Assembly (NCBI GenBank): GCA_019694165.1
Contig: JAIBCL010000001.1
Location: 434,001 to 498,000 of the forward strand
From: Verrucomicrobiaceae bacterium
Lineage (GTDB): Bacteria; Verrucomicrobiota; Verrucomicrobiia; Verrucomicrobiales; Verrucomicrobiaceae
DNA: 64,000 bases
Reading direction: 5' to 3'
The translations under genes and the position numbers were made by a program. This document shows, in pieces, positions 1-64,000 of the stretch. Below the pieces are notes generated by a model. The model had not been told where the DNA came from. It searched no databases and saw only the letters and a program-made list of their open reading frames with translations. Position 1 is the first letter of the stretch. The number at the start of each line of letters is the position of its first letter.

Positions 1-460
1 CACTGAGCCGCACCGCGTGTCGAGCCTCATGAACGGACACGCGCGTGATCGTGAGTTGCATCGTGCTCGTGGCCTCGATGCCATCCGCCTCCGCATGTGC
101 GCCGACGATTTCAATGCCGTCCACCATCGGCGTGCGCTGCCGCGCGAAGATTTCCGGCTTCAAGCTTGTGGGATCGGCCGTGCCGCTGTGCGTGCCTTTG
201 AAATGAAATGCTGGGCCAGTTCCCTCCATGACGAATCGCGCCACACCATCGCCGCTGAGTGAGATGAAGCCCGTTTGGTCGAGATCGACCATGATGGTTT
301 TTGTCAGCCGATAGGTGCCACGTCCGAAATGCACGGTGCCGCCGGCATCGACCATCGTTTGCACCGCCGCGGCGTCATCCGCCTTGCCATCACCGACGGG
401 CTGGGCTTGCAGGGAAAGCGATGCGGCGGTCAGCGTGAGGAGGAAAAGGCGTGAAATCAT
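1..460 (-). CDS. Secreted right-handed beta-helix (pectate-lyase-superfamily) protein, C-terminus outside window
   Basis: The reading frame starts at an ATG at 460 and stays open to the window edge, so only about 153 N-terminal residues are seen. A signal peptide (residues 1-19, MISRLFLLTLTAASLSLQA) is followed by VGDGKADDAAAVQTMVDA, the typical opening of Pectate_lyase_3-type beta-helix proteins in which a G-D/K-A-D-D motif precedes the first coil. Later text (GTVHFGRGTYRLTKTI, then MVDGIEIVGA) fits parallel beta-helix rungs. Such proteins are usually secreted and act on or bind polysaccharides, but the substrate cannot be told. A second protein of this type lies at 33392-34843. Confidence 0.75.
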   Translation of the reverse strand, partial: MISRLFLLTLTAASLSLQAQPVGDGKADDAAAVQTMVDAGGTVHFGRGTYRLTKTIMVDLDQTGFISLSGDGVARFVMEGTGPAFHFKGTHSGTADPTSLKPEIFARQRTPMVDGIEIVGAHAEADGIEATSTMQLTITRVSVHEARHAVRLS

Positions 461-554
461 GAGGCAATCTCATACGCACGCCGCAGCGTCATTTGCACGA
501 CGCGTCGATGTTCCCTCGGTCCAGGAGAGCCCCCCCAGCATCCAATCGCCAGGG

Positions 555-2000
555 CTATTTCGAACGCGGGGCGTTGAGGAATTTGCGCACGTCGTTGAAG
601 AGGCTGTCTTCAGCGGCGAACTGGGGCAGGCTCTTGAGTCCTTCGAACCACGAAGCGGCGCTGGGTGAATGACTGCCGGCGACTTGGACGAGGAGGTCCA
701 TCGTGATGGGCCGGGACTTGCCGCTCTGGATGGCGGCTGAGAGGGTGAGTTCCGCAGCGCGGTCGAACACCCACTTCAAATCCGCACCGGAGAACTCGCG
801 CGTGCGGCGCACGAGCGCGGCCGTATCGAGGTGGGAGATGGGCTTGTCACGGGCGAGCAGTTCGATGATCTGCGCGCGCGCCTTGTCGTCGGGCGGCGGG
901 ACGAAGATGGCCTGATCAAAGCGGCCAGGCCGGCGGAAGGCGGGGTCGATCTGCGAGGGCTGGTTGGTGGAGCCGATGACGAGCACGCGCTGGTTGTCGC
1001 CACGCAGACCGTCGAGTTCGTGAAGGAACTGGTTCACAAGATTCCGAAGCTGGGCCTCGCGCACGTTCCGGCGGTCGAGGGCGAGAGAGTCGATCTCATC
1101 AAACACCAGCACACACGGTGCATTGGCGCGCGCAGTCTCGAAGACCTGATGAAGGTTGCGCTCGCTGCTGCCCCAGTAGGGATCGAAGATTTCGTGCAGG
1201 CCAACGGCGAGATAGTTGCACGGGACCTCGCCCGCGACGGCGCGCAGGATCAGCGTCTTGCCGCAGCCGGGCGGGCCGTAGATCATGATGCCGCCGCCGG
1301 TCTTGCGACCGTAGGCCTTGTAAAGGTCCGGGTGCTGGAGCGGGTAGATGATCTTGAGGCGTATCTCCTCCTTGAGCTGGTCCATGCCACCCACATCCTG
1401 GAAGGTGACGCGCGCGCGCTCGGGATCGCCGGGTGCATAGAACGTTTCAGGCCGCCAGTCGAAGTCCTCCTCGCCAAGCGAGTCAACGTCGTAATCGGGA
1501 GAATCGGGATCGGACGAGAACTCGAAGGATGGAGACGACTCAGAGGCGGCAGGTGTGGCGGGGCGGCGGGCATCGCGAGCGGTACGGCCGAGTTCGCGCT
1601 CGAGCGCCGGATCACTCAAGGTTCCGTCGGCCTGCGCGGCGCGGTCGAAGTGCTCGATGGCGCGGGCCTTGTCCCCTTCCCCGAGGCTGACGCGGCTCAG
1701 GAGGAGATGAGCCGGGGCGTAGTTCGGATCACGCTGGAGAACGCGCTCGGCGCGGACGGCGGCGCCGGAGAGATCACCCTGCAAGTAGAGAACACGGGCG
1801 ATGCCCAACTGGGCGTCGATCTGTCCCGGATCAATGACGAGGACGGACTCGAGCACCTCGCGCGCCTCATCGACGCGCAAATCGTCGATGCATTCGCGGG
1901 CGAAGAGCAGCAGGAGCGAAATGTTCTGCGGGGACTGGGCGAGTGCTTCGCGGATGGCGGAGAGGCGGGACATTTGGCGTGGGGGTGTGACGGCGCACAT
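555..2000 (-). CDS. TPR-containing AAA ATPase
   Basis: A 481-residue cytoplasmic protein. Residues about 10-135 are helical TPR-like repeats (RVDEAREVLESVLVIDPGQ, then AAVRAERVLQRDPNYAPAH). An acidic linker (150-190) leads to an AAA domain of the Cdc48/26S-subunit type. It has Walker A GPPGCGKT at 242-249, Walker B VLVFDEID ending at 304, sensor-1 STNQPS around 345-350, and arginine fingers in FRRPGRFD (355-362). The lid is REFSGADLKWVFDRA. The family remodels or unfolds protein complexes; the TPR part probably selects the client. The gene starts 21 bp after trpG on the same strand, so the two are probably co-transcribed. An in-frame ATG at 1973 (MSRLSAI) is an equally good start. There is no membrane segment or protease domain. 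Confidence 0.85.
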   Translation of the reverse strand: MCAVTPPRQMSRLSAIREALAQSPQNISLLLLFARECIDDLRVDEAREVLESVLVIDPGQIDAQLGIARVLYLQGDLSGAAVRAERVLQRDPNYAPAHLLLSRVSLGEGDKARAIEHFDRAAQADGTLSDPALERELGRTARDARRPATPAASESSPSFEFSSDPDSPDYDVDSLGEEDFDWRPETFYAPGDPERARVTFQDVGGMDQLKEEIRLKIIYPLQHPDLYKAYGRKTGGGIMIYGPPGCGKTLILRAVAGEVPCNYLAVGLHEIFDPYWGSSERNLHQVFETARANAPCVLVFDEIDSLALDRRNVREAQLRNLVNQFLHELDGLRGDNQRVLVIGSTNQPSQIDPAFRRPGRFDQAIFVPPPDDKARAQIIELLARDKPISHLDTAALVRRTREFSGADLKWVFDRAAELTLSAAIQSGKSRPITMDLLVQVAGSHSPSAASWFEGLKSLPQFAAEDSLFNDVRKFLNAPRSK

Positions 2001-2021
2001 GCCATCGGCACCGAATAAAGT

Positions 2022-2600
2022 TCAGCGGCAGTCCAGTGCGAGGAAATTTTTCAGCAATCGCCTGCCTTCGACGGTGAGAATCGACTCGGGATGAAATTGC
2101 ACGCCATGGATGGGCAGCGTCTTGTGCCGCAGGCCCATGATCTCGCTCTCGTCGTCGGCGGCGGTGGCGGTGATCTCGAGACAATCCGGCAACGTGTCGC
2201 GCCTGACGAGCAAGGAGTGGTAACGGGTGGCCTCGAAGGGATCCGGCAGGCCGGCGAACACGGACCGGCCTGTGTGATGAATCATGGAAGTTTTCCCGTG
2301 CATGAGGCGGCCGGCACGGACGACCTCGCCGCCGAAGACATGGCCGATGCACTGATGACCGAGGCACACGCCGAGCAACGGGGTGGTGGGACCAAAGGTG
2401 CGGATGACGTCGTTGCTGATGCCGGCTTCCTTCGGCGTACACGGGCCGGGCGAGATGCAGATGTGATCGGGCTTCATCTGCTCGATCTGTCGGATCGTGA
2501 TCTGGTCATTGCGATGCACCTGCATGTCAGCGCCCATCTCGCCGAAGTACTGGACGAGGTTGTAGGTGAAGGAGTCGTAGTTGTCGATGATGAGGAGCAT
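2022..2600 (-). CDS. trpG: Anthranilate/aminodeoxychorismate synthase glutamine amidotransferase subunit
   Basis: A full-length (192 aa) class-I glutamine amidotransferase. It releases ammonia from glutamine for the chorismate-using partner TrpE or PabB. The N-terminus [18 protein letters not shown] and the oxyanion motif [11 protein letters not shown] are diagnostic of the TrpG/PabA group. The catalytic triad is visible as Cys79 in GVCLGHQ and His170/Glu172 in GVQFHPES. No trpE or pabB lies beside it, so whether it serves tryptophan, folate or both cannot be decided here. The gene lies 82 bp downstream of clpS and 21 bp upstream of the AAA gene, all on the minus strand. Confidence 0.93.
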
Positions 2601-2682
2601 GGAGCGGAGGGCGGGATACAGTAGTGGGATAAAGATGGAAGCCCCGGCGCGAAACCAATTTTTCGCCGCGAGGGTGCGGCGA

Positions 2683-3039
2683 TCAGGCGGCGGGCTCGAT
2701 GGATGCGCTCATGGATCCCTTGCACTTTGGAAGACGGGGATCAGGACCGTAGTCGTGGATTTGCTCGAGGCGAAGCTCGGCGAGTTCCTTGTGCACGGTG
2801 GCGCAGATGACGCGGCCACTTTCATCCACCTCCTTTGCCATCTGGTAGCCACGCTCGACAGGGTGGCCGAAGATGGCCTGGAGCATTTCAATGACATACT
2901 CGTAGGTGTGGTCGTCGTCGTCGTAGAGGATGACATGATACGGCGGTTCCTGATCCGGGAGCTGCTGCGGCTGCACCGGGGCGACGCGAGGCGGCGCGGG
3001 CCTGGGCTTCACGGGTGTCTGGGTGCCGGCGTTCTTCAT
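2683..3039 (-). CDS. clpS: ATP-dependent Clp protease adaptor ClpS (divergent)
   Basis: A 118-residue protein with the ClpS fold signature: [20 protein letters not shown], then [20 protein letters not shown]. ClpS docks on the N-domain of ClpA/ClpC and delivers N-degron substrates. A proline-rich N-terminal tail (residues 8-35) replaces the usual short extension. By hand alignment to E. coli ClpS, residues that bind the substrate N-terminus differ: N34 is Asp, M40 is Tyr, M62 is Ala and H66 is Asp. ClpS activity is therefore likely but ligand preference may differ. The natural partner, a ClpC with an intact N-domain, is encoded at 19734-22256. Confidence 0.88.
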
Positions 3040-3161
3040 GGTCTCAGCTTGCGGGGATGGCAGGACGCTGCCCTGTCACGCCCGCAACCATGACGGCAGC
3101 ATGGCAATTTCTCAACTGCCCATTCAAGCCGGGATTTGGAAATCGCCGGCCTGCGGCCACC

Positions 3162-5444
3162 TCACGCGAGCGCAGGCTGCGGCACGACGGGCACCCTCAT
3201 GCGGTGGCCCGGAGTGAACTCCCTCTCCTCCAACGGCACCACCTCCTCGGGTGCAAGCTGCATCTCGGACACTTCGGCCGCGGCGGCCAGATCGGCGAAT
3301 GTGCGGTGGTACATGTCGATGAAGCGGTCCATGAACGGCGTGATCAGTTCCCCTGCCTGGGCCGCAACTTCCTGAGTCACGTTTTGCTGCGTCCCATCGG
3401 ACCAGTCCGCCGTCAGCAAGGTCACTGCTTGGGGCGAAGCCTTGCCAATGAGATAATCCGCCACCGAGCGCGCCCCGTCCGAGGCAAACTCGACCGGACA
3501 ATCGCAGTGCTCAAGGCCGGTCAGCATGTGCTGGACGCTGTTCATCAGCTTCGGGACGAGAAACTTGAGCGCCAGCAGGAGGGCTCCGCTCTGCTGACCG
3601 CCGCTGAACTTGGTGCCCAGCGATTCGAACGCGCTGGTAAAGGTAATCAGCGTGCGCATCGACCTGAGTCTGGCGGCCAGCTCCTGGTAAAGAACGGCCT
3701 TCTCGGGCACGGCAGCGCGCACCTTTGCCATCGCCTCCGGCAACTGCGAGGGGTCAGTCTCCCAGAGCAGGCCCAGCGCGGCCGCGAACCGTGTCTCGAG
3801 CCGCGCCTCGTCCGCCAGCAGAGGATCTTCCGAGACATCGCAGATCATTTCCTGCCGTGCGATTTCCTCCCGGTAAAGTTCCGGAGTGTGCGCAGCCACT
3901 CCGTACTGATGGCTGTCCACCGGCAGTCCCGCCAGCGCGTAGGCATGGGCCATCTCGAGGTCGCGGATCCGCTGCCACGAGAGCTGCCACTCGCGTAGCG
4001 TCATGCGCATCTGCTCGCCGCGCCGCTTCATCCACTCCCGCCCTTCGGCGATGGCGATGCGGTAGGATGCGGCCTCGGGCTTGATCGCAGAGGTGCTCGC
4101 TTCTCCGCACAGGCCCCTCTCGGGATGGCAGAGGCCCATGAAGTAACGGCGCACCGCGCCGAGCGCGTCCTCGTTCTTCCGTTTTTGATTCACCATCTCA
4201 TCGGGGGCCACCAGCCGGTACTGCGTGATGTTCAGCTTGAGGTCGTGCTGGTAGTGCACCTGCGTGGTCTGGCGGGCGAGATCGTTGAAGTCACGAATCA
4301 CGCCCGCGCCGTTCCCCTGCAGGGCAAAGCCACCCGGTGCCGCCAGCTTCTGCACCCGGTTCGCGCGGAGCGATGCGCTCGGACAGAAGATCGATCCCAG
4401 CTCCCAAGTCTTCACTGACTCCGCCGTAGCCTGCACGGATGCGGCATGACGGGCCACGGCCTGCGGGAAATTGTCAGGCAGACGCTCGGCCACCAGCCCC
4501 ATCTGCACACTTGCGCAGCCGTGCTCCCACGCCGCCTGCAAATGCGGATGTCGTTGCAGCGATTCCACGACCGCGGGCGAGCCGACCAGCACTGCTTCCG
4601 ACCGGTCGCCATTGAATACGGAGTTGCGAAGCGCGCGCTGGCTTGCGAGGCGGCCGATCCACATGATCGCCCAAATCGGACGCTGACTCAGCCAGGCGAG
4701 CGTCCTCGCCACTCGCTTAAGTATCGAGGCCTTTGTTTTCTTCTTCCTGCTGGTGGCGGCCATGGCGTCCTCCCATGCATCGATGCGCAGTGCCACCCAC
4801 GTCAGCCAGTCGTTCATGATGCGCACCAAGTGCGCCAGCCGCCCGTAAAGTCCGGCCGGGGTGCGCCCCATTTCGTTGGCCAGAGCACCGGCAAATTCGC
4901 GCGCACTGGCCGACGCGGCCAGCGGCAGACCAAACGTGACCGTGGTGCGCTGCGAAAAGAAGCTCAGAAGACCGCGGCTGAGCCCGGCCCGCACACCCAT
5001 GCTACAGTCAAGCCGCACCGCTTCCGGCATCTTGGCTCCCGTCGCACGGCAGATGGCCGCGAGAAGCTGGAACAGATCCCCCTGACCCGCCGGCTTGATT
5101 TCCATGGAGGCGGGTTTGCGAGGGCGTCGTGTCAGCAGCGGCTTGAACATCAGGACCCAGATGACCGCTCCGATCACCACACTGACGAGCCTGACTACCG
5201 CCCACACAGCCTGTCCATGCTGGATCGCGTAGTTCTGGATCGCCTCATCCATCACCCGCATCAGCGCCCAGCCCGTCGCGACCAGGAACGCCACATAGAC
5301 AAAGGGCAGCACGACCACGACGCACGCAGCCAGCATCATACCCATCAGCCCCTCGGGCTTCGGGGCATTGGATGAGGCTTTTACTGTGGACGGAGAAGGA
5401 GACGGAGCGCCGTTCGTCGTCGGGGGGAACAAGGGTGCTGCCAT
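3162..5444 (-). CDS. Membrane protein resembling an inactivated M48-type metallopeptidase
   Basis: A 760-aa protein. A Pro/Ser-rich N-terminus is followed by two membrane segments (about 34-62 and 79-101), a soluble part and a third hydrophobic stretch (about 250-268). The stretch AREFAGALANEMGRTPAG, then LVRIMNDWLTW and DAWEDAM, lines up by eye with a family of large bacterial M48 peptidases. In those the HExxH zinc motif is followed by a similar aromatic helix. Here the motif is N190-E-M-G-R194, so both zinc-ligand histidines are missing. The later EYDAD-like region reads VFNGDRSEAVL (276-286). I infer a catalytically dead homologue with a binding or scaffold role; family assignment is moderate. 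It is divergent to the gene at 5664, sharing an AT-rich spacer. Confidence 0.6.
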   Translation of the reverse strand: MAAPLFPPTTNGAPSPSPSTVKASSNAPKPEGLMGMMLAACVVVVLPFVYVAFLVATGWALMRVMDEAIQNYAIQHGQAVWAVVRLVSVVIGAVIWVLMFKPLLTRRPRKPASMEIKPAGQGDLFQLLAAICRATGAKMPEAVRLDCSMGVRAGLSRGLLSFFSQRTTVTFGLPLAASASAREFAGALANEMGRTPAGLYGRLAHLVRIMNDWLTWVALRIDAWEDAMAATSRKKKTKASILKRVARTLAWLSQRPIWAIMWIGRLASQRALRNSVFNGDRSEAVLVGSPAVVESLQRHPHLQAAWEHGCASVQMGLVAERLPDNFPQAVARHAASVQATAESVKTWELGSIFCPSASLRANRVQKLAAPGGFALQGNGAGVIRDFNDLARQTTQVHYQHDLKLNITQYRLVAPDEMVNQKRKNEDALGAVRRYFMGLCHPERGLCGEASTSAIKPEAASYRIAIAEGREWMKRRGEQMRMTLREWQLSWQRIRDLEMAHAYALAGLPVDSHQYGVAAHTPELYREEIARQEMICDVSEDPLLADEARLETRFAAALGLLWETDPSQLPEAMAKVRAAVPEKAVLYQELAARLRSMRTLITFTSAFESLGTKFSGGQQSGALLLALKFLVPKLMNSVQHMLTGLEHCDCPVEFASDGARSVADYLIGKASPQAVTLLTADWSDGTQQNVTQEVAAQAGELITPFMDRFIDMYHRTFADLAAAAEVSEMQLAPEEVVPLEEREFTPGHRMRVPVVPQPALA

Positions 5445-5469
5445 GCGAGTGCGATCAATGAAGGAAAAC

Positions 5470-5522
5470 GAGTCGCATATAATATACTAATTATAATCAT
5501 TGTAAATTTATCTTTATGATCA
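5470..5522. promoter_or_regulatory. AT-rich divergent promoter region
   Basis: This is a markedly AT-rich stretch in a GC-rich neighbourhood, between the divergent genes starting at 5444 (minus) and 5664 (plus). TATAAT occurs at about 5476-5481 on the plus strand, and a second TATAAT can be read on the minus strand within the same stretch. It probably carries the -10 regions of both genes. Assignment of either start site is inference. Confidence 0.5.
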
Positions 5523-5663
5523 AACCCCAAGATTTTGCGCCTCGACACGGCAACTGGCCCCGCTTTGGGGAAAACGGCGCTCGGAGTTCGCGACTCGCCA
5601 TCCCGCGCCCGAGTGAAATCCGGTGCTGCCGGCGTTAATAAAGAAGGAAACCCTTCATCCGCC

Positions 5664-8600
5664 ATGCCTCGCCATCTTGCTCTCCTCTGCGTCGTTTGCG
5701 CCCCTGCAATCCTTCATGCTCAGAACGACTCCGCCGGCAACGACACCGGTCCCGACAAATCCGACAAGACCACGGAAGCCGTGTGGCACTTCGGTGGCTC
5801 TGACACGCTGGGCGAGTGGGTCGGCAAGCCCAAGAAAGACGAGCCCGGCCCACGCGCGCCGACTTACCCGACTTTCGCGGCAGACAACAAGGCGGCGCTC
5901 TTCACCGGTGATGGCGCGAAGCTCGCGCTCGAAGTGAAGGACAGCGAGGACCTGCGCTTCGGTTTGAACGACACCATCACCATCGAGGCATGGGTGAAGG
6001 TCGCGAGCCTCAAGGACGGCGCGCAGCCGTACCTCATCGGCAAGGGCCGGCTGGGCACGAAGGAGTTCGGCGACAAGAATCAAAACTATGCGCTGCGTCT
6101 GAAAGGCGAGAAGGGACTGGCGACCATCGGCTTTCTCTTCACCAGCGCCGAGGTCCCGGGAAAAAAGAGCGACTGGCATCGCTGGTGGTCAAAGGAAGGC
6201 TTCAACTGGCACACCGGCTGGCACCACATCGCGGTGACCTACACCTACGGAAAGCCGAAAAGCATCAAAGGCTTCATCGACGGGCGCGACACTGATGGCG
6301 TCTGGGACATGGGCGGCGAGACGGATCGTGCGCCCGTCACCGATGGTGATGCGGTGGTGATCGGCTCCGGCTCCACGCTGGCCGCAGCGCATTCCCTCAG
6401 CGGCTGGCTCGATGACCTGACGATCCATCGCGGCCAGGTCGATCCCGAGGTGTTGAAGAAGCGCTACCAGTTCGTGCCGCCGCCTCCACCGATCGCCGCA
6501 GGCGACGTGCCAACGGGCAAGGTGCTTGTGCAACTCGCCGAGGAGGGCATCCCAGATGCAAACGCCTGGCCGCCCGAGCCGCCAAAAGTCGCGGAGACCT
6601 ATGCAGAGGATGTCTTCGGCTTCCTGGCGGTGCCCGAAAAATACGTGGACACCGGAGTGCGAGGGGAGCGGCATGTTCCCTTTCTGCTGCGGTCGGCGGC
6701 GCTGGTCACCTTTCCCAAAGGCAGGCATCGCCTCGTCCTGCGTGCGCGTGGCGCCACGAACCTTTACATCGATGGCAAGACCATCTTGAACACGCCTTTC
6801 CCGCCCAATGATTCGGACGGTCACCACCTCGTGGCGGACCAGGCGAAGTATCTCGATCTCGGCCCCGACTTCCATTTTGTGCCGCCGGGCAACCGTGAAT
6901 CAACGTGCGAGTTCGAAGGCACGGGCAAGCCACAGTTCCTCGTGCTGGAAACGCTGGTCGGCAGCTACACGGGCAAATCCGTGCGCCGTCCAGAGACGGG
7001 GGAGACGGTGGTCGCATGGTCGCGCGAAGGCTCGCAGGCATGGACGCTCGTCTCACCCGGAGCGCGCGAAGTGCCGTTCACGGATGCAGGCATGGCCGCA
7101 TACGAAAGCGAGCGCAGCTCGCACTACGCGCTGATGAATGCGCGGGCACGCACAGCGCTGCGTGCGAAGTCTGACGGCTATTGGGCAAAGCGCCGCGAGG
7201 CCGCACAGCAGTGGCTGGCCAAATCGAAGGAAGTCACCGTGCCCGCACTGCCGGCCGGCGCGCCGAAGGGCAACGAGATCGACAACTTCATCGCCGCGAA
7301 GATCGAGTCCGTGAAAGCGCAGACAAAGAGCCAGGGCACGGTGGATTTCTTCAAGCAGGTGCAGCCCATCTTTGAAGCGAAGTGCATCGAGTGCCATCGC
7401 GGCGCGAAGGCCAAAGGCGGGCTGAGCCTGGAAACACTGGCGGATGCTCTGAGAGGCGGCAAGTCCGACGGCGCGGCCCTCACTCCACACAAGCCGGGTG
7501 ACAGCGCCGTGCTGCATCGCATCGACACCGATGACGAAGACGAAGTCATGCCGCCGAAGGGCGCGCGCGTGACGAAGGAAGAGATCGCCACGCTGACGAA
7601 GTGGATCGAGGAAGGAGCCGCCTGGCCGGAGTTTAAGACCGATCATCTGACCATGACGCCGCCCGCCGATGACCTCGCCTTCCTGCGCCGCGTCACGCTC
7701 GACACCGTCGGCGTGGTGCCTTCGCTGGAAGAGATAGCCGCGTTTCAAAAGAAGCCGGATCGTGCTGCCGTCATCGACCGCCTGCTCGCCGATTCACGGT
7801 GGGCGGACCACTGGATGGGCTACTGGCAGGACGTGCTCGCCGAGAACCCGAACATCCTCAACCCCACTCTCAACAACACCGGACCCTTCCGCTGGTGGAT
7901 CTATGAGTCGCTCGCGGACAACAAACCGATGGACTTCTTCGTCACCGAACTCCTCGCCATGAAAGGCAGCGAGCGCCTCGGAGGACCGGCCGGATTCGCC
8001 ACCGCCTCGCAGAACGATGTGCCGATGGCCGCGAAGGGCACCATCGTCACCGCCGCCTTCCTTGGCGTGGAGATGAAGTGCGCGCGCTGCCATGACGCAC
8101 CCGCCGGCAAAAGCACGCAGGAAGACCTCTTCAAACTCGCCGCGATGCTTAACACCAAGGCGCTCGACGTTCCGCTCACCAGCAGCGTCAACCCGGACCG
8201 CTTCAAGATGACTGGCCGCAAACCCCTCATCACCATGTCCTTGAAGGTCGGCGACAAAGTGCAGCCGAAGTGGCCCCTCGCCGAGTTCTGCGACGAAGGC
8301 GCGGCAGTGCTGGCTGAAGACGCGAAAAGCACGCGCGACCAGCTCGCAGCTCTCATCACCGCACCGCAAAACGAGCGCTTCGCCCAGGTGATGGCGAACC
8401 GCGTCTGGGCCCGCTTCATGGGCCGCGGCATCGTCGAACCCGTGTCCGACTGGGAGAAGGGCAAGCCCACACACCCCGAACTCTTGAAGTGGCTGGGACG
8501 TGAATTTGTACGCGGCGGATACGACGTGAAAAAGCTCGCGCGCATCATCCTGAACTCTCATGCGTACCAACGCGCCACCGACCCCGCGCTGAAGGAAACC

Positions 8601-9353
8601 AGTCCGCTCTTCACCTCGCCCGCCCCGCGCCGGTTGTATGCGGAGCAGATCGTCGATTCGCTCTTTGCCGCCACCGGCAAGCCCTTCCACACCGAGGAAG
8701 TCTGCCTCGACATCGACAACCAGCGCGATTTGAAAAACGCCATCCACCTCGGCAAGCCGTATCGCTCCTGGATGCTCACCAGCACCAGCAACGAACGCGA
8801 CCGCCCGAGCCTCGCGCTGCCGCGCATCCAGGCCGTGACCGACGTGCTCGCCGCCTTCGGCTGGCGCGGCGCGCGTCAGGACCCGACCAGCAAGCGCGAT
8901 GCAGATCCGAACGTGCTGCAACCCGCCATCCTCAGCAACGGGACCGTCGGCGTGTGGCTCACGCGCCTGAGCGACGACCACGGCATCACGCAGATGGCGC
9001 TGCGGAAACAGAGCGTGGATGAGTTCGTGGACAAACTCTTCCTCCGCCTGCTCACGCGGCATCCCAGCGCCGAAGAAAAAGCACTCTACACCAAGCACCT
9101 CGCGCTAGGCTTCGACTCACGAATCTCCACGCCTCGCGCTTCAGGCTCCCTGCCCAGCAACCGCGTGCGTGAGAAGTATGTGAGCTGGTCCAACCACCTC
9201 GACGCCGAAGCCACGCTCGTGCGCCAGGCCCAGGAGATGTCCGCCCGCAAAGGCGACCCCGCCACCGACAAGCTCACCACTGACTGGCGCATGAGGCTGG
9301 AAGACGTCCTCTGGGCCATGCTCAACGCCCCCGAATGGGCCTTCAGTCCGTGA
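5664..9353 (+). CDS. Secreted LamG/PA14-like, planctomycete-type cytochrome, DUF1549 and DUF1553 protein
   Basis: A giant protein of 1229 aa with a signal peptide (MPRHLALLCVVCAPAILHAQ); this ATG is chosen over the upstream frame because of it. Domain order: LamG/concanavalin-like fold (about 50-290), PA14-like carbohydrate-binding segment (about 330-430), haem motif CIECH (574-578, PSCyt1), DUF1549/PSCyt2 (about 670-870, with a second CARCH near 805) and DUF1553/PSD1 (about 930-1180). Proteins with this layout are abundant in Planctomycetes and Verrucomicrobia and are linked, by family knowledge, to sulfated polysaccharide use; the reaction is unproven. The usual partner DUF1501 gene is absent here. 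The next gene is a secreted hydrolase instead. Confidence 0.9.
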   Translation: MPRHLALLCVVCAPAILHAQNDSAGNDTGPDKSDKTTEAVWHFGGSDTLGEWVGKPKKDEPGPRAPTYPTFAADNKAALFTGDGAKLALEVKDSEDLRFGLNDTITIEAWVKVASLKDGAQPYLIGKGRLGTKEFGDKNQNYALRLKGEKGLATIGFLFTSAEVPGKKSDWHRWWSKEGFNWHTGWHHIAVTYTYGKPKSIKGFIDGRDTDGVWDMGGETDRAPVTDGDAVVIGSGSTLAAAHSLSGWLDDLTIHRGQVDPEVLKKRYQFVPPPPPIAAGDVPTGKVLVQLAEEGIPDANAWPPEPPKVAETYAEDVFGFLAVPEKYVDTGVRGERHVPFLLRSAALVTFPKGRHRLVLRARGATNLYIDGKTILNTPFPPNDSDGHHLVADQAKYLDLGPDFHFVPPGNRESTCEFEGTGKPQFLVLETLVGSYTGKSVRRPETGETVVAWSREGSQAWTLVSPGAREVPFTDAGMAAYESERSSHYALMNARARTALRAKSDGYWAKRREAAQQWLAKSKEVTVPALPAGAPKGNEIDNFIAAKIESVKAQTKSQGTVDFFKQVQPIFEAKCIECHRGAKAKGGLSLETLADALRGGKSDGAALTPHKPGDSAVLHRIDTDDEDEVMPPKGARVTKEEIATLTKWIEEGAAWPEFKTDHLTMTPPADDLAFLRRVTLDTVGVVPSLEEIAAFQKKPDRAAVIDRLLADSRWADHWMGYWQDVLAENPNILNPTLNNTGPFRWWIYESLADNKPMDFFVTELLAMKGSERLGGPAGFATASQNDVPMAAKGTIVTAAFLGVEMKCARCHDAPAGKSTQEDLFKLAAMLNTKALDVPLTSSVNPDRFKMTGRKPLITMSLKVGDKVQPKWPLAEFCDEGAAVLAEDAKSTRDQLAALITAPQNERFAQVMANRVWARFMGRGIVEPVSDWEKGKPTHPELLKWLGREFVRGGYDVKKLARIILNSHAYQRATDPALKETSPLFTSPAPRRLYAEQIVDSLFAATGKPFHTEEVCLDIDNQRDLKNAIHLGKPYRSWMLTSTSNERDRPSLALPRIQAVTDVLAAFGWRGARQDPTSKRDADPNVLQPAILSNGTVGVWLTRLSDDHGITQMALRKQSVDEFVDKLFLRLLTRHPSAEEKALYTKHLALGFDSRISTPRASGSLPSNRVREKYVSWSNHLDAEATLVRQAQEMSARKGDPATDKLTTDWRMRLEDVLWAMLNAPEWAFSP

Positions 9354-9452
9354 GGAAAAAGCTGCGGCGCGCGGTCGATTCAGACATTGAGAGGCCGATG
9401 GATCCTTGAAGCAGACCGAGACTGATTTGAATCCCGCGGGGCAAGTCAGCGT

Positions 9453-9494
9453 GGCCTGCGAGATTCGCAGGCCGATGGCGTGCCGCCATCGGCC
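9453..9494 (+). promoter_or_regulatory. Two overlapping perfect hairpins upstream of the hydrolase gene
   Basis: Hairpin 1 is 9453-9473, a 9-bp perfect stem (GGCCTGCGA/TCGCAGGCC) with a 3-nt loop. Hairpin 2 is 9470-9494, an 11-bp perfect stem (GGCCGATGGCG/CGCCATCGGCC) with a 3-nt loop. They share GGCC at 9470-9473, so they cannot both form completely. The element sits about 60 nt before the hydrolase start at 9553 and 100 nt after the previous stop. It may be a REP-like repeat or a switch-like leader. Confidence 0.5.
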
Positions 9495-9552
9495 ACACCA
9501 GCGTAACCTTTCGTCGTTTCCGACGTTAGAGGCACACCACTTCCCCTTCCCC

Positions 9553-10629
9553 ATGCGCCACTCCATCATTCCGCTGCTTCTCGCCTTCACCGCGGCCACC
9601 CTTCATGCCCAGACCACCGCAGAACCGGCGACTTCAAAAAACAACGAGCGCCTGCGCAAGGGGCTGGCCGCCTATCCCGAGGCCGACACCAACAAGGACG
9701 GCGTGCTCACGATGGAAGAAGGACTCGCCTTCCTCGCGAAGATGAAGAAGAAGACCGCCGCGCCAGAGGCAAAAAAAACCGTCGGCGGGCCCGCGCCCAC
9801 TTTTGCCGACGTGGCCTACGGGCCGCACGAGCGGAACAAGCTCGACTTCTGGAAGGCGAAGGCCGACAAGCCCGCGCCCGTCGTGGTCTTCATTCACGGC
9901 GGCGGCTTCGTGGCCGGGGATAAATCGCGCTGGCAGGGCACGCCGGAGTTGAAGCAGCTTCTCGACAAAGGCGTTTCATGTGCCGCCATCAACTACCGCT
10001 ACCTCACGCAGGCCCCCGTGCAGGACATCCTGCACGATGCGGCGCACGCCGTGCAATTCGTCCGCTCCAAGGGCAGCGAGTGGAACATCGACAAGACACG
10101 CATCGCCGCCCAGGGCGGCTCGGCGGGCGCCGGCACCTCGCTCTGGCTGGCCACGCGCGACGATCTCGCCGATGCGACGGCGAGCGATCCCGTGCTGCGC
10201 GAGTCCTCCCGCGTCTGTGCGGCCGTGATCAATTCCACCCAGGCCACCTACGACCTCACGCGCTGGGAGAGCTTCCTCGGGCCGGCGAACCCCGCATGGT
10301 TCAAGAGCCCCGACGAAGGTGCGCTCTTCTACGGGTTCAAGAAGCTCGATGATCTGCAGACTCAGGCCGCCAAGGTTGTGCTGCACGAGTGCGACATGTT
10401 GAGCTGGATCAGCAAGGAAGACGCCCCCATCCTCTGCACCACCGGCCAGCCCGACGGCCCCATCCAAAACCGCGGTCAGTGGCTGCACCATCCGAAGCAT
10501 GCCCGCGAAGTGAAGAAATGCTGCGATGCATGCGCCGTCGAATGCACGATCATCGCCGACGGTGCAGCCAAGGGCGAGAATCCCGCCCTGCACTTCCTGC
10601 TCACCCACCTGCAAGCAGCGGGTGAGTGA
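9553..10629 (+). CDS. Secreted alpha/beta hydrolase (carboxylesterase/BD-FAE-like)
   Basis: A 358-aa protein starting at the ATG that yields a clear signal peptide (MRHSIIPLLLAFTAATLHAQ). An EF-hand-like calcium loop (DTNKDGVLTMEE, residues 45-56) comes first, as often seen in secreted planctomycete/verrucomicrobial enzymes. The catalytic domain follows: oxyanion motif HGGGF, then the nucleophile elbow GGSAGAG with Ser190. The C-terminal HFLLTHL supplies a probable catalytic His. The family hydrolyses carboxylic esters; a role in deacylating polysaccharides is inferred from its secretion and the carbohydrate-related neighbours. It is followed by a terminator-like hairpin. Confidence 0.85.
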   Translation: MRHSIIPLLLAFTAATLHAQTTAEPATSKNNERLRKGLAAYPEADTNKDGVLTMEEGLAFLAKMKKKTAAPEAKKTVGGPAPTFADVAYGPHERNKLDFWKAKADKPAPVVVFIHGGGFVAGDKSRWQGTPELKQLLDKGVSCAAINYRYLTQAPVQDILHDAAHAVQFVRSKGSEWNIDKTRIAAQGGSAGAGTSLWLATRDDLADATASDPVLRESSRVCAAVINSTQATYDLTRWESFLGPANPAWFKSPDEGALFYGFKKLDDLQTQAAKVVLHECDMLSWISKEDAPILCTTGQPDGPIQNRGQWLHHPKHAREVKKCCDACAVECTIIADGAAKGENPALHFLLTHLQAAGE

Positions 10630-10647
10630 GCGAGGGGTGCCTCCACG

Positions 10648-10680
10648 CGCCTTCCTGATTTCAGGCAGGCGGAAGTTTTT
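10648..10680 (+). terminator. Intrinsic-terminator-like hairpin
   Basis: A 10-bp stem with one mismatch (10648-10657 pairing with 10662-10671, ATTT loop) is followed by GAAGTTTTT. It lies 18 bp after the hydrolase stop codon and before the patatin gene, so it probably ends the upstream transcript. Confidence 0.55.
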
Positions 10681-10740
10681 GGGATTGTGCCGAGCAGGGC
10701 GGTTCCGCTACGCTCGTGCAAACAAGCAACACCAATCCCC

Positions 10741-13700
10741 ATGGACGATTCTCCCGAACCGAACGCGCCATCACCGCCCAACGGCAAACCGAGGCGCGAG
10801 CCGCTGAAAAAACCCTTCCGCGTGCTGGCATTTCCCGGCGGCGGCATGGATACAGCCATGCAACTCGGCGTGATCCACGCCTTTCTCGTCGCGAGGCGCC
10901 GCGCGCCTGACATGGCGGCAGGTATCTCGGCGGGCGCCATTCACGCGGCCGCGCTGGCCGAAGTGCTGCAGACCACGAGCACAAAGGGTGACGACGAAGC
11001 CGACGTTCTGCGCGTGGCGCGCTTCCGCGAATTCCTCGAAGGCTTCCGCAATGCGCCGGCCACGGTCTTCAAGGGGTTCCTCCCTGATCCGCTGGAGACG
11101 AACGCCGCCTTCGCGCTGAAGGCGGTGGAATTGCCGCGGCACTTCGATGATGAACGCGCGGCCCGCGTGGAATCCGTCGAGGTGCGTACCGGCCTCATCC
11201 GCCTGTTGAACCATCTGTTCCGCGTCAGCCTGTCGGTGAGGACGCTCACCCGCATGATCCGCGTGTGGCTGGGATGGAAGGCCGCCGGCGAGATGTGCGC
11301 GATGAAAAAATGGCGGACGCGCGTGAGCCTCGCCATGCGCGGGTGGTGGCTGGTGGCGTCGAATGCGCTGGCGCTCTCGCTGCCCGTCAGCCGCGTGGTG
11401 CGTGTGGAGTGGAGCCGCTTCGTCGGTGGCAAGTCGAAGGACGGCGCGTCCGTGGAAGCCGCCAAGATCATCTTCAACGAAGGCGGTTGGTGGCGCTGGC
11501 TTTGGGACCGCATCTGCTGGTTCGAGGTTGGCCTGGTGCCGTTGCTGTTCTTGCTGCTCTTGCTGCCGCTGCTGGCAGTCTGGCTGCTGACCGGATGGGC
11601 GGATGGAGTCGCGCCATTCGCACACGGGGGATGGCACGCGCTCTCGTCGCATTGGGAGGGCTTGGTTCTGCTTGCCCTCATCGGTCCCGGAGCACTCGTG
11701 GTTGGTGTTGTGTTGGAGTCGTTGGGTGTGAGGGGCGTGATCTGGCTCTTGCGGCGATGGAAGATGCGGCGCGTGGCCGGGTGGTTTGACCGCTGGTTTC
11801 CGCATGTCGGCGGTGTGCTCGATCATCTGCTCGAGAGCTACCGAATCCGCTCCGACCTCGGCGACGCGTATCCATTGAAGGAGGAATTCGTCCGGCTCTT
11901 CGATCCCGCCTACCACGGTGAGTTCAACTTCGACGAGAGCGTCCGGCGCGCGATCAAGGGCAGCGAGGCGGTCAAGGGGAAGCCCAGGCGCAAGCAACTG
12001 CTCCGCTATGCGGACGACGAGCACGGTGCCGCCGCGGTGCATGTGGCCGTCCTCGCCGCGAACATCCGCACGGGCAGGCTGGAAGCCGTGCGACAGGCCG
12101 CAAGCGTGGTGGACGGCCTCATGGCCGCGAGCGCCGTGGTGCCATTCTTCAAGGCGCAGAGAATCCCCCCGGCCGATGAGAGGCCGACGCGGCGGTGCGG
12201 CCTATGGCCCTTCTTCAAGGTACAGAAGATCAGGGCCGCAGGTCGCGCTGCCGTTTACATCGACGGCATGAATGTGTCGAACGATCCGATCACGCCCGCC
12301 TTCGACGAGGCACGTAAAGTCATGGCGGCATGGAATGCGCAGGAGCAGGTGCCCTACGATCATGTGCGCTGCATATCACTGCCCCTGCTGCCGGTGGACA
12401 AGGAAGAACTGCCGGATGAGCGCCACCAGGGCGACTACACCGGCTGGCTGGATGTGGTCGTGCGCTCGCTCAACCTGATGCGCTTCCAGGGCGTGCTGAA
12501 CGACACCAGCCTCGTGCGCGCGATGAACCGCGCGCTCGGCGGCCGGAGCGTGGCCGTGAAGAACGGTGGTCACGCGCGTACGTTCTGCCCCGCCACGGTG
12601 TGCATGGTCACGCCCGAGCAGCCGCTCGATGTAAATCAGCGGCTGGCGATGGCCGGCACCGTGGCGGAAAAGCGACGGCTGGTGGATGAGGCCGCCGCCG
12701 AAGGCTGCCGCGCGATGATCGAGCGCTGGGTGGCCGATGCGCTCGAAGATGGCGATGATCGCGACGACTGGCCCTCGCATTTCAGCACGGACGGCACGAG
12801 CCTGCGCGAGGCGGTGGCTGCCGTGCGCGGTGCGCAGGAAATCACGGTCAGTCCAGATGGCGAGGAGTTCGTATCGTGCGCAAAGCTGCTCGCGGCCTGG
12901 GTCGTTGCGAAGTCTTTGCCCGGAGCGGCTCCAGCAGGGGCGGGCAGCACCCACACGCCTGGTCCCAGAGTGCCCGATCTCTGCGAGCACTGCGCGGCGC
13001 GCTCATCGGCCGCGGGCACGACAGCGTGCGGAGCGGACGCCGGCGGGCAGCGCTTCAAGCAGATGATCCGCCTGCCAAAGCCGGCGAAGGACAAAGAGCA
13101 CGAGAAAGAGACGGCGTCGAAGGATGCGCCGGAGGCCGACAAGCAGCCGGCGCCGGAGGATGAACCGAAGGTCGTGTTCCTCTTCAGCGGCGGCGTGTTC
13201 CGCGGCGTGTTTCAGGTGGGCTTTGCCAATGCGGTGAGCGAGCTGGGCATCCGGCCCGACGTGGTTGCGGGCGCTTCCGTGGGCACCATCATGGGCGCAC
13301 TCGTCGGCCGGGTCTTCCAGGAACCGGACGGACTGGACCTCGCCGCGCGGCAGATGCAGATGCGACGGCTGGCCGCCACTTTCCTTACCATCGACCGCTT
13401 CGTCCTCACCGATCGCTTCGCGGACTTCGTGCGCCATTTCTCCATCCACGCCGCCGCCGCCGACTTCTCGCTGCGCGACATCGACCGGCTCTTCCGGCGC
13501 TTCGACGCGGACACCAACGCCGCCTTCAGCCGGCGCGCGCGGCGCGTGTGCGCGGGCATCGAGCGGCTCTTCTACGTCAGCCCCTTCGAGCTGATGGAGC
13601 TGACGCGCGCCTTCCGATCCGGAAACTGGCCCGAGGCCGTGCGCCTCCTAGAACTGCGCCTCCAGGAGATGATGGAGCGCTACGGTGTCAGCCTCGAGGT

Positions 13701-14820
13701 GCTCGGCGCCGAGCCGCTGCGCCAGCTCATCGACGGCTTCGTATTTCACGCTGACAAAAAGGGGAAAACCGACGGCAAAACGAAAACTGACGACAATCCA
13801 GAGGCATCTGCGCGGCTCGATTTCTTCACCGGCAGCGCGCCCTTCCACATCATGGGCACGACGACGAACCTCACACGCGGCCGGCTCGAAATCCTACGCG
13901 AGTCGAATCGCAAGGAAGACCCGCGCCTAACGGAGAGCCTGCTGGCCAGCAGCGCGTTTCCCGCCGTCTTCCGCCCGCGCTGGTCATGGGAAGTGTATCG
14001 AAAGCCCGAGGGCGTGGCGCAGTTTGCCGACGGCGGCATGATGGACAATCTGCCGCTCGATGCCGTGGTGAAATACCTCTGGGAAAAGGACGACGTGGCA
14101 AAACGGCCGGCAGTACCGCATCTTATCCTCACCGCCACGCTGGAGACCATCAAAGAAGACTGGACTCGACGGCAACACCTCGACGACATCGGCTGGCTTG
14201 AGGCCGCCGCGCGCGCCAAACAACTGTCGTACAACGGCAAGATCGAAAAATTCCAGAAGGCCCAGCGGCTCATCCGCGAGATCATCAAGCAGCGCGAGGC
14301 CGGCGGAGACAAGGATCAACCGCCGGGCGTGGGGGAGCTGCCGCTGAATCTCGACGTCCTCGCAGTGAAGCCCCGCTGGCTCTGTGGCACGTTTGCATTT
14401 CACCCTATGCTTGGATTCAGCCGGAAGAAGCAGGCGGCCAGCATCGCCCACGGGTGTGCATCGACCATGTGCGCGGTGGCACATCATTTTGCGGAAGGGA
14501 ACAAGGATCATGGGCCTGAACATGAAGCGCTGACAAAATGGGCGGAAAGCAAGAAGATCGAACTCGATCAACTTCCCAAGTGTGACTTTGACCAGAAGGC
14601 AGGCGCTCCGAAGGTGCAGCCCGCCAAGCTGTCGCAGGACGAGCAGCGGCAAGGTGCCTGCTGGTTCCGGTGCTCCTCCGCAGGCACCGCCGAGCGGCCA
14701 GTTTGTCCCTTTCACTCGGCGAGTCCTGCCGCCCGGACGGATCCATCAACTAACAGCGACCTCCAACAGATCTACGTCGCCTGCGGCCGGCGGGAAACGC
14801 ACGAGACGGACGGCGTGTGA
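10741..14820 (+). CDS. Tandem double-patatin phospholipase-like membrane protein
   Basis: A 1359-aa protein carrying two patatin-like domains. Domain 1 starts with FPGGGMDTAMQLGV and has nucleophile Ser63 in GISAG; its catalytic Asp is probably Asp508 in YIDGMN, a weak DGG/DGA equivalent. Two hydrophobic segments lie inside it (about 265-288 and 308-330). Domain 2 starts near residue 813 with FSGGVFRGVFQVG, has nucleophile Ser846 in GASVG and catalytic Asp1097 in FADGGMMDN. A charged linker rich in Glu/Lys and a Cys-containing patch (CEHCAA) separate them. Patatins are Ser-Asp dyad lipid acyl hydrolases. Domain 2 looks fully active; domain 1 may be altered. Start at 10741 (MDDSPEPN) is favoured because the upstream extension overlaps a terminator-rich spacer. 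No signal peptide is visible. Confidence 0.82.
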   Translation: MDDSPEPNAPSPPNGKPRREPLKKPFRVLAFPGGGMDTAMQLGVIHAFLVARRRAPDMAAGISAGAIHAAALAEVLQTTSTKGDDEADVLRVARFREFLEGFRNAPATVFKGFLPDPLETNAAFALKAVELPRHFDDERAARVESVEVRTGLIRLLNHLFRVSLSVRTLTRMIRVWLGWKAAGEMCAMKKWRTRVSLAMRGWWLVASNALALSLPVSRVVRVEWSRFVGGKSKDGASVEAAKIIFNEGGWWRWLWDRICWFEVGLVPLLFLLLLLPLLAVWLLTGWADGVAPFAHGGWHALSSHWEGLVLLALIGPGALVVGVVLESLGVRGVIWLLRRWKMRRVAGWFDRWFPHVGGVLDHLLESYRIRSDLGDAYPLKEEFVRLFDPAYHGEFNFDESVRRAIKGSEAVKGKPRRKQLLRYADDEHGAAAVHVAVLAANIRTGRLEAVRQAASVVDGLMAASAVVPFFKAQRIPPADERPTRRCGLWPFFKVQKIRAAGRAAVYIDGMNVSNDPITPAFDEARKVMAAWNAQEQVPYDHVRCISLPLLPVDKEELPDERHQGDYTGWLDVVVRSLNLMRFQGVLNDTSLVRAMNRALGGRSVAVKNGGHARTFCPATVCMVTPEQPLDVNQRLAMAGTVAEKRRLVDEAAAEGCRAMIERWVADALEDGDDRDDWPSHFSTDGTSLREAVAAVRGAQEITVSPDGEEFVSCAKLLAAWVVAKSLPGAAPAGAGSTHTPGPRVPDLCEHCAARSSAAGTTACGADAGGQRFKQMIRLPKPAKDKEHEKETASKDAPEADKQPAPEDEPKVVFLFSGGVFRGVFQVGFANAVSELGIRPDVVAGASVGTIMGALVGRVFQEPDGLDLAARQMQMRRLAATFLTIDRFVLTDRFADFVRHFSIHAAAADFSLRDIDRLFRRFDADTNAAFSRRARRVCAGIERLFYVSPFELMELTRAFRSGNWPEAVRLLELRLQEMMERYGVSLEVLGAEPLRQLIDGFVFHADKKGKTDGKTKTDDNPEASARLDFFTGSAPFHIMGTTTNLTRGRLEILRESNRKEDPRLTESLLASSAFPAVFRPRWSWEVYRKPEGVAQFADGGMMDNLPLDAVVKYLWEKDDVAKRPAVPHLILTATLETIKEDWTRRQHLDDIGWLEAAARAKQLSYNGKIEKFQKAQRLIREIIKQREAGGDKDQPPGVGELPLNLDVLAVKPRWLCGTFAFHPMLGFSRKKQAASIAHGCASTMCAVAHHFAEGNKDHGPEHEALTKWAESKKIELDQLPKCDFDQKAGAPKVQPAKLSQDEQRQGACWFRCSSAGTAERPVCPFHSASPAARTDPSTNSDLQQIYVACGRRETHETDGV

Positions 14821-15070
14821 CCGCGATCAGAGCCGCGAGCGGCAGATGATCTCGCGATCATTTCGCGCGAAGACGCAGCCATGCGGGGAGAACGGGGCTA
14901 CCGAAACCGCGTCAGGCGCTCCGTTGAGACGTGCTGTTCGAACGCTTCGTTCGCTCTGCGCCACGGAGCGGCCGGGCAGAAAGCACCGTTCCCCTTCGTT
15001 CTCGCGTCGCCTGATCCCGGTCTCACCTTTCTCACTTCACGGTGCTGTTCGATGTGGGTGCCTGCTTGAA

Positions 15071-18000
15071 TCACGGCACGACCACCTCAGTCATGGAGCC
15101 GTCGGTGTTGGTGACGAAGACGATCAAGCGGCCGGAGCCGTCGATCACTGGCTGCTCCCATCGGCGGTCCGTCGTGTTCGAGCCGGGTAAATCGACGTTG
15201 GCAATGGTCTTCACGCCTTGCGACGTTGTGATCGTGGAGCCGGTGCGCAGCACGAGCTTGAGCGTGCCGCCACTGGCGGCGCAGCGCCACACGCCCTTGT
15301 TGTTGCCGGCTGCCGTGCCGCCGCCGGTGACCGTGCCGAGAAACGCCATCTGCTCCACGCCGCCGACGACGGGCAGGTCAAAGCTGGCAAAATTCGCTCC
15401 GGCGGGCATGTCGGGTGCGGCGTCGCCGATTTTGGTGACGAGCTTCATCGTGCCGCTGAGATCGCTGTAGATGGCATGCACGTCACCGTCGGCCACGGAA
15501 CTGGTGCCGTTGCCATTCACATCAAGCCAGCCTTTCCACGCGCCGCGCCCCGTGGCGTTGGTCAGCCAACTGTGCCAGAGATTGCCGACGAGTGCGCCCG
15601 CTGGCAGGCCGAGGCCAGGGCGAGCGGTGTTGTCGTCGCCAGCGCGGAGAATGCAATTGAACCCGCCCGCGGTGGTGCCGCGCCAGATGCCGTCGCCCTT
15701 CAGGCCGCTGGTGTTGTCGCCATTGCTGTTCAAGAAGCCGCGGAAGCTGATGAGGCCGCCGCTGCCGATGGATGGAGACTTGATGCTTTTGAAGGTCGCG
15801 CCGCCGGTGCCGGGGGCGGTGTCGCCAGTGGCTGCGCTGCCGGCGATGAATGCCTTGACGGGTGCGCCGCCTGCAGCGGGCTGGAACCAGATGCTCTCGC
15901 GGTTGTTTTTTGAGAGTGCCACGAAACACAGGTTGCCCGTGTCATCCATGCGCAGCGAGTCGGTGTAGCTGCCCGCCAGATTGCCAAACAACTCGCCCGC
16001 GACGCCCGGCATGGCCGTGCTCTCCCGCGCCACCACGCCGACGGCGGTGACCGTTGGACTTGCGATGCTGGCCCGCAGGATCGCGGTGTCAGTGGTGCCG
16101 TTTTTCATCGTCACGCAAAATGCAGCCTCGCCCGTGCTCGCGCCCGTGTGAGCCGTGGCAAAGCAGCCGCTGGCGAAGGCGCCAATCTGCGCGCCGCCGA
16201 GCCCAGGGATGGCATCGCCCTCACGCATGAGGATGCCGATGCCGGTGCCGCCGAGTTCGCTCCACAAGCCCGTGTCGTCATTTGTTGTCACTCCGGGCGA
16301 ACCGCTTCCAATGCGAAGCGAGGCGAGGAAGGTCACTTCACCGCTGTCGTTGATGGCGGGAGTTTGCGGCAGCACGTCGTAGAGCGCGTTGCCGGCCTCG
16401 GGCGCGGTGTTTCCGCTGCGCGCGAGCAGGGAGACACTTCCACCGCCTTGTTTCCACAGGCCCATGAATGTGTTCGGCGAAAGCGTGACGCCGCCTGTGC
16501 CGACGAGAAGCTGTGCCGGGAAGACGACGTGGCCATTCTCGCCGAGGAAGCCGCCCCGCTTGAGCAGATCGTACTTCGTGCCGTCGTTCGCTCCGGCACC
16601 GTCTGGCGCGAACTCGCCGGAGATGGCGCTGCCGAGCGCCGTGGTCACCGGGCCGATCGGCGGCGACGGCATCGTGGCGCTCCACAATTCGAAAATGTCA
16701 TTGGTGACTTGGTCGGCGATGTAAACGGCACGCGCACCGTTTGCGCTGACGTGAAAACCCTTGGCTGCGGTGATAGAGGGGATGTTGCCGCCGGCGACAA
16801 AGGGATCGTTCAGCTTGAACTGCGCGTCACTCGCATCGATGCGGCGCGTGTAGAGTTCGAAGGTGCTGGTCGAGTCCGCATTCGCGCGCCACACGATGCG
16901 CAGGCCGTCTGCGGTCGGCTCGGGTATCGCGTTGATCGAGCTGCCGGCGGCGAGGGGATTGTTGACCTTCACCTGCGTGCCGCTGCCGTCGGCGGGACGG
17001 CTGTAAAGTTCGACCGCCGTGTCGATGTCGGCGTCCGCCATCCAATAGACGCGGCTGGAGTCGGCGGTGAAGTGGAATTCATTCAACACGTTGCCGCCCG
17101 CGACCATGGCATTGTTCAGCTTCACCTGCGTGCCGGAGCCGTCGATGGCGCGCGTGTAGATTTCCACCACGCCGTCGGTGTTCGCGTCCGCATTCCAGAC
17201 GACGCGCGCGGAGTTCGGGCTGATCTCGAGGAATCCCGTGGCGCTGCCGCCGGTCACCATCGGATCGTTGATGAGAACCTCCGTGCCGCTGCCGTCGATC
17301 GGCCGGCTGAAAAGCTGGGTCACGCCGGCGAAGGTCTTCACATAAACCACGCGCAACGAGTCGGCGCTGATCAGCGGCCCGGGGCCCACAAATGAGCCCG
17401 GCACCAGCGGGCCGCTGAGAGTAGCCTGCGCGCCGCTGCCGTCGATGGCGCGACTGAAGAGGTCGTCCTTGTTGTTGATGGTTGCGTCCGCCGTCCACAC
17501 CACGCGCGCCGAGTCCGGGCTGATCTTGACGCGTGTGCCCGCAGCTGCGCCCGCATTGGTGAACGGATCATTGAGCTTCACCTGGGCGCCGCTGCCGTCG
17601 ATGGCGCGGCTGTAAACCTCGCCCACGTTGTCCGTGTCCGCGTCCGCCACCCACACGACACGCGCGGAGTTTGGCGAAATCTGGAAAAAGAAGTTCGCCG
17701 AGCCGGCGGCGATCATGGGATCGTTGAGCTTCACCTCGGCGGCGCTGCCGTCGATGAGGCGGCTGAACATCTCGCGCTGGTTGAATACGTCCGGGTCACC
17801 GAGCCAGACCACGCGCGTGGAGTCCCGGCTGATTTCAAACGACAGGACGCTCCCTCCGGCGGCCACCACGGCGTGGTTCAGCTTCACCTGGGCAGCGCTG
17901 CCGTCGATGGCACGGCTGTAGAGTTCGCGAGTGTTGTCCACTTCGGCATCCGCGCGCCACACGACGCGCTGTGAATCGGGACTGATTTTGAATTCCGTGA

Positions 18001-18289
18001 TGTCCCCGCCGGTCACCATCGGGGCATTCAGCTTCACCGTGGAGCCGCTGCCGTCGATGGCGCGGCTGTAGAGTTCAAAGACCTCGTCGGAGTCCGCGTC
18101 GGCGACCCACACCACCCGGGTGGAGTCCGGGCTGATCTGGAAGTCGAATACATCGCCGTTGAGCACGAGGTTGTCATTGATCCGCACGGCGGCGTGAGTG
18201 CGTGCGTGGGCGGAAAAGAAGATCACCGGCAGCAAGATGCCGGGAGAGATGGCGGATCGGATGAGACCGAAGAAGGTGTTTGTTTTCAT
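15071..18289 (-). CDS. Secreted protein with ten TolB-like propeller repeats plus a repetitive C-terminal half
   Basis: A 1072-aa protein starting at 18289 (MKTNTFFGLIRS), with a hydrophobic signal segment ending AHARTHA. The open frame runs further upstream, but that part is antisense to mcsB. About ten repeats of roughly 48 residues follow, each with a core like SPDSxRVVWxADAD, then ELYSRxIDGSG and xVKLNxP. This is typical of TolB/WD40-like PD40 propeller units. The second half (about 545-1072) has looser repeats of GLWxxxG and LLARxG type found in large secreted verrucomicrobial and planctomycete proteins. No enzyme motif is seen. A surface or periplasmic binding role is likely but unproven. 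The DNA repeats at 16800-18150 are therefore coding. Confidence 0.8.
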   Translation of the reverse strand: MKTNTFFGLIRSAISPGILLPVIFFSAHARTHAAVRINDNLVLNGDVFDFQISPDSTRVVWVADADSDEVFELYSRAIDGSGSTVKLNAPMVTGGDITEFKISPDSQRVVWRADAEVDNTRELYSRAIDGSAAQVKLNHAVVAAGGSVLSFEISRDSTRVVWLGDPDVFNQREMFSRLIDGSAAEVKLNDPMIAAGSANFFFQISPNSARVVWVADADTDNVGEVYSRAIDGSGAQVKLNDPFTNAGAAAGTRVKISPDSARVVWTADATINNKDDLFSRAIDGSGAQATLSGPLVPGSFVGPGPLISADSLRVVYVKTFAGVTQLFSRPIDGSGTEVLINDPMVTGGSATGFLEISPNSARVVWNADANTDGVVEIYTRAIDGSGTQVKLNNAMVAGGNVLNEFHFTADSSRVYWMADADIDTAVELYSRPADGSGTQVKVNNPLAAGSSINAIPEPTADGLRIVWRANADSTSTFELYTRRIDASDAQFKLNDPFVAGGNIPSITAAKGFHVSANGARAVYIADQVTNDIFELWSATMPSPPIGPVTTALGSAISGEFAPDGAGANDGTKYDLLKRGGFLGENGHVVFPAQLLVGTGGVTLSPNTFMGLWKQGGGSVSLLARSGNTAPEAGNALYDVLPQTPAINDSGEVTFLASLRIGSGSPGVTTNDDTGLWSELGGTGIGILMREGDAIPGLGGAQIGAFASGCFATAHTGASTGEAAFCVTMKNGTTDTAILRASIASPTVTAVGVVARESTAMPGVAGELFGNLAGSYTDSLRMDDTGNLCFVALSKNNRESIWFQPAAGGAPVKAFIAGSAATGDTAPGTGGATFKSIKSPSIGSGGLISFRGFLNSNGDNTSGLKGDGIWRGTTAGGFNCILRAGDDNTARPGLGLPAGALVGNLWHSWLTNATGRGAWKGWLDVNGNGTSSVADGDVHAIYSDLSGTMKLVTKIGDAAPDMPAGANFASFDLPVVGGVEQMAFLGTVTGGGTAAGNNKGVWRCAASGGTLKLVLRTGSTITTSQGVKTIANVDLPGSNTTDRRWEQPVIDGSGRLIVFVTNTDGSMTEVVVP

Positions 18290-18610
18290 GGCGGAGTGGC
18301 GGGTTCGTATGGGGCGGTGCACCCGGTCCAGCGTCTCCAGGTAGTTTTCCCGGGACGCATGGAGCGTGCACGGAGGGAATTCCCCATCCGGAGGAAATGG
18401 TTCAGAAAAAAATCGCATCTGCCGCAGGCGCAGGCGGAGAAAGCGGGCGCGGCCGGGGACAATGCGTGTCTCCACGACGCTCGATGATCGCGGGGCGGAG
18501 GTGGAACTTCCCGCTTGCCCTCGCCGCATCTGCGCGCAGTACCCGGCGGCAATTTCAACTCGTATCCTGCTTTTGGAGTCACAACACGAGACCGAGCGAG
18601 AATCCCCGCC
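18290..18610. other. Divergent intergenic region
   Basis: This 321-bp spacer separates the minus-strand propeller gene from mcsB. It must hold promoters for both. I see no clear sigma-70 boxes, CIRCE element or CtsR-like operator ahead of mcsB, and no RNA gene. Confidence 0.4.
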
Positions 18611-19733
18611 ATGATGCGCTTCCACACACTCATCAAAAACCCCGCCGACTGGATGAAGGGCAGCGGCCCGCATTCTGACATCGTCATGACGAGCCGCGTG
18701 CGCCTTGCGCGGAACCTGCGCGGCCACCGGTTCCCCGGCTACAGCTCGGAGGAGTTGCGCGTGGCTCTGCTCAATGAAGTGCGCCCCGTGGTGGAATCGC
18801 TTCCTGAGATGAAGGACGGCTACAGCGAGGAGTACGGCACGCTCAGCAGGATCAAGAAGCAGGTCCTCGTGGAGCGCCACCTCATCAGCCGCGAGCACGC
18901 CGCCCGCTCGACCGGGTGCGCGGTGGCCGTGGACCGCAAGCAGAGCCTCTCCATCATGATCAATGAGGAGGATCACTTCCGCATCCAGGGCATCCGGCCC
19001 GGATTGAACCTGCGCAGCGCTTACGAACTCGTGGACCGCGCGGACACGGAGCTGGAGAGCCGGCTGCCGTATGCGTTCGACTCGCGGCTCGGCTATCTCA
19101 CCGCGTGCCCGACGAATCTCGGCACGGGCATGCGCGCCTCCGTGATGCTGCACCTGCCCGCGCTCGTGCTCACCGACCAGGTGAACCAGGTCATCAAGGC
19201 CGTGCACAAGATCGGTCTCGCCGTGCGCGGGCTGTATGGCGAGGGCACCGATGCGCTGGGCAATCTTTTCCAAATCTCCAACCAGCACACGCTCGGCGAG
19301 CGCGAGAGCGAGATCATCCTGCAGATCGAAAAGGTGATCGAGAAAGTGATCGCGTCCGAACAGGCCGCGCGTGTGAAATTGCGGGAGGACAATGCCACGA
19401 TGCTCCACGACCAGGTGGGCCGCGCGTTCGCCATCCTGCGCTACGCGCACATCCTCAGCTCAAAGGAGGCCCTGAACCTGCTCTCGATGCTGCGCCTCGG
19501 CGCGGACCTCGACATCATCCCGGGCTGTGACCGCAGCGTGCTCGACATCCTGCTGCTCGAGAACCAGCCGGCGCACCTTCAGCTCCAGGCGAAGCGCGAG
19601 CTGAGCGCCGAGGAGCGCGATGCACTGCGCGCTGAAATCACGCGCCAGCGTTTGCAATCAATCGAGGGTCCAAGTAACATAACGCGTCTCCAAAACCCCA
19701 ACCCCTCGGAGACCTCGAACCCGGAGCCATCTG

Positions 19734-19741
<8 letters not shown>
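18611..19741 (+). CDS. mcsB: Protein arginine kinase McsB (ATP:guanido phosphotransferase)
   Basis: A 376-aa kinase of the guanido-phosphotransferase fold that phosphorylates arginine side chains of proteins and tags them for ClpCP. TSRVRLARNLRGHRFPGY near the N-terminus and CPTNLGTGMRAS around residues 166-177 match the guanido kinase signature. The ATG at 18611 (MMRFHTLIKNPADWM) begins the domain; 18614 is an alternative. The stop codon overlaps the clpC start by 8 bp, giving a tight mcsB-clpC operon. In Firmicutes ctsR and mcsA precede mcsB; neither is present here, so activation by McsA is not evident. Confidence 0.93.
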
Positions 19742-22256
<2,515 letters not shown>

Positions 22257-22401
22257 TCCCTGCCAGGCTGTTGGCGCGAGATCAGATCTCGCGCATCATT
22301 TCACCCCACCGGTTCTCCGGGTTTTCAAACACGGCCAGCCGCGAGAAGCGCGGCCGCCACAGGTTTGCCAGCCATCCGTGCGGAACGGCTGCGCGCGCAG
22401 C

Positions 22402-22781
22402 AGGGCTTGCGCCTGAACCGAAAAGCGAAAGCCCCAAATCCATGATTTGCCCCGCAAGATTCAAGACTCCACAGATGGGTTCAGAAGAAGTCCAATCCGT
22501 GGTCGCCCTGAATCCGTGGGAATTCACTCAGAACCAATTCATGCGCAGGCCCTGAGCGGGCAGACCGTCTGTGGTGAAGAGACTGGCCCGCAGGGCTGGC
22601 GCATGAACCGAAAAGCGAAGGCCCAAAATCCATGATTTGCCCCGCAAGACTCAGGACCCCACAAATGGGTTCAGAAGAAGTCCAATCCGTGGTCGTCCTG
22701 AATCCGTGGGAATTCACTCAGAAACAATTCATGCGCAGGACCTGCGCCGACAGGTCGTCTGTGTTGAAGAGACTGGCCCGC
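22402..22781. repeat. 190-bp imperfect tandem duplication
   Basis: Two copies with a period of exactly 190 bp (for example AACCGAAAAGCGAA at 22416 and 22606; GGTCG followed by CCTGAATCCGTGGG at 22501 and 22691). The repeat carries on its minus strand a decayed 3' end of a sialate-O-acetylesterase-like gene (see the entry at 22718). It is not a CRISPR array or an insertion sequence. Confidence 0.85.
22528..22596 (-). pseudogene. Isolated tail fragment of a sialate O-acetylesterase-like gene
   Basis: Minus-strand translation reads RASLFTTDGLPAQGLRMNWF followed by a stop. This resembles the intact C-terminus ANLFNKDGLPAQPFRTDSW encoded at 28060. No upstream reading frame continues it. A further short echo (AQPFRTDGW) is encoded around 22365-22400. 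These are remnants, not genes. Confidence 0.6.
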
Positions 22782-23162
22782 TGAAAGACATTGCTCCACG
22801 CCATCGAGCGCGATGCGCTGGCCGGTGAGGGCGCATCGGATTGTTCTCGACGACGAGGCCGTTCGTGAAGCCAAACTGCATCCGCGCTGCCTTGCCTGCG
22901 CCGCCGTGCGGAACGTTGCTCCCGAGCAAACCATTCCGGATTACCCTTGCCTTCGATGTGACCTTCCCTGCTACACAAGAAGGTGCCGTGGTTCGGCTCC
23001 GGCGTATTGCCCTTCCCATACGAGGTGAGCGTCTTCCCTCCGCCCAGATGCAGATCGCGGATGGTGATGGTCGCTCTCCGCCGCAAACAGCGACGAGGCG
23101 GGGAGCAGAGACACGAGAAGGAGAAGGTCGCGCAGCAAGACAGGGCTGTGAGTGACTGGTGA
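22718..23162 (-). pseudogene. Decayed secreted protein with a sialate-O-acetylesterase-like tail
   Basis: Read on the minus strand from about 23150, one frame gives a plausible signal peptide (LLRDLLLLVSLLPASSLFAAES). A neighbouring frame then gives TIRDLHLGGGKTLTSYGKGN. The region ends with WSNVFQRASLFNTDDLSAQV and a stop at 22718, similar to WSNAFQWANLFNKDGLPAQ at the end of the intact esterase at 28060-29631. The need to switch frames marks it as broken. Together with the 190-bp duplication it fills the 906 bp between clpC and the island gene at 23163; I see no intact gene there. Confidence 0.5.
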
Positions 23163-26100
23163 TCACCAGTGCTGGGCGGCGGATTCGGCGTCGTGGAGTT
23201 CGGGGAGGCGGCGGCCGTAGTGGTGCTGGCGGATGAGGGTGGCGGCGCGGGTGAGTTCGGCGCGGTCGCGGAAGAGGCGGGCGCGGTGCAGATGGACGTC
23301 GGCGAGGAAGAGCGGCATTGGGCCGCGCTCGGCGATGCGCTGCGCCTCGTCCAGCGCCTGCCGCGCGGCTGCGGCATCGCCGTGGAGGTGATGGTGCAGC
23401 GCGGCGGTGAGGAGGGCGAGGGGAAGCATGTCAGCCGTGCCTGCTTGGCGGAGGCCGTCGAGGGAGGCGGGCAGGTGGGGGTTGGGCGTGGCGGCGGGTG
23501 GCGGGGAGTGGAGCAGTGCGCGGTAGAGGGTGAGTCGGGCGAGGGTGAGGTGATCGAGGGCGATGTCGAGGAGTGGTCCTTGATATTGTGTCATCCACCC
23601 GAGTGTCTGCGTGGCCCGGCGCTCGGCTTCGGCGAGGGCGGTGCTGGGGAGTGTTGTCTCGGGCTTCAGCCCGTCTTCGCTCGGAAGGGTGGACGACTCT
23701 GCAGCGGTGGGTGGGGCGGGGTTTGGCGGGCTAAAGCCCGAGATTACCCCTGCCCATGCAGCGCGCTCGGCGGAGGCGAGGATCAGATCGCAGTAGCAAA
23801 AGCCTCGCAGCGAGTAGAGCAGATCGAACTGGGGCTGAACCATGCGCTGCATGTCCTCGGCCTGCTCGAAGAGCTGGCGGGCCTCATCGCTCTCGCCGCG
23901 CTGGTGGAGGGCATTGGCGGCGGTGGTGCGATCCGCCATTCGACGAAATGAATTGCTGCCGCGATCCGCGAACTCAATGGCCCGACGGGCGTCAGCTTCC
24001 GCCTCTCCCAACCGACCCAACGTCACTTCCAACTCGCTTAGGTTAGTGGCACTCTGCGCCGCGTTCCTCCAATCCTGTTGCTTGATTAGCAATTCCAGTC
24101 CCGCCCGCATCGGCTCCAGCGCTTCGGTGAGGCGACCGAGAGCGCGAAGGCTGAACGCGACTTCATTGAGCAGCCATGCCTGATCGCCTTCACTGAGATT
24201 CGGCGACAGCCGACTCCACGGCACCTCGAAGAAGGCCGCCACCGCGCCCAGGTCCGCGCCGATGGCTCCGAGTTTCTTCGTGCTGTAGTTGCCATCGTCT
24301 CCGGTGCCGCGCAGGATGCGATCGACATAGATTTGATACAACGCCTCATGCTGCCGCTCCGCGAGGCAGCCGTGGACGACGGCTTGATAGAGAGGCTGGA
24401 GACCTTCCAGCGTGTCGGGCCGGTGCGGGGTGTGCTGGCAGAGGTGATCGAAGAGGCGGGAGTGCGCGGCCTGGAAGGCTTGGGGCTGCTGCACGCGGAG
24501 CTGCTGGCCGAAATACTCGCGGACCAACGGATGGGCGTCGATGGATTCCTGATTTTGGATTCCTGATTCATGATTCAATCGCGTGATGAGGCCGGCGGTG
24601 GCGAGTCGGTTGAGGGCGATGGTCCAGTCGCGGTCGGAGACATCGGCGAGGGGTTCGGTGAGGTGCGCGATGACCGGAGGCTGGCGCAGGGCGGTGAGGC
24701 AGTCGGCGGTGGCGGGGCGATTGAAGAGGCCGAGCAGGCGCAGGATGGCGAGCTGGAGCCGGCCTTCGCTGCGCTCGCGCGGGGTGCGCCGGGTGGTCTC
24801 ATCCGAAAGCCAGTGTTCATAGGCAGCGACCACGCCAAAAGCGTTGCCGTAGGGTGAATCGGGATCGTCGCTGGTGACCCACTCGGGATCGGCGTCGGCG
24901 AAGCGGAAGGTGTCGCGCTGCCGGATGTCGCCGATGCCATCGCTGCCGATGAGGGCGAGGTATTTGCCCATGAGTGTGAGGGTGAGCGCGTGGCCCTGCA
25001 CCTCGGTGGTAGCGACGCGCAGCTCGGCATCATCGGCGGCAATGCTGGCCTGGCCCGCGCGCTTGACGCCGTGGTGATGCAGCAGGGCAGCCCCGGCCTC
25101 GGGGCTGAGTTGATCCAGTGCGCAGGTGAGGGCGGTCTTGCGTCCGTCGAGGTCGGTGACGTTCTCGCGCGTGGTGACGAGGCACAGGCCGGCATTCTGC
25201 GCGGCGAGTCCGCTGAGCAACGCGGTGATGGCGGGGTCGGTGAGCTGGCCTGCCATCGGGCCGGGTGGATACTGGAGCGGCTCCAGGCCATCCAACACGA
25301 GAAGTGTTTTGTCTTTTCCCACGAGTCGCGCGAGCCGCTCGCCGCGATCCCACGGGGAGCCGTGAATGGGATCGGGATCGCCGAAGAAGCTGAGTGCCCG
25401 GGCGATGAAAGTGTCTGCAGAGGCGGTGGTCTCGCCCGCGCGCCGGGTGCCCTGACTGTAGAAGGACCAGTAGAAGACGCGCTGCGCTCCGCGCCAGTCC
25501 TTGAACTCCATTTCGGCCATCCAGGCGTTAACGAGGGCGGTCTTCCCCACGCCGCCCCAGGCGCGCACAATGACGATGTGCTGCTGCGCGTCTTGCCACG
25601 CGGTGTCCAGCCGGGCCAGCCAGGGCTCGCGCCCGATCAGCTCGCGCGGGGTGTGCGGCAGACGCGGGATGCAGGTGACGACGGCGGACTCGCCACGCGG
25701 CGGGAGGATGTCATGCAAATCTGCGAGCACGAAGCTGCTGAGCCGCTCCTCGGTGAGGAAGACATCGCGATCAAAACCGAGCGCGCGGATGCGATCGAAG
25801 TGCGCGGCCTGGAGTCGCTTCTGCGCGGCATCGGGCACGAAGCCGGGCTGGCGCGGTGCGCTGGCATCGGGCCGGTAGATGTGCAGGCGGACGTGATGAT
25901 AGATGGCGAGGTAAGCCTCCCACTGCGTGTAGGAGCAGCCGCCGAGCAACTCGCGCGTGAGTCCGGTGTGCGGCGCGAGCGTGGTGAGGAAGTCAGTGTG
26001 CCTCTCCAACAACGCATCCACCGCTGCCGCCGGTGGCACATGCCCGAGCCCGTCGCCAACGAGGTGAATCACGGCATCGCAGCCACGGATGTAGTTGTCG

Positions 26101-27206
26101 AGCTTCTCCAGGGTAGTGGCACCGAGATAGCCGAACTTCTCCTGCGTGGTGACTTCCACTCGACTGCGCTCGAGATCGCGCGCGAGGAGTTCGCGACAGG
26201 AGCGCAATTCATCCGACACCATAGAGAGGAACAGTCGGCGAACTGATTTTCCTGACCGCACCCGTTTTTGACGCTCGACCACCTCAGTAATCTCTCTCTG
26301 GCGATCTTTGACCCGTCCCCACGCGTTTTCGATAAGCAGCGCTGAAAGAACTGAAAATGCCTCGGCTGGGGATTCGGATTCCGTGAGGCTATCCAGGATC
26401 ACCGGCAACTTCTCGCCGAATGTGTAAAAGGAGACATGCGGCACCCTCAGGTTTTCAAGAATTCTGCGAGGATGAACGTCTGCGGGTGCCCAGCTTCGCA
26501 TGAACGGTTCAATAATGTTTTCGATCTTAGCTAGCCACACATCCCCCTCTTCTTTTTCCTCTCGCCCGGCCCATCTTGATAACAAAGGTATAATGATGGG
26601 TTCTAAACGTGGAAATCCAAACTGCTGTCGTGCCAAACTTGCCCTTTCTGCAATGTGTGTGACACCGAGAAGACTCTGCTCGTTTGCAGTGAACACAAGC
26701 ACAAGAATGTCCGGCAAATGGATGGTGCATACGCTTCCTGCATCTGTAACCCCGGTTCTACTGTCGATCAGAACAAAGTCATATGCATCGATCCATGATG
26801 ATCGAAGGCTTTCAAGATACTCTCCTCCACCCAGATCATAATACTCCGACCAACTGAAATCGATGAGACGCTGCTGATATCCCTCTTCATCAATTCCACT
26901 TGGCAGCATGTCGAAAAAGCCATGCGCTCCGAGATCGACCCGAAATGTGTATTCCCGCCACTCTGGGGCAGATGTTGCCTTGTCTCGGGCAACACAGCCG
27001 CCCAGCAAGCCAAAGATTCCGCCTTTATGAATGGGCGGCGTGATCGGATAGGTTGAAAAATACTGCTCGAGTCCGGGTGCTTCCAGATCCCAATCAACGA
27101 CAAGAACGCGAAATCCACAGGCTGTGAGAAGCACAGCTACATTGGACAATGCCATCGTCCGTCCGACGCCGCCTTTGTAAGAGTAGAAGGTGATGATTTT
27201 ACCCAT
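23163..27206 (-). CDS. KGGVGR-motif ATPase, DUF4062, STAND-type NTPase and TPR fusion protein
   Basis: A 1347-aa multidomain protein. Residues 1-320: ParA/MinD-like ATPase, with MGKIITFYSYKGGVGRTMAL carrying the deviant KGGVGR Walker A, then VLVVDWDLEAPGLEQYF. Residues about 322-430: DUF4062 (VRRLFLSMVSDELRSCRELL). Residues about 540-800: NTPase with P-loop RAWGGVGKTAL near 549 and Walker B LLVLDGLEPLQ near 633, of the STAND/NACHT-like class. Residues about 985-1215 and beyond: TPR-like helices. The start at 27206 leaves 13 bp after the TIR stop; a longer start at 27254 would overlap it. The ATPase part is visibly lower in GC than the rest, suggesting fusion of an acquired segment to a resident DUF4062 gene. 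STAND-TPR proteins act as switch-like sensors in conflict systems; pairing with a TIR effector is inferred from adjacency. Confidence 0.8.
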   Translation of the reverse strand: MGKIITFYSYKGGVGRTMALSNVAVLLTACGFRVLVVDWDLEAPGLEQYFSTYPITPPIHKGGIFGLLGGCVARDKATSAPEWREYTFRVDLGAHGFFDMLPSGIDEEGYQQRLIDFSWSEYYDLGGGEYLESLRSSWIDAYDFVLIDSRTGVTDAGSVCTIHLPDILVLVFTANEQSLLGVTHIAERASLARQQFGFPRLEPIIIPLLSRWAGREEKEEGDVWLAKIENIIEPFMRSWAPADVHPRRILENLRVPHVSFYTFGEKLPVILDSLTESESPAEAFSVLSALLIENAWGRVKDRQREITEVVERQKRVRSGKSVRRLFLSMVSDELRSCRELLARDLERSRVEVTTQEKFGYLGATTLEKLDNYIRGCDAVIHLVGDGLGHVPPAAAVDALLERHTDFLTTLAPHTGLTRELLGGCSYTQWEAYLAIYHHVRLHIYRPDASAPRQPGFVPDAAQKRLQAAHFDRIRALGFDRDVFLTEERLSSFVLADLHDILPPRGESAVVTCIPRLPHTPRELIGREPWLARLDTAWQDAQQHIVIVRAWGGVGKTALVNAWMAEMEFKDWRGAQRVFYWSFYSQGTRRAGETTASADTFIARALSFFGDPDPIHGSPWDRGERLARLVGKDKTLLVLDGLEPLQYPPGPMAGQLTDPAITALLSGLAAQNAGLCLVTTRENVTDLDGRKTALTCALDQLSPEAGAALLHHHGVKRAGQASIAADDAELRVATTEVQGHALTLTLMGKYLALIGSDGIGDIRQRDTFRFADADPEWVTSDDPDSPYGNAFGVVAAYEHWLSDETTRRTPRERSEGRLQLAILRLLGLFNRPATADCLTALRQPPVIAHLTEPLADVSDRDWTIALNRLATAGLITRLNHESGIQNQESIDAHPLVREYFGQQLRVQQPQAFQAAHSRLFDHLCQHTPHRPDTLEGLQPLYQAVVHGCLAERQHEALYQIYVDRILRGTGDDGNYSTKKLGAIGADLGAVAAFFEVPWSRLSPNLSEGDQAWLLNEVAFSLRALGRLTEALEPMRAGLELLIKQQDWRNAAQSATNLSELEVTLGRLGEAEADARRAIEFADRGSNSFRRMADRTTAANALHQRGESDEARQLFEQAEDMQRMVQPQFDLLYSLRGFCYCDLILASAERAAWAGVISGFSPPNPAPPTAAESSTLPSEDGLKPETTLPSTALAEAERRATQTLGWMTQYQGPLLDIALDHLTLARLTLYRALLHSPPPAATPNPHLPASLDGLRQAGTADMLPLALLTAALHHHLHGDAAAARQALDEAQRIAERGPMPLFLADVHLHRARLFRDRAELTRAATLIRQHHYGRRLPELHDAESAAQHW
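23656..23747. repeat. REP-like inverted palindrome pair inside the coding sequence
   Basis: Two small palindromes, GTCTCGGGCTTCAGCCCGTC (23656-23675) and GCGGGCTAAAGCCCGAGA (23726-23743), are inverted copies of each other. They lie in frame inside the TPR region, where they encode a proline/serine-rich insert (NPAPPTAAESSTLPSEDGLK). A related motif, GGGGCTTCAGCCCG, is intergenic at about 40062-40075. Confidence 0.6.
26134..26246 (-). repeat. Copy 1 of a 113-bp direct duplication (DUF4062 start, in the fusion gene)
   Basis: It encodes the first 35 or so residues of the DUF4062 domain. It matches 27893-28005 in the same orientation with an offset of 1759 bp, 11 mismatches by hand alignment (about 90 percent). 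The junction falls between the KGGVGR ATPase segment and the DUF4062 segment. Confidence 0.85.
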
Positions 27207-27219
27207 TGGTGAATTTGTG

Positions 27220-27834
27220 CTAGAAGAGCCGAGGGTTGCGAGGCGGTCCGCCACCTTCGTTGTGTTCTTCGAATAGTTTGATGAAGCAATCGCAGGTCAA
27301 CTCCTCCCATTCCTTTTCAAAAGGCGGCGCGCAGGAGATCGCCTTCGCCACTCCCTTTGCGATTGCCTCAATCCTTTGATCGAGAATCTGAGCTTCTTTC
27401 CCTTCCGGGCAGAGGCATTTATATGTTAACCCTTTTACACTCACCGGATGGATCCCACTCAGGAATCGAGGCGAATCGTCACAATCATGGGCAATCACGG
27501 GAACGATGAGCCCTCCCGTCCGTGTTGTTCGCAACCCATACTTTTCTTCTCGTGCCCTCATCATTGAGAACTCGAGCTGACACCATGGGCGCTTTGGATA
27601 AGCCGAAGTGCAAATAGCCAGCAAGGTCCTGGACCTCGCAAGATTCTCGGCCAGCTCCCGAGGCCACCCATCTCCAGGATAGATCGCGTGTTTGGCCAGA
27701 TAGTAAGTAGACTCACGTTCAAGCTCAGTAGCAAGCCAATGGTTGAATCGCTTCAGGAAGTTGACCTCGACCCATTCAACCCAATCGCCCAAATGTGCGA
27801 GGCTGATAAAGACATCGTGTTCGTAGTCAGACAT
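27220..27834 (-). CDS. TIR-domain protein
   Basis: A 204-aa single-domain TIR-like protein (FxsC-like subgroup by eye). It opens MSDYEHDVFISLAHLGDW, then NLARSRTLLAICTSAYPKRPWCQLEFSMM spread over residues 64-91. The W84-C85-x-x-E88 motif places Glu88 at the position of the catalytic glutamate of NAD-cleaving TIR enzymes. No membrane segment is seen. It precedes the KGGVGR fusion gene by 13 bp and lies 15 bp after the stop of a DUF4062 stub, so all three share a transcript. GC content is clearly below the surrounding genes, which fits transfer. NADase activity is inferred. Confidence 0.85.
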   Translation of the reverse strand: MSDYEHDVFISLAHLGDWVEWVEVNFLKRFNHWLATELERESTYYLAKHAIYPGDGWPRELAENLARSRTLLAICTSAYPKRPWCQLEFSMMRAREEKYGLRTTRTGGLIVPVIAHDCDDSPRFLSGIHPVSVKGLTYKCLCPEGKEAQILDQRIEAIAKGVAKAISCAPPFEKEWEELTCDCFIKLFEEHNEGGGPPRNPRLF

Positions 27835-27849
27835 GGTTCAAAAGTAGGT

Positions 27850-28008
27850 TCAAGGCGGGCCAGAATAGACGCAACCAGCTTCTAACAAATCAAACTTCTC
27901 CTGCGTGGTGACCTCGACACGACTGCGCTCGAGATCGCGTGCGAGGAGTTCGCGACAGGAGCGGAACTCGTCCGACACCATGGAGAGGAACAGGCGACGA
28001 TCTGACAT
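27850..28008 (-). pseudogene. Truncated 5' stub of a DUF4062 gene
   Basis: A 52-aa frame starting ATG at 28008 (MSDRRLFLSMVSDEFRSCRE). It matches the DUF4062 start of the big fusion gene for about 38 residues, then ends in unrelated sequence and a stop. It looks like the original 5' end, with start codon, of a DUF4062-NTPase gene cut off from its body by the TIR/KGGVGR segment. It could still be translated as a short peptide and could drive the downstream genes. Confidence 0.7.
27893..28005 (-). repeat. Copy 2 of the 113-bp direct duplication (DUF4062 stub)
   Basis: This is the partner of 26134-26246. The two copies bracket the low-GC TIR/KGGVGR segment exactly. Differences are mostly at third codon positions, so the copies diverged under coding constraint rather than arising very recently. 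Confidence 0.85.
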
Positions 28009-28059
28009 GCGCGGACACTGCGAGGAACGCTCGCGGCGTCAATCACGCAGATGGTCGCT

Positions 28060-29631
28060 TCACCACGAGTCCGTGCGGAACGGCTGCGCGGGCAGGCCGT
28101 CTTTGTTGAAGAGGTTGGCCCACTGGAAGGCGTTGCTCCATCCGTAGCGCACGGCAGCGGGCTGGGGCACGTCTTTGCTGGAGACGATCACCTTGTCGCC
28201 GCTGATCTCGGCGTCGGCCCACACGAACTTCTTGTCCGCACCGGCGATGGAGAAGCCTTGCAGCTTGTCGCCGTTCGCGAAGGCGAGTCCCTTGCCGATG
28301 TGTTTGAAGCTGAGTGTCACCTTGCCGCCGTCGATGCTGTGGCTGGCGAGCTGCGGGCCGAGGTATTCATTGCCCTTCGCATACGCGACAGCCTGTGCGA
28401 CCTGCACGGCACGCGCGCCGTAGCTGGACTTGTTCGGCGGATGGATGCCCTGGCCGAGATCGCTGCTGATGACCATGTGCGTGTTCGGATACTTCATGAT
28501 CTCCTCGAAAGCGACGTGCGAGTATTCGCGGTCCGGCGTGTTCGGAATCGTCTTCGGCAAGGGCTGGAACTTCTCCGCGCCGCGATGGATCGGAGTCGCA
28601 TACTCAAAGGCGCAACCGCCGCCGCTGGGCTTCTCCACATAGAGCCACGGGAAGTCGCCCTGGCCCCAGGCCTTGCGCCAGCCGCCGATGAGCGCGCCCA
28701 TGAGCGTGACTTGATCAACGCCGACGATGTTTGTGCGACTCTCGCCTTGATCCCACAGCACGCCTTTGATCGCATAGCCGACATACGGACGAATGTAGGC
28801 TTCAAACAACTGCCCGACCTTGCCGCCGTTCGTCTCGCCAGGCAGGCCCGGCTTGGCTGGCGCACGAGGCCCGCGCGGCGCTGGCTTGCCTGCCTTCTTC
28901 GCGGCTTCGGCTTCGACCTTCCACTTGGCGAGGTCCTGGTCATACTTCGCTTTGTCTTGCTCGAACTTCGCAAGCAGCGCCGCATGATCATACGTCGGCG
29001 CGAACTTCTTCACCGCCTCGGCGCACGCGGCATCGCTGCGATACATCTCCTCGCTGAGCCAGAAACCCGAAGGCGTGCCACCGACGGCACCGACCATCAG
29101 TCCGACCGGAACATCGATCTCCTTCTGCAATGCGAAGCCAAACGAGAACAGGAGCGCGCTCATCTTTTGATTCGCTTCCGGCGTCGAGGTCTCCCACACC
29201 GCGTTCGCGTCCTTCCGCATCAGACGCAGCAGCGGATACGATTGATCCGCAGCGGCCTTCAAGACGGGATCGTTCGCCACATAAGAAGCGACCGGCATGT
29301 CCATGTTTGACTGGCCGGAGCCGATCCACACATCGCCCACGAGCACGTCGTCGATGGTCTTGTCATTCACCGTCAGCGCTTGAGGCGACGCATTGGTCTT
29401 CAGCGCATCGAGCTGCACACGCCACGCACCTTTGTCATCGGCCTTCGCGGTTTGACTCTGACCGGCAAACTTCACCGTCACGCTCTCGCCCGGTGCCGCC
29501 GTGCCCCAGACGGGCACCTTCATGTCGCGCTGCAAAACCATGTGCGGTGTGAAGACTTTGGACAGCTTCACCTCCGCGTGTGCAGCGGCGGTGAGCGAGA
29601 GGAGGACGGCGAGGAGACGTGTGGCGTTCAT
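28060..29631 (-). CDS. Sialate O-acetylesterase-like SGNH hydrolase
   Basis: A 523-aa secreted enzyme with signal peptide MNATRLLAVLLSLTAAAHA. The N-terminal beta-sandwich (HMVLQRDMKVPVWGTAAPGE) is typical of bacterial sialate O-acetylesterases. The SGNH domain has block I IGSGQSNM with nucleophile Ser108, WDQGES, and a C-terminal SDLGQGIHPPNK providing the Asp/His pair near residues 389-395. A Lys/Ala/Pro-rich insertion (about 230-270) interrupts the domain. It removes O-acetyl groups from sugars, likely on host or algal glycans. It is divergent to the oxidoreductase at 29723 with a 91-bp shared spacer. Degenerate copies of its 3' end lie beyond the TIR island at 22.4-22.8 kb. Confidence 0.9.
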   Translation of the reverse strand: MNATRLLAVLLSLTAAAHAEVKLSKVFTPHMVLQRDMKVPVWGTAAPGESVTVKFAGQSQTAKADDKGAWRVQLDALKTNASPQALTVNDKTIDDVLVGDVWIGSGQSNMDMPVASYVANDPVLKAAADQSYPLLRLMRKDANAVWETSTPEANQKMSALLFSFGFALQKEIDVPVGLMVGAVGGTPSGFWLSEEMYRSDAACAEAVKKFAPTYDHAALLAKFEQDKAKYDQDLAKWKVEAEAAKKAGKPAPRGPRAPAKPGLPGETNGGKVGQLFEAYIRPYVGYAIKGVLWDQGESRTNIVGVDQVTLMGALIGGWRKAWGQGDFPWLYVEKPSGGGCAFEYATPIHRGAEKFQPLPKTIPNTPDREYSHVAFEEIMKYPNTHMVISSDLGQGIHPPNKSSYGARAVQVAQAVAYAKGNEYLGPQLASHSIDGGKVTLSFKHIGKGLAFANGDKLQGFSIAGADKKFVWADAEISGDKVIVSSKDVPQPAAVRYGWSNAFQWANLFNKDGLPAQPFRTDSW

Positions 29632-29722
29632 GCGGACGAGATCAACGCCTGTCGGGCGCTGTTCCTCTCAGCTTCAAATAGGCCGAGAAAAAGACCTTTC
29701 TCCTCCGTCATTTGATTTCACC

Positions 29723-30910
29723 ATGCACAACCGTCGCACACTCCTCCGTCGCGGCAGCGCCGCCGCCGCGCTGTCGATCCTGCCTTCCAGCTTCGCCGCA
29801 GATGCCGTGCGCAAAGCCGCGATCATCGGTCACACGGGCGCGGGCGACTACGGCCACGGCATTCAGCGATTGTTCGTGAATCTGCCGGGGATCCATGTCG
29901 TCGCCATCGCTGATCCAGACGCCACGGGACGCGCGGCGGCAAAGAAGATCGCCGGTGCCGCGCGCGACTACGCCGACTACCGCGAGATGCTGGAGAAGGA
30001 GAAGCCCGAACTCGTCGCCATCGGTCCGCGCTGGTCCGGCGAGCATCATGCGATGTCGATGGCCGCGCTCAATGCAGGCGCGCATCTCTATTTGGAGAAA
30101 CCCTTCACGCGCACGCTCGCGGAGGCGGATGACATTCTCGTCCTGGCGAAAAAGAAGGGCCTGCGCGTGGCCGTGGCGCATGTGACACGTTGCGCGCCCA
30201 CCGTGCTACGGCTGGAGAAGGCACTGCGTGAGGGATTGATTGGCGAGGTGCTCGAGATCAACACCGTGGGCAAGATGGGCTCGCGCGCGGGCGGCCAGGA
30301 CATGATGGTGCTCGGGCTGCACGTTTTTGATCTGGCACGATTGTTCGCAGGCGAGGTGCAGTGGTGCCAGGCGCGCATCCGGCATCAGGGCAAGGCTCCG
30401 ACTCTATCGCTCGCCACCGAGTCGAAGTCCGATCCTGTGGGACCTGTCGTCGGCGATGACATCTTCGCGATGTTTGCGATGGACTCCGGCGTGAACGTCA
30501 CCTTCCGCAGCCGCGTCGGCCTCGAAAAACCCGCCGGTCCCTTCGGCATGGAGATCATCGGCAGCAAAGGCATCGTGCGGCTCAACTCCGGCTTCGAGCC
30601 GACGATTTCACTGCTCGCCTCTCCGAATCGCGAACCAACGACACGCACCGAGAATTGGGTCACCTGGACCGGTGGTGTCGATCCCGCCGACGAAGCGAGC
30701 CTCGACGGCCTCACTGGCTACGACGCCGCGCATCGCCGTGTCGCCCGCGATTGGCTCCAGGCCATTGATGAAAAACGCGAGCCTCTATCCTCCGGCGAAC
30801 GCGCGATGAAGTGCATCGAAATGGCGCACGGCGTGTTTCAAGCCGGACTCGACGGCACTCGCGTGGACTTCCCGCTGAAACGCCGCACGCATCCGTTGAT
30901 CGCCGGGTGA
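29723..30910 (+). CDS. Gfo/Idh/MocA-family oxidoreductase, Tat-type signal
   Basis: A 395-aa protein whose N-terminus MHNRRTLLRRGSAAAALSI looks like a twin-arginine signal, common in exported members of this family in Verrucomicrobia. The Rossmann fold follows (KAAIIGHTGAGDYGHGI), then the conserved EKPFTRTLAEAD with the catalytic-region Lys. The C-terminal domain is the usual beta-sheet (IIGSKGIVRLNS). It probably oxidises or reduces a sugar with NAD(P). Start at 29723 is chosen for the signal; the frame upstream is antisense to the esterase. Confidence 0.9.
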   Translation: MHNRRTLLRRGSAAAALSILPSSFAADAVRKAAIIGHTGAGDYGHGIQRLFVNLPGIHVVAIADPDATGRAAAKKIAGAARDYADYREMLEKEKPELVAIGPRWSGEHHAMSMAALNAGAHLYLEKPFTRTLAEADDILVLAKKKGLRVAVAHVTRCAPTVLRLEKALREGLIGEVLEINTVGKMGSRAGGQDMMVLGLHVFDLARLFAGEVQWCQARIRHQGKAPTLSLATESKSDPVGPVVGDDIFAMFAMDSGVNVTFRSRVGLEKPAGPFGMEIIGSKGIVRLNSGFEPTISLLASPNREPTTRTENWVTWTGGVDPADEASLDGLTGYDAAHRRVARDWLQAIDEKREPLSSGERAMKCIEMAHGVFQAGLDGTRVDFPLKRRTHPLIAG

Positions 30911-30918
30911 ACGCGCAC

Positions 30919-33321
30919 TCACTCCGGCCTCAGCATCAGCGTGTGCTTGGCTACTTCGGCGATCTTCTTGTCCGAGAACGCGAGCGGGAAATACTCACCT
31001 CCTGCCCATAGCGGCAGCAAGTCGCTGTAGTGCTCGCTGCCGGGCTGGCCGGACTGGCCGGGCGTGCTGGTGGCAAGGCCGAGGTCCCAGTCGGAGAGGT
31101 CAAAGACATGGCGGTAGGAGGCTCCGTGCACTTGCTTAAAGTTCGCGTCGAACTTGGTGTTGTTCGGCGTGGTGTCATCGCCAGGGCGCGGCACAGGCGC
31201 GGGATTGAAAGCAGTGGCGTGGGCCGCGCTGAGGCTGGCGAGCGGATGCTGGAAGGCGGCCTGATGCATCGCGCCCCATTTCCAGCGTGTGGGATCAGCG
31301 CCCTGGTCTTTACGCAGACGTGCGGCGGCGGTGGTGAGAGCCGTGAGCATGAGCGAGTTGCGTTTCGCGGTGGGATTTTCCGTTCCAAACCATTCCGCGC
31401 TCGGTTCACGCAGCGCACGGATCATGACGGGCAGACTCTTTAAGGAACCGCGGTCGAGTTTGCTGTCGGTGGCGATGGCTTGCTGCCAGAAGACTTTTTC
31501 GAGTTCTTGCAGCCACACGCAATACAAAACGGCGGCAGCGGAGTCGGTGGCGAGATGACCGTCCCAACTGCCAAGCATCCCGGCGAGTGTTTTCAGATCA
31601 TCAGGAGCGGAGACCTTGCGCCAGAGGCTCGCGAGCTGCCGCGCGGCAGTGGAGGTGCTGTCTTGCTGAATGCTGCGAAAGTCGTCCAAGGTCAGCTTTC
31701 GACCTGATGCGATGATTTGCTCAAGCCGCTCGCGAATGCGGTCGTGGCGATACGACGGCGACCAGTCGTAGGCGATGGTGTGCGGGTAGTTGGGCGGCAG
31801 GATGTTGTGATTCGCAGTGGCGATCCAGCCTTCGGCGGGCTGCCACTGCTGCGGATAGTCCTTCACCGGCAAAAAGCCTTTCCAGCGATACGCATTCGTC
31901 CAGCCGGGCACGGGCAGCAGGCCGTCCCAGCCCTCGCGCACAGGCGTGGCAGCGGCGGCGATCCATCCGGTGTCGCCGTCCACGCTGGCGAAGACAAAGT
32001 TCAGGCACGGAATCTTCCAAGCCTCCAGCGCCTGCAAAAACGACGCGCGATCCTGCGCACGCGCCACCGAGAGACTGCCGAGATACGCCGCGCCGCCCGG
32101 CTCCTGCCCGGCCCAGCGCAGCGCGATGGCGATGTGCTTTTTCTCATCCTGATAAATGACGGGACCGTGGCGTGTGAAGCGCAGCTCTTGCTTCACAGGC
32201 TGCGGCTTGCCACGAACGCGGAACGTTTCCTCGCGTGTGTCCATCGCGAGCCATTCATCGCCCGCGAGATAGCGCCTCGGATCATCAGGATGCGTCTTCT
32301 CCACAAACAAATCCGCCTGATCCGTGCCGACAATCGTGAAGGCCCATGCGATGCGTTCATTGTGCCCGATGGCGACGCCCGGCAGCGCAGGCTCACCGCT
32401 GCCGATGACATTCCAGCCCGGCGCACGCAGATGCACGAGGTAGCGCAGCGAAGGCAGCGCCAGCGTGCGATGCGGATCGCCCGCGAGCATCGGCTTCCCC
32501 GAGGCCGTGAGCGATCCAGCAGCCACCCAGTTGTTGCTTTCATGCAGCGAAGTCTTGAACGCGGGTGCTTTCGTCGCGGCGCCGTAAGCAGCGCCGATGT
32601 CCGCTTTGAAAAGATCTGCATCGAGCAACGGATCGAGCGCGAACTCACGCGGCGGCTCCGTCGGTGCGAGACGACGCGCTTCATTCACACCCGCCTCGGC
32701 GACGAGACGCGCACGCGACAGCTCGCGCTGCCAGTTGCCAGACATGATGAGCCCGGACATGCGCGGCAGCACATCCTCCGCGCGCCACGGACGCGGTTTG
32801 AAGCCGAGAACCTGAAACTCGACCGGCAGCCCCTTCTCGCCCGCCTGAGCGATGAAGGCATTGATACCCTCCGCGAAGGCCGTGGCGATCTCGCGCGCAT
32901 CCGGCGCATAGCTGCGCCACTCCGCCTCCATGTCACCACGATACTGCATGAGCCGCGCAAAGCGGTCGCCTTCCAGAGCCTCCGCGCCCTGTAGCTCCGC
33001 CATCTCTCCCAGCCCCGTGCGCCGCCACAGCTCGATCTGAAACAACCGGTCCTGCGCCACCACAAAGCCCTGCGCGAAGAAGAGATCATGCGAGTTCTTC
33101 GCGTCGATGTGCGCGATGCCCCATCGGTCGCGGGTCACACGCACTTCGTTTTGCAAACCCGGCAGGTGCTTTTCGCCTTCGAGCTGCGCCAGCACGGTGC
33201 GGGATTGTTTGAGTAGAACTTCCGATGTTTGTGCCGTGAGATTGGTGGCTGACAGGCAGAGGATTGGAAGGAGAAGGAATGGCAAGGGAATGGGGGCAGG
33301 GGAATGTTTCATTAGATTCAT
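30919..33321 (-). CDS. Penicillin acylase family protein (Ntn hydrolase)
   Basis: An 800-aa precursor with a signal peptide (MKHSPAPIPLPFLLLPILCL). The alpha-chain motif VRVTRDRWGIAHIDAKNSHD and the FFAQGFVVAQDRLFQIEL block are diagnostic. The predicted self-cleavage site precedes Ser262 in LHESNNWVAAG, making Ser262 the N-terminal nucleophile of the beta chain. The length fits the family (780-850 aa). These periplasmic enzymes cleave amide bonds such as acyl-homoserine lactones or N-acyl amino acids; the substrate is unknown here. In-frame starts at 33324 (TTG), 33321 and 33312 are possible. It converges with the oxidoreductase at 29723-30910, the stops being 8 bp apart. Confidence 0.9.
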   Translation of the reverse strand: MNLMKHSPAPIPLPFLLLPILCLSATNLTAQTSEVLLKQSRTVLAQLEGEKHLPGLQNEVRVTRDRWGIAHIDAKNSHDLFFAQGFVVAQDRLFQIELWRRTGLGEMAELQGAEALEGDRFARLMQYRGDMEAEWRSYAPDAREIATAFAEGINAFIAQAGEKGLPVEFQVLGFKPRPWRAEDVLPRMSGLIMSGNWQRELSRARLVAEAGVNEARRLAPTEPPREFALDPLLDADLFKADIGAAYGAATKAPAFKTSLHESNNWVAAGSLTASGKPMLAGDPHRTLALPSLRYLVHLRAPGWNVIGSGEPALPGVAIGHNERIAWAFTIVGTDQADLFVEKTHPDDPRRYLAGDEWLAMDTREETFRVRGKPQPVKQELRFTRHGPVIYQDEKKHIAIALRWAGQEPGGAAYLGSLSVARAQDRASFLQALEAWKIPCLNFVFASVDGDTGWIAAAATPVREGWDGLLPVPGWTNAYRWKGFLPVKDYPQQWQPAEGWIATANHNILPPNYPHTIAYDWSPSYRHDRIRERLEQIIASGRKLTLDDFRSIQQDSTSTAARQLASLWRKVSAPDDLKTLAGMLGSWDGHLATDSAAAVLYCVWLQELEKVFWQQAIATDSKLDRGSLKSLPVMIRALREPSAEWFGTENPTAKRNSLMLTALTTAAARLRKDQGADPTRWKWGAMHQAAFQHPLASLSAAHATAFNPAPVPRPGDDTTPNNTKFDANFKQVHGASYRHVFDLSDWDLGLATSTPGQSGQPGSEHYSDLLPLWAGGEYFPLAFSDKKIAEVAKHTLMLRPE

Positions 33322-33367
33322 CAATGGGTTGGATCGGTTCTGCCTTCTTATTCCCCTGCCCCCATTC
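33288..33367. promoter_or_regulatory. Perfect 18-bp inverted repeat spanning the acylase start codon
   Basis: The left arm 33288-33305 and right arm 33350-33367 are perfect reverse complements (GAATGGGGGCAGGGGAAT). The 44-nt loop contains all candidate start codons of the penicillin acylase gene. The left arm also encodes its signal peptide (PAPIPL). In mRNA this hairpin could hide the translation start. Confidence 0.55.
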
Positions 33368-33391
33368 CTCTGCCATAAAGCAGCCCTGAAT

Positions 33392-34843
33392 TCATCGAGT
33401 GCCTACTGAACCCTGCTTCGCCTTCACCACGCTTGTTTCATTGCGCTCCATCGTCACCTGATCCTTGCACGCGTCCTCGATGACAAAAGGCTGCTTCAAC
33501 GCCTCGATACGGTTTTCGATGAAGCGCACGTCCTTGATCGTGCCCTTCACCGACACGGCGGTCTTCGCGTTCTTGATCGTCACGCCACGAATGCGCACGC
33601 CATCGATGAGCGCCGTGCGGTAGTCGGTGGTGTTGCGCCAGACTTCCATGCCGATCTGCAACGGCTCCTCCGCCGTGCCGCTGATGATGCCGCCGATGTA
33701 GTTCATGTCCGTGCCGCAGAGGGTCACGCTGTTTACGGCGACGAGGTTCGTTACCTGATTGCCGCGTCCCTCGATGCGCACGCCACCCTTGCCGCCGCAG
33801 AAGTCACCCGTGGAAGAGCAGAAATCACCGCGCAGGCTGAGGTTCGCGGGATTGTCGCGGCAGATGTTCCCGCTGAGCACGATGCCTTCCTGGAAAGCAT
33901 TCACGCCGATGCCGAGACGCGCGTTGTTCGTGCAGATGTTGCCTTGCAGCACGCAGTGATGATTGCCGGAGTAAAGGATGATGCCGTCCTCGTAGTCCGA
34001 GTCGCGACATTGATTGGCCGTGAGCTGGCAATACTCGCTCAATCGCAGCAGGATGTTCTTGTCGTGCGCGCCGATGCACGTCACGCGGTCGATGCGCGAA
34101 TGATGCACGCGGTAGAAGCTCAGATTGTGCAGGATGCAGTCGCGAATGGTGATGCCTTCGATGCTGAGGCTCGTCAGCGGGTCGGTGAGCGAGTCCACGC
34201 TGATGCCGCAGCCCGCGCGCGTCTCCTCGCCGCGGCTCTTTGGCGTGGTCATGTCGCCCGGAGCGAAGTCGAACTGCTTCTTCTTGTTCCCGTCGATCAC
34301 GCCCGTGCCGTGGATGCGCACGCCGGGCACGGTGATGAGGAAAGCCGAGCACTGCGTGCCGAGCCGCGCCTTGTCCGCCACCTTGTAATCATGCTTCAGC
34401 GGCAGCTCGAAGCGCACCGTGTTGCCTTCAATGCTCGCGATCCGTCCGCAGTCACCGCCTTCGCGCCGGTCCTTCTTCCCGCCACCCTGAATGCGAAGAC
34501 TGTCCGCACCCAGCGTCACCCATTGCCCTGTATAGTAGCCCGATGCATCCGCGACAGTCACCGCATTCTGCCCCGCAGTCACATCTGCCACCACTGCCTG
34601 AATGTTCGAGTCACTCACCTTCACCGTGCCCTCGATCTCGATCACCTGCCCGGCCTTCGGTTGCAGCGCGTTCGTGATGCGAAACACACCCTCGGGAATC
34701 ACCACGTTCTTCCCGGTATCCAGCGCCTTCTGAATCGCGCGCGTGTCATCGGCTCTGCCGTCGCCCTTAGCGCCGAACTCGGCGACGGAGACGGCATGTG
34801 CGCTCGATGCGAACAAAAATACAGCGTAGAACCAGCTTTTCAT
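33392..34843 (-). CDS. Secreted right-handed beta-helix protein
   Basis: A 483-aa protein. The second Met (MKSWFYAVFLFASSAHA) gives the better signal peptide. The mature start VSVAEFGAKGDGRADDTRAIQKALD is the classical pectate-lyase-3/polygalacturonase-like opening. The body is rich in short Asn-containing rungs (RDCILHNLSFYRVHHS, NQCRDSD, GNICTNN), as expected for parallel beta-helices. GH28 catalytic Asp pairs are not obvious, so it may be a lyase, epimerase or binding protein. It follows the sialidase-like gene on the same strand by 20 bp, suggesting co-transcription. Confidence 0.82.
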   Translation of the reverse strand: MKSWFYAVFLFASSAHAVSVAEFGAKGDGRADDTRAIQKALDTGKNVVIPEGVFRITNALQPKAGQVIEIEGTVKVSDSNIQAVVADVTAGQNAVTVADASGYYTGQWVTLGADSLRIQGGGKKDRREGGDCGRIASIEGNTVRFELPLKHDYKVADKARLGTQCSAFLITVPGVRIHGTGVIDGNKKKQFDFAPGDMTTPKSRGEETRAGCGISVDSLTDPLTSLSIEGITIRDCILHNLSFYRVHHSRIDRVTCIGAHDKNILLRLSEYCQLTANQCRDSDYEDGIILYSGNHHCVLQGNICTNNARLGIGVNAFQEGIVLSGNICRDNPANLSLRGDFCSSTGDFCGGKGGVRIEGRGNQVTNLVAVNSVTLCGTDMNYIGGIISGTAEEPLQIGMEVWRNTTDYRTALIDGVRIRGVTIKNAKTAVSVKGTIKDVRFIENRIEALKQPFVIEDACKDQVTMERNETSVVKAKQGSVGTR

Positions 34844-34863
34844 GACGCAGCAAGTCGGTGATT

Positions 34864-35916
34864 TCAACGGTTGAGTTCCGCCATGTAGATCGCCGTGATT
34901 GTCTTGCCGGCTTCATCCTTCTCGTGGCTCGAATACCACGAGATGAGGCCCTTGGTCGGCGAAAGCTCGACGAAGCCGGGATACGAGTTGTCGCCGCCGC
35001 TGGGGAGTTCGGCGAATTCGCGAAGCGTCTCACCATCGAGCCAGCAGAGCGAGGTTTTTGCTCCCTTCTCCTTCGTGGTATGCCGCCCACCCACGAGGAT
35101 GTGCTCGCCCCACTTCGCCACAAGCGGGCCACCAACCGCGCGGTCGAACTGCTGACGATTCCAGTCGGTGTAAGGCAGCTTCGAGCGCAGAAGGAAGGCT
35201 TCCTTGCCGCTGCCGTTGCGGCCGATGGCCAGCACGCTGCCGTCGCGCTCGAAGAGGAAGGCGGTTTCATCGCCATTCGTCTCGTTGAAGTAGGCGCGCT
35301 TCTTCCACACGAGACCGTCATCGCTTTCGAGCATGAGCGACTGAATGCGGCTGCCTTCACCTTTCGGGCCAATGTCGTAGCCGGGCTTGCGTCGGCCACA
35401 GAGGAAGGCTTTGCCGTCATGCGACGCCGCACGCCAGATGTATAGGCCGAAGGTGCCTTCGAGCATCGTCGGCTCGCTCCACTTCGAGCCGTCGTCGGAG
35501 AACACGGCAAAGCCGAGCATCTTGTTCATGTCGTAGTCCTTCGACTCGATCTTGCCCGGTCCGCTCCACCATGTGCCGGTGTAAACGAAGAGACGATCTT
35601 TGAAGACGAGAAAGTGCGGATCACGCGTGTCGCGATCTGTGACGCTGAAGCGATGAACCGGCTGCCACGACGCGCCTTCATCGGCGCTGCGCAGGATGAT
35701 CACCGAAGCAGTGTTGTTCACCATGTGACCGTCCGGACAACTGCGGAAGCAAAGGTAAAGCTGCCCTTTGAATCGCACGAGATCGGTGAAGGCGTTGTGC
35801 TCGCCATTGTGGAAGACGCGGCGGATGTTCTTCACGGTCACGGGAGGCGGCTCTGCCGCAAGTGACGAATGCAGAATGACGAATGACGAAAGAAGCACGA
35901 CGAGGAGCGAGCGCAT
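34864..35916 (-). CDS. Secreted sialidase-like (BNR repeat) protein
   Basis: A 350-aa protein with a signal peptide ending SSLAA. The propeller repeats include the Asp-box-like ILRSADEGASWQPVHRF and the arginine-containing RFKGQLYLCFRSC, as in exo-alpha-sialidase-like proteins. Other rungs read HFLVFKDRLFVYTGTWW and SEPTMLEGTFGLYIW. A complete Arg triad is not certain, so enzymatic activity is unproven. It lies in a minus-strand block with the beta-helix gene, compatible with glycan foraging together with the O-acetylesterase. Confidence 0.75.
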   Translation of the reverse strand: MRSLLVVLLSSFVILHSSLAAEPPPVTVKNIRRVFHNGEHNAFTDLVRFKGQLYLCFRSCPDGHMVNNTASVIILRSADEGASWQPVHRFSVTDRDTRDPHFLVFKDRLFVYTGTWWSGPGKIESKDYDMNKMLGFAVFSDDGSKWSEPTMLEGTFGLYIWRAASHDGKAFLCGRRKPGYDIGPKGEGSRIQSLMLESDDGLVWKKRAYFNETNGDETAFLFERDGSVLAIGRNGSGKEAFLLRSKLPYTDWNRQQFDRAVGGPLVAKWGEHILVGGRHTTKEKGAKTSLCWLDGETLREFAELPSGGDNSYPGFVELSPTKGLISWYSSHEKDEAGKTITAIYMAELNR

Positions 35917-35951
35917 GACGAGGTGGATGGCAGGTGGTTGTGGGACTGAGG

Positions 35952-37019
35952 TCAGGATGAGCGGGATTTGCGAAGCAGGAAACCAAGCGACAGTACCAAG
36001 GCGGCTGCCGCAGCGATCCAGCGGCGGCGTTTGGCTGCTGTGTTTGATGGCGTGGCATCGGCGACGGCAGGCTTTGGCTCGATGCGCACGGTTTCGATGA
36101 CCGGAGCGTTGTCCACTGCCGACCAGTCGGCGGAAAGGAGAAGGTCCATGCCGGGATTCTGGTCTTTGATTTCGCAGGAGCAGGCGCCGCAGAGATAGGT
36201 GGCTGTTTGCAAAAGGTTGTCGTCGTGAATGCCTTTGCCGATCAGCGGCTCGAGCGCGCGACCGCGACCGAAGATGGGAAAGACCATCGGCTCGCTGATG
36301 AAGTCGCCGAGATCAGGCTCCAGGTGCATGAGCATCGCGATCAGCGCGGCTTCCCGCTGGTCAGCACGGCTGAGACGGAGGATCGAGAAGTCGATCTTCA
36401 ATGGCAGATCAGTCTGGAGCACATCCGCATTCTCGTGTCGCCGCGTGGCGTTTCGCAGACTGGCTTCATCCTGCGTGATGACGCCGTCGGGGAGTTTCAC
36501 CTTCTCGGTGATGGTCTTCATGGACTCCTGCAGCACGGTGTGCGCGGCGTTGTCCTTCGCTGCATCGCCGGACTCGAGCAGAAGCCACACGGCTGTTTGA
36601 CCGCTGAGCAGGCGCTTCCGGAGTTCGTCACGCACGGGCGAGTTTAGCAAAGCGGAGGCAGTGTCTTTGGAAAAATCAGCCTGCCAGACAGGCTTTCGCG
36701 CCTCCGCGTTGCGCGATCGAGGATCGTGCAGAGCGACCGACGACTTCTCGGCAGGCGCTTTGATCTCGATCTCGACATTGACCGGTGTCTTCGGGTGCTG
36801 AAGCGACTCCACAATGGCTTTCTCGTCCGGTGTGAGGCCGTTCGTGCCCGGCGTCATCGAGAGCAGGTAAGCTGCAGGCTCCCAGCGCTCGAGTGCGTAG
36901 CGAAACACAGGCACCTGACACGCCTCACTCGTCACCATGAGCGAAAGGCCGCAAGCGATTGCCGCGAAAACGCGGGAGATCGCAAACAACGAACCGCGCG
37001 ATTTCCCAAGTGAAGCCAT
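35952..37019 (-). CDS. Exported protein of unknown function with C-terminal membrane anchor
   Basis: A 355-aa protein. It has an N-terminal signal-like helix (about 12-32, FAAIACGLSLMVTSEA) followed immediately by CQVPVFRYALERWEPAAY. A C-terminal hydrophobic helix (about 333-350) is flanked by KRRR and KSRSS. A Cys cluster CGACSCEIKDQNPG lies near 275. I recall the CQVPVFRYALERW start from other verrucomicrobial and planctomycete exported proteins of no known role. It is 21 bp upstream of the PQQ-type propeller gene's stop on the same strand, so it is translated after that gene in one likely transcript. Confidence 0.6.
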   Translation of the reverse strand: MASLGKSRGSLFAISRVFAAIACGLSLMVTSEACQVPVFRYALERWEPAAYLLSMTPGTNGLTPDEKAIVESLQHPKTPVNVEIEIKAPAEKSSVALHDPRSRNAEARKPVWQADFSKDTASALLNSPVRDELRKRLLSGQTAVWLLLESGDAAKDNAAHTVLQESMKTITEKVKLPDGVITQDEASLRNATRRHENADVLQTDLPLKIDFSILRLSRADQREAALIAMLMHLEPDLGDFISEPMVFPIFGRGRALEPLIGKGIHDDNLLQTATYLCGACSCEIKDQNPGMDLLLSADWSAVDNAPVIETVRIEPKPAVADATPSNTAAKRRRWIAAAAALVLSLGFLLRKSRSS

Positions 37020-37040
37020 GACCCGTGTGTGAACTCTCTC

Positions 37041-40000
37041 TCACTCACCTTGCAGCGCGAACCACGCCTTCATTTGATAGCTGCAGTGACACTTCGAAGA
37101 GCCGTCCGGCACGAGGACGAGTCCGGATGCCGGGACAGCATTGATCCAGCAGCTCGGCCGAATGCCGCCGTAGTTCTCCGTGCCAGCTTCGCGAGTGAGA
37201 TCCACGTAGCCGAGCGTGGCCGAGCGGAAGAGCATGAGGTTCCGGCTCGAACTGATCTGGCCACAGCCATACGAGCGCTTGAACTCCCAATCGACCGGCG
37301 ATCCCGTCTTCAGATCCCACGCACCACCTTCGGAATAGATGGTGCCGTCGTTGATCAAAGGGCGTGTCTGGTACTTCGCCACCTGCTCCCAGATGCGTTT
37401 GCCTGACTTCAGGTCAAAGCCAGCGAGCCGGCCTCCGACCTCTGATGGCAGCTCGAAGAAACTGTGTTTCACCGCTTTGTAATTCATGAGCAAGACACCG
37501 TGCTTCGCACTCACCGCGAGTTGCGTGCCCCAGATGTCATCTTCGTTCTTCCATAAAACCTTGCCGCTCGCCGCATCGACGCCCAGCAGCTTGCCAGGAG
37601 GTACATCGCCGTGCGCCAGTCGCGGCGCGGCCTTTCCATCGCGACGCGGATTGGTCACGCGGTCGGCTTCGACGATTGGGCGATCGATCAAATAGACGCG
37701 TTCTCCCGCGATGGCGATGCTGTTGTGGCGAATGGAACCGTCAGGCTTGTATTGCCACTTCACTTTTCCTGTCGCCGGATCGAACGCGAAGAACAACACC
37801 GACTCCGTGCGCAGGTTCGTGAGCTGATAACGCGGGCTGACATTATGCTCGAGATTCTCGACGGAGCCGAAGAGCGTGCCGTTTTCAAAAGCGAGGTAGC
37901 CCCAGTTGCGATCTTTTGCATCGGCAGCCACGGGCGTCGTGAATTCGCGCACGAGCTTCCCCGTGGCGAGATCGATGCGCAGACAACGCGGCCCGCTCTT
38001 CACATAGATGGAATCGCCACCGATGCAGAAGGGGCCGCCCGTATCGCCGATGCCGACGTCGTGATGAATGCCGTCGAAGTCAGCGAGCAATCCGCGCACA
38101 TCGAAGTCCCACAGCCGGCGGCCATTGTAGGCATCCACACAGCAAAGGCCGTTCACTCCGCTGACGACCATGTAGCCCTGCGAGATGAGCGGTGCCGGAC
38201 CCTGACCGTGGCGATTCGCGATCTCGAACTCGACATCGCGAAACCAGAACATCGAGAGCCTCCCCTTCACGATCTCGTCATCGGAGCAGAGCGTATTGGC
38301 TGCGCTGCCGTTTTGATGCGTCCAGCTTCCGGCGCCAGCGGGCGCGCCAGCTTTGTCGATCTTCACCTTCCCATCCGTCATCGACGCGATCATGCCGGTG
38401 TAGGGCCTGCGGATGCGGTGCATCTCCGTCTGCACCGCTTTGACCGATGCGAGCTTGGCATCACGCGGTGCGATGACGAGGTTCGCAAATTGCCTGGGGA
38501 AATGCGTCGCTTCGAGCGGTGCGACGGTGACGCTGATTCGCGTGCCGTAGATGCCCGCGTTCGCCACACGAAGCCGCGCGGCAGCCGCGAGCTTTGCATC
38601 GGGCTCCACGACGATGATGTGCATGTCGGATTGCCGGGCGATCGCGAGCTCCAGATCACCGCGTCCTCCTCCGAGCAGAACCGCGTAGCCAGACTTGATC
38701 GCCGCTGCATCGAGAATCGCCTTTGCTTCAGCAGCACTCTTTTCATCAGGCGTGTCAGTTTTCGCGACAACAACGGGAGCGGGCAATGGATTGGGACTGC
38801 CGTCGAAGAGGTAAACGATGCCTTTGTCCGTGGTCACCACGATGCGGCCATTGCCCGCGGCGAGGCCGAGCACGCGACCTTCCACGCTTTGCTTCCACCA
38901 TTGGTTTCGCTGACCCGAGTAATCGATCGCCGTGATCTGACCGTCGCAGCCCACGACGGCTTCGCTGCCGGCGATGATGAACTCCAACACCTCTCGCTCC
39001 AGCGGTGCCACCTTGTCCTGCTCGAGCACACGCGCCTTCACCGGCTGCCCTTTGCGATCAATCTTCTCCACGTCCTTCCATCGATAGGTCGCCAGTGAGC
39101 GACCTTCCGCACGCACGATGCCACCATTGATCGCCACGGCAGCGCCAGCACCGAATTGCGTTGTCATGTCGCCCGTCTTCAGATCAAAGAGAGCGCCGGA
39201 ATTGAGGATGCTGTTCTCGCTCAATACAACGCGGGTGCCGCCACGCTGCTGATTCTTCGCGAGGTGGTAGTAGCGTAGTTTTCCATCCGCGCGCTCAAAC
39301 ACCGCAGGCACTGCACGACCTGTCGGGACGATGATCGAGTCCTCGGTCGCGAGGAAGTATCCCTGCGGTGCCACGCCGCTGTCTGCCTCTGCGCCTCCAT
39401 GCGGCTGCGCCATGTGAAGGCCACCGCTTTCGCCATTGTGCCAGACCGGTCTGCCGGTCGCAGCGTCCAGCGCGTGCAGGAAAACACCGTCGTTCGGCCA
39501 GATGCCACCGGAGTAGTAAACTTTGTCATCAACGACCACAGGACCGCCTCGTGCGGGCCAATGCGAAATCATGCGCTCATTGCCCATCACGCGTTGCGCT
39601 CCCGGTCCGGCGCGATGCTTCCAAAGCACTCTGCCATCTCGCAACCCAAGCGCGTAGAGATGCCCGTCATCGCTGACGACGAAGACGCGATCCTTCCACG
39701 CCGCTGGAGCAAAACGCACCGGTCCTTCTGTGAAGAAGCGCCAGCGAATCTGGCCCGTCTTCGCGTCGAGCGCATAGACCTGATCGTCCGCCGAGCTACC
39801 GAACAGCACGAGATCGCCAACGATGATCGGCTGGAAGGCGAGATCGTATTCCATGCGATCCGATGTCGGCCACGCAGGCCGCGGAGCCGCCGGAAGCCGA
39901 AACTCCCAGCGCTGGCGCAGTTGATTCGGAATCGTTTCCGAAGTGAAACCGCTGCGCGCCGCATTGCCGCGAAAAGTCGGCCAGTCATCAGCCATCAGCC

Positions 40001-40043
40001 ATGAGGAAGCGAAAGTCAGTGACAGGAAGAGAAGGGAGCGCAT
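37041..40043 (-). CDS. PQQ-type beta-propeller protein with an inserted methyltransferase-like domain
   Basis: A 1000-aa secreted protein. Start at 40043 gives the signal peptide MRSLLFLSLTFASSWLMA and the mature start DDWPTFRGNAARSG, characteristic of PQQ-binding-like propellers. Propeller blades (VYALDAKTGQIRWRF, LHALDAATGRPVWH, LLGVDAASGKVLWK) occupy about 20-430 and 590-1000. Between them, around 440-560, is a Rossmann-like segment (AVLLGGGRGDLELAIARQSD and IIVVEPD) resembling SAM-dependent methyltransferases. There is no obvious PQQ or metal ligand set, so a dehydrogenase role is not supported; it may be a structural or sensing propeller. The next downstream gene (35952) is 21 bp away. 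Confidence 0.78.
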   Translation of the reverse strand: MRSLLFLSLTFASSWLMADDWPTFRGNAARSGFTSETIPNQLRQRWEFRLPAAPRPAWPTSDRMEYDLAFQPIIVGDLVLFGSSADDQVYALDAKTGQIRWRFFTEGPVRFAPAAWKDRVFVVSDDGHLYALGLRDGRVLWKHRAGPGAQRVMGNERMISHWPARGGPVVVDDKVYYSGGIWPNDGVFLHALDAATGRPVWHNGESGGLHMAQPHGGAEADSGVAPQGYFLATEDSIIVPTGRAVPAVFERADGKLRYYHLAKNQQRGGTRVVLSENSILNSGALFDLKTGDMTTQFGAGAAVAINGGIVRAEGRSLATYRWKDVEKIDRKGQPVKARVLEQDKVAPLEREVLEFIIAGSEAVVGCDGQITAIDYSGQRNQWWKQSVEGRVLGLAAGNGRIVVTTDKGIVYLFDGSPNPLPAPVVVAKTDTPDEKSAAEAKAILDAAAIKSGYAVLLGGGRGDLELAIARQSDMHIIVVEPDAKLAAAARLRVANAGIYGTRISVTVAPLEATHFPRQFANLVIAPRDAKLASVKAVQTEMHRIRRPYTGMIASMTDGKVKIDKAGAPAGAGSWTHQNGSAANTLCSDDEIVKGRLSMFWFRDVEFEIANRHGQGPAPLISQGYMVVSGVNGLCCVDAYNGRRLWDFDVRGLLADFDGIHHDVGIGDTGGPFCIGGDSIYVKSGPRCLRIDLATGKLVREFTTPVAADAKDRNWGYLAFENGTLFGSVENLEHNVSPRYQLTNLRTESVLFFAFDPATGKVKWQYKPDGSIRHNSIAIAGERVYLIDRPIVEADRVTNPRRDGKAAPRLAHGDVPPGKLLGVDAASGKVLWKNEDDIWGTQLAVSAKHGVLLMNYKAVKHSFFELPSEVGGRLAGFDLKSGKRIWEQVAKYQTRPLINDGTIYSEGGAWDLKTGSPVDWEFKRSYGCGQISSSRNLMLFRSATLGYVDLTREAGTENYGGIRPSCWINAVPASGLVLVPDGSSKCHCSYQMKAWFALQGE

Positions 40044-40061
40044 GAGGCAAAAAGTAGTCAG

Positions 40062-40075
40062 GGGCTTCAGCCCGT
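40062..40075. repeat. Short REP-like palindrome
   Basis: GGGGCTTCAGCCCG lies between the propeller and the oxidoreductase genes. It is the same motif as the pair inside the gene at 23163-27206, so it belongs to a dispersed palindrome family. Confidence 0.45.
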
Positions 40076-40140
40076 GATCGTATGGATGAGGGATTCGAGT
40101 CGAACAACCCGGCGGCAACTCCGCGCGCGAGAGCGAACGA

Positions 40141-41133
40141 TTAATTGATCAGCTTCGCCGCTTCTTCCTTCGCCTTCGCGAGCACATCGGCCAACGCGAC
40201 GGGCTTGCCGCCCTGCCGAAGACTTTCGTCGGCGGCTTCCATGAAAGTGAAGATCTCGATGGTCTCTTCAGCGCTGACGGGCGCTTGGCCGGTGCGGAAG
40301 AAGGTGCCGATCTGTCGGCACAGCCCCTCGTAGCTTACGGCTTTCGCAGCCTGTCCGATGGACTTGCTGCCATAGGCCACTGCTCCGAAGTCCGCCTTGC
40401 CCTTCACGATGCCGCGATACGCGCCAACGCGGCCGTCCTTCCACACCCCGGTGGCGACATCGTGATTGCCCGCCTTCACACGCGAAACCGTCTCGCAACC
40501 CATGCCCATGAGCGTGTAGAGCGCCTCGACGCCGTGGATGCCATAAAAGAAGTAGTCCGGCGTGCCCTCCTGATAGGAGCACGGCCCCCAAGTCTGCGCG
40601 CCGAGGATGTCTCCGAGCGCTTCGTTCTTCTTCAACGCGACCATTTCATCGCCGAAACGCGACGAGGAACTGCTGAAAAACTTCACGCCATGCTTCTTCG
40701 CCAGTTCCACGGTGGCAATCGCCTCCGCGAGCGTGCCAGCGAGGGGCTTGTCGATGAAGACGGGCTTGCCTGCCTTGAAAATCTCCCGCGCCTCCTGGAG
40801 ATGGATGCGCCCGTCCACGCTCTCCAGCAGCACCACATCCACCTTCGTGAGCAGTTCCGGGATCGTCGGCACGATCTCCACGCCCATCTCGCGCAGTTGC
40901 TGCGTGAACTTTTCTTTCCGATCCCGGCTCGCCGGCATGTCCGTGCCGCCCGTGTAGCCGGTCGTCACCTTGATGCCCGCGAGTTCGCCGGTCGTCTCGC
41001 CTTTGTTGAAGAGCTTCGTAAACGCCGGCACATGCGAAGTATCGAGGCCTACAATGCCTGCGCGCAGCGGTTTGAGGTCGTTTTGGGCGAAGGCGGAGCA
41101 AACACCGAGGAAAGCAAGAAGGATGGATTTCAT
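40141..41133 (-). CDS. Gfo/Idh/MocA-family oxidoreductase
   Basis: A 330-aa protein with a short signal-like N-terminus (MKSILLAFLGVCSAFAQ). LKPLRAGIVGLDTSHVPAFTKLF is the dinucleotide-binding start, and the conserved IDKPLAGTLAEAIA carries the Lys of the EKP-type motif in the form DKP. A GxGxxG is not clear, so cofactor use is uncertain. It shares the fold with 29723-30910 but is only distantly related. The role in sugar metabolism is inferred from family and neighbours. Confidence 0.85.
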   Translation of the reverse strand: MKSILLAFLGVCSAFAQNDLKPLRAGIVGLDTSHVPAFTKLFNKGETTGELAGIKVTTGYTGGTDMPASRDRKEKFTQQLREMGVEIVPTIPELLTKVDVVLLESVDGRIHLQEAREIFKAGKPVFIDKPLAGTLAEAIATVELAKKHGVKFFSSSSSRFGDEMVALKKNEALGDILGAQTWGPCSYQEGTPDYFFYGIHGVEALYTLMGMGCETVSRVKAGNHDVATGVWKDGRVGAYRGIVKGKADFGAVAYGSKSIGQAAKAVSYEGLCRQIGTFFRTGQAPVSAEETIEIFTFMEAADESLRQGGKPVALADVLAKAKEEAAKLIN

Positions 41134-41577
41134 GATCGCTTCTTCAAAAGCTCCGAGAGGAGGGATTTGATCAAGATTTCAGGGCAAACCTCACGACGCC
41201 AGTTCCGGCGAGCATGTGATTTCTCCAGCCAGATGATTTGACCGCCTTGTCTTTGGTTCGTCTTTCCCCGGCAAAGGACCTGTTCGCCACTGGCTTCCTA
41301 CTCCTCGCCGCCCGGCTCTCGTTCGGACGCTGAAAATGAAAAGAATGTCATTCGAGTTTCGCGCCCAAGCCGGACGGGCTGTCGCCACACCCGGCCGGCA
41401 GATCGGCGTGCACTCATCGCAGTCCGGACGTGTTCGGCGCGAAGAGAGTGGAGCACTCCAATGCGCGATCTTCGCCGAGCCGTCCGGCTCGTTTGCGAAC
41501 ATGAGCTGCATGCAGGCTCGAAGGGCTGCCAGCCTCCGCTTGCGCGTCAGCCGTGCCGCTGCGAAAACTCGGCAGCC
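41134..41577. other. Divergent intergenic region
   Basis: A 444-bp spacer between the oxidoreductase (minus) and the esterase (plus). It contains a few small GC-rich palindromes, such as GAGCCGTCCGGCTC around 41479. No coding sequence, RNA gene or clear promoter boxes were recognised. Confidence 0.35.
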
Positions 41578-42780
41578 ATGAAACCAACTCGCCTTCTTTT
41601 CGCCGTTCTCTCGCTGTCCTTCGCCGGATCCCTCAAGGCCGAAGTACCGAAGCTCCCGCTCTGGCCAGAAGGTGCGCCGGGCGCGAAGGGGCAGACGGAC
41701 AAAGACCAGCCGTGGGTGGATGTGTGGCTGGCTGACAAGGCGAAGGCGAATGGCGCGGCTTTCGTCGTCGCGCCCGGCGGTGGTTACGGTGGACTGGCGG
41801 CCGACCACGAAGGCGTGCAGGTGGCGAAGTTCTTCAACTCGCTGGGCGTGTCCGCATTCGTGCTTCACTACCGTCTCGGCAGCGCGGGTTATCATTACCC
41901 GATCGAGCTGATGGATGTGCAGCGTGCGATCCGTCTCGTGCGCTCGAAGGCGGCTGAATATTCGCTCGATGCGAATCGCGTGGGCATTATTGGATTCTCC
42001 GCAGGTGGACATCTCACGAGCATGGCGGCGACGCTCTTTGACGACAAGCCGGCGGGCATGACAAATGATGCGATCGATCAACTCAGCGCACGGCCGACGG
42101 TAGCGTGTCCGACTTATCCGGTGATCTCGATGAAGGACGACTTCGGCCACAAAGGTTCACGCAAAAACCTGCTCGGCCCGAACAACGACAACGCGGAGTT
42201 GATGGAGAAGACCACCACCTATCTCCAGGTCACCGACAACACGCCGCCGATCTTCATTTTCCAAACCGACGACGACACGGTGGTGCCCGCTGAGAACGCG
42301 GTGCAGTTCTACCTCGCGTGCCGGAAACACAGAGTCCCCGCCGAACTCCACATCTACAAGCCTGGACCGCACGGCGTCGGACTCATGCAGGGCGATCCCG
42401 TGCTCGGCACATGGCCGCAGCATCTCGCCGCGTGGCTGCGCAATCAGGGCTTCTTCAGCACCGCTAAGCGCGCGTCGGTGAACGGCACGATCAAGATCAA
42501 CGGCAAGCCCGTCAGCTGGGGAGCGCTCGTGCTCGAGGGCACCGACCCGAATGCACCGCGCCCCACTGCGCGAATCATGGGCGGCAAGTTCAAGCTCGAA
42601 GCAGCAAACGGTCCCGCCATCGGCACCTGCAAACTCACCGCCACCTACTCCGCCGCCGACGTGCCGGGACTCGACACGCCCGATGGCACCGTGACGACCA
42701 GCACAAACAAGGGCGCGCCTATCACGGTGGAGATCAAGGAGGGTGAAAACTCGTTGGCATTGGAGCTGACACGGGACTGA
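41578..42780 (+). CDS. Secreted alpha/beta hydrolase (acetylxylan-esterase-like) with C-terminal beta-sandwich
   Basis: A 400-aa protein beginning at the ATG that gives signal peptide MKPTRLLFAVLSLSFAGSLKA. The catalytic domain shows VAPGGGYGGLA (oxyanion), nucleophile elbow GFSAGGH, the acid region TDDDTVVP and catalytic His in GPHGVGL. The last 90 residues (NGTIKINGKPVSWGALVLEG) form a carboxypeptidase-regulatory-like domain, typical of verrucomicrobial secreted proteins. The family deacetylates xylan and related glycans. It is followed after 146 bp by the cytochrome cluster, with no obvious link. Confidence 0.88.
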   Translation: MKPTRLLFAVLSLSFAGSLKAEVPKLPLWPEGAPGAKGQTDKDQPWVDVWLADKAKANGAAFVVAPGGGYGGLAADHEGVQVAKFFNSLGVSAFVLHYRLGSAGYHYPIELMDVQRAIRLVRSKAAEYSLDANRVGIIGFSAGGHLTSMAATLFDDKPAGMTNDAIDQLSARPTVACPTYPVISMKDDFGHKGSRKNLLGPNNDNAELMEKTTTYLQVTDNTPPIFIFQTDDDTVVPAENAVQFYLACRKHRVPAELHIYKPGPHGVGLMQGDPVLGTWPQHLAAWLRNQGFFSTAKRASVNGTIKINGKPVSWGALVLEGTDPNAPRPTARIMGGKFKLEAANGPAIGTCKLTATYSAADVPGLDTPDGTVTTSTNKGAPITVEIKEGENSLALELTRD

Positions 42781-42926
42781 CCCTCCGTGCGCACGATTTC
42801 TTTCGGGCGCTACACGACGCGGCTTGACGTTCATGCGCGGTTTTCGCTAGCATCGCCGAAATTCCGCCCGGCAAGTGCCGGCGCGGAGTTTTTTCTGAAC
42901 AAACGAAAATCGACAACCATACAAAC

Positions 42927-43316
42927 ATGCATCGCAAAATACTCGTGCTCGCCGGAGCTGCGTTCGTCGCAGCGTGCGCCGTTTTCTCCGCTACCTCGCT
43001 CAAGGCCGCGGACGGAGACAAGGCCACTGAGGAGTTCATGAAGAAATATCACAAGGCTCCGAAGGGCACCGATCCGATCTGCAAAAAAGCGGTCGGCGGC
43101 ATGGCCTCGGCGGAGGAACTGGCCGGTCTCCTGGCCGGCTACCAGGCCATGTGCGGCACAAAGCCGCCGAAGGGCGACGTGGGTCCCTGGCAGGAAAAGT
43201 GCAAGGCACTGATCGCCGCCGTGAAGGGTCTGCAGGCCAAGGACGCGACTGCTGGCGAGGCTTACAAAAAGGCGGTGAACTGCAAGGCCTGCCACTCGGA
43301 GCACAAGCCCGATTGA
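42927..43316 (+). CDS. Small periplasmic cytochrome c, haem site at the C-terminus
   Basis: A 129-aa protein with signal peptide (to about ATSLKA). The single haem motif CKACH is at 119-123, immediately before the C-terminal end HSEHKPD. A C-terminal CxxCH after a helical bundle recalls cytochrome c'/c556-type proteins. Three further Cys (52, 76, 92) are unusual. It is a paralogue of the protein at 51818-52177 (CKACHSAHKPEK). It probably transfers electrons or binds a small ligand in the periplasm. Confidence 0.82.
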   Translation: MHRKILVLAGAAFVAACAVFSATSLKAADGDKATEEFMKKYHKAPKGTDPICKKAVGGMASAEELAGLLAGYQAMCGTKPPKGDVGPWQEKCKALIAAVKGLQAKDATAGEAYKKAVNCKACHSEHKPD

Positions 43317-43427
43317 GCGGCATCATGACACGGCCTTGCCGGGCGGACTGCCCTGTCTTACGCGACATGAAGCGCGCGAAGGCAAAGACGACGTATTCTT
43401 CCCCGCAGGCCGAGACGTCATGAATGT

Positions 43428-43458
43428 CCCTCCGCCCGGATACCGGCCGGACGGAGGG
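43428..43458. repeat. Structured palindromic repeat, copy 1
   Basis: A 31-bp near-perfect hairpin, arms CCCTCCGCCCGG and CCGGACGGAGGG around ATACCGG. The core is conserved with copies at 45781 and 51686; downstream sequence is diverged. It lies between the cytochrome gene and the subtilase gene. Confidence 0.75.
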
Positions 43459-43557
43459 TTCTGAATTCAGGCCAGCCAGATAGGATGCCGGGCTTCCCAC
43501 CAGAGGCCCTCCGTATCTGAGTGCGGCCTGGTGAAGTTCGACGTATCGATTTTTACA

Positions 43558-45696
43558 ATGCACCGGAAGCGCCGCCATGTGAAGGGTATGTGGTCCGGTC
43601 TGGCTGCGCTGGCGATGTGGCTCGCCACCCAGGGGCATGATGAACCGCACGCTCACGCAGGGCCAACGGCAAACGAGGATGGCACAAGGCACGGCGAGAC
43701 GCGGAGCGGTGCCCGTGCGAAACGCACGAACGCCGCTTCATCCGGATTCGCTGCCGGCATCGCGGTTGGCGCGTCAGCCAGGGCGTCGCGCGGAGGGAGG
43801 GATCGCACCGGGAATGCAGACGGGTCGTTTTCTCCGGTGATCTTGCGGCCAGCGCCTGCGACCACGCCAGGAGATGATGCATATCATCCGGGTTTGCGCC
43901 CACGCTTCGCAGCGCCGAAAGATCCCCTGACTGTTCCGCCGGGCCGCATGTTGCGCTTGTACATGAAGGTGGCCGATACGCTCCGCGCACGCGCCCTCGC
44001 CGACGGGCGGCTGGCCATCGAACCAGGAACCGCGGTGAACGCGGATGATCTCATGCAAACGGCGCGGGATCACGATCTGCGCTTCAAGCGCGTCCACTCC
44101 GTTTCCGACGCGGACTTGAACTCCTTGGAACGCCGTGCCGCGGTGCGGACCGGCATGGCGCAGCCTGATGCTGCCGGCCTTGTGGAAGTGGTGCCAAAAG
44201 GAGCTGCTTCACGGGCACAGATGATTGGACTGGCGCGAGTGCTTCACGCGCTCGCGGCCGTGGAGTTCGCCGAACTCGAATCGCTCGATGCACCATCGCC
44301 GCCCCCGGCGTCCGACATTGCGCCGCCCACCCCCTTGCTCAGCGGCGGCCAGAGCTACAGGAGCGCGGGAAGCGGCATCGATGTTGATTACGTCTGGAAC
44401 GCGCTCGGCGTCCGCGGGCACCCATCTGTGCGCCTCACGGACTGCGAGTATTCGTTCAACGCGACGCATGAGGATCTCGCCGGTCTCACTCAAATCCAGC
44501 CTGGCGTGGTTTCGATGTACACCGCCTTTGGCGACGATCACGGCGCGGCGGTGCAGGGAATGCTGGGTGCGGGCGTGAACGGCTACGGCATGACGGGCTG
44601 TGCACCGGCATGTGCCGCATGGTTTTTTCCGGAGTTTTCCACGCTCGCCAGCGGCAGCCAGAACCGCGCAGCCTGCGTGACGGCGGCCATCGCCGCATCC
44701 GCGCCTGGCGATGTGGTGCTGCTGGAAATGCAAGCCACAGGCGCGCAGGGCGGCTACGGCCCCGCGGAGTACAGCCCGTCCGTCTTCAACGCGGTGAAAC
44801 TGGGAGCCGACGCCGGAGTCATCATCATCGGCGCGGCGGGCAATGGCGCGGAGAATCTGGATGACGCGGCCTATGCGGCGTACCGTTCCCGGGGAGACAG
44901 CGGAGCCATCATCGTCGGCGCGGGCACCGCCGCACGCGCGCCCTTGAGTTTCAGCACACATGGCCTGCGGGTGAACCTGCAAGGCTGGGGGGAGGGCGTA
45001 TCGACCACGGGTTACGGAACGCTGGCGATATATGGAGGCGACGCGAATCAGAAGTACGCCTCCGACTTTGGCGGCACCAGTTCCGCGGCGGCCCTCGTCT
45101 CCGCCGCAGCGGTGCTCTTGCAAAGCGTCGCGGTGGAGATTTGCGAGACGCGACTCAGCCCCGCGGAGATGCGCGCGCTGCTTGTTTCATCGGGAAGGGC
45201 GCAGACCGGGGATGTGACCAGGAACATCGGCCCGCTGCCAGACCTCCGCGCCGCGGTCGCCGCCCTTGTCGGTGCGCATCCGCCGCCGTTTTCCACCCTG
45301 CGAAGCTGGGCGCTCTTCCACTTCGGCACTCCGTCTCCGCCACCCGATGCCGATCCCGACGGCGACGGCGCGCCGAACCTCGTGGAGTACGTGCTGGGCA
45401 CCGATCCGCGATCGGATGCAGGCGGCGAGATGGCGGCAAGCGCTCCGCGTCTCACCGCGGCGTCATCGGACGGCACACCGCTGCTGGTGTTCGAGTTTCA
45501 CCATCCGCCTTCCCGCGCAGGCGCGGCGTGGAGTGTGCAGCAGTCGCCTGATCTCACGCCGGGTTCGTGGCTCGATGTCGTTCCCGGCACGGGCGGGGCA
45601 ACGATGAATCAGGAAGGCGGCGTATGCCGTGTCACGCTTCCGCGAAGCCCTGGCGCGGCGCGCGGCTTCGTTCGTCTGCATGTCACGGCACCATGA
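43558..45696 (+). CDS. Secreted subtilase-family (S8) serine protease
   Basis: A 712-aa protein with an N-terminal membrane segment (WSGLAALAMWLATQG) and a long low-complexity pro-region. The catalytic triad can be assigned: Asp in VRLTDCEYSF, His in DDHGAAVQG, Ser in FGGTSSAAALVSAAA. The oxyanion Asn is in AAGNGAEN. Pro of the usual GTSxAxP is Leu here. A calcium-binding DPDGDGAPNLVEYVLGTDP segment and a C-terminal beta-sandwich seen in other verrucomicrobial secreted proteins follow. An upstream GTG at 43531 is possible. The gene is flanked on both sides by the structured repeat in the same orientation. Confidence 0.85.
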   Translation: MHRKRRHVKGMWSGLAALAMWLATQGHDEPHAHAGPTANEDGTRHGETRSGARAKRTNAASSGFAAGIAVGASARASRGGRDRTGNADGSFSPVILRPAPATTPGDDAYHPGLRPRFAAPKDPLTVPPGRMLRLYMKVADTLRARALADGRLAIEPGTAVNADDLMQTARDHDLRFKRVHSVSDADLNSLERRAAVRTGMAQPDAAGLVEVVPKGAASRAQMIGLARVLHALAAVEFAELESLDAPSPPPASDIAPPTPLLSGGQSYRSAGSGIDVDYVWNALGVRGHPSVRLTDCEYSFNATHEDLAGLTQIQPGVVSMYTAFGDDHGAAVQGMLGAGVNGYGMTGCAPACAAWFFPEFSTLASGSQNRAACVTAAIAASAPGDVVLLEMQATGAQGGYGPAEYSPSVFNAVKLGADAGVIIIGAAGNGAENLDDAAYAAYRSRGDSGAIIVGAGTAARAPLSFSTHGLRVNLQGWGEGVSTTGYGTLAIYGGDANQKYASDFGGTSSAAALVSAAAVLLQSVAVEICETRLSPAEMRALLVSSGRAQTGDVTRNIGPLPDLRAAVAALVGAHPPPFSTLRSWALFHFGTPSPPPDADPDGDGAPNLVEYVLGTDPRSDAGGEMAASAPRLTAASSDGTPLLVFEFHHPPSRAGAAWSVQQSPDLTPGSWLDVVPGTGGATMNQEGGVCRVTLPRSPGAARGFVRLHVTAP

Positions 45697-45780
45697 TGAC
45701 GGAGCGTGCGAACGGGCTTCCAGCGGTCATCAATCGCGCCCGTGAGTCATGGCATTTCATCGCACAGCGTTCATGGATGT

Positions 45781-45870
45781 CCCCCGCCCGGATACCGGCC
45801 GGACGGGGGTTCCTCATCCATGAAGCGACCGGATCTCCGTCACGAGGACCGGTCTCTTTTGAGGAAATTG
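45781..45870. repeat. Structured palindromic repeat, copy 2
   Basis: It has two hairpins. The first is 45781-45809 (CCCCCGCCCGG with CCGGACGGGGG); the second uses GACCGG and CCGGTC around a loop containing TCCGTCACGA. Base changes relative to the other copies are on both sides of the stems. It lies between the convergent subtilase and barrel genes. Confidence 0.75.
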
Positions 45871-45890
45871 GTCGCGCACAATCATGGCGG

Positions 45891-47015
45891 TCAGAACTTC
45901 CATGTGACGCCCGTGTGGAGTGAGAAGTCGGAGCTTGCACGCGTGAGGCCGAAACCTGCTCCCAGCCTCAGCGTGACATTGTGCGCGGGTGTGTAAAAGC
46001 CGCCCACCACCGCCTCCTGCATGCCATCGGCGGCAAAGTCACCGATGGCCTCGACACCGAGCGCCAGGGAATGCGTGAACTGATGGCGCACACCGGCGGC
46101 ATAGCCCCACGCCGGCGCGGCTCCCTCGGGCGAGATGCCTATGAGATTGAAAATCGCCTTCGTGCGGCCGAAGTCAGCCTCGATCACGAGGCGTCCGGTC
46201 CACAGGTTTTCGTCGTGATTGTGGATGCTGCCGCTGTAGTCGATCCCGGGGTCATTCACCACCCGTGTGACGTGCTTCACCTTTTTGACCTGGGTGCGGG
46301 TGCCGGTCGTCCCCCCTGCCGACGCCGTACTCGTGGGAGTGGACGTCGTCGTCTCGGTGACGGCTTGTGTAGTCGTCACCGTGCTCGTCTCGGCACCATC
46401 ATGGCCGGCATGTGGCGGCGGCGTGGGGCAGTCCACGTCCACCGTGGGATCACACATGCTGCCGGAGCCGCCTGATCCAGAAGTTGAGGACGTGGTGGTC
46501 GTCGTCGTCACCGTCTTCGTCGTGGTGGTGGTTTCCGTCACCTGCGTCGTCTCCACCACCTGGGCGCTGGCGGGAATCGTATATGGAACCTGCTCGTAAA
46601 CTTTTTCGTAGCTCACCACGCTCACCTTCTGGTTCAAGTGGCCGGCTGCCCCGTCCACGATCTGCCGCCCCGCCGACAGGCTCACATGCAGCCATGAACT
46701 GGCATCCGGCGGGGTCAGTTGGAAGTGCAGGCGTGGCGTGACGGCGGAGTACTTCCAGCCGTCCCCTTCGTCGTTTCCTCCGGCGCTCACGCTCAGCGCC
46801 ACGCGCGGTGCCAGCGTCATCATGAAGGTGGATTCCGTGCTGAAAGCGTCCAGCCCGTTGTACTTTTCCCAGTCGAATGAGGCGGAAGCACTGCCGCTGA
46901 ATGGCGGCGGCATCTCGTAGTCTTCGAGCAGAAAAAAATCATTGCCATGGTGCGCCAGCCCGCCCGTGGTGAAGGCGAGGAACGCACAGAAAATGACCGG
47001 CGTGATATGGTTCAT
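45891..47015 (-). CDS. Outer-membrane beta-barrel-like protein with Thr-rich loop (paralogue a)
   Basis: A 374-aa protein starting at MNHITPVIFC with a signal peptide ending GGLA. The mature N-terminus HHGNDFFLLEDYE is nearly the same as HHGHDFILLEDWH in the paralogue at 52233-53072. Alternating strands (VALSVSAGGNDEGDGWKYSAV, then LVIEADFGRTKAIFN split over two places) and a terminal aromatic Phe (VTWKF) indicate an outer-membrane barrel. A long Thr/Ser-rich segment (about 165-265) containing CDPTVDVDC replaces the His-rich loop of the paralogue. Function is unknown; metal or redox transport is guessed from the neighbours. Confidence 0.7.
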   Translation of the reverse strand: MNHITPVIFCAFLAFTTGGLAHHGNDFFLLEDYEMPPPFSGSASASFDWEKYNGLDAFSTESTFMMTLAPRVALSVSAGGNDEGDGWKYSAVTPRLHFQLTPPDASSWLHVSLSAGRQIVDGAAGHLNQKVSVVSYEKVYEQVPYTIPASAQVVETTQVTETTTTTKTVTTTTTTSSTSGSGGSGSMCDPTVDVDCPTPPPHAGHDGAETSTVTTTQAVTETTTSTPTSTASAGGTTGTRTQVKKVKHVTRVVNDPGIDYSGSIHNHDENLWTGRLVIEADFGRTKAIFNLIGISPEGAAPAWGYAAGVRHQFTHSLALGVEAIGDFAADGMQEAVVGGFYTPAHNVTLRLGAGFGLTRASSDFSLHTGVTWKF

Positions 47016-47093
47016 GGCGGGAAGGGCGATCACAGCCCTCGCGCCTGCCGCATGACGGGACATGCCGCAGGCGGAGCAGCCGCGTTTTTCTCA

Positions 47094-47828
47094 TCAGGCA
47101 TGCCGGCGGCGGCGGGAGACCGCGCCAAGACCCGCCAGCACGAGGAGCGCGGCCCGCCCTGGCTCGGGGGCCGTGCTTGTGGTGAAGGTGGCGCTGTAAC
47201 CCTGCCGCGGCGGGCTGGTGAGCGAAGGTGCATCACTGCCGAGCACGATGGTGTAGTGACCGGCGGAGAGCAGCCACGATTCCGTGACGGAAGTGAGAGT
47301 GCTGTTCGCCGTGTGATCGATATAGCTCAGGTCCTCGGCCCAGATCGGATTCCCTGTATTGGCGTATGTGTGGTGATCGTCCGGCGGTGCAAACGGGTCG
47401 TAGCCCAGTGCGAGCGCGGCGGCAGAGGTCATCACATCGTTGTCCCAACCCGACCAGATGGTGAAGGATGGATACATGAAGGCGATGTCGGCGAAGCCAC
47501 CGACATTGCCAGAGCCAAAGTAAGGCACGCTCGAGTCACGCTGCATGAGCAGCGTGAGCGTGGTGGCGCTGGTCACATCGAGCGCGATCCAGTTTGACGT
47601 GTGCGTCCAGCCCTCGCCTCCTCCGGGGGCGATGCCCTGATCCTGCCAGCTCCAGGCGCCGACGTGGCTCTTGAAGCTGCCGGTGTCGTCACCACCAACG
47701 GTGACGTAGCCGTAATAGCCGATGCCGCCTGCGTTCGCGTCGCCGGTGACAAAGGTAAACGCCCGTGCCGTGGAGCCAGCGCTTAGCGCGGCAACGGCGG
47801 CGAGCATGACGAATGTGTATCTTCTCAT
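47094..47828 (-). CDS. PEP-CTERM sorting-domain protein
   Basis: A 244-aa exported protein with N-terminal signal (MRRYTFVMLAAVAALSAGSTARA). The C-terminal anchor TAPEPGRAALLVLAGLGAV ends with RRRR, which is the PEP-CTERM signal recognised by exosortase. The body is beta-rich (TGSFKSHVGAWSWQDQG, YTIVLGSDAP) with no catalytic motif. It lies between the YVTN/peroxidase gene and the barrel gene on one strand. Exosortase is not in the window. Confidence 0.82.
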   Translation of the reverse strand: MRRYTFVMLAAVAALSAGSTARAFTFVTGDANAGGIGYYGYVTVGGDDTGSFKSHVGAWSWQDQGIAPGGGEGWTHTSNWIALDVTSATTLTLLMQRDSSVPYFGSGNVGGFADIAFMYPSFTIWSGWDNDVMTSAAALALGYDPFAPPDDHHTYANTGNPIWAEDLSYIDHTANSTLTSVTESWLLSAGHYTIVLGSDAPSLTSPPRQGYSATFTTSTAPEPGRAALLVLAGLGAVSRRRRHA

Positions 47829-47876
47829 GTTTCGTGTGTCTTTGGTTTGGTTGTGTGACGGAGATTCATTTCGGTT

Positions 47877-50486
47877 TCACCAGGTGCGGCGGAGGCGGTA
47901 AAAGCGCGCGGGCGTGGCGGCGGGCGGGTCATCGACCTGGATGGACGCGCCGTTCTGCGTGCGCGGCAGCGTGACGGCCTGCCACGTCGCGAGGTTCGTG
48001 CTCGACTCCAGCACCCAGCCGGAATCCGCGGCTGGCCAGGCGAGACGCACCACGCCGTTCACGTTCGCGACGCCGAGCGATGGCATCGCCTCCTGCGCAT
48101 TGCGCGTGCCATTGGCGTTGCGGTCATTGCTGAAGCGCGCGCCATCGCCGGCCAAGACGCCGAGGAAGGTGAGCGTATCGGCTCCGGTGAGCGAGTTGAG
48201 AAGCGTGGTGCGGCTCACCGAAGCCTCAGTTGCATCATCACTGGCGTAAGTCGCAGTGCCGGACGCATAGAGATAGCTGCGCAATTTTCCGCCGACGACA
48301 CCGCGCGCGACGAGATTGCAGTTCGCCACTGCCTGGCTCTCCATCGTGGCGAGGTCGGCGGTGATGGCGCTGTTCGCACGGTTGGCGGCGTTCACCGTCA
48401 CGTTGTAGCCGACGGCAGGCGCGACGCCGGTGTCAAAGCACTGCACATAAGCAGCCACATCGTAGAACTCCTGCAGCGTAACAAAATTTTGCAGGTCGTA
48501 GAAGTGCTGGATGGCCAGTTCGTTGCCCGTGCCGTCCTTCAGCGTGCCAAAGCCGCTGACATTCACCGCGCCCGCGTTGCGGCTGAATCCGAGCCGTTGA
48601 TATACCGTGCGCAGGTGCGGCGTCTTCACCGGCTGCGTGGAGCCGACGATGGTGTTGAGGTCGATGTTTTGATCCGATCCCGTCGGCAACTGGTGGCAGG
48701 TGACGCAGTGTGATTTTTGGTGGTCAATGAACATCAGGCGGCCGTTGTTCGGATCACCACCGTTGATGGTGGCGGGCAGCGCGCGCGCGAGGCTGCGATG
48801 CGGGTTCGGATGAAGCGCGAGCGCGAGCAGGGACTCGGCGAGCGCATCCATGTCGCCAGCCGATGGAATCGATCCGGCCATGAGCGCGCTGAAGGTGACG
48901 TTGAAGCTCTGGATCGTCGGCCGGTCTCCCCGCCAGTGAAAGATGGGCGCTGGAATGGTGGCGGGCTGGTTCGACGGCGCTTTGAGGCCGCGCAGCGTCT
49001 GCGTGACCATCGGCCCCTTCATCGGATGCAGCGCGCGATTGTAGGCCGTGAGGTCGTGGAGGGAGTTGTTGTAGCCGCTGACGTTCACCATCGAGCCGCC
49101 GGGATCGCCGAGATCCCACGCGATGCCGTCGCGGTCACCATCAGGATGGCAGACGGCACATGACATGGTGCCATTGCCCGAGAGGCGCGCGTCGAAGAGG
49201 AATCCCCTGCCCTCCTTGATCGTCGTCGGCATCGGGTCGCGGCTGCCGGCGGGGACTTCTGCCAGGACGCTCGCTGCGGCGGCGTCCACGACACTGACGG
49301 TGTTCGCGAGCTTGTTCAGCACAAACAGACGCGAGGCATCCGCGCTCAGTGCGAGACCGCGCGGACCGCGCATTCCACGCGCGCCATTCGCCGTGACGGG
49401 ACGCACATCGACACGCGAGAGCACGACGCCGGCAGACGAAACTTTGGCGACACGATCCGAAGCAAACGCCGCCACCCAGCCGTGCGTGCCGTCATTCGCA
49501 AAGACCAGCGCCGTCGGCTGCGCAAGCGCGATGGCCTGCGCGGCAGTGTTGGGAAACAGCGTGTAATTGAAACCGGGATTGAGATCGAATGCCGTGACCG
49601 TCGTGGCTGGCAGCGCGATCTTGCTCAACCGGTGGTCGGCGAAGTGGCCCTTCAGCACGGGCTCGAAGCGCACGAGATTTCGCGCATCGGTGTTTGCCAC
49701 CCAGAGTTCGCCAGTGGTCGGATGCACGGCGAGGTCGAAGAGATTCGTGCCCGTGTCGCTGAGGTAACGCGTGACGGTCTGCGTGCTCGTGTTGATCTCC
49801 GCCACGTCGTTGTCGAGCGTGGTCCACGTCACGCGCGAATCATTGGCAGCGACGATCAGCGCAACCTGTGGCGCAGCGGGGAGAGCGCCATTCGTCGGCG
49901 CGGGCTGCGCGGGTGCGGAGGCCGCGGGAAGAACGGTGGTGCGATTGCCGGACAAATTGAAGGCGGCATAGACCTTGGTGCCATCGGCGCTCGCGGCCAA
50001 TGCGCGTGGATAATTTCCCGTGAGCGCGATGGTGCCGAGGTCGGCGAGCGTCGTCGCATTGTAAACCTTCACCGCATTGCTCCGCGCGCAGGTGACGAAG
50101 GCTTTGCCATTGGCGAAGACAACATCCGCCGGCTCGTCGGGGCAGCGAAGCGTGGCGATCACAGCTCGTTGCGAGAGCGATACGATGGACACGCTATCGG
50201 ACAGCTCGCTCACCACCCATACCTCGTCGTTCGTACGCGCACGCAGCGACACGGGCTCGAGTCCGATGGGAATCTCATCCGTGAGCACGGGCGCGGGGTT
50301 TGCCGCGTTTGAGACATCGAAGACCGAGAGCCGGCTGTCGGGCGTGTTCAGCGCGAGCAGCCTCGTGCCGTCCGGCGTGAGGCCGATGGGATGCACCTGC
50401 CGCGCCTCGAAGTGCTGATAAGTCTGCGCGCGCACCGCTGAGGCGGCGCAAAGAAGCGCGGCTGTGATGAAGACGATGCGTTTCAT
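47877..50486 (-). CDS. YVTN beta-propeller/di-haem cytochrome c peroxidase-like protein
   Basis: An 869-aa secreted protein with signal peptide ending SAVRA. Residues about 30-430 are YVTN-type propeller repeats (LSVFDVSNAANPAP, NDEVWVVSELSDSVSIVSL). Two haem motifs follow: CAVCHPDGD near 443 and CVTCHQLPTG near 593. Their arrangement resembles MauG/cytochrome c peroxidase proteins. The last 60 residues (DSGWVLESSTNLATWQAV) are the C-terminal sandwich common in Verrucomicrobia. It probably handles peroxide or oxidises a partner in the periplasm. The start overlaps the stop of 50483-50797 by 4 bp (ATGA), so the two are translationally coupled. Confidence 0.85.
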   Translation of the reverse strand: MKRIVFITAALLCAASAVRAQTYQHFEARQVHPIGLTPDGTRLLALNTPDSRLSVFDVSNAANPAPVLTDEIPIGLEPVSLRARTNDEVWVVSELSDSVSIVSLSQRAVIATLRCPDEPADVVFANGKAFVTCARSNAVKVYNATTLADLGTIALTGNYPRALAASADGTKVYAAFNLSGNRTTVLPAASAPAQPAPTNGALPAAPQVALIVAANDSRVTWTTLDNDVAEINTSTQTVTRYLSDTGTNLFDLAVHPTTGELWVANTDARNLVRFEPVLKGHFADHRLSKIALPATTVTAFDLNPGFNYTLFPNTAAQAIALAQPTALVFANDGTHGWVAAFASDRVAKVSSAGVVLSRVDVRPVTANGARGMRGPRGLALSADASRLFVLNKLANTVSVVDAAAASVLAEVPAGSRDPMPTTIKEGRGFLFDARLSGNGTMSCAVCHPDGDRDGIAWDLGDPGGSMVNVSGYNNSLHDLTAYNRALHPMKGPMVTQTLRGLKAPSNQPATIPAPIFHWRGDRPTIQSFNVTFSALMAGSIPSAGDMDALAESLLALALHPNPHRSLARALPATINGGDPNNGRLMFIDHQKSHCVTCHQLPTGSDQNIDLNTIVGSTQPVKTPHLRTVYQRLGFSRNAGAVNVSGFGTLKDGTGNELAIQHFYDLQNFVTLQEFYDVAAYVQCFDTGVAPAVGYNVTVNAANRANSAITADLATMESQAVANCNLVARGVVGGKLRSYLYASGTATYASDDATEASVSRTTLLNSLTGADTLTFLGVLAGDGARFSNDRNANGTRNAQEAMPSLGVANVNGVVRLAWPAADSGWVLESSTNLATWQAVTLPRTQNGASIQVDDPPAATPARFYRLRRTW

Positions 50487-50797
50487 GAGCTGGCGCGTTT
50501 GAAGCTGATGATGCTGTAGGACGAGGCGCTGGCACCGAGCGACTGGATGGCGGCCGCCTTCGTGAGCTGGTCAGAGGCGGACTCGACCTCGAAGCGAGTG
50601 ACGGCGGGCTTGCCCTCCTTTTTGAGCTTCGGACTTTTGACGCCGGACAGACCCATGCCGGTGGGTTGATGGCTGGCAAAGCAGACGGTCATATAGACGG
50701 TCTGGCCAGCCTGCTTGCGGACTTCGAGCGCTGCGTCCTGCGAAGACGCGCGAGAGGAAAGGAGAACAAGAGATGCGAGTACAAAAATATTTTTCAT
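50483..50797 (-). CDS. Small exported protein with a broken cytochrome c motif
   Basis: A 104-aa protein with signal peptide MKNIFVLASLVLLSSRASS. The sequence GQTVYMTVCFASHQPTGMGL matches the haem region of small cytochromes c, in which it would read CxxCH. Here the second Cys is Ser42, encoded AGC instead of TGC. The tail (KSPKLKKEGKPAVTRF) does not continue as a cytochrome fold. Either the gene is degenerate, the haem is bound by one Cys, or the base is a sequencing error. It overlaps the peroxidase-like gene by 4 bp. Confidence 0.65.
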   Translation of the reverse strand: MKNIFVLASLVLLSSRASSQDAALEVRKQAGQTVYMTVCFASHQPTGMGLSGVKSPKLKKEGKPAVTRFEVESASDQLTKAAAIQSLGASASSYSIISFKRASS

Positions 50798-51147
50798 GAG
50801 GGAAACAGAAGGATGGAAGCCGGGCATGGCCACGCCCTGGAGAAAGATCCCGATGGCTGTCGAGCAGCCTCGCGCACACATGACTTGCCACGATCATTTC
50901 ATGACAAGCGGCACAGGTTTGGGCCTGCGTCCGCATGTCAGCGTCTCTTTCGCTCAAGCGCAGGGGGCGAGGGAATGAGAATGCGCTCTAAGACGCGCCA
51001 GGACCTTGTCGCGCACGGCTTTTCAAGCACGGCATCAAGCCGACACGGCGCGCCACGTTGAATGTGACTGCCCGAAGGTTGTCGGCCATGCCGTCCAGGC
51101 ACGCCGACTTCCCGCAAAAGCCGACGATCGCGGTCAATCTGGCACGT
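50798..51147. other. Intergenic region
   Basis: A 350-bp spacer. A minus-strand frame carries a lone CAACH motif around 50920, preceded by MRTQAQT, but it runs into the start region of the next gene in another frame and lacks a cytochrome context; I do not call it. No other gene is seen. Confidence 0.35.
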
Positions 51148-51161
51148 TCAGATTGATCGCG
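51129..51161 (-). terminator. Hairpin over the stop codon of the HPCPxC gene
   Basis: A 13-bp stem with one mismatch (51129-51141 with 51149-51161) and a 7-nt loop overlaps the stop codon at 51148-51150. It could act as a transcript end although a T-run is absent. Confidence 0.4.
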
Positions 51162-51549
51162 GAGGCGGACTAGGCGGCCGAACCGACCACTGCGCACCCG
51201 ACTGCGATGGCGGCGCAAAATCCGCCTTCTCGCAGCCGTGGCTCCACCTTTGCGCCAGCACTCCGGTTTCCGGACAGGTGCTGAACCACTTGATGAGTTT
51301 TTCGGAATCCTTCAGAGGCGGAGCGGGTGCCTGCTTCTCCTCCTTCTCGCGCGCCTCGGCAAGACGGCAGCACATCGGGCATGGATGCTCGCCGTCAAAA
51401 GTTTCCTTCATGCCCTGCACGATGCCCTTCTCCTGCGTGTAGCTCCGCAGCATCTCCGCCCAAGCCACAACCTGCAGCAGCCCCCAGTGGCCGCCTGCCA
51501 GATGCAGGGCGGTCACGATGTAGATGAGGGACTGGAGGAACTTTTTCAA
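51148..51549 (-). CDS. Small membrane protein with HPCPxC motif (paralogue a)
   Basis: A 133-aa protein with a TTG start (TTG AAA AAG). One N-terminal membrane helix (about 7-33) includes HWGLLQVVAWAEM. Then TFDGEHPCPMCC carries Cys57, Cys60 and Cys61. Two more Cys are at about 92 and 106. It is a paralogue of 53337-53723, where HW, AW and the HPCPxC positions are at identical residue numbers. The Cys/His motif suggests metal or haem binding at the membrane face; function is unknown. Copy 3 of the palindromic repeat lies between it and the cytochrome gene. Confidence 0.7.
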   Translation of the reverse strand: MKKFLQSLIYIVTALHLAGGHWGLLQVVAWAEMLRSYTQEKGIVQGMKETFDGEHPCPMCCRLAEAREKEEKQAPAPPLKDSEKLIKWFSTCPETGVLAQRWSHGCEKADFAPPSQSGAQWSVRPPSPPPRSI

Positions 51550-51685
51550 ATCAAATGGTCCGCACGGATTGCAGGCATCATGCAGCAGTCGCCGCCGCCA
51601 GTCGCCTCATCACTGGCGAAATCACGGACGGATTTTGTCTGCGTTGACATGTCCGGAGAAGTCTTTTCAATGGGTTTCGGAAAGT

Positions 51686-51778
51686 CCCCCCCGCCCGGAT
51701 ACCGGCCGGACGGAGGGTTCCTCATCCATGAAGTGACCGGGCTTCCGTCACGAAACCCGGACTCTTTGAGGAAATCCG
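51686..51778. repeat. Structured palindromic repeat, copy 3
   Basis: It has the same two-hairpin layout as copy 2. The first hairpin is 51686-51717; the second uses CCGGG and CCCGG around a loop containing TTCCGTCACGA. The change from GACCGG/CCGGTC to CCGGG/CCCGG on both sides keeps pairing. Confidence 0.75.
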
Positions 51779-51817
51779 GAGCGGCGGACGGCGACGAGCC
51801 GTCCGCCGCAGTTTTGA

Positions 51818-52177
51818 TCACTTCTCGGGCTTGTGGGCGCTGTGGCAGGCCTTGCAGGCTCCGGCGTTGATGAGCTGGCTGACCGCCTGCTTGTTGCCGT
51901 TGGCGACGGCGTCGGCGGCCTTGATCAGCGCATCCACCTTCCGGTCGAACGCAGCCTGGTCACCACGCGGCGCCTTCTTGCCGGTGAGGTTTTTCACACA
52001 TGCGGCGAGCTTCTTGGCATCGGCATCCGTGCCTTTGCCCTTGGTCACCTTGTTGTAGAGGCTGTCGTCGCCTTTCATGGCCGCCTTCATGACGTCCTTG
52101 ATTTCGACTGCGCCGGCGCTGCCCGCGAAGAGCAGGGAGGCGGAGATGGCTGCCAGGAGGAGTTTGGTTTGCTTCAT
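51818..52177 (-). CDS. Small periplasmic cytochrome c, haem site at the C-terminus (paralogue b)
   Basis: A 119-aa protein from MKQTKLLLAAIS, signal peptide ending SAGA. The single haem motif CKACH is at 108-112 and the protein ends HSAHKPEK. It is a paralogue of 42927-43316, matching in the C-terminal CKACHSxHKP and overall helical character. It follows the barrel gene by 55 bp on the same strand, so these are probably co-expressed. Confidence 0.82.
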   Translation of the reverse strand: MKQTKLLLAAISASLLFAGSAGAVEIKDVMKAAMKGDDSLYNKVTKGKGTDADAKKLAACVKNLTGKKAPRGDQAAFDRKVDALIKAADAVANGNKQAVSQLINAGACKACHSAHKPEK

Positions 52178-52232
52178 GTTGTCAGGTTGTGATGTGGGTT
52201 TGGGTTGAAGCGCCGATGTTGGCGGAAGCAGA

Positions 52233-53072
52233 TCAAAAACGCCAGACAAAACCCGTGCGAAGGGTGAAGTCGGGAGTTTCCTCGGTAAGGCCGAAACCGG
52301 CGCCGAGTTTGAGCGTGAGGGAGTGGACCGGCTCGTAATACACGCCGCCCACCAGTTCGTGCCAGCCGTGGCTCTCGAAGTCGCCAAGCGCCTCGATGCC
52401 GAAGGCGAGCTGCTCGCGGACCTTGTGGCGCACGCCGGCGGCGTAGCCCCAGCTCGCGCCGCCGTCGCTGCGGGCCACACTGATGAGATTGAACACCGCC
52501 TTGGTCGCGCCGAAGTCACGCTCGATGATGAGGCGGCTCATCAGGGCATCACTGTCGTGATTGTGCACGGAACTGGCATGCGAGTGATCATGCCCCATGT
52601 GCTCGTGATCGTGCCCGCCTTGATGTTCGTCAGCGTGATCGTCGTGGTGCTCGTCACCATGCTCATCCGCCGGCTCTTCGCCGTCGGCCCCGGCCGCGCC
52701 GTCCGCCCATTGGTAGCCGACGCTCAGCGCCACTTTGAAAGGCAGGTCCGAATCGGGACCGGTCACCTGGAAGTGTGCGGCCGGCATCACGGCATTGTAG
52801 TTCCAGCCGTCACTCTCGTCGCGGAAGTCCACGTCGAGGCTCAATGCCACACGAGGCGCGATGCCGAACATGAGACTGGGGGCGAGGCCGTATTCGTCAC
52901 CGTCACCTGAGTGCTCCCACTCGAAGTTCGTGAGCAAATGACCCTTGCCGGGAGCAGCGAGGTGCCAGTCCTCGAGCAGGATGAAATCGTGTCCGTGGTG
53001 AGCGTGAAGGGAGATGGTGGTGAAGGCGAGCGCAGCGAGCGCAAGGTGGCGTGTGAATGAGAAGGCGATCAT
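52233..53072 (-). CDS. Outer-membrane beta-barrel-like protein with His-rich loop (paralogue b)
   Basis: A 279-aa protein starting at MIAFSFTRHL. After the signal peptide the mature start is HHGHDFILLEDWHLAAPGKG. The barrel strands and terminal Phe (FVWRF) match the paralogue at 45891-47015. A strongly His/Asp/Glu-rich segment (residues about 155-195; HGDEHHDDHADEHQ, then GHDHEHMGHDHSHAS) occupies the position of the Thr-rich loop of the paralogue. Such a loop would bind divalent metal ions. It stands 55 bp upstream of the cytochrome gene on the same strand. Confidence 0.75.
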   Translation of the reverse strand: MIAFSFTRHLALAALAFTTISLHAHHGHDFILLEDWHLAAPGKGHLLTNFEWEHSGDGDEYGLAPSLMFGIAPRVALSLDVDFRDESDGWNYNAVMPAAHFQVTGPDSDLPFKVALSVGYQWADGAAGADGEEPADEHGDEHHDDHADEHQGGHDHEHMGHDHSHASSVHNHDSDALMSRLIIERDFGATKAVFNLISVARSDGGASWGYAAGVRHKVREQLAFGIEALGDFESHGWHELVGGVYYEPVHSLTLKLGAGFGLTEETPDFTLRTGFVWRF

Positions 53073-53336
53073 GTGGTTGGAAATGTTTGGTGGTCGAGGT
53101 TGAATGATGAATGAGGGATGGTCTGAGCGGATCGGCTGGCGGCGCGGGCCCACGGCGCGCGAAAGCTGTGGTCGAGGTCCATTGCCCCCTTCTGTCCCGC
53201 GTGTGCTCATCAGGCATGTGAACCCGGGAGGGCGGCAATCATGCTGGAATGCAGTGCCACACAGACGCAGCGCAAGCTGCGCGGGAAGCAGGTGGTGGCT
53301 TGGATGGTGGGCCGTGGCCGGCGCGCACGGGCCGGC

Positions 53337-53723
53337 TTACGCCACGCGCGGCGGAGGCACCGGCGGGACCTCGCTACGTTTCACAGCACGGTCGGCTGTG
53401 ACCGGACACTCCGGTACGGCGGGCTTCGGCAACACGAGTGTCTCGACAACGACCAGCGCCATTTCGATCTTCTTGATCGCGCCGGCCTTGGACTGTTTCG
53501 ACTTGTTGTCCCGGTCGCTCCTCGCGCCCGCGTCCACCATTTTGCACAGCGGGCAGGGATGCGCGCCGTCGAAGGTCTTCTCCAGCGCCTCGCCGATGGT
53601 GGCGTCTTTCGAGTAAGTCACCACCATGCTCACCCATGCGGCCGACTGCACCAGCGTCCAGTGCAGTCCGAGGGACAGCACCAGTGCCATGACAATGCAT
53701 GCGCGGCAGAATGAGGATCGCAT
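53337..53723 (-). CDS. Small membrane protein with HPCPxC motif (paralogue b)
   Basis: A 128-aa protein; start at 53723 (MRSSFCRACI) is chosen because the N-terminal helix then begins at once. The helix (about 8-35) contains HWTLVQSAAWVSM. TFDGAHPCPLC carries Cys57 and Cys60, as in the paralogue at 51148. A Lys-rich stretch and a Pro/Val tail (PKPAVPECPV, then PPVPPPRVA) follow. Family identity is unknown. The barrel gene starts 264 bp further along the same strand. Confidence 0.68.
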   Translation of the reverse strand: MRSSFCRACIVMALVLSLGLHWTLVQSAAWVSMVVTYSKDATIGEALEKTFDGAHPCPLCKMVDAGARSDRDNKSKQSKAGAIKKIEMALVVVETLVLPKPAVPECPVTADRAVKRSEVPPVPPPRVA

Positions 53724-53910
53724 TGATCGCGACTCTAGAAACACCGCGCCGAGCCGCAACCTCGAATTCCTCCCGCAGGAAAGTTTTTCGCCGGACGGCC
53801 GCCCTGCTGCCGGACTTCGCCGGCCAGCCATTGACCATGAGCTTTCCGCAGTCCGTCCGGCTGGCAAATTCGCGCTTTGCCACCGCCACCTTTGCCTCTA
53901 CTCTCGGACC

Positions 53911-54807
53911 GTGAATTTGAAACGCATGTACATCAGCATTTGGTTCGGCATCATGCTGGGCACCCAGACGGGCTGCTCGGTTTTCAAGAAGCAGCCTGCG
54001 GAAGCTGAACTGGCCGCCGCCGTGCAGACGACCGCAGCCTCGCCTGCGGCCGAAACGAAGCCGGCGCCTCCGCCTGGCACGCGGCCGCAAAACGCGCCCT
54101 CGGCCATGCCGAAGGTGCCACCGGCCGGTGCGCGGCTCTCCTATTCATCCGTGCACACCGACAAGACGGTGCTCGCCATGACTTTCGATGACGGACCGCA
54201 TCCGGTGAACACGCCGAAGCTGCTCGACATGCTCAAGCAGCGGAACATCAAGGCCACCTTCTTCGTGGTTGGCAAGAATGCGAAGGAGTACCCGCAGATC
54301 ATCCGCCGCATCATCGAGGAGGGGCATGAAATCGGAAACCACACCTGGACGCACGCCAGCCTCACCAGCCGCTCCGACTCGCAAATCCGCAGCGAGCTGA
54401 AGATGAGCGAGGACGCGCTCGTGGCGGCCGCCGGCTACCGTCCGCACCTCGTGCGCCCGCCTTACGGCGCGATCAACCAGCGCATCAAGGAGTTCATGCT
54501 CTCAGAGTTCGGCTACTCCACCATCATGTGGTCGGTGGACCCGAACGACTGGAAGCGCCCCGGCGTGAGCGTGGTGACCAGCCGCCTGGTAAACGGCGCG
54601 CACAAGGGTGCCATCCTCCTCGCGCATGACATCCACGCGCCCACCATCCAGGCCATGCCCGCCACATTCGACCAATTGCTGGCGAAGGGCTACCAGTTCG
54701 TGACCGTGAGCCAGCTCATGAACATCGAGAAAGAGACCGCGCCCCTAGGCGTGGTGATCCAGCCCGCGGGTCCGGCGGACCGTGATCCGCAGCCTCTGCC
54801 ACAGTGA
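53911..54807 (+). CDS. Polysaccharide deacetylase (NodB homology), probable lipoprotein
   Basis: A 298-aa protein from a GTG at 53911 (MNLKRMYISIWFGIML), preferred over the ATG at 53926 because it adds a positively charged n-region. GTQTGC could be a lipobox. After a Pro/Ala linker the NodB domain has all five motifs: TFDDGPHP, GNHTWTHASL (metal His pair), RPPYGAIN, VDPNDWKRP and LAHDIHAP. It removes N- or O-acetyl groups from peptidoglycan or other glycans with a metal ion. The gene is divergent from the HPCPxC gene with a 187-bp spacer. Confidence 0.93.
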   Translation: MNLKRMYISIWFGIMLGTQTGCSVFKKQPAEAELAAAVQTTAASPAAETKPAPPPGTRPQNAPSAMPKVPPAGARLSYSSVHTDKTVLAMTFDDGPHPVNTPKLLDMLKQRNIKATFFVVGKNAKEYPQIIRRIIEEGHEIGNHTWTHASLTSRSDSQIRSELKMSEDALVAAAGYRPHLVRPPYGAINQRIKEFMLSEFGYSTIMWSVDPNDWKRPGVSVVTSRLVNGAHKGAILLAHDIHAPTIQAMPATFDQLLAKGYQFVTVSQLMNIEKETAPLGVVIQPAGPADRDPQPLPQ

Positions 54808-54903
54808 GGAGGAGCGGGCGTTGATGGCGGCAGGTTGACAGCAAGAGCCGCGGCGCGGCATGAGGAACCGTCTCATCACCTGTTGACGCACTGGCACTCC
54901 GGC

Positions 54904-54930
54904 CATCAACCATCGACCATCCACCATCAG
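54904..54930 (+). repeat. Short heptamer repeat
   Basis: CATCAAC, CATCGAC, CATCCAC, then CATCAG: a 7-bp unit repeated almost four times, ending 9 bp before the GTPase start codon. It may be a simple-sequence tract without function. Confidence 0.6.
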
Positions 54931-54938
54931 CTCTTTTC

Positions 54939-56675
54939 ATGATCGGCGACGACTACTTCGACCTGCGCTCCCGCCTCGGTGCCGAGCTGTTCGCGCTCAG
55001 CGGGCTGGTGCGCGAGCTGGGTGGCGGGCAGGAGCAGGCGGCGATCATCGACAACCTCATCGCCGGCCTGCGCGATCCCTTCGTCTTCGTCGTCGTCGGC
55101 GAGGTGAATGTCGGCAAGTCCACCTTCCTCAACGCACTCTTCGGCCAGGAGTTCAGCCGCACGGGCGTGATGCCCACCACGGACAAGATCTACTTTTTCA
55201 AGCACGGGCCGCAGGTGGCCGTGCGCGCGCTCACGCCCACGCTCGAAGAAGTGCAAGTGCCGTGCGATTTCCTGCGCGACTTCCACATCGTCGATACGCC
55301 GGGCACCAACTCCATCGAGAACGAGCACCAGCAGATCACGGAGCGCTTCGTGCCCAACGCGGACCTCGTCGTATTCGTCTTCTCCGCGATGAATCCGTGG
55401 GGCGCCTCCGCCTGGCAGTTTCTGGAAAAGGTCCACCGTCAGTGGATGCGCAACGTGGTCTTCGTCCTCCAGCAGGCCGACCTGCGCAGCCCCGAGGAGC
55501 TGCAGGTCATCGTCGATTACATGGCGCAGCTCTCGCGGCAACGCTTTGGCCGCGACTTTCCGCTCTTCGCCGTGTCCGCGAAGAAGGCGTTCCTCGCGCG
55601 CAGCTCCGCCGCCGACCCCGAACGACTGCTGGCCGAGAGCGGCTTCGCAGCCCTTGAGAGTTACATCTCCGGCTCCGTCACGAACAACCCCGCGCGCCTG
55701 GCCAAGCTGGTGAACGCGCACCGCTTCGCGCGGCAGATTCTCGACCAGCTCACGGTGAAGATCGATGCCACCGTCGATGCCGCACGGCGGAAGCGCACGC
55801 TCATCGACGAACTGCAGGCCGAGCGCGCGATGCAGGGCGAGCGCACGCTGAAGAAACTGACGCCGGCGCTCGATGCGACGACGAAGGACTACCACGACGC
55901 CGCCGTGAAGATCGCCGGCATGTCGGAGGAGCTCCTCTCGCTCAAGACGGCCACGCAGCCCGAGACGGAGGACTCCCGCGGGCTCGACAGCCTGGATCAC
56001 CGGCTGTTTCAGGAGATCATGTTCCGCGTGGGCGAGCGCTGGCGCCATGTGGCCGCCGTCGTGGAGGAGGACCACCGGCAGTTCACCCGCTACCTGCACG
56101 CCCAGGCGCGCGGCCACCTCTATCTGGCGCCGCTCGACGAGGCGCGCGACATTGACGACCCGGCGGTGGAAATGCGCCGCCGCTTCGTCGCCCGCATCGA
56201 GTCCACCCTGCGGCGCTTCGTGATCGGCCTGAAGCTTGACGAAGCCGTTGAGCCGGCGCTGCTTTCGGCACGGAAGCGTGCCCGGCTCATTCCCTGGGCG
56301 GCAGCGCTGGCCGTCATCGCCGCCGGTACAGCCTGGTGGTTTGGCGGCCTCGCCCCTGCCCTGCTCGCCCTTGGCTGCGGGGCACTGCTCACCCTCGGTG
56401 CGTGGCTCCTCGCACGCTCCAGCCTCATTCGCACGCGCCGCCTTCTGCGCGCGCAACTAGAAGACTCCGGCGACACACTGCACACCATGCTCGCCGGACA
56501 GATCAGCGAGGACACCGAGCACACCTTCTCCCGCTTCCTCACCATCCTCACTCCCGCCCGCGACGAGGCTCTCTTGCGCGAGGAGCATCTCCTCAGCCAG
56601 GCAGCGCCCGTCGCCGCCCTGCGTGATTCCTTCGAGCGTCTGGAACGCGAACTACAAGCGGCAACGGCGCAGTGA
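54939..56675 (+). CDS. Dynamin-like GTPase with C-terminal membrane hairpin
   Basis: A 578-aa protein. GTPase motifs: G1 GEVNVGKST near 52-60, G2 Thr in GVMPTTDK, G3 DTPG near 120. The G4 position reads LQQADL instead of TKxD. Helical regions follow, then two membrane segments (about 446-485, ALAVIAAGTAWWFGGL and LLALGCGALLTLGAWLL), and a charged C-terminal helix. This is the bacterial dynamin-like layout, in which GTP-driven assembly remodels membranes. A roughly 68-bp spacer leads to sppA. The start MIGDDYFDLRSRL is the first ATG in frame. Confidence 0.88.
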   Translation: MIGDDYFDLRSRLGAELFALSGLVRELGGGQEQAAIIDNLIAGLRDPFVFVVVGEVNVGKSTFLNALFGQEFSRTGVMPTTDKIYFFKHGPQVAVRALTPTLEEVQVPCDFLRDFHIVDTPGTNSIENEHQQITERFVPNADLVVFVFSAMNPWGASAWQFLEKVHRQWMRNVVFVLQQADLRSPEELQVIVDYMAQLSRQRFGRDFPLFAVSAKKAFLARSSAADPERLLAESGFAALESYISGSVTNNPARLAKLVNAHRFARQILDQLTVKIDATVDAARRKRTLIDELQAERAMQGERTLKKLTPALDATTKDYHDAAVKIAGMSEELLSLKTATQPETEDSRGLDSLDHRLFQEIMFRVGERWRHVAAVVEEDHRQFTRYLHAQARGHLYLAPLDEARDIDDPAVEMRRRFVARIESTLRRFVIGLKLDEAVEPALLSARKRARLIPWAAALAVIAAGTAWWFGGLAPALLALGCGALLTLGAWLLARSSLIRTRRLLRAQLEDSGDTLHTMLAGQISEDTEHTFSRFLTILTPARDEALLREEHLLSQAAPVAALRDSFERLERELQAATAQ

Positions 56676-56743
56676 AAGGCGGCACGCGCTGCAACTTCGG
56701 CGCGACATTGCTTTCACACTGCGTGTGTCTAAGGTGGCCGCCC

Positions 56744-57790
56744 ATGAATCGCAGCACCGCCGTCGGTTGTCTCCTCGTCTTCCTGTTCCTCGCGCTCATC
56801 GCCAGCGTGGCGCTCAATGCCGTGCAGTTCGGCGCGGGCCTGCTTTCATCCGATGAGTCGCCCATGCAGGCGGTCAGGCCGAAGGCACGCTTTGGCGAGG
56901 TGCTGGAGCAGTCCGGCCAGGACGGCTCGCAGGATCGCATCGTGCAGATCGACCTTGAAGGCATCATCAGCTCGGCGCAGATCGGCGGCGGATTGTTCGA
57001 CCACTCGCTGCCGATGGTCTCCACCATCAAGCGCGCGCTCGAGCAGGCCGTCGGCGACAAGCGCGTGAAGGCCATCGTGCTCCACATCAACTCCCCCGGC
57101 GGTGAGGTCACCGCCTCGGACATTCTCTACTCGGCGGTGAAGGCGGCGGCGCGGCGGAAACCCGTCGTGGTTTACATGGACTCGATGGCAGCGTCAGGCG
57201 GTTACTACATCTCTTGCGGCGCGACGAAGATCGTGGCCAGCGACACCACGCTCACCGGCAGCATCGGCGTGATCATGGAGTCCTTCAGCTATCACGGTCT
57301 TTTCGACAAGGTCGGCCTTGGCACGAACACCTTCGCCAGCGGCGCATTCAAGGACACGTTGAGCGGCGCACGGCCGATGCGCGAGGATGAGAAGGCGTAC
57401 ATTCAGAATCTCGTGACGCAGATGTACGACCGCTTCCTCGGCATCGTGGCCGACGCGCGGAAGCTCGACAAGGCGCAGCTCAAGTCCACCATTGCCGACG
57501 GCCGGGTGCTGCTCGGCAGCGAGGCGCTCAAGGCAAAGCTCGTCGATCAAATCGGCTACATCGAGGACGCCTACACGCTCGCCCGCCAGCTCGGGAACTC
57601 CGCCAACGCCATGGTCGTGCGCTACCGCCGCTCCGTCGGCCTGCTCGACGTGCTCGGTGCGGCGGAGAGCGAGGCTGCAACGAAGAAGAAGATCGATGTC
57701 AGCCTGATGGGCGATCTGCTCCCGCGCCTCGAACCTGGCCGCGCGTATTACCTGCCGGCAGGTTTTGCGCGTGGAGTGGGCGCGCAATGA
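56744..57790 (+). CDS. sppA: Signal peptide peptidase SppA (S49)
   Basis: A 348-aa protein from MNRSTAVGCLLVFLFLALIAS, which is a membrane anchor. The S49 domain shows LEGIISSAQ, then HINSPGGEVTASD, and SMAASGGYYISCGATKIVA with the nucleophile Ser. The tail has TGSIGVIMESFSYH, and the region around KDTLSGARPMREDEK may hold the general base Lys. It cleaves remnant signal peptides in the membrane. It follows the GTPase gene on the same strand. Confidence 0.92.
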   Translation: MNRSTAVGCLLVFLFLALIASVALNAVQFGAGLLSSDESPMQAVRPKARFGEVLEQSGQDGSQDRIVQIDLEGIISSAQIGGGLFDHSLPMVSTIKRALEQAVGDKRVKAIVLHINSPGGEVTASDILYSAVKAAARRKPVVVYMDSMAASGGYYISCGATKIVASDTTLTGSIGVIMESFSYHGLFDKVGLGTNTFASGAFKDTLSGARPMREDEKAYIQNLVTQMYDRFLGIVADARKLDKAQLKSTIADGRVLLGSEALKAKLVDQIGYIEDAYTLARQLGNSANAMVVRYRRSVGLLDVLGAAESEAATKKKIDVSLMGDLLPRLEPGRAYYLPAGFARGVGAQ

Positions 57791-57794
57791 CGAA

Positions 57795-57820
57795 TGACGA
57801 GCAATTGATGACGAGCAATT
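57795..57820 (+). repeat. 14-bp direct repeat
   Basis: TGACGAGCAATT occurs at 57795 and 57809, between sppA and the CPBP gene, preceded by TGACGAA. It looks like short repeat-type filler with no clear role. Confidence 0.5.
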
Positions 57821-57928
57821 GGGAAGCGGTTGCAAAGAACTGAAGCAAGACACGCCAAAACCAGCAACCGAATCCGGCCGCTCCGCCCTTCCACGATTCA
57901 CCATCTCCGTCCGACATTCCCCAACACC

Positions 57929-58780
57929 ATGCCCGACAGTGCAACCCTGGCCGTATTGAGAGACGTCGCGAGTTTCATCGTCGTGGCGGTCGCGCTTGGC
58001 ATCGCGGTGTATGGGCTGCTCCGCATGGCGCGGCCCGCACTCGCGTGGAATGATGGCGGCGCCGTCCTCGCGCGGCCATACTCGCTGGCGGACATCTACG
58101 TGGGTGCACTGCTCGCGTCTTATCTCTTGTCCGGCCTCGCAGCAGCACCCGCGCCCGGCAGCACTGGCACCGGCGTGGAGATGCAGGCGACTTTCCACAC
58201 CCTGCTGCTGAACATCGTCTTCATGCTCGCGCTGTGCGTGCTGCTGCTGCTTTACCTCGTCGTGCTGCGCGGGCTGAATCCGGCGGACTTGTTTGGCCTT
58301 CACCGGCTCAGCGTGCCGCGCGCGGCGCTGCGCGCGCTGGGGTACATCATTCCAGTTTATGCCGTGATCACGCTCATTGCGGTTGTGGTGACCCAGGCCG
58401 CGAAGGACGTGTGGCCGGACAGCGGACCGCAGGACGTGGTGAAGGCATTCCGCACGGCGAGGGACCTGCCGCTGCGCGTGATCATGCTGCTCACGGCAGT
58501 GATCGTCGCGCCGCTCGTGGAAGAGACGGTGTTCCGCGGATTCATTTACGGCGTGCTGAAACGGTACACGGACGGCTGGTTCGCGGCCCTGTGCTCAGCG
58601 GCGCTTTTCGCGCTGGTGCACATGCATGTGGGCAGCTTCGTGCCGCTCTTCGTGCTCGCCCTCGGCTTCTGTGCGGCGTATGAGCGCACGGGCTGCCTGC
58701 TGGTGCCGATGTTCATGCACGCCTTCTTCAATGGCACGAGCACCGCGCTGTTGTGGTTCTTTCCCAACATTCCGAACTGA
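57929..58780 (+). CDS. CPBP-family intramembrane metalloprotease
   Basis: A 283-aa membrane protein with about six helices. The CPBP motifs are present: LVEETVFRGFIYG (EExxxR), FALVHMHVGSF, and the C-terminal HAFFNGTST. The start ATG at 57929 (MPDSATLAVLRD) precedes the first helix. Family members process prenylated or other membrane substrates; the role here is unknown. Its stop is 3 bp before the thiL start, indicating co-transcription. Confidence 0.9.
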   Translation: MPDSATLAVLRDVASFIVVAVALGIAVYGLLRMARPALAWNDGGAVLARPYSLADIYVGALLASYLLSGLAAAPAPGSTGTGVEMQATFHTLLLNIVFMLALCVLLLLYLVVLRGLNPADLFGLHRLSVPRAALRALGYIIPVYAVITLIAVVVTQAAKDVWPDSGPQDVVKAFRTARDLPLRVIMLLTAVIVAPLVEETVFRGFIYGVLKRYTDGWFAALCSAALFALVHMHVGSFVPLFVLALGFCAAYERTGCLLVPMFMHAFFNGTSTALLWFFPNIPN

Positions 58781-58783
58781 TCC

Positions 58784-59686
58784 ATGCCCACGCTCGCCCA
58801 CATCGGCGAGGACGAACTCGTCCGCCGCCTCACGACCGGCCTGCCGCTCGACCGCTCCGTCCTGGCCGGTGCGGGTGACGACTGTGCCGTGCTCCATGCT
58901 CCGCCGCCGGGGCGGCATCTGCTTTTCAAAACGGATGCCGTCGTCGAGCACATCCACTTCCTGCGTGAGACGCCGCCGCGCGCCATCGGGCGCAAGGCGC
59001 TCGCGCGCGTGATCAGCGACATCGCGGCGATGGGCGGCCAGCCCACGCATGCTCTGATCACCCTCGTGGTGCGGCGCGCGACGGAACTGCGCTTCATCGA
59101 GGAGCTTTACAGCGGCGTGCGCGAGGTGGCACAGACCTTCGGCGTCAACATTGTCGGCGGCGAGACCTCGCGTGGTGACACCACCGTCATCTCCGTCAGC
59201 CTGCTGGGCCAGGTGTCGGCCAGACGCTGGTCAAACCGCCGCGGCGGCAAGGCGGGCGATGCGCTGCTCGTCACCGGCCGCCTCGGCGGCTCGATCAAAG
59301 GGAGGCATCTCGACTTCACCCCTCGCGTGAAGGAGGCGCAGTGGCTCGTGAAGAAATTCACCGTCCACGCGATGATGGACATCAGCGACGGCCTCGCCAA
59401 AGACTTGCCGCGCCTCGCGGAGGCAAGCGGCGTGGAATTCGTCGTCGATGAATCCGCGCTCCCATGCACCCCGGGCTGCACGCCAGGGCAGGCATGGGGG
59501 GATGGCGAAGACTACGAGCTGCTCCTCGCCGTGTCGCCAAATTCAGCGGCGCGGCTTGAGACCGAATGGCCGCGAGCTTTCCCCAAGCTCGAACTCACCC
59601 GGATCGGCAAGTTCGTCGCGAAGGGCCAGGGCATCGCGCCATCGTTCGCGACGAAGGGATGGGATCATTTTGCGGGGAACTCGTGA
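58784..59686 (+). CDS. thiL: Thiamine-monophosphate kinase ThiL
   Basis: A 300-aa enzyme that makes thiamine diphosphate from thiamine monophosphate with ATP. The AIR-synthase-like fold is clear: AGAGDDCAVL, LLFKTDAVVEHIHF, RVISDIAAMGGQP, NIVGGETSRGD and MMDISDGLAKDLPRLA, plus WGDGEDYELLL near the C-terminus. All metal-binding Asp positions are kept. No TPP riboswitch was recognised upstream. Confidence 0.94.
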   Translation: MPTLAHIGEDELVRRLTTGLPLDRSVLAGAGDDCAVLHAPPPGRHLLFKTDAVVEHIHFLRETPPRAIGRKALARVISDIAAMGGQPTHALITLVVRRATELRFIEELYSGVREVAQTFGVNIVGGETSRGDTTVISVSLLGQVSARRWSNRRGGKAGDALLVTGRLGGSIKGRHLDFTPRVKEAQWLVKKFTVHAMMDISDGLAKDLPRLAEASGVEFVVDESALPCTPGCTPGQAWGDGEDYELLLAVSPNSAARLETEWPRAFPKLELTRIGKFVAKGQGIAPSFATKGWDHFAGNS

Positions 59687-59711
59687 TCACCTATGGCAGC
59701 ATGAACGGGTT

Positions 59712-59777
59712 GGCCGAAAGAAACGAAAGAATCAAAAGAAGCAGGCTCTTCTTTTCCTTTTTTCGTTTCTTTCGGCC
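59712..59777. repeat. Long palindrome between thiL and tsaE
   Basis: The arms 59712-59728 and 59761-59777 are perfect 17-bp reverse complements (GGCCGAAAGAAACGAAA). An inner stem AAAAGAAG/CTTCTTTT extends the hairpin. It lacks the GC-rich stem and T-run of a classical terminator. It may be a dispersed repeat or an RNA processing site. Confidence 0.7.
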
Positions 59778-59804
59778 ATCACCCATGCAGGCAAACAGAC
59801 TGTG

Positions 59805-60251
59805 ATGACCACCCTTCGCTCAGCCGATGAAACCTTCGAATGGGGCCGCCAACTTGCGGGCGGGCTTCGCGCGGGTGATGTCATCGCGCTATGCGGGAAC
59901 CTCGGCGCGGGCAAGACGCAGGCCACGAAAGGCATCGTCGCCGGCCTGGGTGCGGTGGCGGACGTGACCAGCCCGACGTTCACGCTGGTGCATGAGTACG
60001 GCGGCGGCAGCCTGCCGGTGTTTCACTTCGACTTCTACCGCATGGAGAGCGAGGACGAGGTGGTCTCGCTCGGCTGGGACGAGTATCTCGACGAACCGGG
60101 CGTGGTCATCGTCGAATGGGCCGATCGCTTCCCGAGGCTGATGCCGAAGAACACGCGGTGGTTTCGCCTGGCAAACGTTTCCGAAAATGCGAGAACCGTG
60201 CAGGAAGCAAGCCCGCCCGCATGGAGTGCGGGCGCGGAGACGCCGCTTTGA
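59805..60251 (+). CDS. tsaE: tRNA threonylcarbamoyladenosine biosynthesis ATPase TsaE
   Basis: A 148-aa P-loop protein: Walker A CGNLGAGKTQATKG, then VTSPTFTLVHEY, FHFDFYRMESEDE and VVIVEWADRFP. It works with TsaB and TsaD in forming t6A37 of ANN-decoding tRNAs. The start ATG at 59805 (MTTLRSADETFEWG) matches the family; the longer frame is antisense-like filler in front of it. tsaB follows after 28 bp. Confidence 0.95.
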   Translation: MTTLRSADETFEWGRQLAGGLRAGDVIALCGNLGAGKTQATKGIVAGLGAVADVTSPTFTLVHEYGGGSLPVFHFDFYRMESEDEVVSLGWDEYLDEPGVVIVEWADRFPRLMPKNTRWFRLANVSENARTVQEASPPAWSAGAETPL

Positions 60252-60279
60252 CTCCGCGCGCACCCAGCCAACGCACCTC

Positions 60280-60984
60280 ATGCAGTCTGATTTCCACCCT
60301 CAACCTCCGCCGAGTGAAAGCAACGTCCCCAACCCTGCGGGGCGCACGGTGCTCGTGATCGAACTCTCGACTTCCAGCGGCAAGATCGCGGTTGTGAATG
60401 GCGGGGCGGTGTTGTTTTCGCGGACGTTTCATTCGGAGCGCTCGCACAATGCGCAGCTCTTCGGTCCGCTCGGTGATGCGCTCGCGGAGGCTGGCGACGC
60501 GCTTGATCTGATCGTGGTCGGCACCGGGCCGGGTTCCTACACCGGCGTGCGCATCGCCATCGCGGCCGCGCAGGGCGTCTCGCTCTCGCGTGCAGTGCCG
60601 GTCATCGGCATCTCTTCCACGCTTGTGCCCGAGGGTGCCGCGGGCTGCGATGAGTTTTGCTTCGTCGGCGACGCGCGGCGGAACAGTTTCTACGCGGCAA
60701 GAATTCGAGCCGGCGCCTTCGTCGAACCGGTGCATGTGCTCTCGCATGACGAGTTTCGCGGATGGCTTGATGCGAAACGCAGTCTTCCCGCATTCACCTT
60801 CGAGAAGACCGTCGCCGATGCGTGCGGCGCGCGTCTTGCGACGCCGTGCGCCGAATCGCTGGCCCGACATGCCCGGCATCTGACGCCCGCCGAAGTCAAG
60901 CGGCTCTCCAGCCTGCCGCTCGAACCCTTCTACGTCCGCGAGGCATTCATCACGACGCCGAAGCGGCCATGGCTGCAGGTGTGA
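60280..60984 (+). CDS. tsaB: tRNA threonylcarbamoyladenosine biosynthesis protein TsaB
   Basis: A 234-aa ASKHA-fold protein. After a Pro-rich 20-residue extension the domain starts VLVIELSTSSGKIAVV. The TsaB hallmark VVGTGPGSYTGVRIAIA follows. It scaffolds the TsaD-TsaE complex. A member of the same pathway (tsaE) precedes it on the same strand, which supports the call. Confidence 0.93.
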   Translation: MQSDFHPQPPPSESNVPNPAGRTVLVIELSTSSGKIAVVNGGAVLFSRTFHSERSHNAQLFGPLGDALAEAGDALDLIVVGTGPGSYTGVRIAIAAAQGVSLSRAVPVIGISSTLVPEGAAGCDEFCFVGDARRNSFYAARIRAGAFVEPVHVLSHDEFRGWLDAKRSLPAFTFEKTVADACGARLATPCAESLARHARHLTPAEVKRLSSLPLEPFYVREAFITTPKRPWLQV

Positions 60985-61191
60985 GCGAAGAATTGAAACG
61001 CCGATCAATGCCGTCGGCCTGATTCCGACACCAGCAGGCAGTGACCTCGAAGCGCGAATCCGATGCGCCAGCCTCCGCCGCCGAGTTGGCCCGCCTACCC
61101 CTGGATGAGTGCCTGCCATGTGACAAAATGTGGCTGGTGACGAGAAGCGACCTCTTGCCATTTCCTCTCCAATCTGATTCAATCGCGGAAA

Positions 61192-62646
61192 TTGCCCCTT
61201 GATCCCGTGGTGCCCGCTCCCCGCCATCTGCGTTTTCTCTCTGCTGCATGTCTGGTGATGGTCGGCATTTCGCAGTGGTCAGTCCACGCTCAGTCCCCCA
61301 ATCTCCACCTCGGCGACGTGGATGACGACGGCATCATCACCGTGCGCGACATCGCGCTCGTCGTCGAGCATCTCAAAGGCACCACCCCGCTCGACGCCCC
61401 ACACGCCGTACTGGCGGATGTCACCAAGGACGGCGCGGTGAACCAGGCGGATGTGGATGAGTTGATCAAGGAAGTGCTGGAGACCCGCACGCCGGAGAAT
61501 CTGCCGCTCGCCACCGTGCGCTTCACATCGCCAGCCTCGGGTGAGGGCGATGTGTCGGTGAACCGCGAGACCATCATGCATTTCACCGTCCCACTGGCCA
61601 TCAATGCCACGCTCGACACCACCAAGTTCTACGCCGAGTTCGCCGGGCGGAAGGTGCTCAGCCGCGTGGAGATTTCGTCGGACCGGAAAAAAGCCTCGCT
61701 CTTCTACCTGGAGCCGCTGCCTGCGAACTCGCGGGTGAAGGTCACCTTCGACGGCTCCGCGCTCACCGACCTCATCGGGCGCGCCTTTGATGCCGATGGC
61801 GATGGCAGCGCAGGCGGCGTGTATCGCATGAGCTTCGACACGCACACGAACAGCGGCATCCCCGCCACCGGCATCACCGGACGCGTGCTCCAGGCCGCGC
61901 CCGAGGCCAGCGCCACCGTGCCGGCGAATTACCCGGCCATCGGCGTGCCCGGCGTCACCATCACCGTGGACGGCCAGGAGCAGACCATGCGCACCACCAC
62001 GGATGCCCAGGGCTACTTCACCCTCTCGCCCTGCCCCAGCGGCGTGTTCTTCGTCCACATCGACGGCCGCACCTCCCCGTGGAGCGCATGGCCGAACGGC
62101 CAATACTTCCCCACCGTCGGCAAGCAATGGGAAGCCGTCCCCGGCAAGGCCGACAACCTCGCCGCTGGCACCGGCCTCGTCTATCTGCCCTGCGTCTGCG
62201 CCGGCACGCTCCAGCCCACCAGCCAGACGCAGGACACCACCATCGCCTTCCCCGCGCAGGTGCTCACGGCCAATACCGGCCTCGCCGGCACCACCGTCAG
62301 CGTCCCGGCCAACTCCGTCTTCAGCGACGACGGCACGCGCGGCGGCAAGATCGGCATCGCCCCCGTGCCCGCGAACCGCCTGCCCTCGCCCCTGCCGCCC
62401 GGCCTGAACCTCCCGCTCGTCATCACCGTGCAGAGCGACGGCGCCACGAACTTCGACCGCCCCGCCCCCGTCTGCTTCCCGAACCTCCCCGACCCCGTCA
62501 CCGGCATCAAACCCGGCCCCGGCGAGAAAAGCGCCCTCTGGAGCTTCAATCACGACACCGGCCAATGGGAAGTCGTCGGCCCCATGACCGTCACTGCGGA
62601 TGGGAATTTTGTGAAGGCGACGCTGCACGCTAAGGTGAGTGTGTGA
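61192..62646 (+). CDS. Secreted protein with dockerin-like, Ig-like and carboxypeptidase-regulatory-like domains
   Basis: A 484-aa protein with a signal segment (FLSAACLVMVGISQWSVHA). The start is uncertain: TTG at 61192, GTG at 61207 or 61210. Residues about 35-95 form a dockerin-like pair of calcium loops (DVDDDGIITVRDIALVVEHL and DVTKDGAVNQADVDELI). An Ig-like domain (about 105-210) and carboxypeptidase-regulatory-like repeats follow. Similar N-termini head giant RHS-type proteins in Verrucomicrobia, from memory. Here the frame stops after TADGNFVKATLHAKVSV, so this copy may be a truncated relative. The TIR gene begins 58 bp later in a lower-GC context. Confidence 0.75.
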   Translation: MPLDPVVPAPRHLRFLSAACLVMVGISQWSVHAQSPNLHLGDVDDDGIITVRDIALVVEHLKGTTPLDAPHAVLADVTKDGAVNQADVDELIKEVLETRTPENLPLATVRFTSPASGEGDVSVNRETIMHFTVPLAINATLDTTKFYAEFAGRKVLSRVEISSDRKKASLFYLEPLPANSRVKVTFDGSALTDLIGRAFDADGDGSAGGVYRMSFDTHTNSGIPATGITGRVLQAAPEASATVPANYPAIGVPGVTITVDGQEQTMRTTTDAQGYFTLSPCPSGVFFVHIDGRTSPWSAWPNGQYFPTVGKQWEAVPGKADNLAAGTGLVYLPCVCAGTLQPTSQTQDTTIAFPAQVLTANTGLAGTTVSVPANSVFSDDGTRGGKIGIAPVPANRLPSPLPPGLNLPLVITVQSDGATNFDRPAPVCFPNLPDPVTGIKPGPGEKSALWSFNHDTGQWEVVGPMTVTADGNFVKATLHAKVSV

Positions 62647-62704
62647 GTCATTCGCCAATGATTGCAGCCTTGTGCTTAACCAATCACGAGGCATCGTCGC
62701 GACG

Positions 62705-64000
62705 ATGACGAACCTCTCAAAGAACGACACGCCAACAAAGGATGTCTTCATCAGTTACAACCGGGCAGACGAAGCTTGGGCGAAGAAGTTGGCTGAGCGG
62801 CTTGAGTCCATCCACCTGGAAAGCACACCCACTGGCCGATCACTGAGCGTGTTCTTCGCTCCGTGGGACATCGAATATGGATCGAACTTTGTGAATACTC
62901 TGAACGACGGACTTAGAGCCGCGAGATATTTTGTTCCAATCATGACGCCTGAATTCTTCGGATCGGACTGGACTAATCTTGAATGGACGGATCAAGTGGC
63001 ACTCGATCCCCGCAATGCGAGCGGGCGGATTCTCCCTATTTTTCTCCGAGCTGTTTCGCTGGATGGAAAGCGGCGCATTACGATTCCACCGCCATTTAAT
63101 GTCCTCAACCGCTTCGATTTTCGAGACACTGGCTGTTTCGACACACAGTTCGACGAATTAGTGCGCGTCATCCAAGGGTTGCCGAAGAAGCGTGGAAGCA
63201 CTCATCCTTCACGACAAATTGTATCGTTCTCGAAATCAATATCGGGTGCTTCGCATCTTCACGCAAACCCTGATCAGACTGACGAACTGCTTCTGATGAA
63301 CTTGGTTGAGATTATCAGTGGGCCAGATGAAATGTGGATCGCTCCCACCAAGGCTAGGAAGCGAAATGAGGTGTGGTCTTCGGTGAAGACCAACGAGGCA
63401 TTCGTCCTCAGAAGCGATTCGATTATGGCCTTCTGCAATATGGCGGATGCTCAGTGCTCGTTGTATCCAATTGTTGAACCAGGAGGAAAAGTTCGAAGCA
63501 TGTCGCGGGTAGATGTCATCTCCGATGCTGACGGAAGAAGGACATACGTGGAGATGCTTAACGAGTGTCTGCGCGCTCACTGTAGGGAACGGAAGATTGG
63601 TATAGACTCAAAAGGACGCTACTACTTTTGGCCGAATCGCAATGAAGCCGAAGAACTTTGTGTTCGTGAGCACTCGTTTAGGTCTGAGAAACCCAGGGAG
63701 GTTGCGGCACCCAAAACTCGCCCCGACACTGAAGAACAATTCTGGGTCCACTATGCCGCGAGAATGCGATTTGAGTTCCTCGGCGATCGTCTTTTTCTTC
63801 GCATTGATCCTTCATACATCTTCACGTCGGACGGGCGGAATCCGCTCGACTCAAAGGCTACAGGGAGGCTCTCCATTCAGTGGACGGGTAAACAGCAGAA
63901 TCCTGATCTACTTCGATTGATGTTGTTTTGGATTCGTGTCTTGGCAGACGGCAAGCCAGAAGTCCGCATTGCTGCCGGAGGATCGTTTATCAAAGCGAAA
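62705..64000 (+). CDS. TIR-domain protein with an unassigned C-terminal half, 3' end outside window
   Basis: The open frame from the ATG at 62705 runs to the window edge (432 codons so far). Residues 10-150 are a TIR domain: PTKDVFISYNRADEAWAKKL, then FAPWDIEYGSNF, and FFGSDWTNLEWTDQVAL with Glu93 at the catalytic position. After a linker, residues about 200-430 form a second region without a family I recognise. It shows WIAPTKARKRNEVW, and MRFEFLGDRLFLRIDPSYIF spread over 363-382, then FTSDGRNPLD. Codon use is lower in GC than the neighbours, suggesting transfer. It may be the first gene of a defence locus continuing outside the window. Confidence 0.82.
   Translation, partial: MTNLSKNDTPTKDVFISYNRADEAWAKKLAERLESIHLESTPTGRSLSVFFAPWDIEYGSNFVNTLNDGLRAARYFVPIMTPEFFGSDWTNLEWTDQVALDPRNASGRILPIFLRAVSLDGKRRITIPPPFNVLNRFDFRDTGCFDTQFDELVRVIQGLPKKRGSTHPSRQIVSFSKSISGASHLHANPDQTDELLLMNLVEIISGPDEMWIAPTKARKRNEVWSSVKTNEAFVLRSDSIMAFCNMADAQCSLYPIVEPGGKVRSMSRVDVISDADGRRTYVEMLNECLRAHCRERKIGIDSKGRYYFWPNRNEAEELCVREHSFRSEKPREVAAPKTRPDTEEQFWVHYAARMRFEFLGDRLFLRIDPSYIFTSDGRNPLDSKATGRLSIQWTGKQQNPDLLRLMLFWIRVLADGKPEVRIAAGGSFIKAK

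What the first reader, a model, noticed from the sequence alone, without database searches (positions are those of the whole stretch)
23163..27834. TIR gene coupled to a KGGVGR-ATPase/DUF4062/NTPase/TPR fusion: candidate conflict or defence system
A lone TIR protein with the catalytic-type Glu88 sits 13 bp before a 1347-aa protein combining a KGGVGR ParA-like ATPase, DUF4062, a STAND-like NTPase and TPRs. TIR enzymes deplete NAD and STAND-TPR proteins act as threshold sensors. The KGGVGR ATPase as the first module of the same polypeptide is unusual to me. Adjacency and low GC of the front part support a transferred two-gene system.
Basis: partly seen in the sequence, partly recalled or inferred. 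Interest (0 to 1): 0.75.

Follow-up and report, generated by a model that had tools for sequence, protein, structure and literature searches.

The report
TIR plus four-part NLR-like defence protein
A bacterial gene pair, one TIR enzyme and one giant NLR-like protein with what seems to be a second TIR-like domain, looks like a phage-triggered suicide switch, and a DNA scar suggests that its front half was bolted onto an older resident gene.

Summary
The two genes are real: a 204-aa TIR gene (27834..27220) and, 13 bp on, a 1347-aa protein KGGVGR(ParA-like)-DUF4062-NACHT/STAND-TPR. KGGVGR in front of an NTPase is not a local accident: six more were found (three NACHT by Pfam, one AAA_35, two by eye). 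L100 (Nitrospirota) matches both ends of the window protein and differs in the middle, TIR for DUF4062. Two things change the picture. (1) DUF4062 is reported in a 2026 preprint to be a TIR-like NADase domain (Swarozyc defence), so the locus probably holds two NADase-type domains. (2) A 113-nt direct repeat flanks the low-GC TIR+KGGVGR segment; the upstream copy is the beheaded start of an older GC-rich DUF4062 gene, so the cassette was inserted in frame there. Relatives carry the same STAND-TPR chassis with other heads. Best reading: STAND-triggered NAD depletion, with KGGVGR as nucleotide-binding adaptor for the TIR protein. No function was tested; DUF4062 and NACHT score just under Pfam cut-offs; the KGGVGR P-loop lysine is arginine in all 83 rows, so 'ATPase' is unproven.

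The parts
27220..27834 (-). TIR-domain protein, 204 aa; catalytic-type Glu88 codon at 27571-27573
   Evidence: ORF; TIR_2 2.6e-12; AlphaFold2 model pLDDT 91.3, pTM 0.88; the 50 best PDB fold matches listed are all entries with a TIR domain, TM-scores 0.31-0.50 by query length; Glu88 lines up with the WC..E glutamate of plant TIRs
23163..27206 (-). 1347-aa fusion protein KGGVGR-DUF4062-NACHT/STAND-TPR
26262..27206 (-). KGGVGR (ParA/MinD-like) module, residues 1 to about 315; motif KGGVGR residues 11-16 (27159-27176), DWDLEAPG 38-45, DSRTG 148-152
   Evidence: NF047398 133 bits; motif positions; the 4-row family profile aligns to MinD with the first Lys kept and the P-loop Lys replaced by Arg
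25692..26246 (-). DUF4062 (TIR-like) module, about residues 321-505; candidate catalytic Glu430 (SYTQWEAYLA) at 25917-25919
   Evidence: Pfam sub-cut-off 3.6e-4; YTQWE invariant in 5 rows; Glu position
24492..25574 (-). NACHT/STAND NTPase region, residues 545-905; P-loop GGVGKT at residue 551, LLVLDGLEP at 635
   Evidence: NACHT 1.1e-4 over residues 545-710, sub-cut-off; motif positions; residues 511-1341 match L100 over 840 columns at 36%
23163..24491 (-). TPR-bearing C-terminal region (TPR_12 at residues 1008-1080)
26247..27892 (.). low-GC inserted segment carrying TIR and the KGGVGR module
   Evidence: GC 0.510, below all 1248 sliding windows; bounded by the 113-nt repeat
26134..26246 (-). 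direct repeat copy 1: first codons of DUF4062 inside the fusion
27893..28005 (-). direct repeat copy 2: beheaded start of the older DUF4062 gene
   Evidence: 90% identity to copy 1, E 6e-37 within the window
27850..28008 (-). remnant 52-codon ORF that begins as a DUF4062 gene would and stops 15 bp before the TIR start codon

Best explanation
A two-protein NAD-depleting defence unit. Shown by sequence: a TIR protein; a fusion protein with a KGGVGR ParA-like module, a DUF4062-type domain, a STAND-type NTPase and TPRs; a TIR-type glutamate in each of the two enzyme domains; an inserted cassette. Inferred: the TPR end senses an invader or stress signal, the STAND NTPase oligomerises on ATP, this brings DUF4062 domains together and makes them cut NAD; the KGGVGR module, acting as a nucleotide-gated dimer or adaptor rather than a fast ATPase, docks the separate TIR proteins onto the same assembly so that two NADase sets fire together and the cell stops growing before phage is released. 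Origin: an older DUF4062-STAND-TPR gene received a TIR-KGGVGR cassette by recombination within its first 40 codons.
For: Pair: 80 of 80 closest loci have a TIR ORF directly upstream, 78 of 80 within -13 to +35 bp (start taken ten residues before the motif). Glu88 81 of 83 rows. TIR fold. DUF4062 as NADase and antiphage protein: PMC13174449 (abstract and parts 1-2 of 6 read; passages). L100 matches the window protein at both ends (KGGVGR 39% over 304 columns, STAND-TPR 36% over 840, E 2e-145) with a TIR between them. Head exchange on the chassis in 9 of 12 fetched loci of family or order: DUF4062 (L173, L178, L181), TIR (L177, L179, L182), nuclease-like by eye (L174, L175), other (L176). Layouts alike with a TIR gene upstream: L133 KGGVGR-DUF4062-NACHT-FGE, L195 KGGVGR-NDT-like-NACHT-FGE. 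Scar.
Against: No activity, phage or NAD data. DUF4062 and NACHT in the window are just under Pfam cut-offs. The DUF4062 model failed (pLDDT 49); DUF4062 versus TIR profiles gave no significant match (E 0.43); the window's DUF4062 is not linked to that of L133 by profile or BLASTP. In the cited preprint only one of four human DUF4062-NACHT proteins was an active NADase. Next-door genes read as ClpC and an esterase, not defence genes; PADLOC did match other window ORFs (27 families over 32 ORFs scanned), but the tally does not say which or where. Among 96 genomes searched with KGGVGR (own included) and 16 loci then fetched, no other KGGVGR ORF held DUF4062.
Confidence: 0.57

Rival explanations
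1. Thoeris-like relay: the TIR protein makes a nucleotide signal from NAD, and the KGGVGR module is the receptor that switches on whatever effector is fused behind it (here DUF4062).
For: The pair can be nearly minimal: L055 and L110 have KGGVGR ORFs of only 383 and 399 aa from the domain start. What follows KGGVGR varies: of 81 C-terminal parts scanned, CATASP 32, TIR_2 24, TPR_12 8, NACHT 2. Of 75 TIRs scanned, 75 match FxsC_Nterm and 50 a Thoeris type III model at E<=1e-3; 12 of 44 match one ThsB model.
Against: No product known; KGGVGR keeps MinD-like motifs that suggest ATP or ADP rather than an ADP-ribose derivative. P0002 itself matches no PADLOC model at E<=1e-3, its Thoeris type III match is only E 0.09, and its FxsC match is under cut-off.
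Confidence: 0.15
2. The fusion is a recombination accident: TIR plus KGGVGR still work as a pair or are inert, and the DUF4062-STAND-TPR part is an older system now misexpressed.
For: The junction is a recombination scar. NACHT was matched in only 2 of 81 C-terminal parts, so most pairs exist without it. No sister genome with the same fusion was found.
Against: The frame is intact over 1347 codons and the join is in frame; a KGGVGR-TIR-like-STAND-TPR order with the same body exists in L100, and seven NTPase-fused rows need 6 changes on the tree.
Confidence: 0.17
3. A regulatory or self-recognition switch in a multicellular or surface-attached bacterium, not primarily antiphage.
For: Kaur et al. 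2020 (PMC7159879, passages read) tie such NTP-dependent conflict systems to bacteria with complex development; FxSxx-type relatives are coupled to modified peptides.
Against: Heads are toxic-type enzymes and are exchanged as in defence proteins (part of it by eye).
Confidence: 0.11

Closest known systems
Swarozyc (DUF4062 NADase defence; PMC13174449, 2026 preprint, parts 1-2 of 6 and passages read)
   Same: DUF4062 TIR-like domain with a conserved Glu; likely NAD depletion
   Different: KpSwz has a portal-binding HTH/winged auxiliary domain; here DUF4062 sits between KGGVGR and STAND-TPR and there is a second, separate TIR
FxSxx-COOH-linked TIR-AP-ATPase-TPR proteins with an added 'inactive MinD/ParA-like domain' (Kaur et al. 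2020, PMC7159879, passages) and FxsC TIR-like proteins (NCBIfam)
   Same: ParA-like + TIR-type + STAND + TPR in one system; the TIR matches the FxsC N-terminal model, below cut-off
   Different: DUF4062 stands in the TIR slot, NACHT rather than AP-ATPase is matched, and the FxsC and FxSxx_TPR models are not met; peptide genes were not searched for
L100-type locus (Nitrospirae MAG, JACRHC010000056.1), unnamed
   Same: TIR gene, then KGGVGR - TIR-type domain - STAND - TPR, similar over both ends
   Different: TIR instead of DUF4062 in the middle
Bacterial NACHT/STAND antiphage proteins (bNACHT, Avs; recalled; EruA model matches L133 and L195 far under cut-off)
   Same: effector head - STAND NTPase - repeat sensor
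   Different: KGGVGR as the first module and a separate TIR partner
Human TEP1/NPHP3 architecture (DUF4062 next to NACHT; PMC13174449)
   Same: DUF4062 next to NACHT
   Different: no KGGVGR and no TIR partner reported in the parts read
PADLOC candidates PDC-M28B (KGGVGR part of P0001, 3.2e-20) and PDC-S66 (33 of 44 TIRs)
   Same: candidate-level matches of each half of the pair
   Different: what these candidates contain was not looked up; P0002 itself reaches PDC-S66 only at E 0.019

Membership tests
TIR domain enzymes | TIR fold | tested here: met
   TIR_2 over cut-off; pLDDT 91.3 model, listed fold matches are TIR-bearing entries
TIR domain enzymes | catalytic glutamate in WC..E | tested here: met
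   Glu88, 81 of 83 rows, 2 gaps; alignment to plant TIRs
TIR domain enzymes | NAD cleavage | not testable with these tools
   needs enzyme assay
Swarozyc / DUF4062 | DUF4062 domain | tested here: inconclusive
   Pfam 21.1 bits under the 24.7 cut-off; profile of relatives links it to L043's over-cut-off DUF4062 but not to L133's
Swarozyc / DUF4062 | conserved catalytic Glu | tested here: met
   Glu430 in YTQWE, invariant in 5 rows; aligned by MAFFT to a Glu of L133 at 27% identity. Equivalence to KpSwz E97 not tested
Swarozyc / DUF4062 | portal-binding HTH/winged auxiliary domain of KpSwz | tested here: not met
   what follows is NACHT- and TPR-like
FxSxx-COOH system (FxsC, FxsT) | FxsC model over cut-off | tested here: not met
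   42.8 bits, cut-off 130
FxSxx-COOH system (FxsC, FxsT) | FxSxx_TPR NF040586 over cut-off | tested here: not met
   28.8 bits at this locus, cut-off 300
FxSxx-COOH system (FxsC, FxsT) | FxSxx peptide and radical SAM genes alongside | not tested
   Pfam scan of 32 window ORFs lists 25 of 77 families, none radical SAM; not a full test
STAND/NACHT proteins | NACHT NTPase with Walker A and B | tested here: inconclusive
   NACHT 22.5 bits, cut-off 26.7; GGVGKT and LLVLDG present; the homologous region of L100 scores 28.5, over cut-off
ParA/MinD ATPases | deviant Walker A with P-loop lysine | tested here: not met
   K11 kept, P-loop position is R16 in 83 of 83 rows
Thoeris | ThsB-type TIR plus ThsA/SLOG effector | tested here: not met
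   P0002 matches no PADLOC model at E<=1e-3; no SLOG among the Pfam matches of P0001 at E<=0.1

The most novel reading that the evidence does not exclude
TIR plus KGGVGR is the core of a widespread, unnamed immune relay in which the degenerate ParA-like domain is a receptor or gate for the TIR enzyme, and the part behind it is an exchangeable effector slot; in this genome the relay was plugged, by a recombination event still visible as a 113-nt scar, onto a complete NLR-like NADase, making one protein with two inputs (TIR-derived signal at the front, TPR-sensed trigger at the back).
Probability: 0.15. Interest if true: 0.85.

Novelty: new variant of a known kind. Interest (0 to 1): 0.6.

Why it matters
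It makes three questions testable: what the degenerate KGGVGR ParA-like module does in immunity (kept next to TIR across phyla; the motif name gave no paper in the held library), why two TIR-type domains should sit in one unit, and how NLR-like proteins gain modules. The scar shows in sequence a module being added in frame to an existing STAND gene.

Tried and rejected
Viral origin: the KGGVGR scan of viral contigs gave 6 loci, none with a TIR ORF by my profile; the DUF4062 scan gave none. Plasmid carriage of the window fusion: 20 plasmid records match P0001, none covers 80% of it; one, Sinorhizobium chiapasense, has a TIR stretch (tblastn with P0002) just upstream of a KGGVGR gene annotated as TIR-containing, though the annotated upstream CDS covers only part of that stretch. 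Empty-site comparison: stretches beside clpC in 6 relatives held no match to the esterase, the next two genes or other window ORFs tried, so no empty site could be shown. DUF4062 structure: two rows only, pLDDT 49, not used for a fold search. DUF4062 versus TIR profiles: not significant. PDB sequence searches with the DUF4062 and STAND regions of the window and with two regions of L199: no match; L199 against L133's NACHT part: E 0.012. In the PDB profile search of the TIR family two Gremlin-2 chains also appear at 7.5e-4, evidently chance.

Universality of the pairing was rejected: one search fetched 16 loci (L039-L054) from relatives; 15 were scanned (L046 left out, ORF cut by the contig end); 3 have the TIR gene (L039, L040, L043); of the rest, L053 has KGGLGR and L054 an ordinary KGGVGK ParA-like protein. 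In the phylum sample 2 of 5 KGGVGR genomes have a TIR ORF by the profile (window and G467). For 21 loci without a detected TIR gene, 67 of 77 neighbour ORFs listed plus one more were scanned: no TIR family is matched by two or more of the 68 (single matches beyond the 25 listed of 64 families cannot be excluded).

Simple target-site duplication as the cause of the repeat was rejected: 11 differences in 37 codons, 9 synonymous; with about 75% of random changes non-synonymous, P of 2 or fewer is about 1e-4, so the copies probably diverged in two working genes before being joined.

Literature: KGGVGR (0 papers), DUF4062+TIR (6), FxSxx-COOH (2), conflict-system terms, CATRA terms, NACHT+bNACHT+anti-phage+effector+TIR (0), TIR+ParA+MinD terms, DUF4062+NACHT terms, Thoeris type III (only unrelated cannabinoid papers listed), Swarozyc (0, though the paper is held, perhaps because of an accented letter). 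No paper on the TIR-KGGVGR pair as such was seen in these listings; only PMC13174449, PMC7159879 and PMC8195603 were opened, the last two by passages. Subscription papers are not held.

Full report
WHAT IS THERE. On the minus strand a TIR gene (27834..27220, 204 aa) is followed after 13 bp by a 1347-aa gene (27206..23163). Domain scans give TIR_2 for the first and AAA_31/KGGVGR, DUF4062, NACHT and TPR for the second; DUF4062 and NACHT fall just under Pfam's cut-offs. The TIR model is confident (pLDDT 91.3, pTM 0.88, 44 rows of 82 TIR rows on hand). The 50 best PDB fold matches listed are TIR-bearing entries, E 1e-4 to 4e-3, with modest TM-scores (0.31-0.50 by query length). A profile search puts plant TIR-NLR proteins first (62 sequences at E<=0.01, 60 shown), with Glu88 on the WC..E glutamate.

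THE PAIR IS CONSERVED. An iterative TIR profile started from the window's TIR finds a TIR ORF directly upstream of the KGGVGR ORF in 80 of 80, in L096 split over two ORFs and in L107 partial; the distance lies between -13 and +35 bp in 78 of 80, the others being L077 (+86) and L085 (-241) (starts assumed ten residues before the motif). By phylum: Actinomycetota 46, Bacteroidota 12, Acidobacteriota 6, Pseudomonadota 4, Cyanobacteriota 3, Myxococcota 2, Nitrospirota 2, Chloroflexota, Verrucomicrobiota, Ignavibacteriota and Planctomycetota 1 each, one unassigned (Aminicenantes). Caution: the four seed rows all had the TIR neighbour, so the 80 are the near side of the family. Of 15 loci from relatives scanned, 3 had a TIR gene (one of the 15, L054, is KGGVGK), and the neighbours of 21 loci without a detected TIR gene show no TIR family matched by two or more of 68 proteins. 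The pairing thus marks a clade (82 rows, 97% SH-aLRT) plus outliers L043, L191, L196 and L195. Across 83 rows (window and 82 loci; L039 dropped as the same contig as L058) K11 and R16, seven of eight DWDLEAPG positions and four of five DSRTG positions are invariant; the P-loop lysine of MinD is arginine in all 83. It is rare in the window's own phylum: 5 of 387 genomes at E<=1e-20, and 5 of 294 at E<=1e-30 in the phylum of L133's genome, with at most the 6 or 7 best candidates per genome scored.

KGGVGR IN FRONT OF AN NTPASE IS NOT A LOCAL ACCIDENT. L100 (Nitrospirae MAG) is KGGVGR-TIR-NACHT-TPR with a TIR gene upstream. It matches the window protein over residues 1-294 (39%) and 511-1341 (36%, E 2e-145) and not in between: the same body and front, with TIR in the slot where the window has DUF4062. 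L133 (Planctomycetota) is KGGVGR-DUF4062-NACHT-FGE with a TIR gene; its DUF4062 is over Pfam's cut-off but is not linked to the window's by profile or BLASTP. L195 is KGGVGR-NDT-like (26.1 bits, cut-off 28.8)-NACHT-FGE with an overlapping TIR_2 gene; L191 is KGGTGR-SEFIR-TIR-AAA_35 with a TIR gene. L199 and L200 look, by eye, like KGGVGR-Mrr nuclease-NACHT-pentapeptide-WD40; only the WD40 part is confirmed, for L199, by the 25 Pfam rows shown of 61, two PDB searches gave nothing, and no TIR gene was found there. On a quick tree of 107 KGGVGR rows these seven need 6 changes of label and starred branches force 6, no more clustered than shuffled labels (mean 6.9); the tree warns of long branches, the window's among them. 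The window's nearest rows, L057 and L059, belong to ORFs of 1000 and 755 aa, the latter cut by its contig end; the tail of L057 reads as TPRs.

THE SCAR. A 113-nt direct repeat at 90% identity lies at 26134-26246, where DUF4062 begins inside the fusion, and at 27893-28005, upstream of the TIR gene (E 6e-37). The upstream copy belongs to an ORF that starts with ATG at 28008, reads MSDRRLFLSMVSDEF...TQEKF and ends after 52 codons, 15 bp before the TIR start. Between the copies lie 1646 nt at GC 0.510, below all 1248 windows of that length. Codons 320-1347 have GC3 0.80, codons 1-319 0.50 and the TIR 0.57. The copies differ at 11 sites, 9 synonymous (P about 1e-4 under random change). The simplest reading: a resident DUF4062-STAND-TPR gene was entered, within its first 40 codons, by a molecule carrying TIR-KGGVGR joined to a related DUF4062 start, leaving the old start as a leader and making an in-frame fusion. 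That the donor already had the KGGVGR-DUF4062 join is inference; L100 shows that such a front can sit on this body.

THE CHASSIS SWAPS HEADS. Searching 189 genomes (own included) with DUF4062-STAND-TPR finds a match to some part in 30. In 12 fetched loci (family, one of them order, and own genome) the same NTPase-TPR body carries a DUF4062 head (L173 as two ORFs, L178, L181), a TIR head (L177, L179, L182), a head that looks nuclease-like by eye (L174, L175), another head (L176) or one I could not judge (L180); L183 and L184 share only DUF4062. L180, L181 and L182 are in the window's own genome. Exchange of TIR and DUF4062 fits their being the same kind of enzyme.

DUF4062. A 2026 preprint (PMC13174449; abstract and parts 1-2 of 6 read, further passages) reports DUF4062 as a TIR-like NADase family, an antiphage protein that needs its glutamate E97 and is switched on by a phage portal, and DUF4062 next to NACHT in human TEP1, NWD1, NWD2 and NPHP3, of which only TEP1 was active. 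The window's candidate glutamate is E430 in SYTQWEAYLA. My own structural and profile tests of TIR-likeness failed or were not significant.

HOW IT MAY WORK. Shown: a TIR gene tied to KGGVGR across phyla, and a DUF4062-type domain on a STAND-TPR body, each with a TIR-type glutamate. Inferred: TPR sensing, STAND oligomerisation, DUF4062 activation, docking of the TIR protein through KGGVGR, NAD loss, growth arrest. The P-loop change argues for a slow or non-hydrolysing clamp; Kaur et al. 2020 call a related MinD/ParA-like domain inactive (PMC7159879, passages). The rival relay model stays open because the part behind KGGVGR varies (81 scanned: CATASP 32, TIR_2 24, TPR_12 8, NACHT 2).

SETTING. 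Next-door genes read as ClpC and an esterase (Clp domains among the families); a TIR-APAZ gene with an overlapping 531-aa gene lies about 35 kb away. PADLOC matched 27 families over 32 of the 41 window ORFs picked, places not told. Neighbours of the pair elsewhere (80 of 151 picked ORFs scanned) include HerA/DUF87 14, NACHT 7, TIR_2 5, ThsB_TIR 2, CHAT 2, TPR-S 2, beside ordinary genes. PADLOC knows the two halves only as candidate families.

VERDICT. Real, the pair conserved and the whole modular; a new variant of known TIR/STAND defence-like systems, with an unusually clear record of how its front was added.

Noticed in passing
window 62702-64000 (+), continuing in L211 (G000:C22:496500-508000): TIR-APAZ-like gene (TIR_2 2.8e-20; PADLOC Aga_*-PNTD1-PNTD2 down to 1.9e-29) followed by an overlapping 531-aa gene, perhaps a short Argonaute (not tested): a SPARTA-type NAD-depleting system about 35 kb from the finding.
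   Followed up: partly
window 22375-22400, 22552-22589, 22742-22798 versus 28070-28140: Pieces of the 3' end of the esterase-like gene (28060-29631) recur three times downstream of the fusion gene, so the island is flanked by copies of one gene end.
   Followed up: partly
window 22400-22779: Tandem duplication of 190 nt, 91% identical, between clpC and the fusion gene.
   Followed up: no
L199 and L200 (two genomes of the search): 1763- and 1759-aa proteins that read by eye as KGGVGR - Mrr-type nuclease - NACHT - pentapeptide repeats - WD40, without a TIR gene found.
   Followed up: partly
L043 (G018, same family): DUF4062-NB-ARC-TPR gene (FxSxx_TPR 360 bits, over cut-off) upstream of a TIR gene and a KGGTGR-TIR gene on one strand: the same kinds of parts as the window but unfused.
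   Followed up: partly
L063, L067 and other Actinomycetota loci: The pair is often followed by a gene of about 200 aa and/or one of about 1036 aa with AAA and HerA-like matches; 32 of 81 C-terminal parts match CATASP.
   Followed up: no
plasmid NZ_CP071313.1 of Rhizobium sp. X9: The KGGVGR match is in two pieces with an IS21-type helper gene annotated under it, so the copy looks interrupted.
   Followed up: no
own genome G000: 21 matches at E<=1e-3 to the FxSxx_TPR (TIR-AP-ATPase-TPR) model, two genes over its cut-off, so the genome holds several STAND/TPR-type proteins.
   Followed up: no

What the first reader, a model, noticed from the sequence alone, without database searches (positions are those of the whole stretch)
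42927..53723. Duplicated three-protein module: barrel + C-terminal-haem cytochrome + HPCPxC membrane protein
Three unrelated protein types each occur twice. The barrels at 45891 and 52233 share HHGxDFxLLED. The cytochromes at 42927 and 51818 share CKACHSxHKP at the C-terminus. The membrane proteins at 51148 and 53337 share HW, AW and TFDGxHPCPxC at identical residue numbers. Co-duplication suggests they work together, perhaps in periplasmic metal or redox handling at the outer membrane.
Basis: partly seen in the sequence, partly recalled or inferred. Interest (0 to 1): 0.7.

Follow-up and report, generated by a model that had tools for sequence, protein, structure and literature searches.

The report
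Verrucomicrobial copper-uptake locus with leader peptides
This stretch of a Verrucomicrobial genome looks like a copper-scavenging gene cluster: a surface protein related to methanotroph copper-binding proteins, a haem enzyme that probably activates it, outer-membrane channels, and two small leader proteins that probably sense copper while still being made and switch the genes behind them on or off.

Summary
In detail: barrel, C-terminal-haem cytochrome and HPCPxC protein each occur exactly twice in the 7.8 Mb genome, all six within 10.8 kb. But it is not a co-duplicated three-protein module. A profile of the latter hits only CorA and MopE in the PDB, fold searches rank CorA first, and the CorA copper-site positions (Kyn62/His64/His114) are invariant in 25 homologues (W74/H76/H153). 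The order HPCPxC > [cyt c, SCO1, HMA] > propeller-dihaem > CorA-like > barrel recurs across Verrucomicrobiota. The 'membrane proteins' form a family (246 of 387 genomes of the order) heading copper or TonB-receptor operons, with CxxC (89/90) and C-terminal polyproline (90/90) about 66 residues apart: the layout of copper-sensing leader peptides CruR/CutF, yet with no detectable kinship to their family DUF2946. Best reading: a copper-acquisition locus under two nascent-chain copper sensors of a new family. Copper and CorA-type chemistry are well supported; the arrest mechanism is inferred. The HPCPxC and cytochrome pairs are old paralogues; a cyt c/SCO1/HMA segment has decayed here.

The parts
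53337..53723 (-). HPCPxC-B: putative copper-sensing leader peptide (export signal, CPLC, C-terminal PPVPPPRVA), head of the barrel B - cytochrome B unit
52233..53072 (-). Barrel B: predicted 12-stranded outer-membrane barrel, mature N-terminus probably HHGHDF, His-rich insert at residues 127-170
51818..52177 (-). Cytochrome B: small exported monohaem cytochrome, CKACH at the C-terminus, subfamily of the L053 cytochrome
51148..51549 (-). HPCPxC-A: putative copper-sensing leader peptide (export signal, CPMC, C-terminal PPSPPPRSI), head of the half-A operon
50483..50797 (-). Remnant: N-terminal half of a cytochrome c (haem motif CxxCH changed to CFASH) joined to the C-terminal half of an HMA-domain protein; the SCO1 gene that lies between them in relatives is missing
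47877..50486 (-). Beta-propeller fused to a di-haem (MauG/CorB-type) enzyme; invariant CxxCH at residues 443-447 and 594-598
47094..47828 (-). CorA/MopE-like Cu(I)-binding protein with PEP-CTERM tail; W74, H76, H153 match Kyn62, H64, H114 of CorA
45891..47015 (-). Barrel A: outer-membrane barrel, last gene of the half-A operon
42927..43316 (+). Cytochrome A: small exported monohaem cytochrome; orthologues sit directly upstream of HPCPxC in four other loci, here separate and on the other strand

Best explanation
A copper-acquisition locus of the CorA/MopE type. The CorA-like protein (47094-47828) is exported and sorted to the surface by its PEP-CTERM tail, and binds Cu(I) with two histidines and a tryptophan oxidised to kynurenine. 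The propeller-dihaem enzyme encoded just upstream (47877-50486) makes that oxidation, as proposed for CorB. The His-rich 12-stranded barrels pass copper, or deliver the copper protein's cargo, across the outer membrane. The small cytochromes carry electrons to the di-haem enzyme or reduce Cu(II). Each of the two gene runs is headed by an HPCPxC protein, which acts while being translated and exported: its CxxC samples copper outside the ribosome, and the C-terminal PPxPPPR stalls or does not stall the ribosome, which sets expression of the genes behind it. Shown by sequence or structure: operon, fold, copper-site residues, leader layout. Inferred: kynurenine formation, transport, arrest and its sign (probably off in high copper).
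For: CorA-like profile against all PDB sequences: only CorA 4bz4 (1.6e-4) and MopE 2vov (5.7e-4) at E<=10. AlphaFold model (pLDDT 85) against the PDB: CorA and MopE first, Z 14.7 and 13.5, next 10.3. CorA ligands Kyn62/H64/H114 (PMC3912023) align with W74/H76/H153, invariant in 25 homologues. Enzyme passes Pfam CCP_MauG, with both CxxCH invariant in 13 sequences. Conserved operon order in relatives, with SCO1, HMA, TonB receptor and PepSY as neighbours, the same partner list as reported for CruR (PMC9426467). HPCPxC: 90/90 distinct proteins have PP and 80/90 PPP in the last 15 residues (controls 4/131 and 2/131), 89/90 have CxxC, spacing 66.3 +/- 3.5; in 51 HPCPxC genes beside the propeller gene, the next family gene downstream is always an operon member.
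Against: No experiment. No detectable homology of HPCPxC to DUF2946; no excess of RNA stem-loops behind HPCPxC and no C>G bubble, so neither the CutF nor the CruR downstream step is supported. CorA similarity is below Pfam's cut-off (15.4 vs 27 bits). The role of the barrel rests on its fold, its His-rich loop and its neighbours alone. Part of the operon has decayed here, so the locus may work only in part.
Confidence: 0.66

Rival explanations
1. Same copper-acquisition locus, but HPCPxC is a stable working protein: a signal-anchored periplasmic copper chaperone whose CxxC hands Cu to SCO1, CorA-like protein or receptor. Its C-terminal proline run has a structural role.
For: CxxC and the QxxAWxxMxxxY core are strongly conserved across 88 proteins, more than a bare leader would need; the neighbours are metal proteins either way.
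Against: Polyproline is held within a few residues of the stop codon in 90 of 90 proteins, and it heads operons of quite different content (TonB receptor, cyt c-SCO1-HMA, propeller-CorA, barrel), as CruR does.
Confidence: 0.22
2. The locus handles another metal (zinc, nickel) or serves metal detoxification rather than copper uptake.
For: PEP-CTERM exoproteins also serve zinc uptake (ZepA, PMC10957091); His-rich barrels suit several metals; CutF-like leaders are not all copper-specific (PMC9973294).
Against: The fold and all three copper-site positions of CorA/MopE are kept; SCO1 and HMA genes belong to the full operon; CorA is made under low copper (PMC3912023).
Confidence: 0.1
3. The three families are one module that was duplicated as a unit.
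For: Exactly two copies of each in the genome, all in one place; the two barrels are near relatives.
Against: HPCPxC-A and -B lie on opposite sides of a 100/99 split; the cytochromes belong to different subfamilies; cytochrome A is outside the operon on the other strand; G066 has two HPCPxC and one cytochrome in a row without any barrel.
Confidence: 0.03
4. A decaying relic: the copper operon is being lost in this genome and the remaining genes are not used together.
For: 50483-50797 is a fusion of cytochrome c and HMA remnants with a broken haem motif, and SCO1 is gone.
Against: The propeller-dihaem, CorA-like, barrel and HPCPxC genes are full-length with all conserved residues; several relatives run the operon without SCO1/HMA.
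Confidence: 0.06

Closest known systems
CorA-CorB (Methylomicrobium album BG8) and MopE-SACCP (Methylococcus capsulatus)
   Same: Fold, Cu(I)-site positions (Trp/Kyn, His, His), and an adjacent gene for a di-haem MauG-like enzyme.
   Different: About 17-18% identity; PEP-CTERM tail; the enzyme carries an N-terminal propeller; a barrel and an HPCPxC leader are added; in relatives the CorA domain is repeated up to four times in one protein; the host is not a known methanotroph (inference from its family).
CruR (Bordetella pertussis) and CutF (Rhodobacter capsulatus), DUF2946 leader peptides
   Same: Export signal, Cys pair, proline motif just before the stop, fixed spacing, position at the head of copper operons with TonB receptor, PepSY, Sco and MbnPH-like genes.
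   Different: No homology found by HMM or profile-profile comparison; PPxPPPR instead of RAPP; spacing about 66 instead of about 45; own conserved core QxxAWxxMxxxY...TFDGxHPCxxC; no stem-loop or C>G bubble detected.
MbnP-MbnH and MauG-type di-haem enzymes
   Same: Two CxxCH haem sites, Pfam CCP_MauG; MbnH (6e1c) among the profile's PDB hits.
   Different: Propeller-dihaem fusion of about 870 residues (longer in some relatives); the partner is CorA-like and not MbnP by any match found here.
FapF and COG4313 (Phenol_MetA_deg-type) 12-stranded outer-membrane channels
   Same: Predicted 12-stranded barrel; best Foldseek matches; two other HPCPxC genes are followed by a Phenol_MetA_deg protein.
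   Different: 10-14% identity; His-rich loop and HHGxDF mature N-terminus; no Pfam match above cut-off.

Membership tests
CorA/MopE Cu(I)-binding proteins | CorA beta fold | tested here: met
   Foldseek ranks 1-4 are CorA and MopE; VIA-align Z 14.7 over 142 residues; profile hits only CorA and MopE in the PDB
CorA/MopE Cu(I)-binding proteins | Trp (to kynurenine) and two His of the copper site | tested here: met
   W74, H76, H153 invariant in 25 sequences and aligned with Kyn62, H64, H114
CorA/MopE Cu(I)-binding proteins | Adjacent di-haem cytochrome c peroxidase-like gene | tested here: met
   47877-50486, CCP_MauG 32.1 bits vs 25.6; 51 of 80 loci with the enzyme have a CorA-like gene
CorA/MopE Cu(I)-binding proteins | Score above the gathering cut-off of Pfam PF18252 (27 bits) | tested here: not met
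   15.4 bits, 13.0 for a relative: a distant homologue, outside the family as Pfam draws it
CorA/MopE Cu(I)-binding proteins | Kynurenine present and copper bound | not testable with these tools
   needs mass spectrometry and metal analysis
DUF2946 (CruR/CutF) leader peptides | Match to PF11162 or profile-profile similarity | tested here: not met
   no match in 8 members at E<=10; hhalign of 88 HPCPxC against 9 DUF2946 proteins of the phylum, probability 4.4%, signal-peptide region only
DUF2946 (CruR/CutF) leader peptides | CXXC motif | tested here: met
   89 of 90
DUF2946 (CruR/CutF) leader peptides | C-terminal RAPP about 45 residues after CXXC | tested here: not met
   PP[R/K/Q] instead, 66.3 +/- 3.5 residues away
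DUF2946 (CruR/CutF) leader peptides | Head of a copper operon | tested here: met
DUF2946 (CruR/CutF) leader peptides | Copper-dependent translation arrest | not testable with these tools
   needs reporter fusions or toeprinting
MauG/CorB-type di-haem enzymes | Two c-haem motifs and a CCP_MauG domain match | tested here: met
   CxxCH at 443-447 and 594-598 invariant; Pfam above cut-off
Cytochrome c' fold (small cytochromes) | Four-helix fold with C-terminal CxxCH | tested here: inconclusive
   motif at the C-terminus, but Pfam 13.6 vs 26.5 bits and weak PDB profile match to cytochrome c' at E 1; not modelled
COG4313 / FapF 12-stranded channels | 12-stranded barrel | tested here: met
   model has 12 strands; FapF at 2.1e-9 and COG4313 at 6.1e-6 by Foldseek

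The most novel reading that the evidence does not exclude
HPCPxC proteins are a second, independently arisen family of metal-sensing arrest peptides (PPxPPPR-type, confined so far to Verrucomicrobiales), which control a CorA/MopE-type copper-scavenging system widespread in Verrucomicrobiota; in some relatives the copper protein is a string of up to four CorA domains.
Probability: 0.5. Interest if true: 0.78.

Novelty: new variant of a known kind. Interest (0 to 1): 0.68.

Why it matters
CorA/MopE copper scavenging, with its protein-bound kynurenine, is described for methanotrophs; here a full operon of that type appears across a phylum of ordinary heterotrophs, with cultured hosts in which it can be tested. 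The HPCPxC family would be a second family of copper-sensing nascent chains besides DUF2946, one that motif searches for RAPP/RGPP or PF11162 cannot see, and its many members allow a direct test of whether C-terminal polyproline plus a metal-binding Cys pair is a repeatedly evolved switch.

Tried and rejected
Co-duplication of a three-gene module: rejected on trees, strand and subfamilies. HPCPxC as a DUF2946 member: no match by Pfam, hhalign or plasmid tblastn; a search of plasmid pMOL30 for a reference DUF2946 protein gave only sub-threshold hits. CutF-type stem-loop behind HPCPxC: mean z -1.24 against -0.88 for controls, no clear excess. CruR-type C>G bubble: HPCPxC 3' regions 0.088 against 0.121, intergenic 0.085 against 0.206 in controls, so not enriched. 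Barrel by sequence: no Pfam match above cut-off and nothing convincing in the PDB. First genome-contig scan with the two-barrel alignment found nothing; the scan with the propeller profile worked. Other Foldseek hits of the CorA-like model below CorA/MopE are generic beta-sandwich domains with lower Z and are not taken as relatives. ZepA as the identity of the PEP-CTERM protein: not supported, since its authors report a fold without known relatives, whereas 47094-47828 has the CorA fold; not tested by direct alignment.

Full report
Observation. The six genes and the quoted motifs are present, and each pair is significantly similar by BLAST. Each family occurs exactly twice in the 7.8 Mb own genome (66 contigs, 96% complete), both times in this 10.8 kb. 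The minus-strand order is HPCPxC-B, barrel B, cytochrome B, HPCPxC-A, a remnant ORF, a propeller-dihaem protein, a PEP-CTERM protein, barrel A; cytochrome A lies further on, on the plus strand.

The missing core. The protein at 47877-50486 has YVTN-type propeller repeats and a CCP_MauG domain above Pfam's cut-off; both CxxCH sites are invariant in 13 relatives. The protein at 47094-47828 carries a PEP-CTERM tail and a weak match to the CorA copper-protein family. A profile of ten relatives, searched against all PDB sequences, finds two entries at E<=10: CorA of Methylomicrobium album (1.6e-4) and MopE of Methylococcus capsulatus (5.7e-4). A model built from 25 sequences (pLDDT 85) gives CorA and MopE as the first Foldseek matches, with Z 14.7 and 13.5 against 10.3 for the next. 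The CorA copper site is Kyn62 (from Trp), His64 and His114 (PMC3912023); in the alignment these fall on W74, H76 and H153 of the window protein, which are invariant in all 25 sequences. CorA is copper-repressible and surface-bound, and its neighbour CorB is a MauG-like di-haem protein proposed to make the kynurenine (PMC3912023). The window pair has the same make-up.

The conserved operon. In other genomes of the order the gene order is HPCxxC > propeller-dihaem > CorA-like > barrel (L039, L040, L041). In G235 it is HPC > cyt c > cyt c > SCO1 > HMA > propeller-dihaem > CorA-like > barrel. In G066, which lacks barrels by my search, it is HPC > cytochrome > HPC > cyt c > SCO1 > HMA > TonB receptor. 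A scan of GTDB contigs with the propeller profile found 240 relatives in Verrucomicrobiota and Planctomycetota, 80 of them kept; of those 80 loci, 50 hold HPCPxC, 51 CorA-like, 36 barrel, 10 SCO1 and 5 the small cytochrome. The Planctomycetota loci had the propeller enzyme alone by my models. The cytochrome lies directly upstream of HPCPxC in L139, L146, L150 and L156; these copies are 53-59% identical to cytochrome A, while the L053 copy is of the cytochrome B type.

The leader peptides. The HPCPxC family is present in 246 of 387 sampled genomes of the order and 43 of 50 genera, far more widely than barrel (15 of 388 in the phylum sample) or cytochrome (7 of 388). Among 90 distinct proteins, 89 have CxxC, all have PP and 80 have PPP in the last 15 residues, against 4 and 2 of 131 control proteins; the spacing between the motifs is 66.3 +/- 3.5. 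Downstream genes are TonB receptors, PepSY_TM proteins, cyt c-SCO1-HMA, or the propeller-CorA-barrel set. CruR and CutF are exported DUF2946 proteins with CxxC or CxxxC and a C-terminal proline motif; they head copper operons, including TonB receptor, PepSY, Sco and MbnPH-like genes, and act while being translated (PMC9426467, PMC9973294). CruR arrest at RAPP has been shown in vitro (PMC12992588). HPCPxC has the same layout but no detectable relation: no PF11162 match and hhalign probability 4.4% against genuine DUF2946 proteins of the phylum, which end in RAPP. I therefore say it probably works like CruR/CutF, and that it is not shown to be a member. I found neither a CutF-like stem-loop nor a CruR-like C>G bubble, so the step after arrest is open. 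That HPCPxC works as a nascent-chain sensor is inference.

The barrels. The model of barrel B (pLDDT 80) has 12 strands; the best fold matches are FapF and the COG4313 channel. H26, G27, D29 and F30 of the HHGxDF motif and H170/H172 are invariant in 19 sequences, and the motif begins right after the likely signal-peptide cleavage site (inference). With both ends on the periplasmic side, the His-rich stretch between strands 5 and 6 would be an outer loop (inference from barrel topology). A role as copper channel or receptor is likely but untested.

History. HPCPxC-A lies in a 53-member group supported 100/99 and HPCPxC-B outside it. Barrel A groups with barrels of L131 and L176 (98/93), with barrel B next to that group (90/92). 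The pairs therefore arose at different times. The ORF 50483-50797 joins the start of a cytochrome c (CFASH instead of CFACH) to the end of an HMA protein, with SCO1 missing: a deletion in an older, longer operon like that of G235.

Verdict. The three-protein module and its co-duplication are not. What stands out is a CorA/MopE-type operon in Verrucomicrobiota and a large family of likely copper-sensing leader peptides unrelated by sequence to DUF2946. My literature searches found no description of either; that library holds open-licence papers only.

Noticed in passing
window 50483-50797 (-): Gene remnant: cytochrome c N-terminal half (haem Cys lost, CFASH) fused to the C-terminal half of an HMA-domain protein, with the intervening SCO1 gene deleted relative to G235 and G066.
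   Followed up: yes
L177:11372-15424, L166:11321-15298, L164:11313-15320 and others: CorA-like proteins of 970-1600 residues with three or four tandem CorA domains, most with GWxH copper-site motifs: possibly high-capacity copper proteins.
   Followed up: partly
L214-L228: Genuine DUF2946 proteins ending in RAPP occur in other Verrucomicrobiota families, rarely (9 of 289 genomes above cut-off), mostly outside the order where HPCPxC is common: the two families seem to replace each other.
   Followed up: partly
L184, L185, L188, L192-L209: Planctomycetota hold propeller-dihaem relatives (40-45% identity) without recognisable HPCPxC, CorA-like or barrel genes nearby; their partners are unknown.
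   Followed up: no
L112:6837-7883, L117:6767-7834: Two HPCPxC genes are followed by a Phenol_MetA_deg-type channel gene instead of the His-rich barrel.
   Followed up: no
L148, L157, L161, L162: Some Akkermansiaceae-type loci carry two propeller-dihaem genes with one CorA-like gene between them and no HPCPxC found in the stretch held.
   Followed up: no
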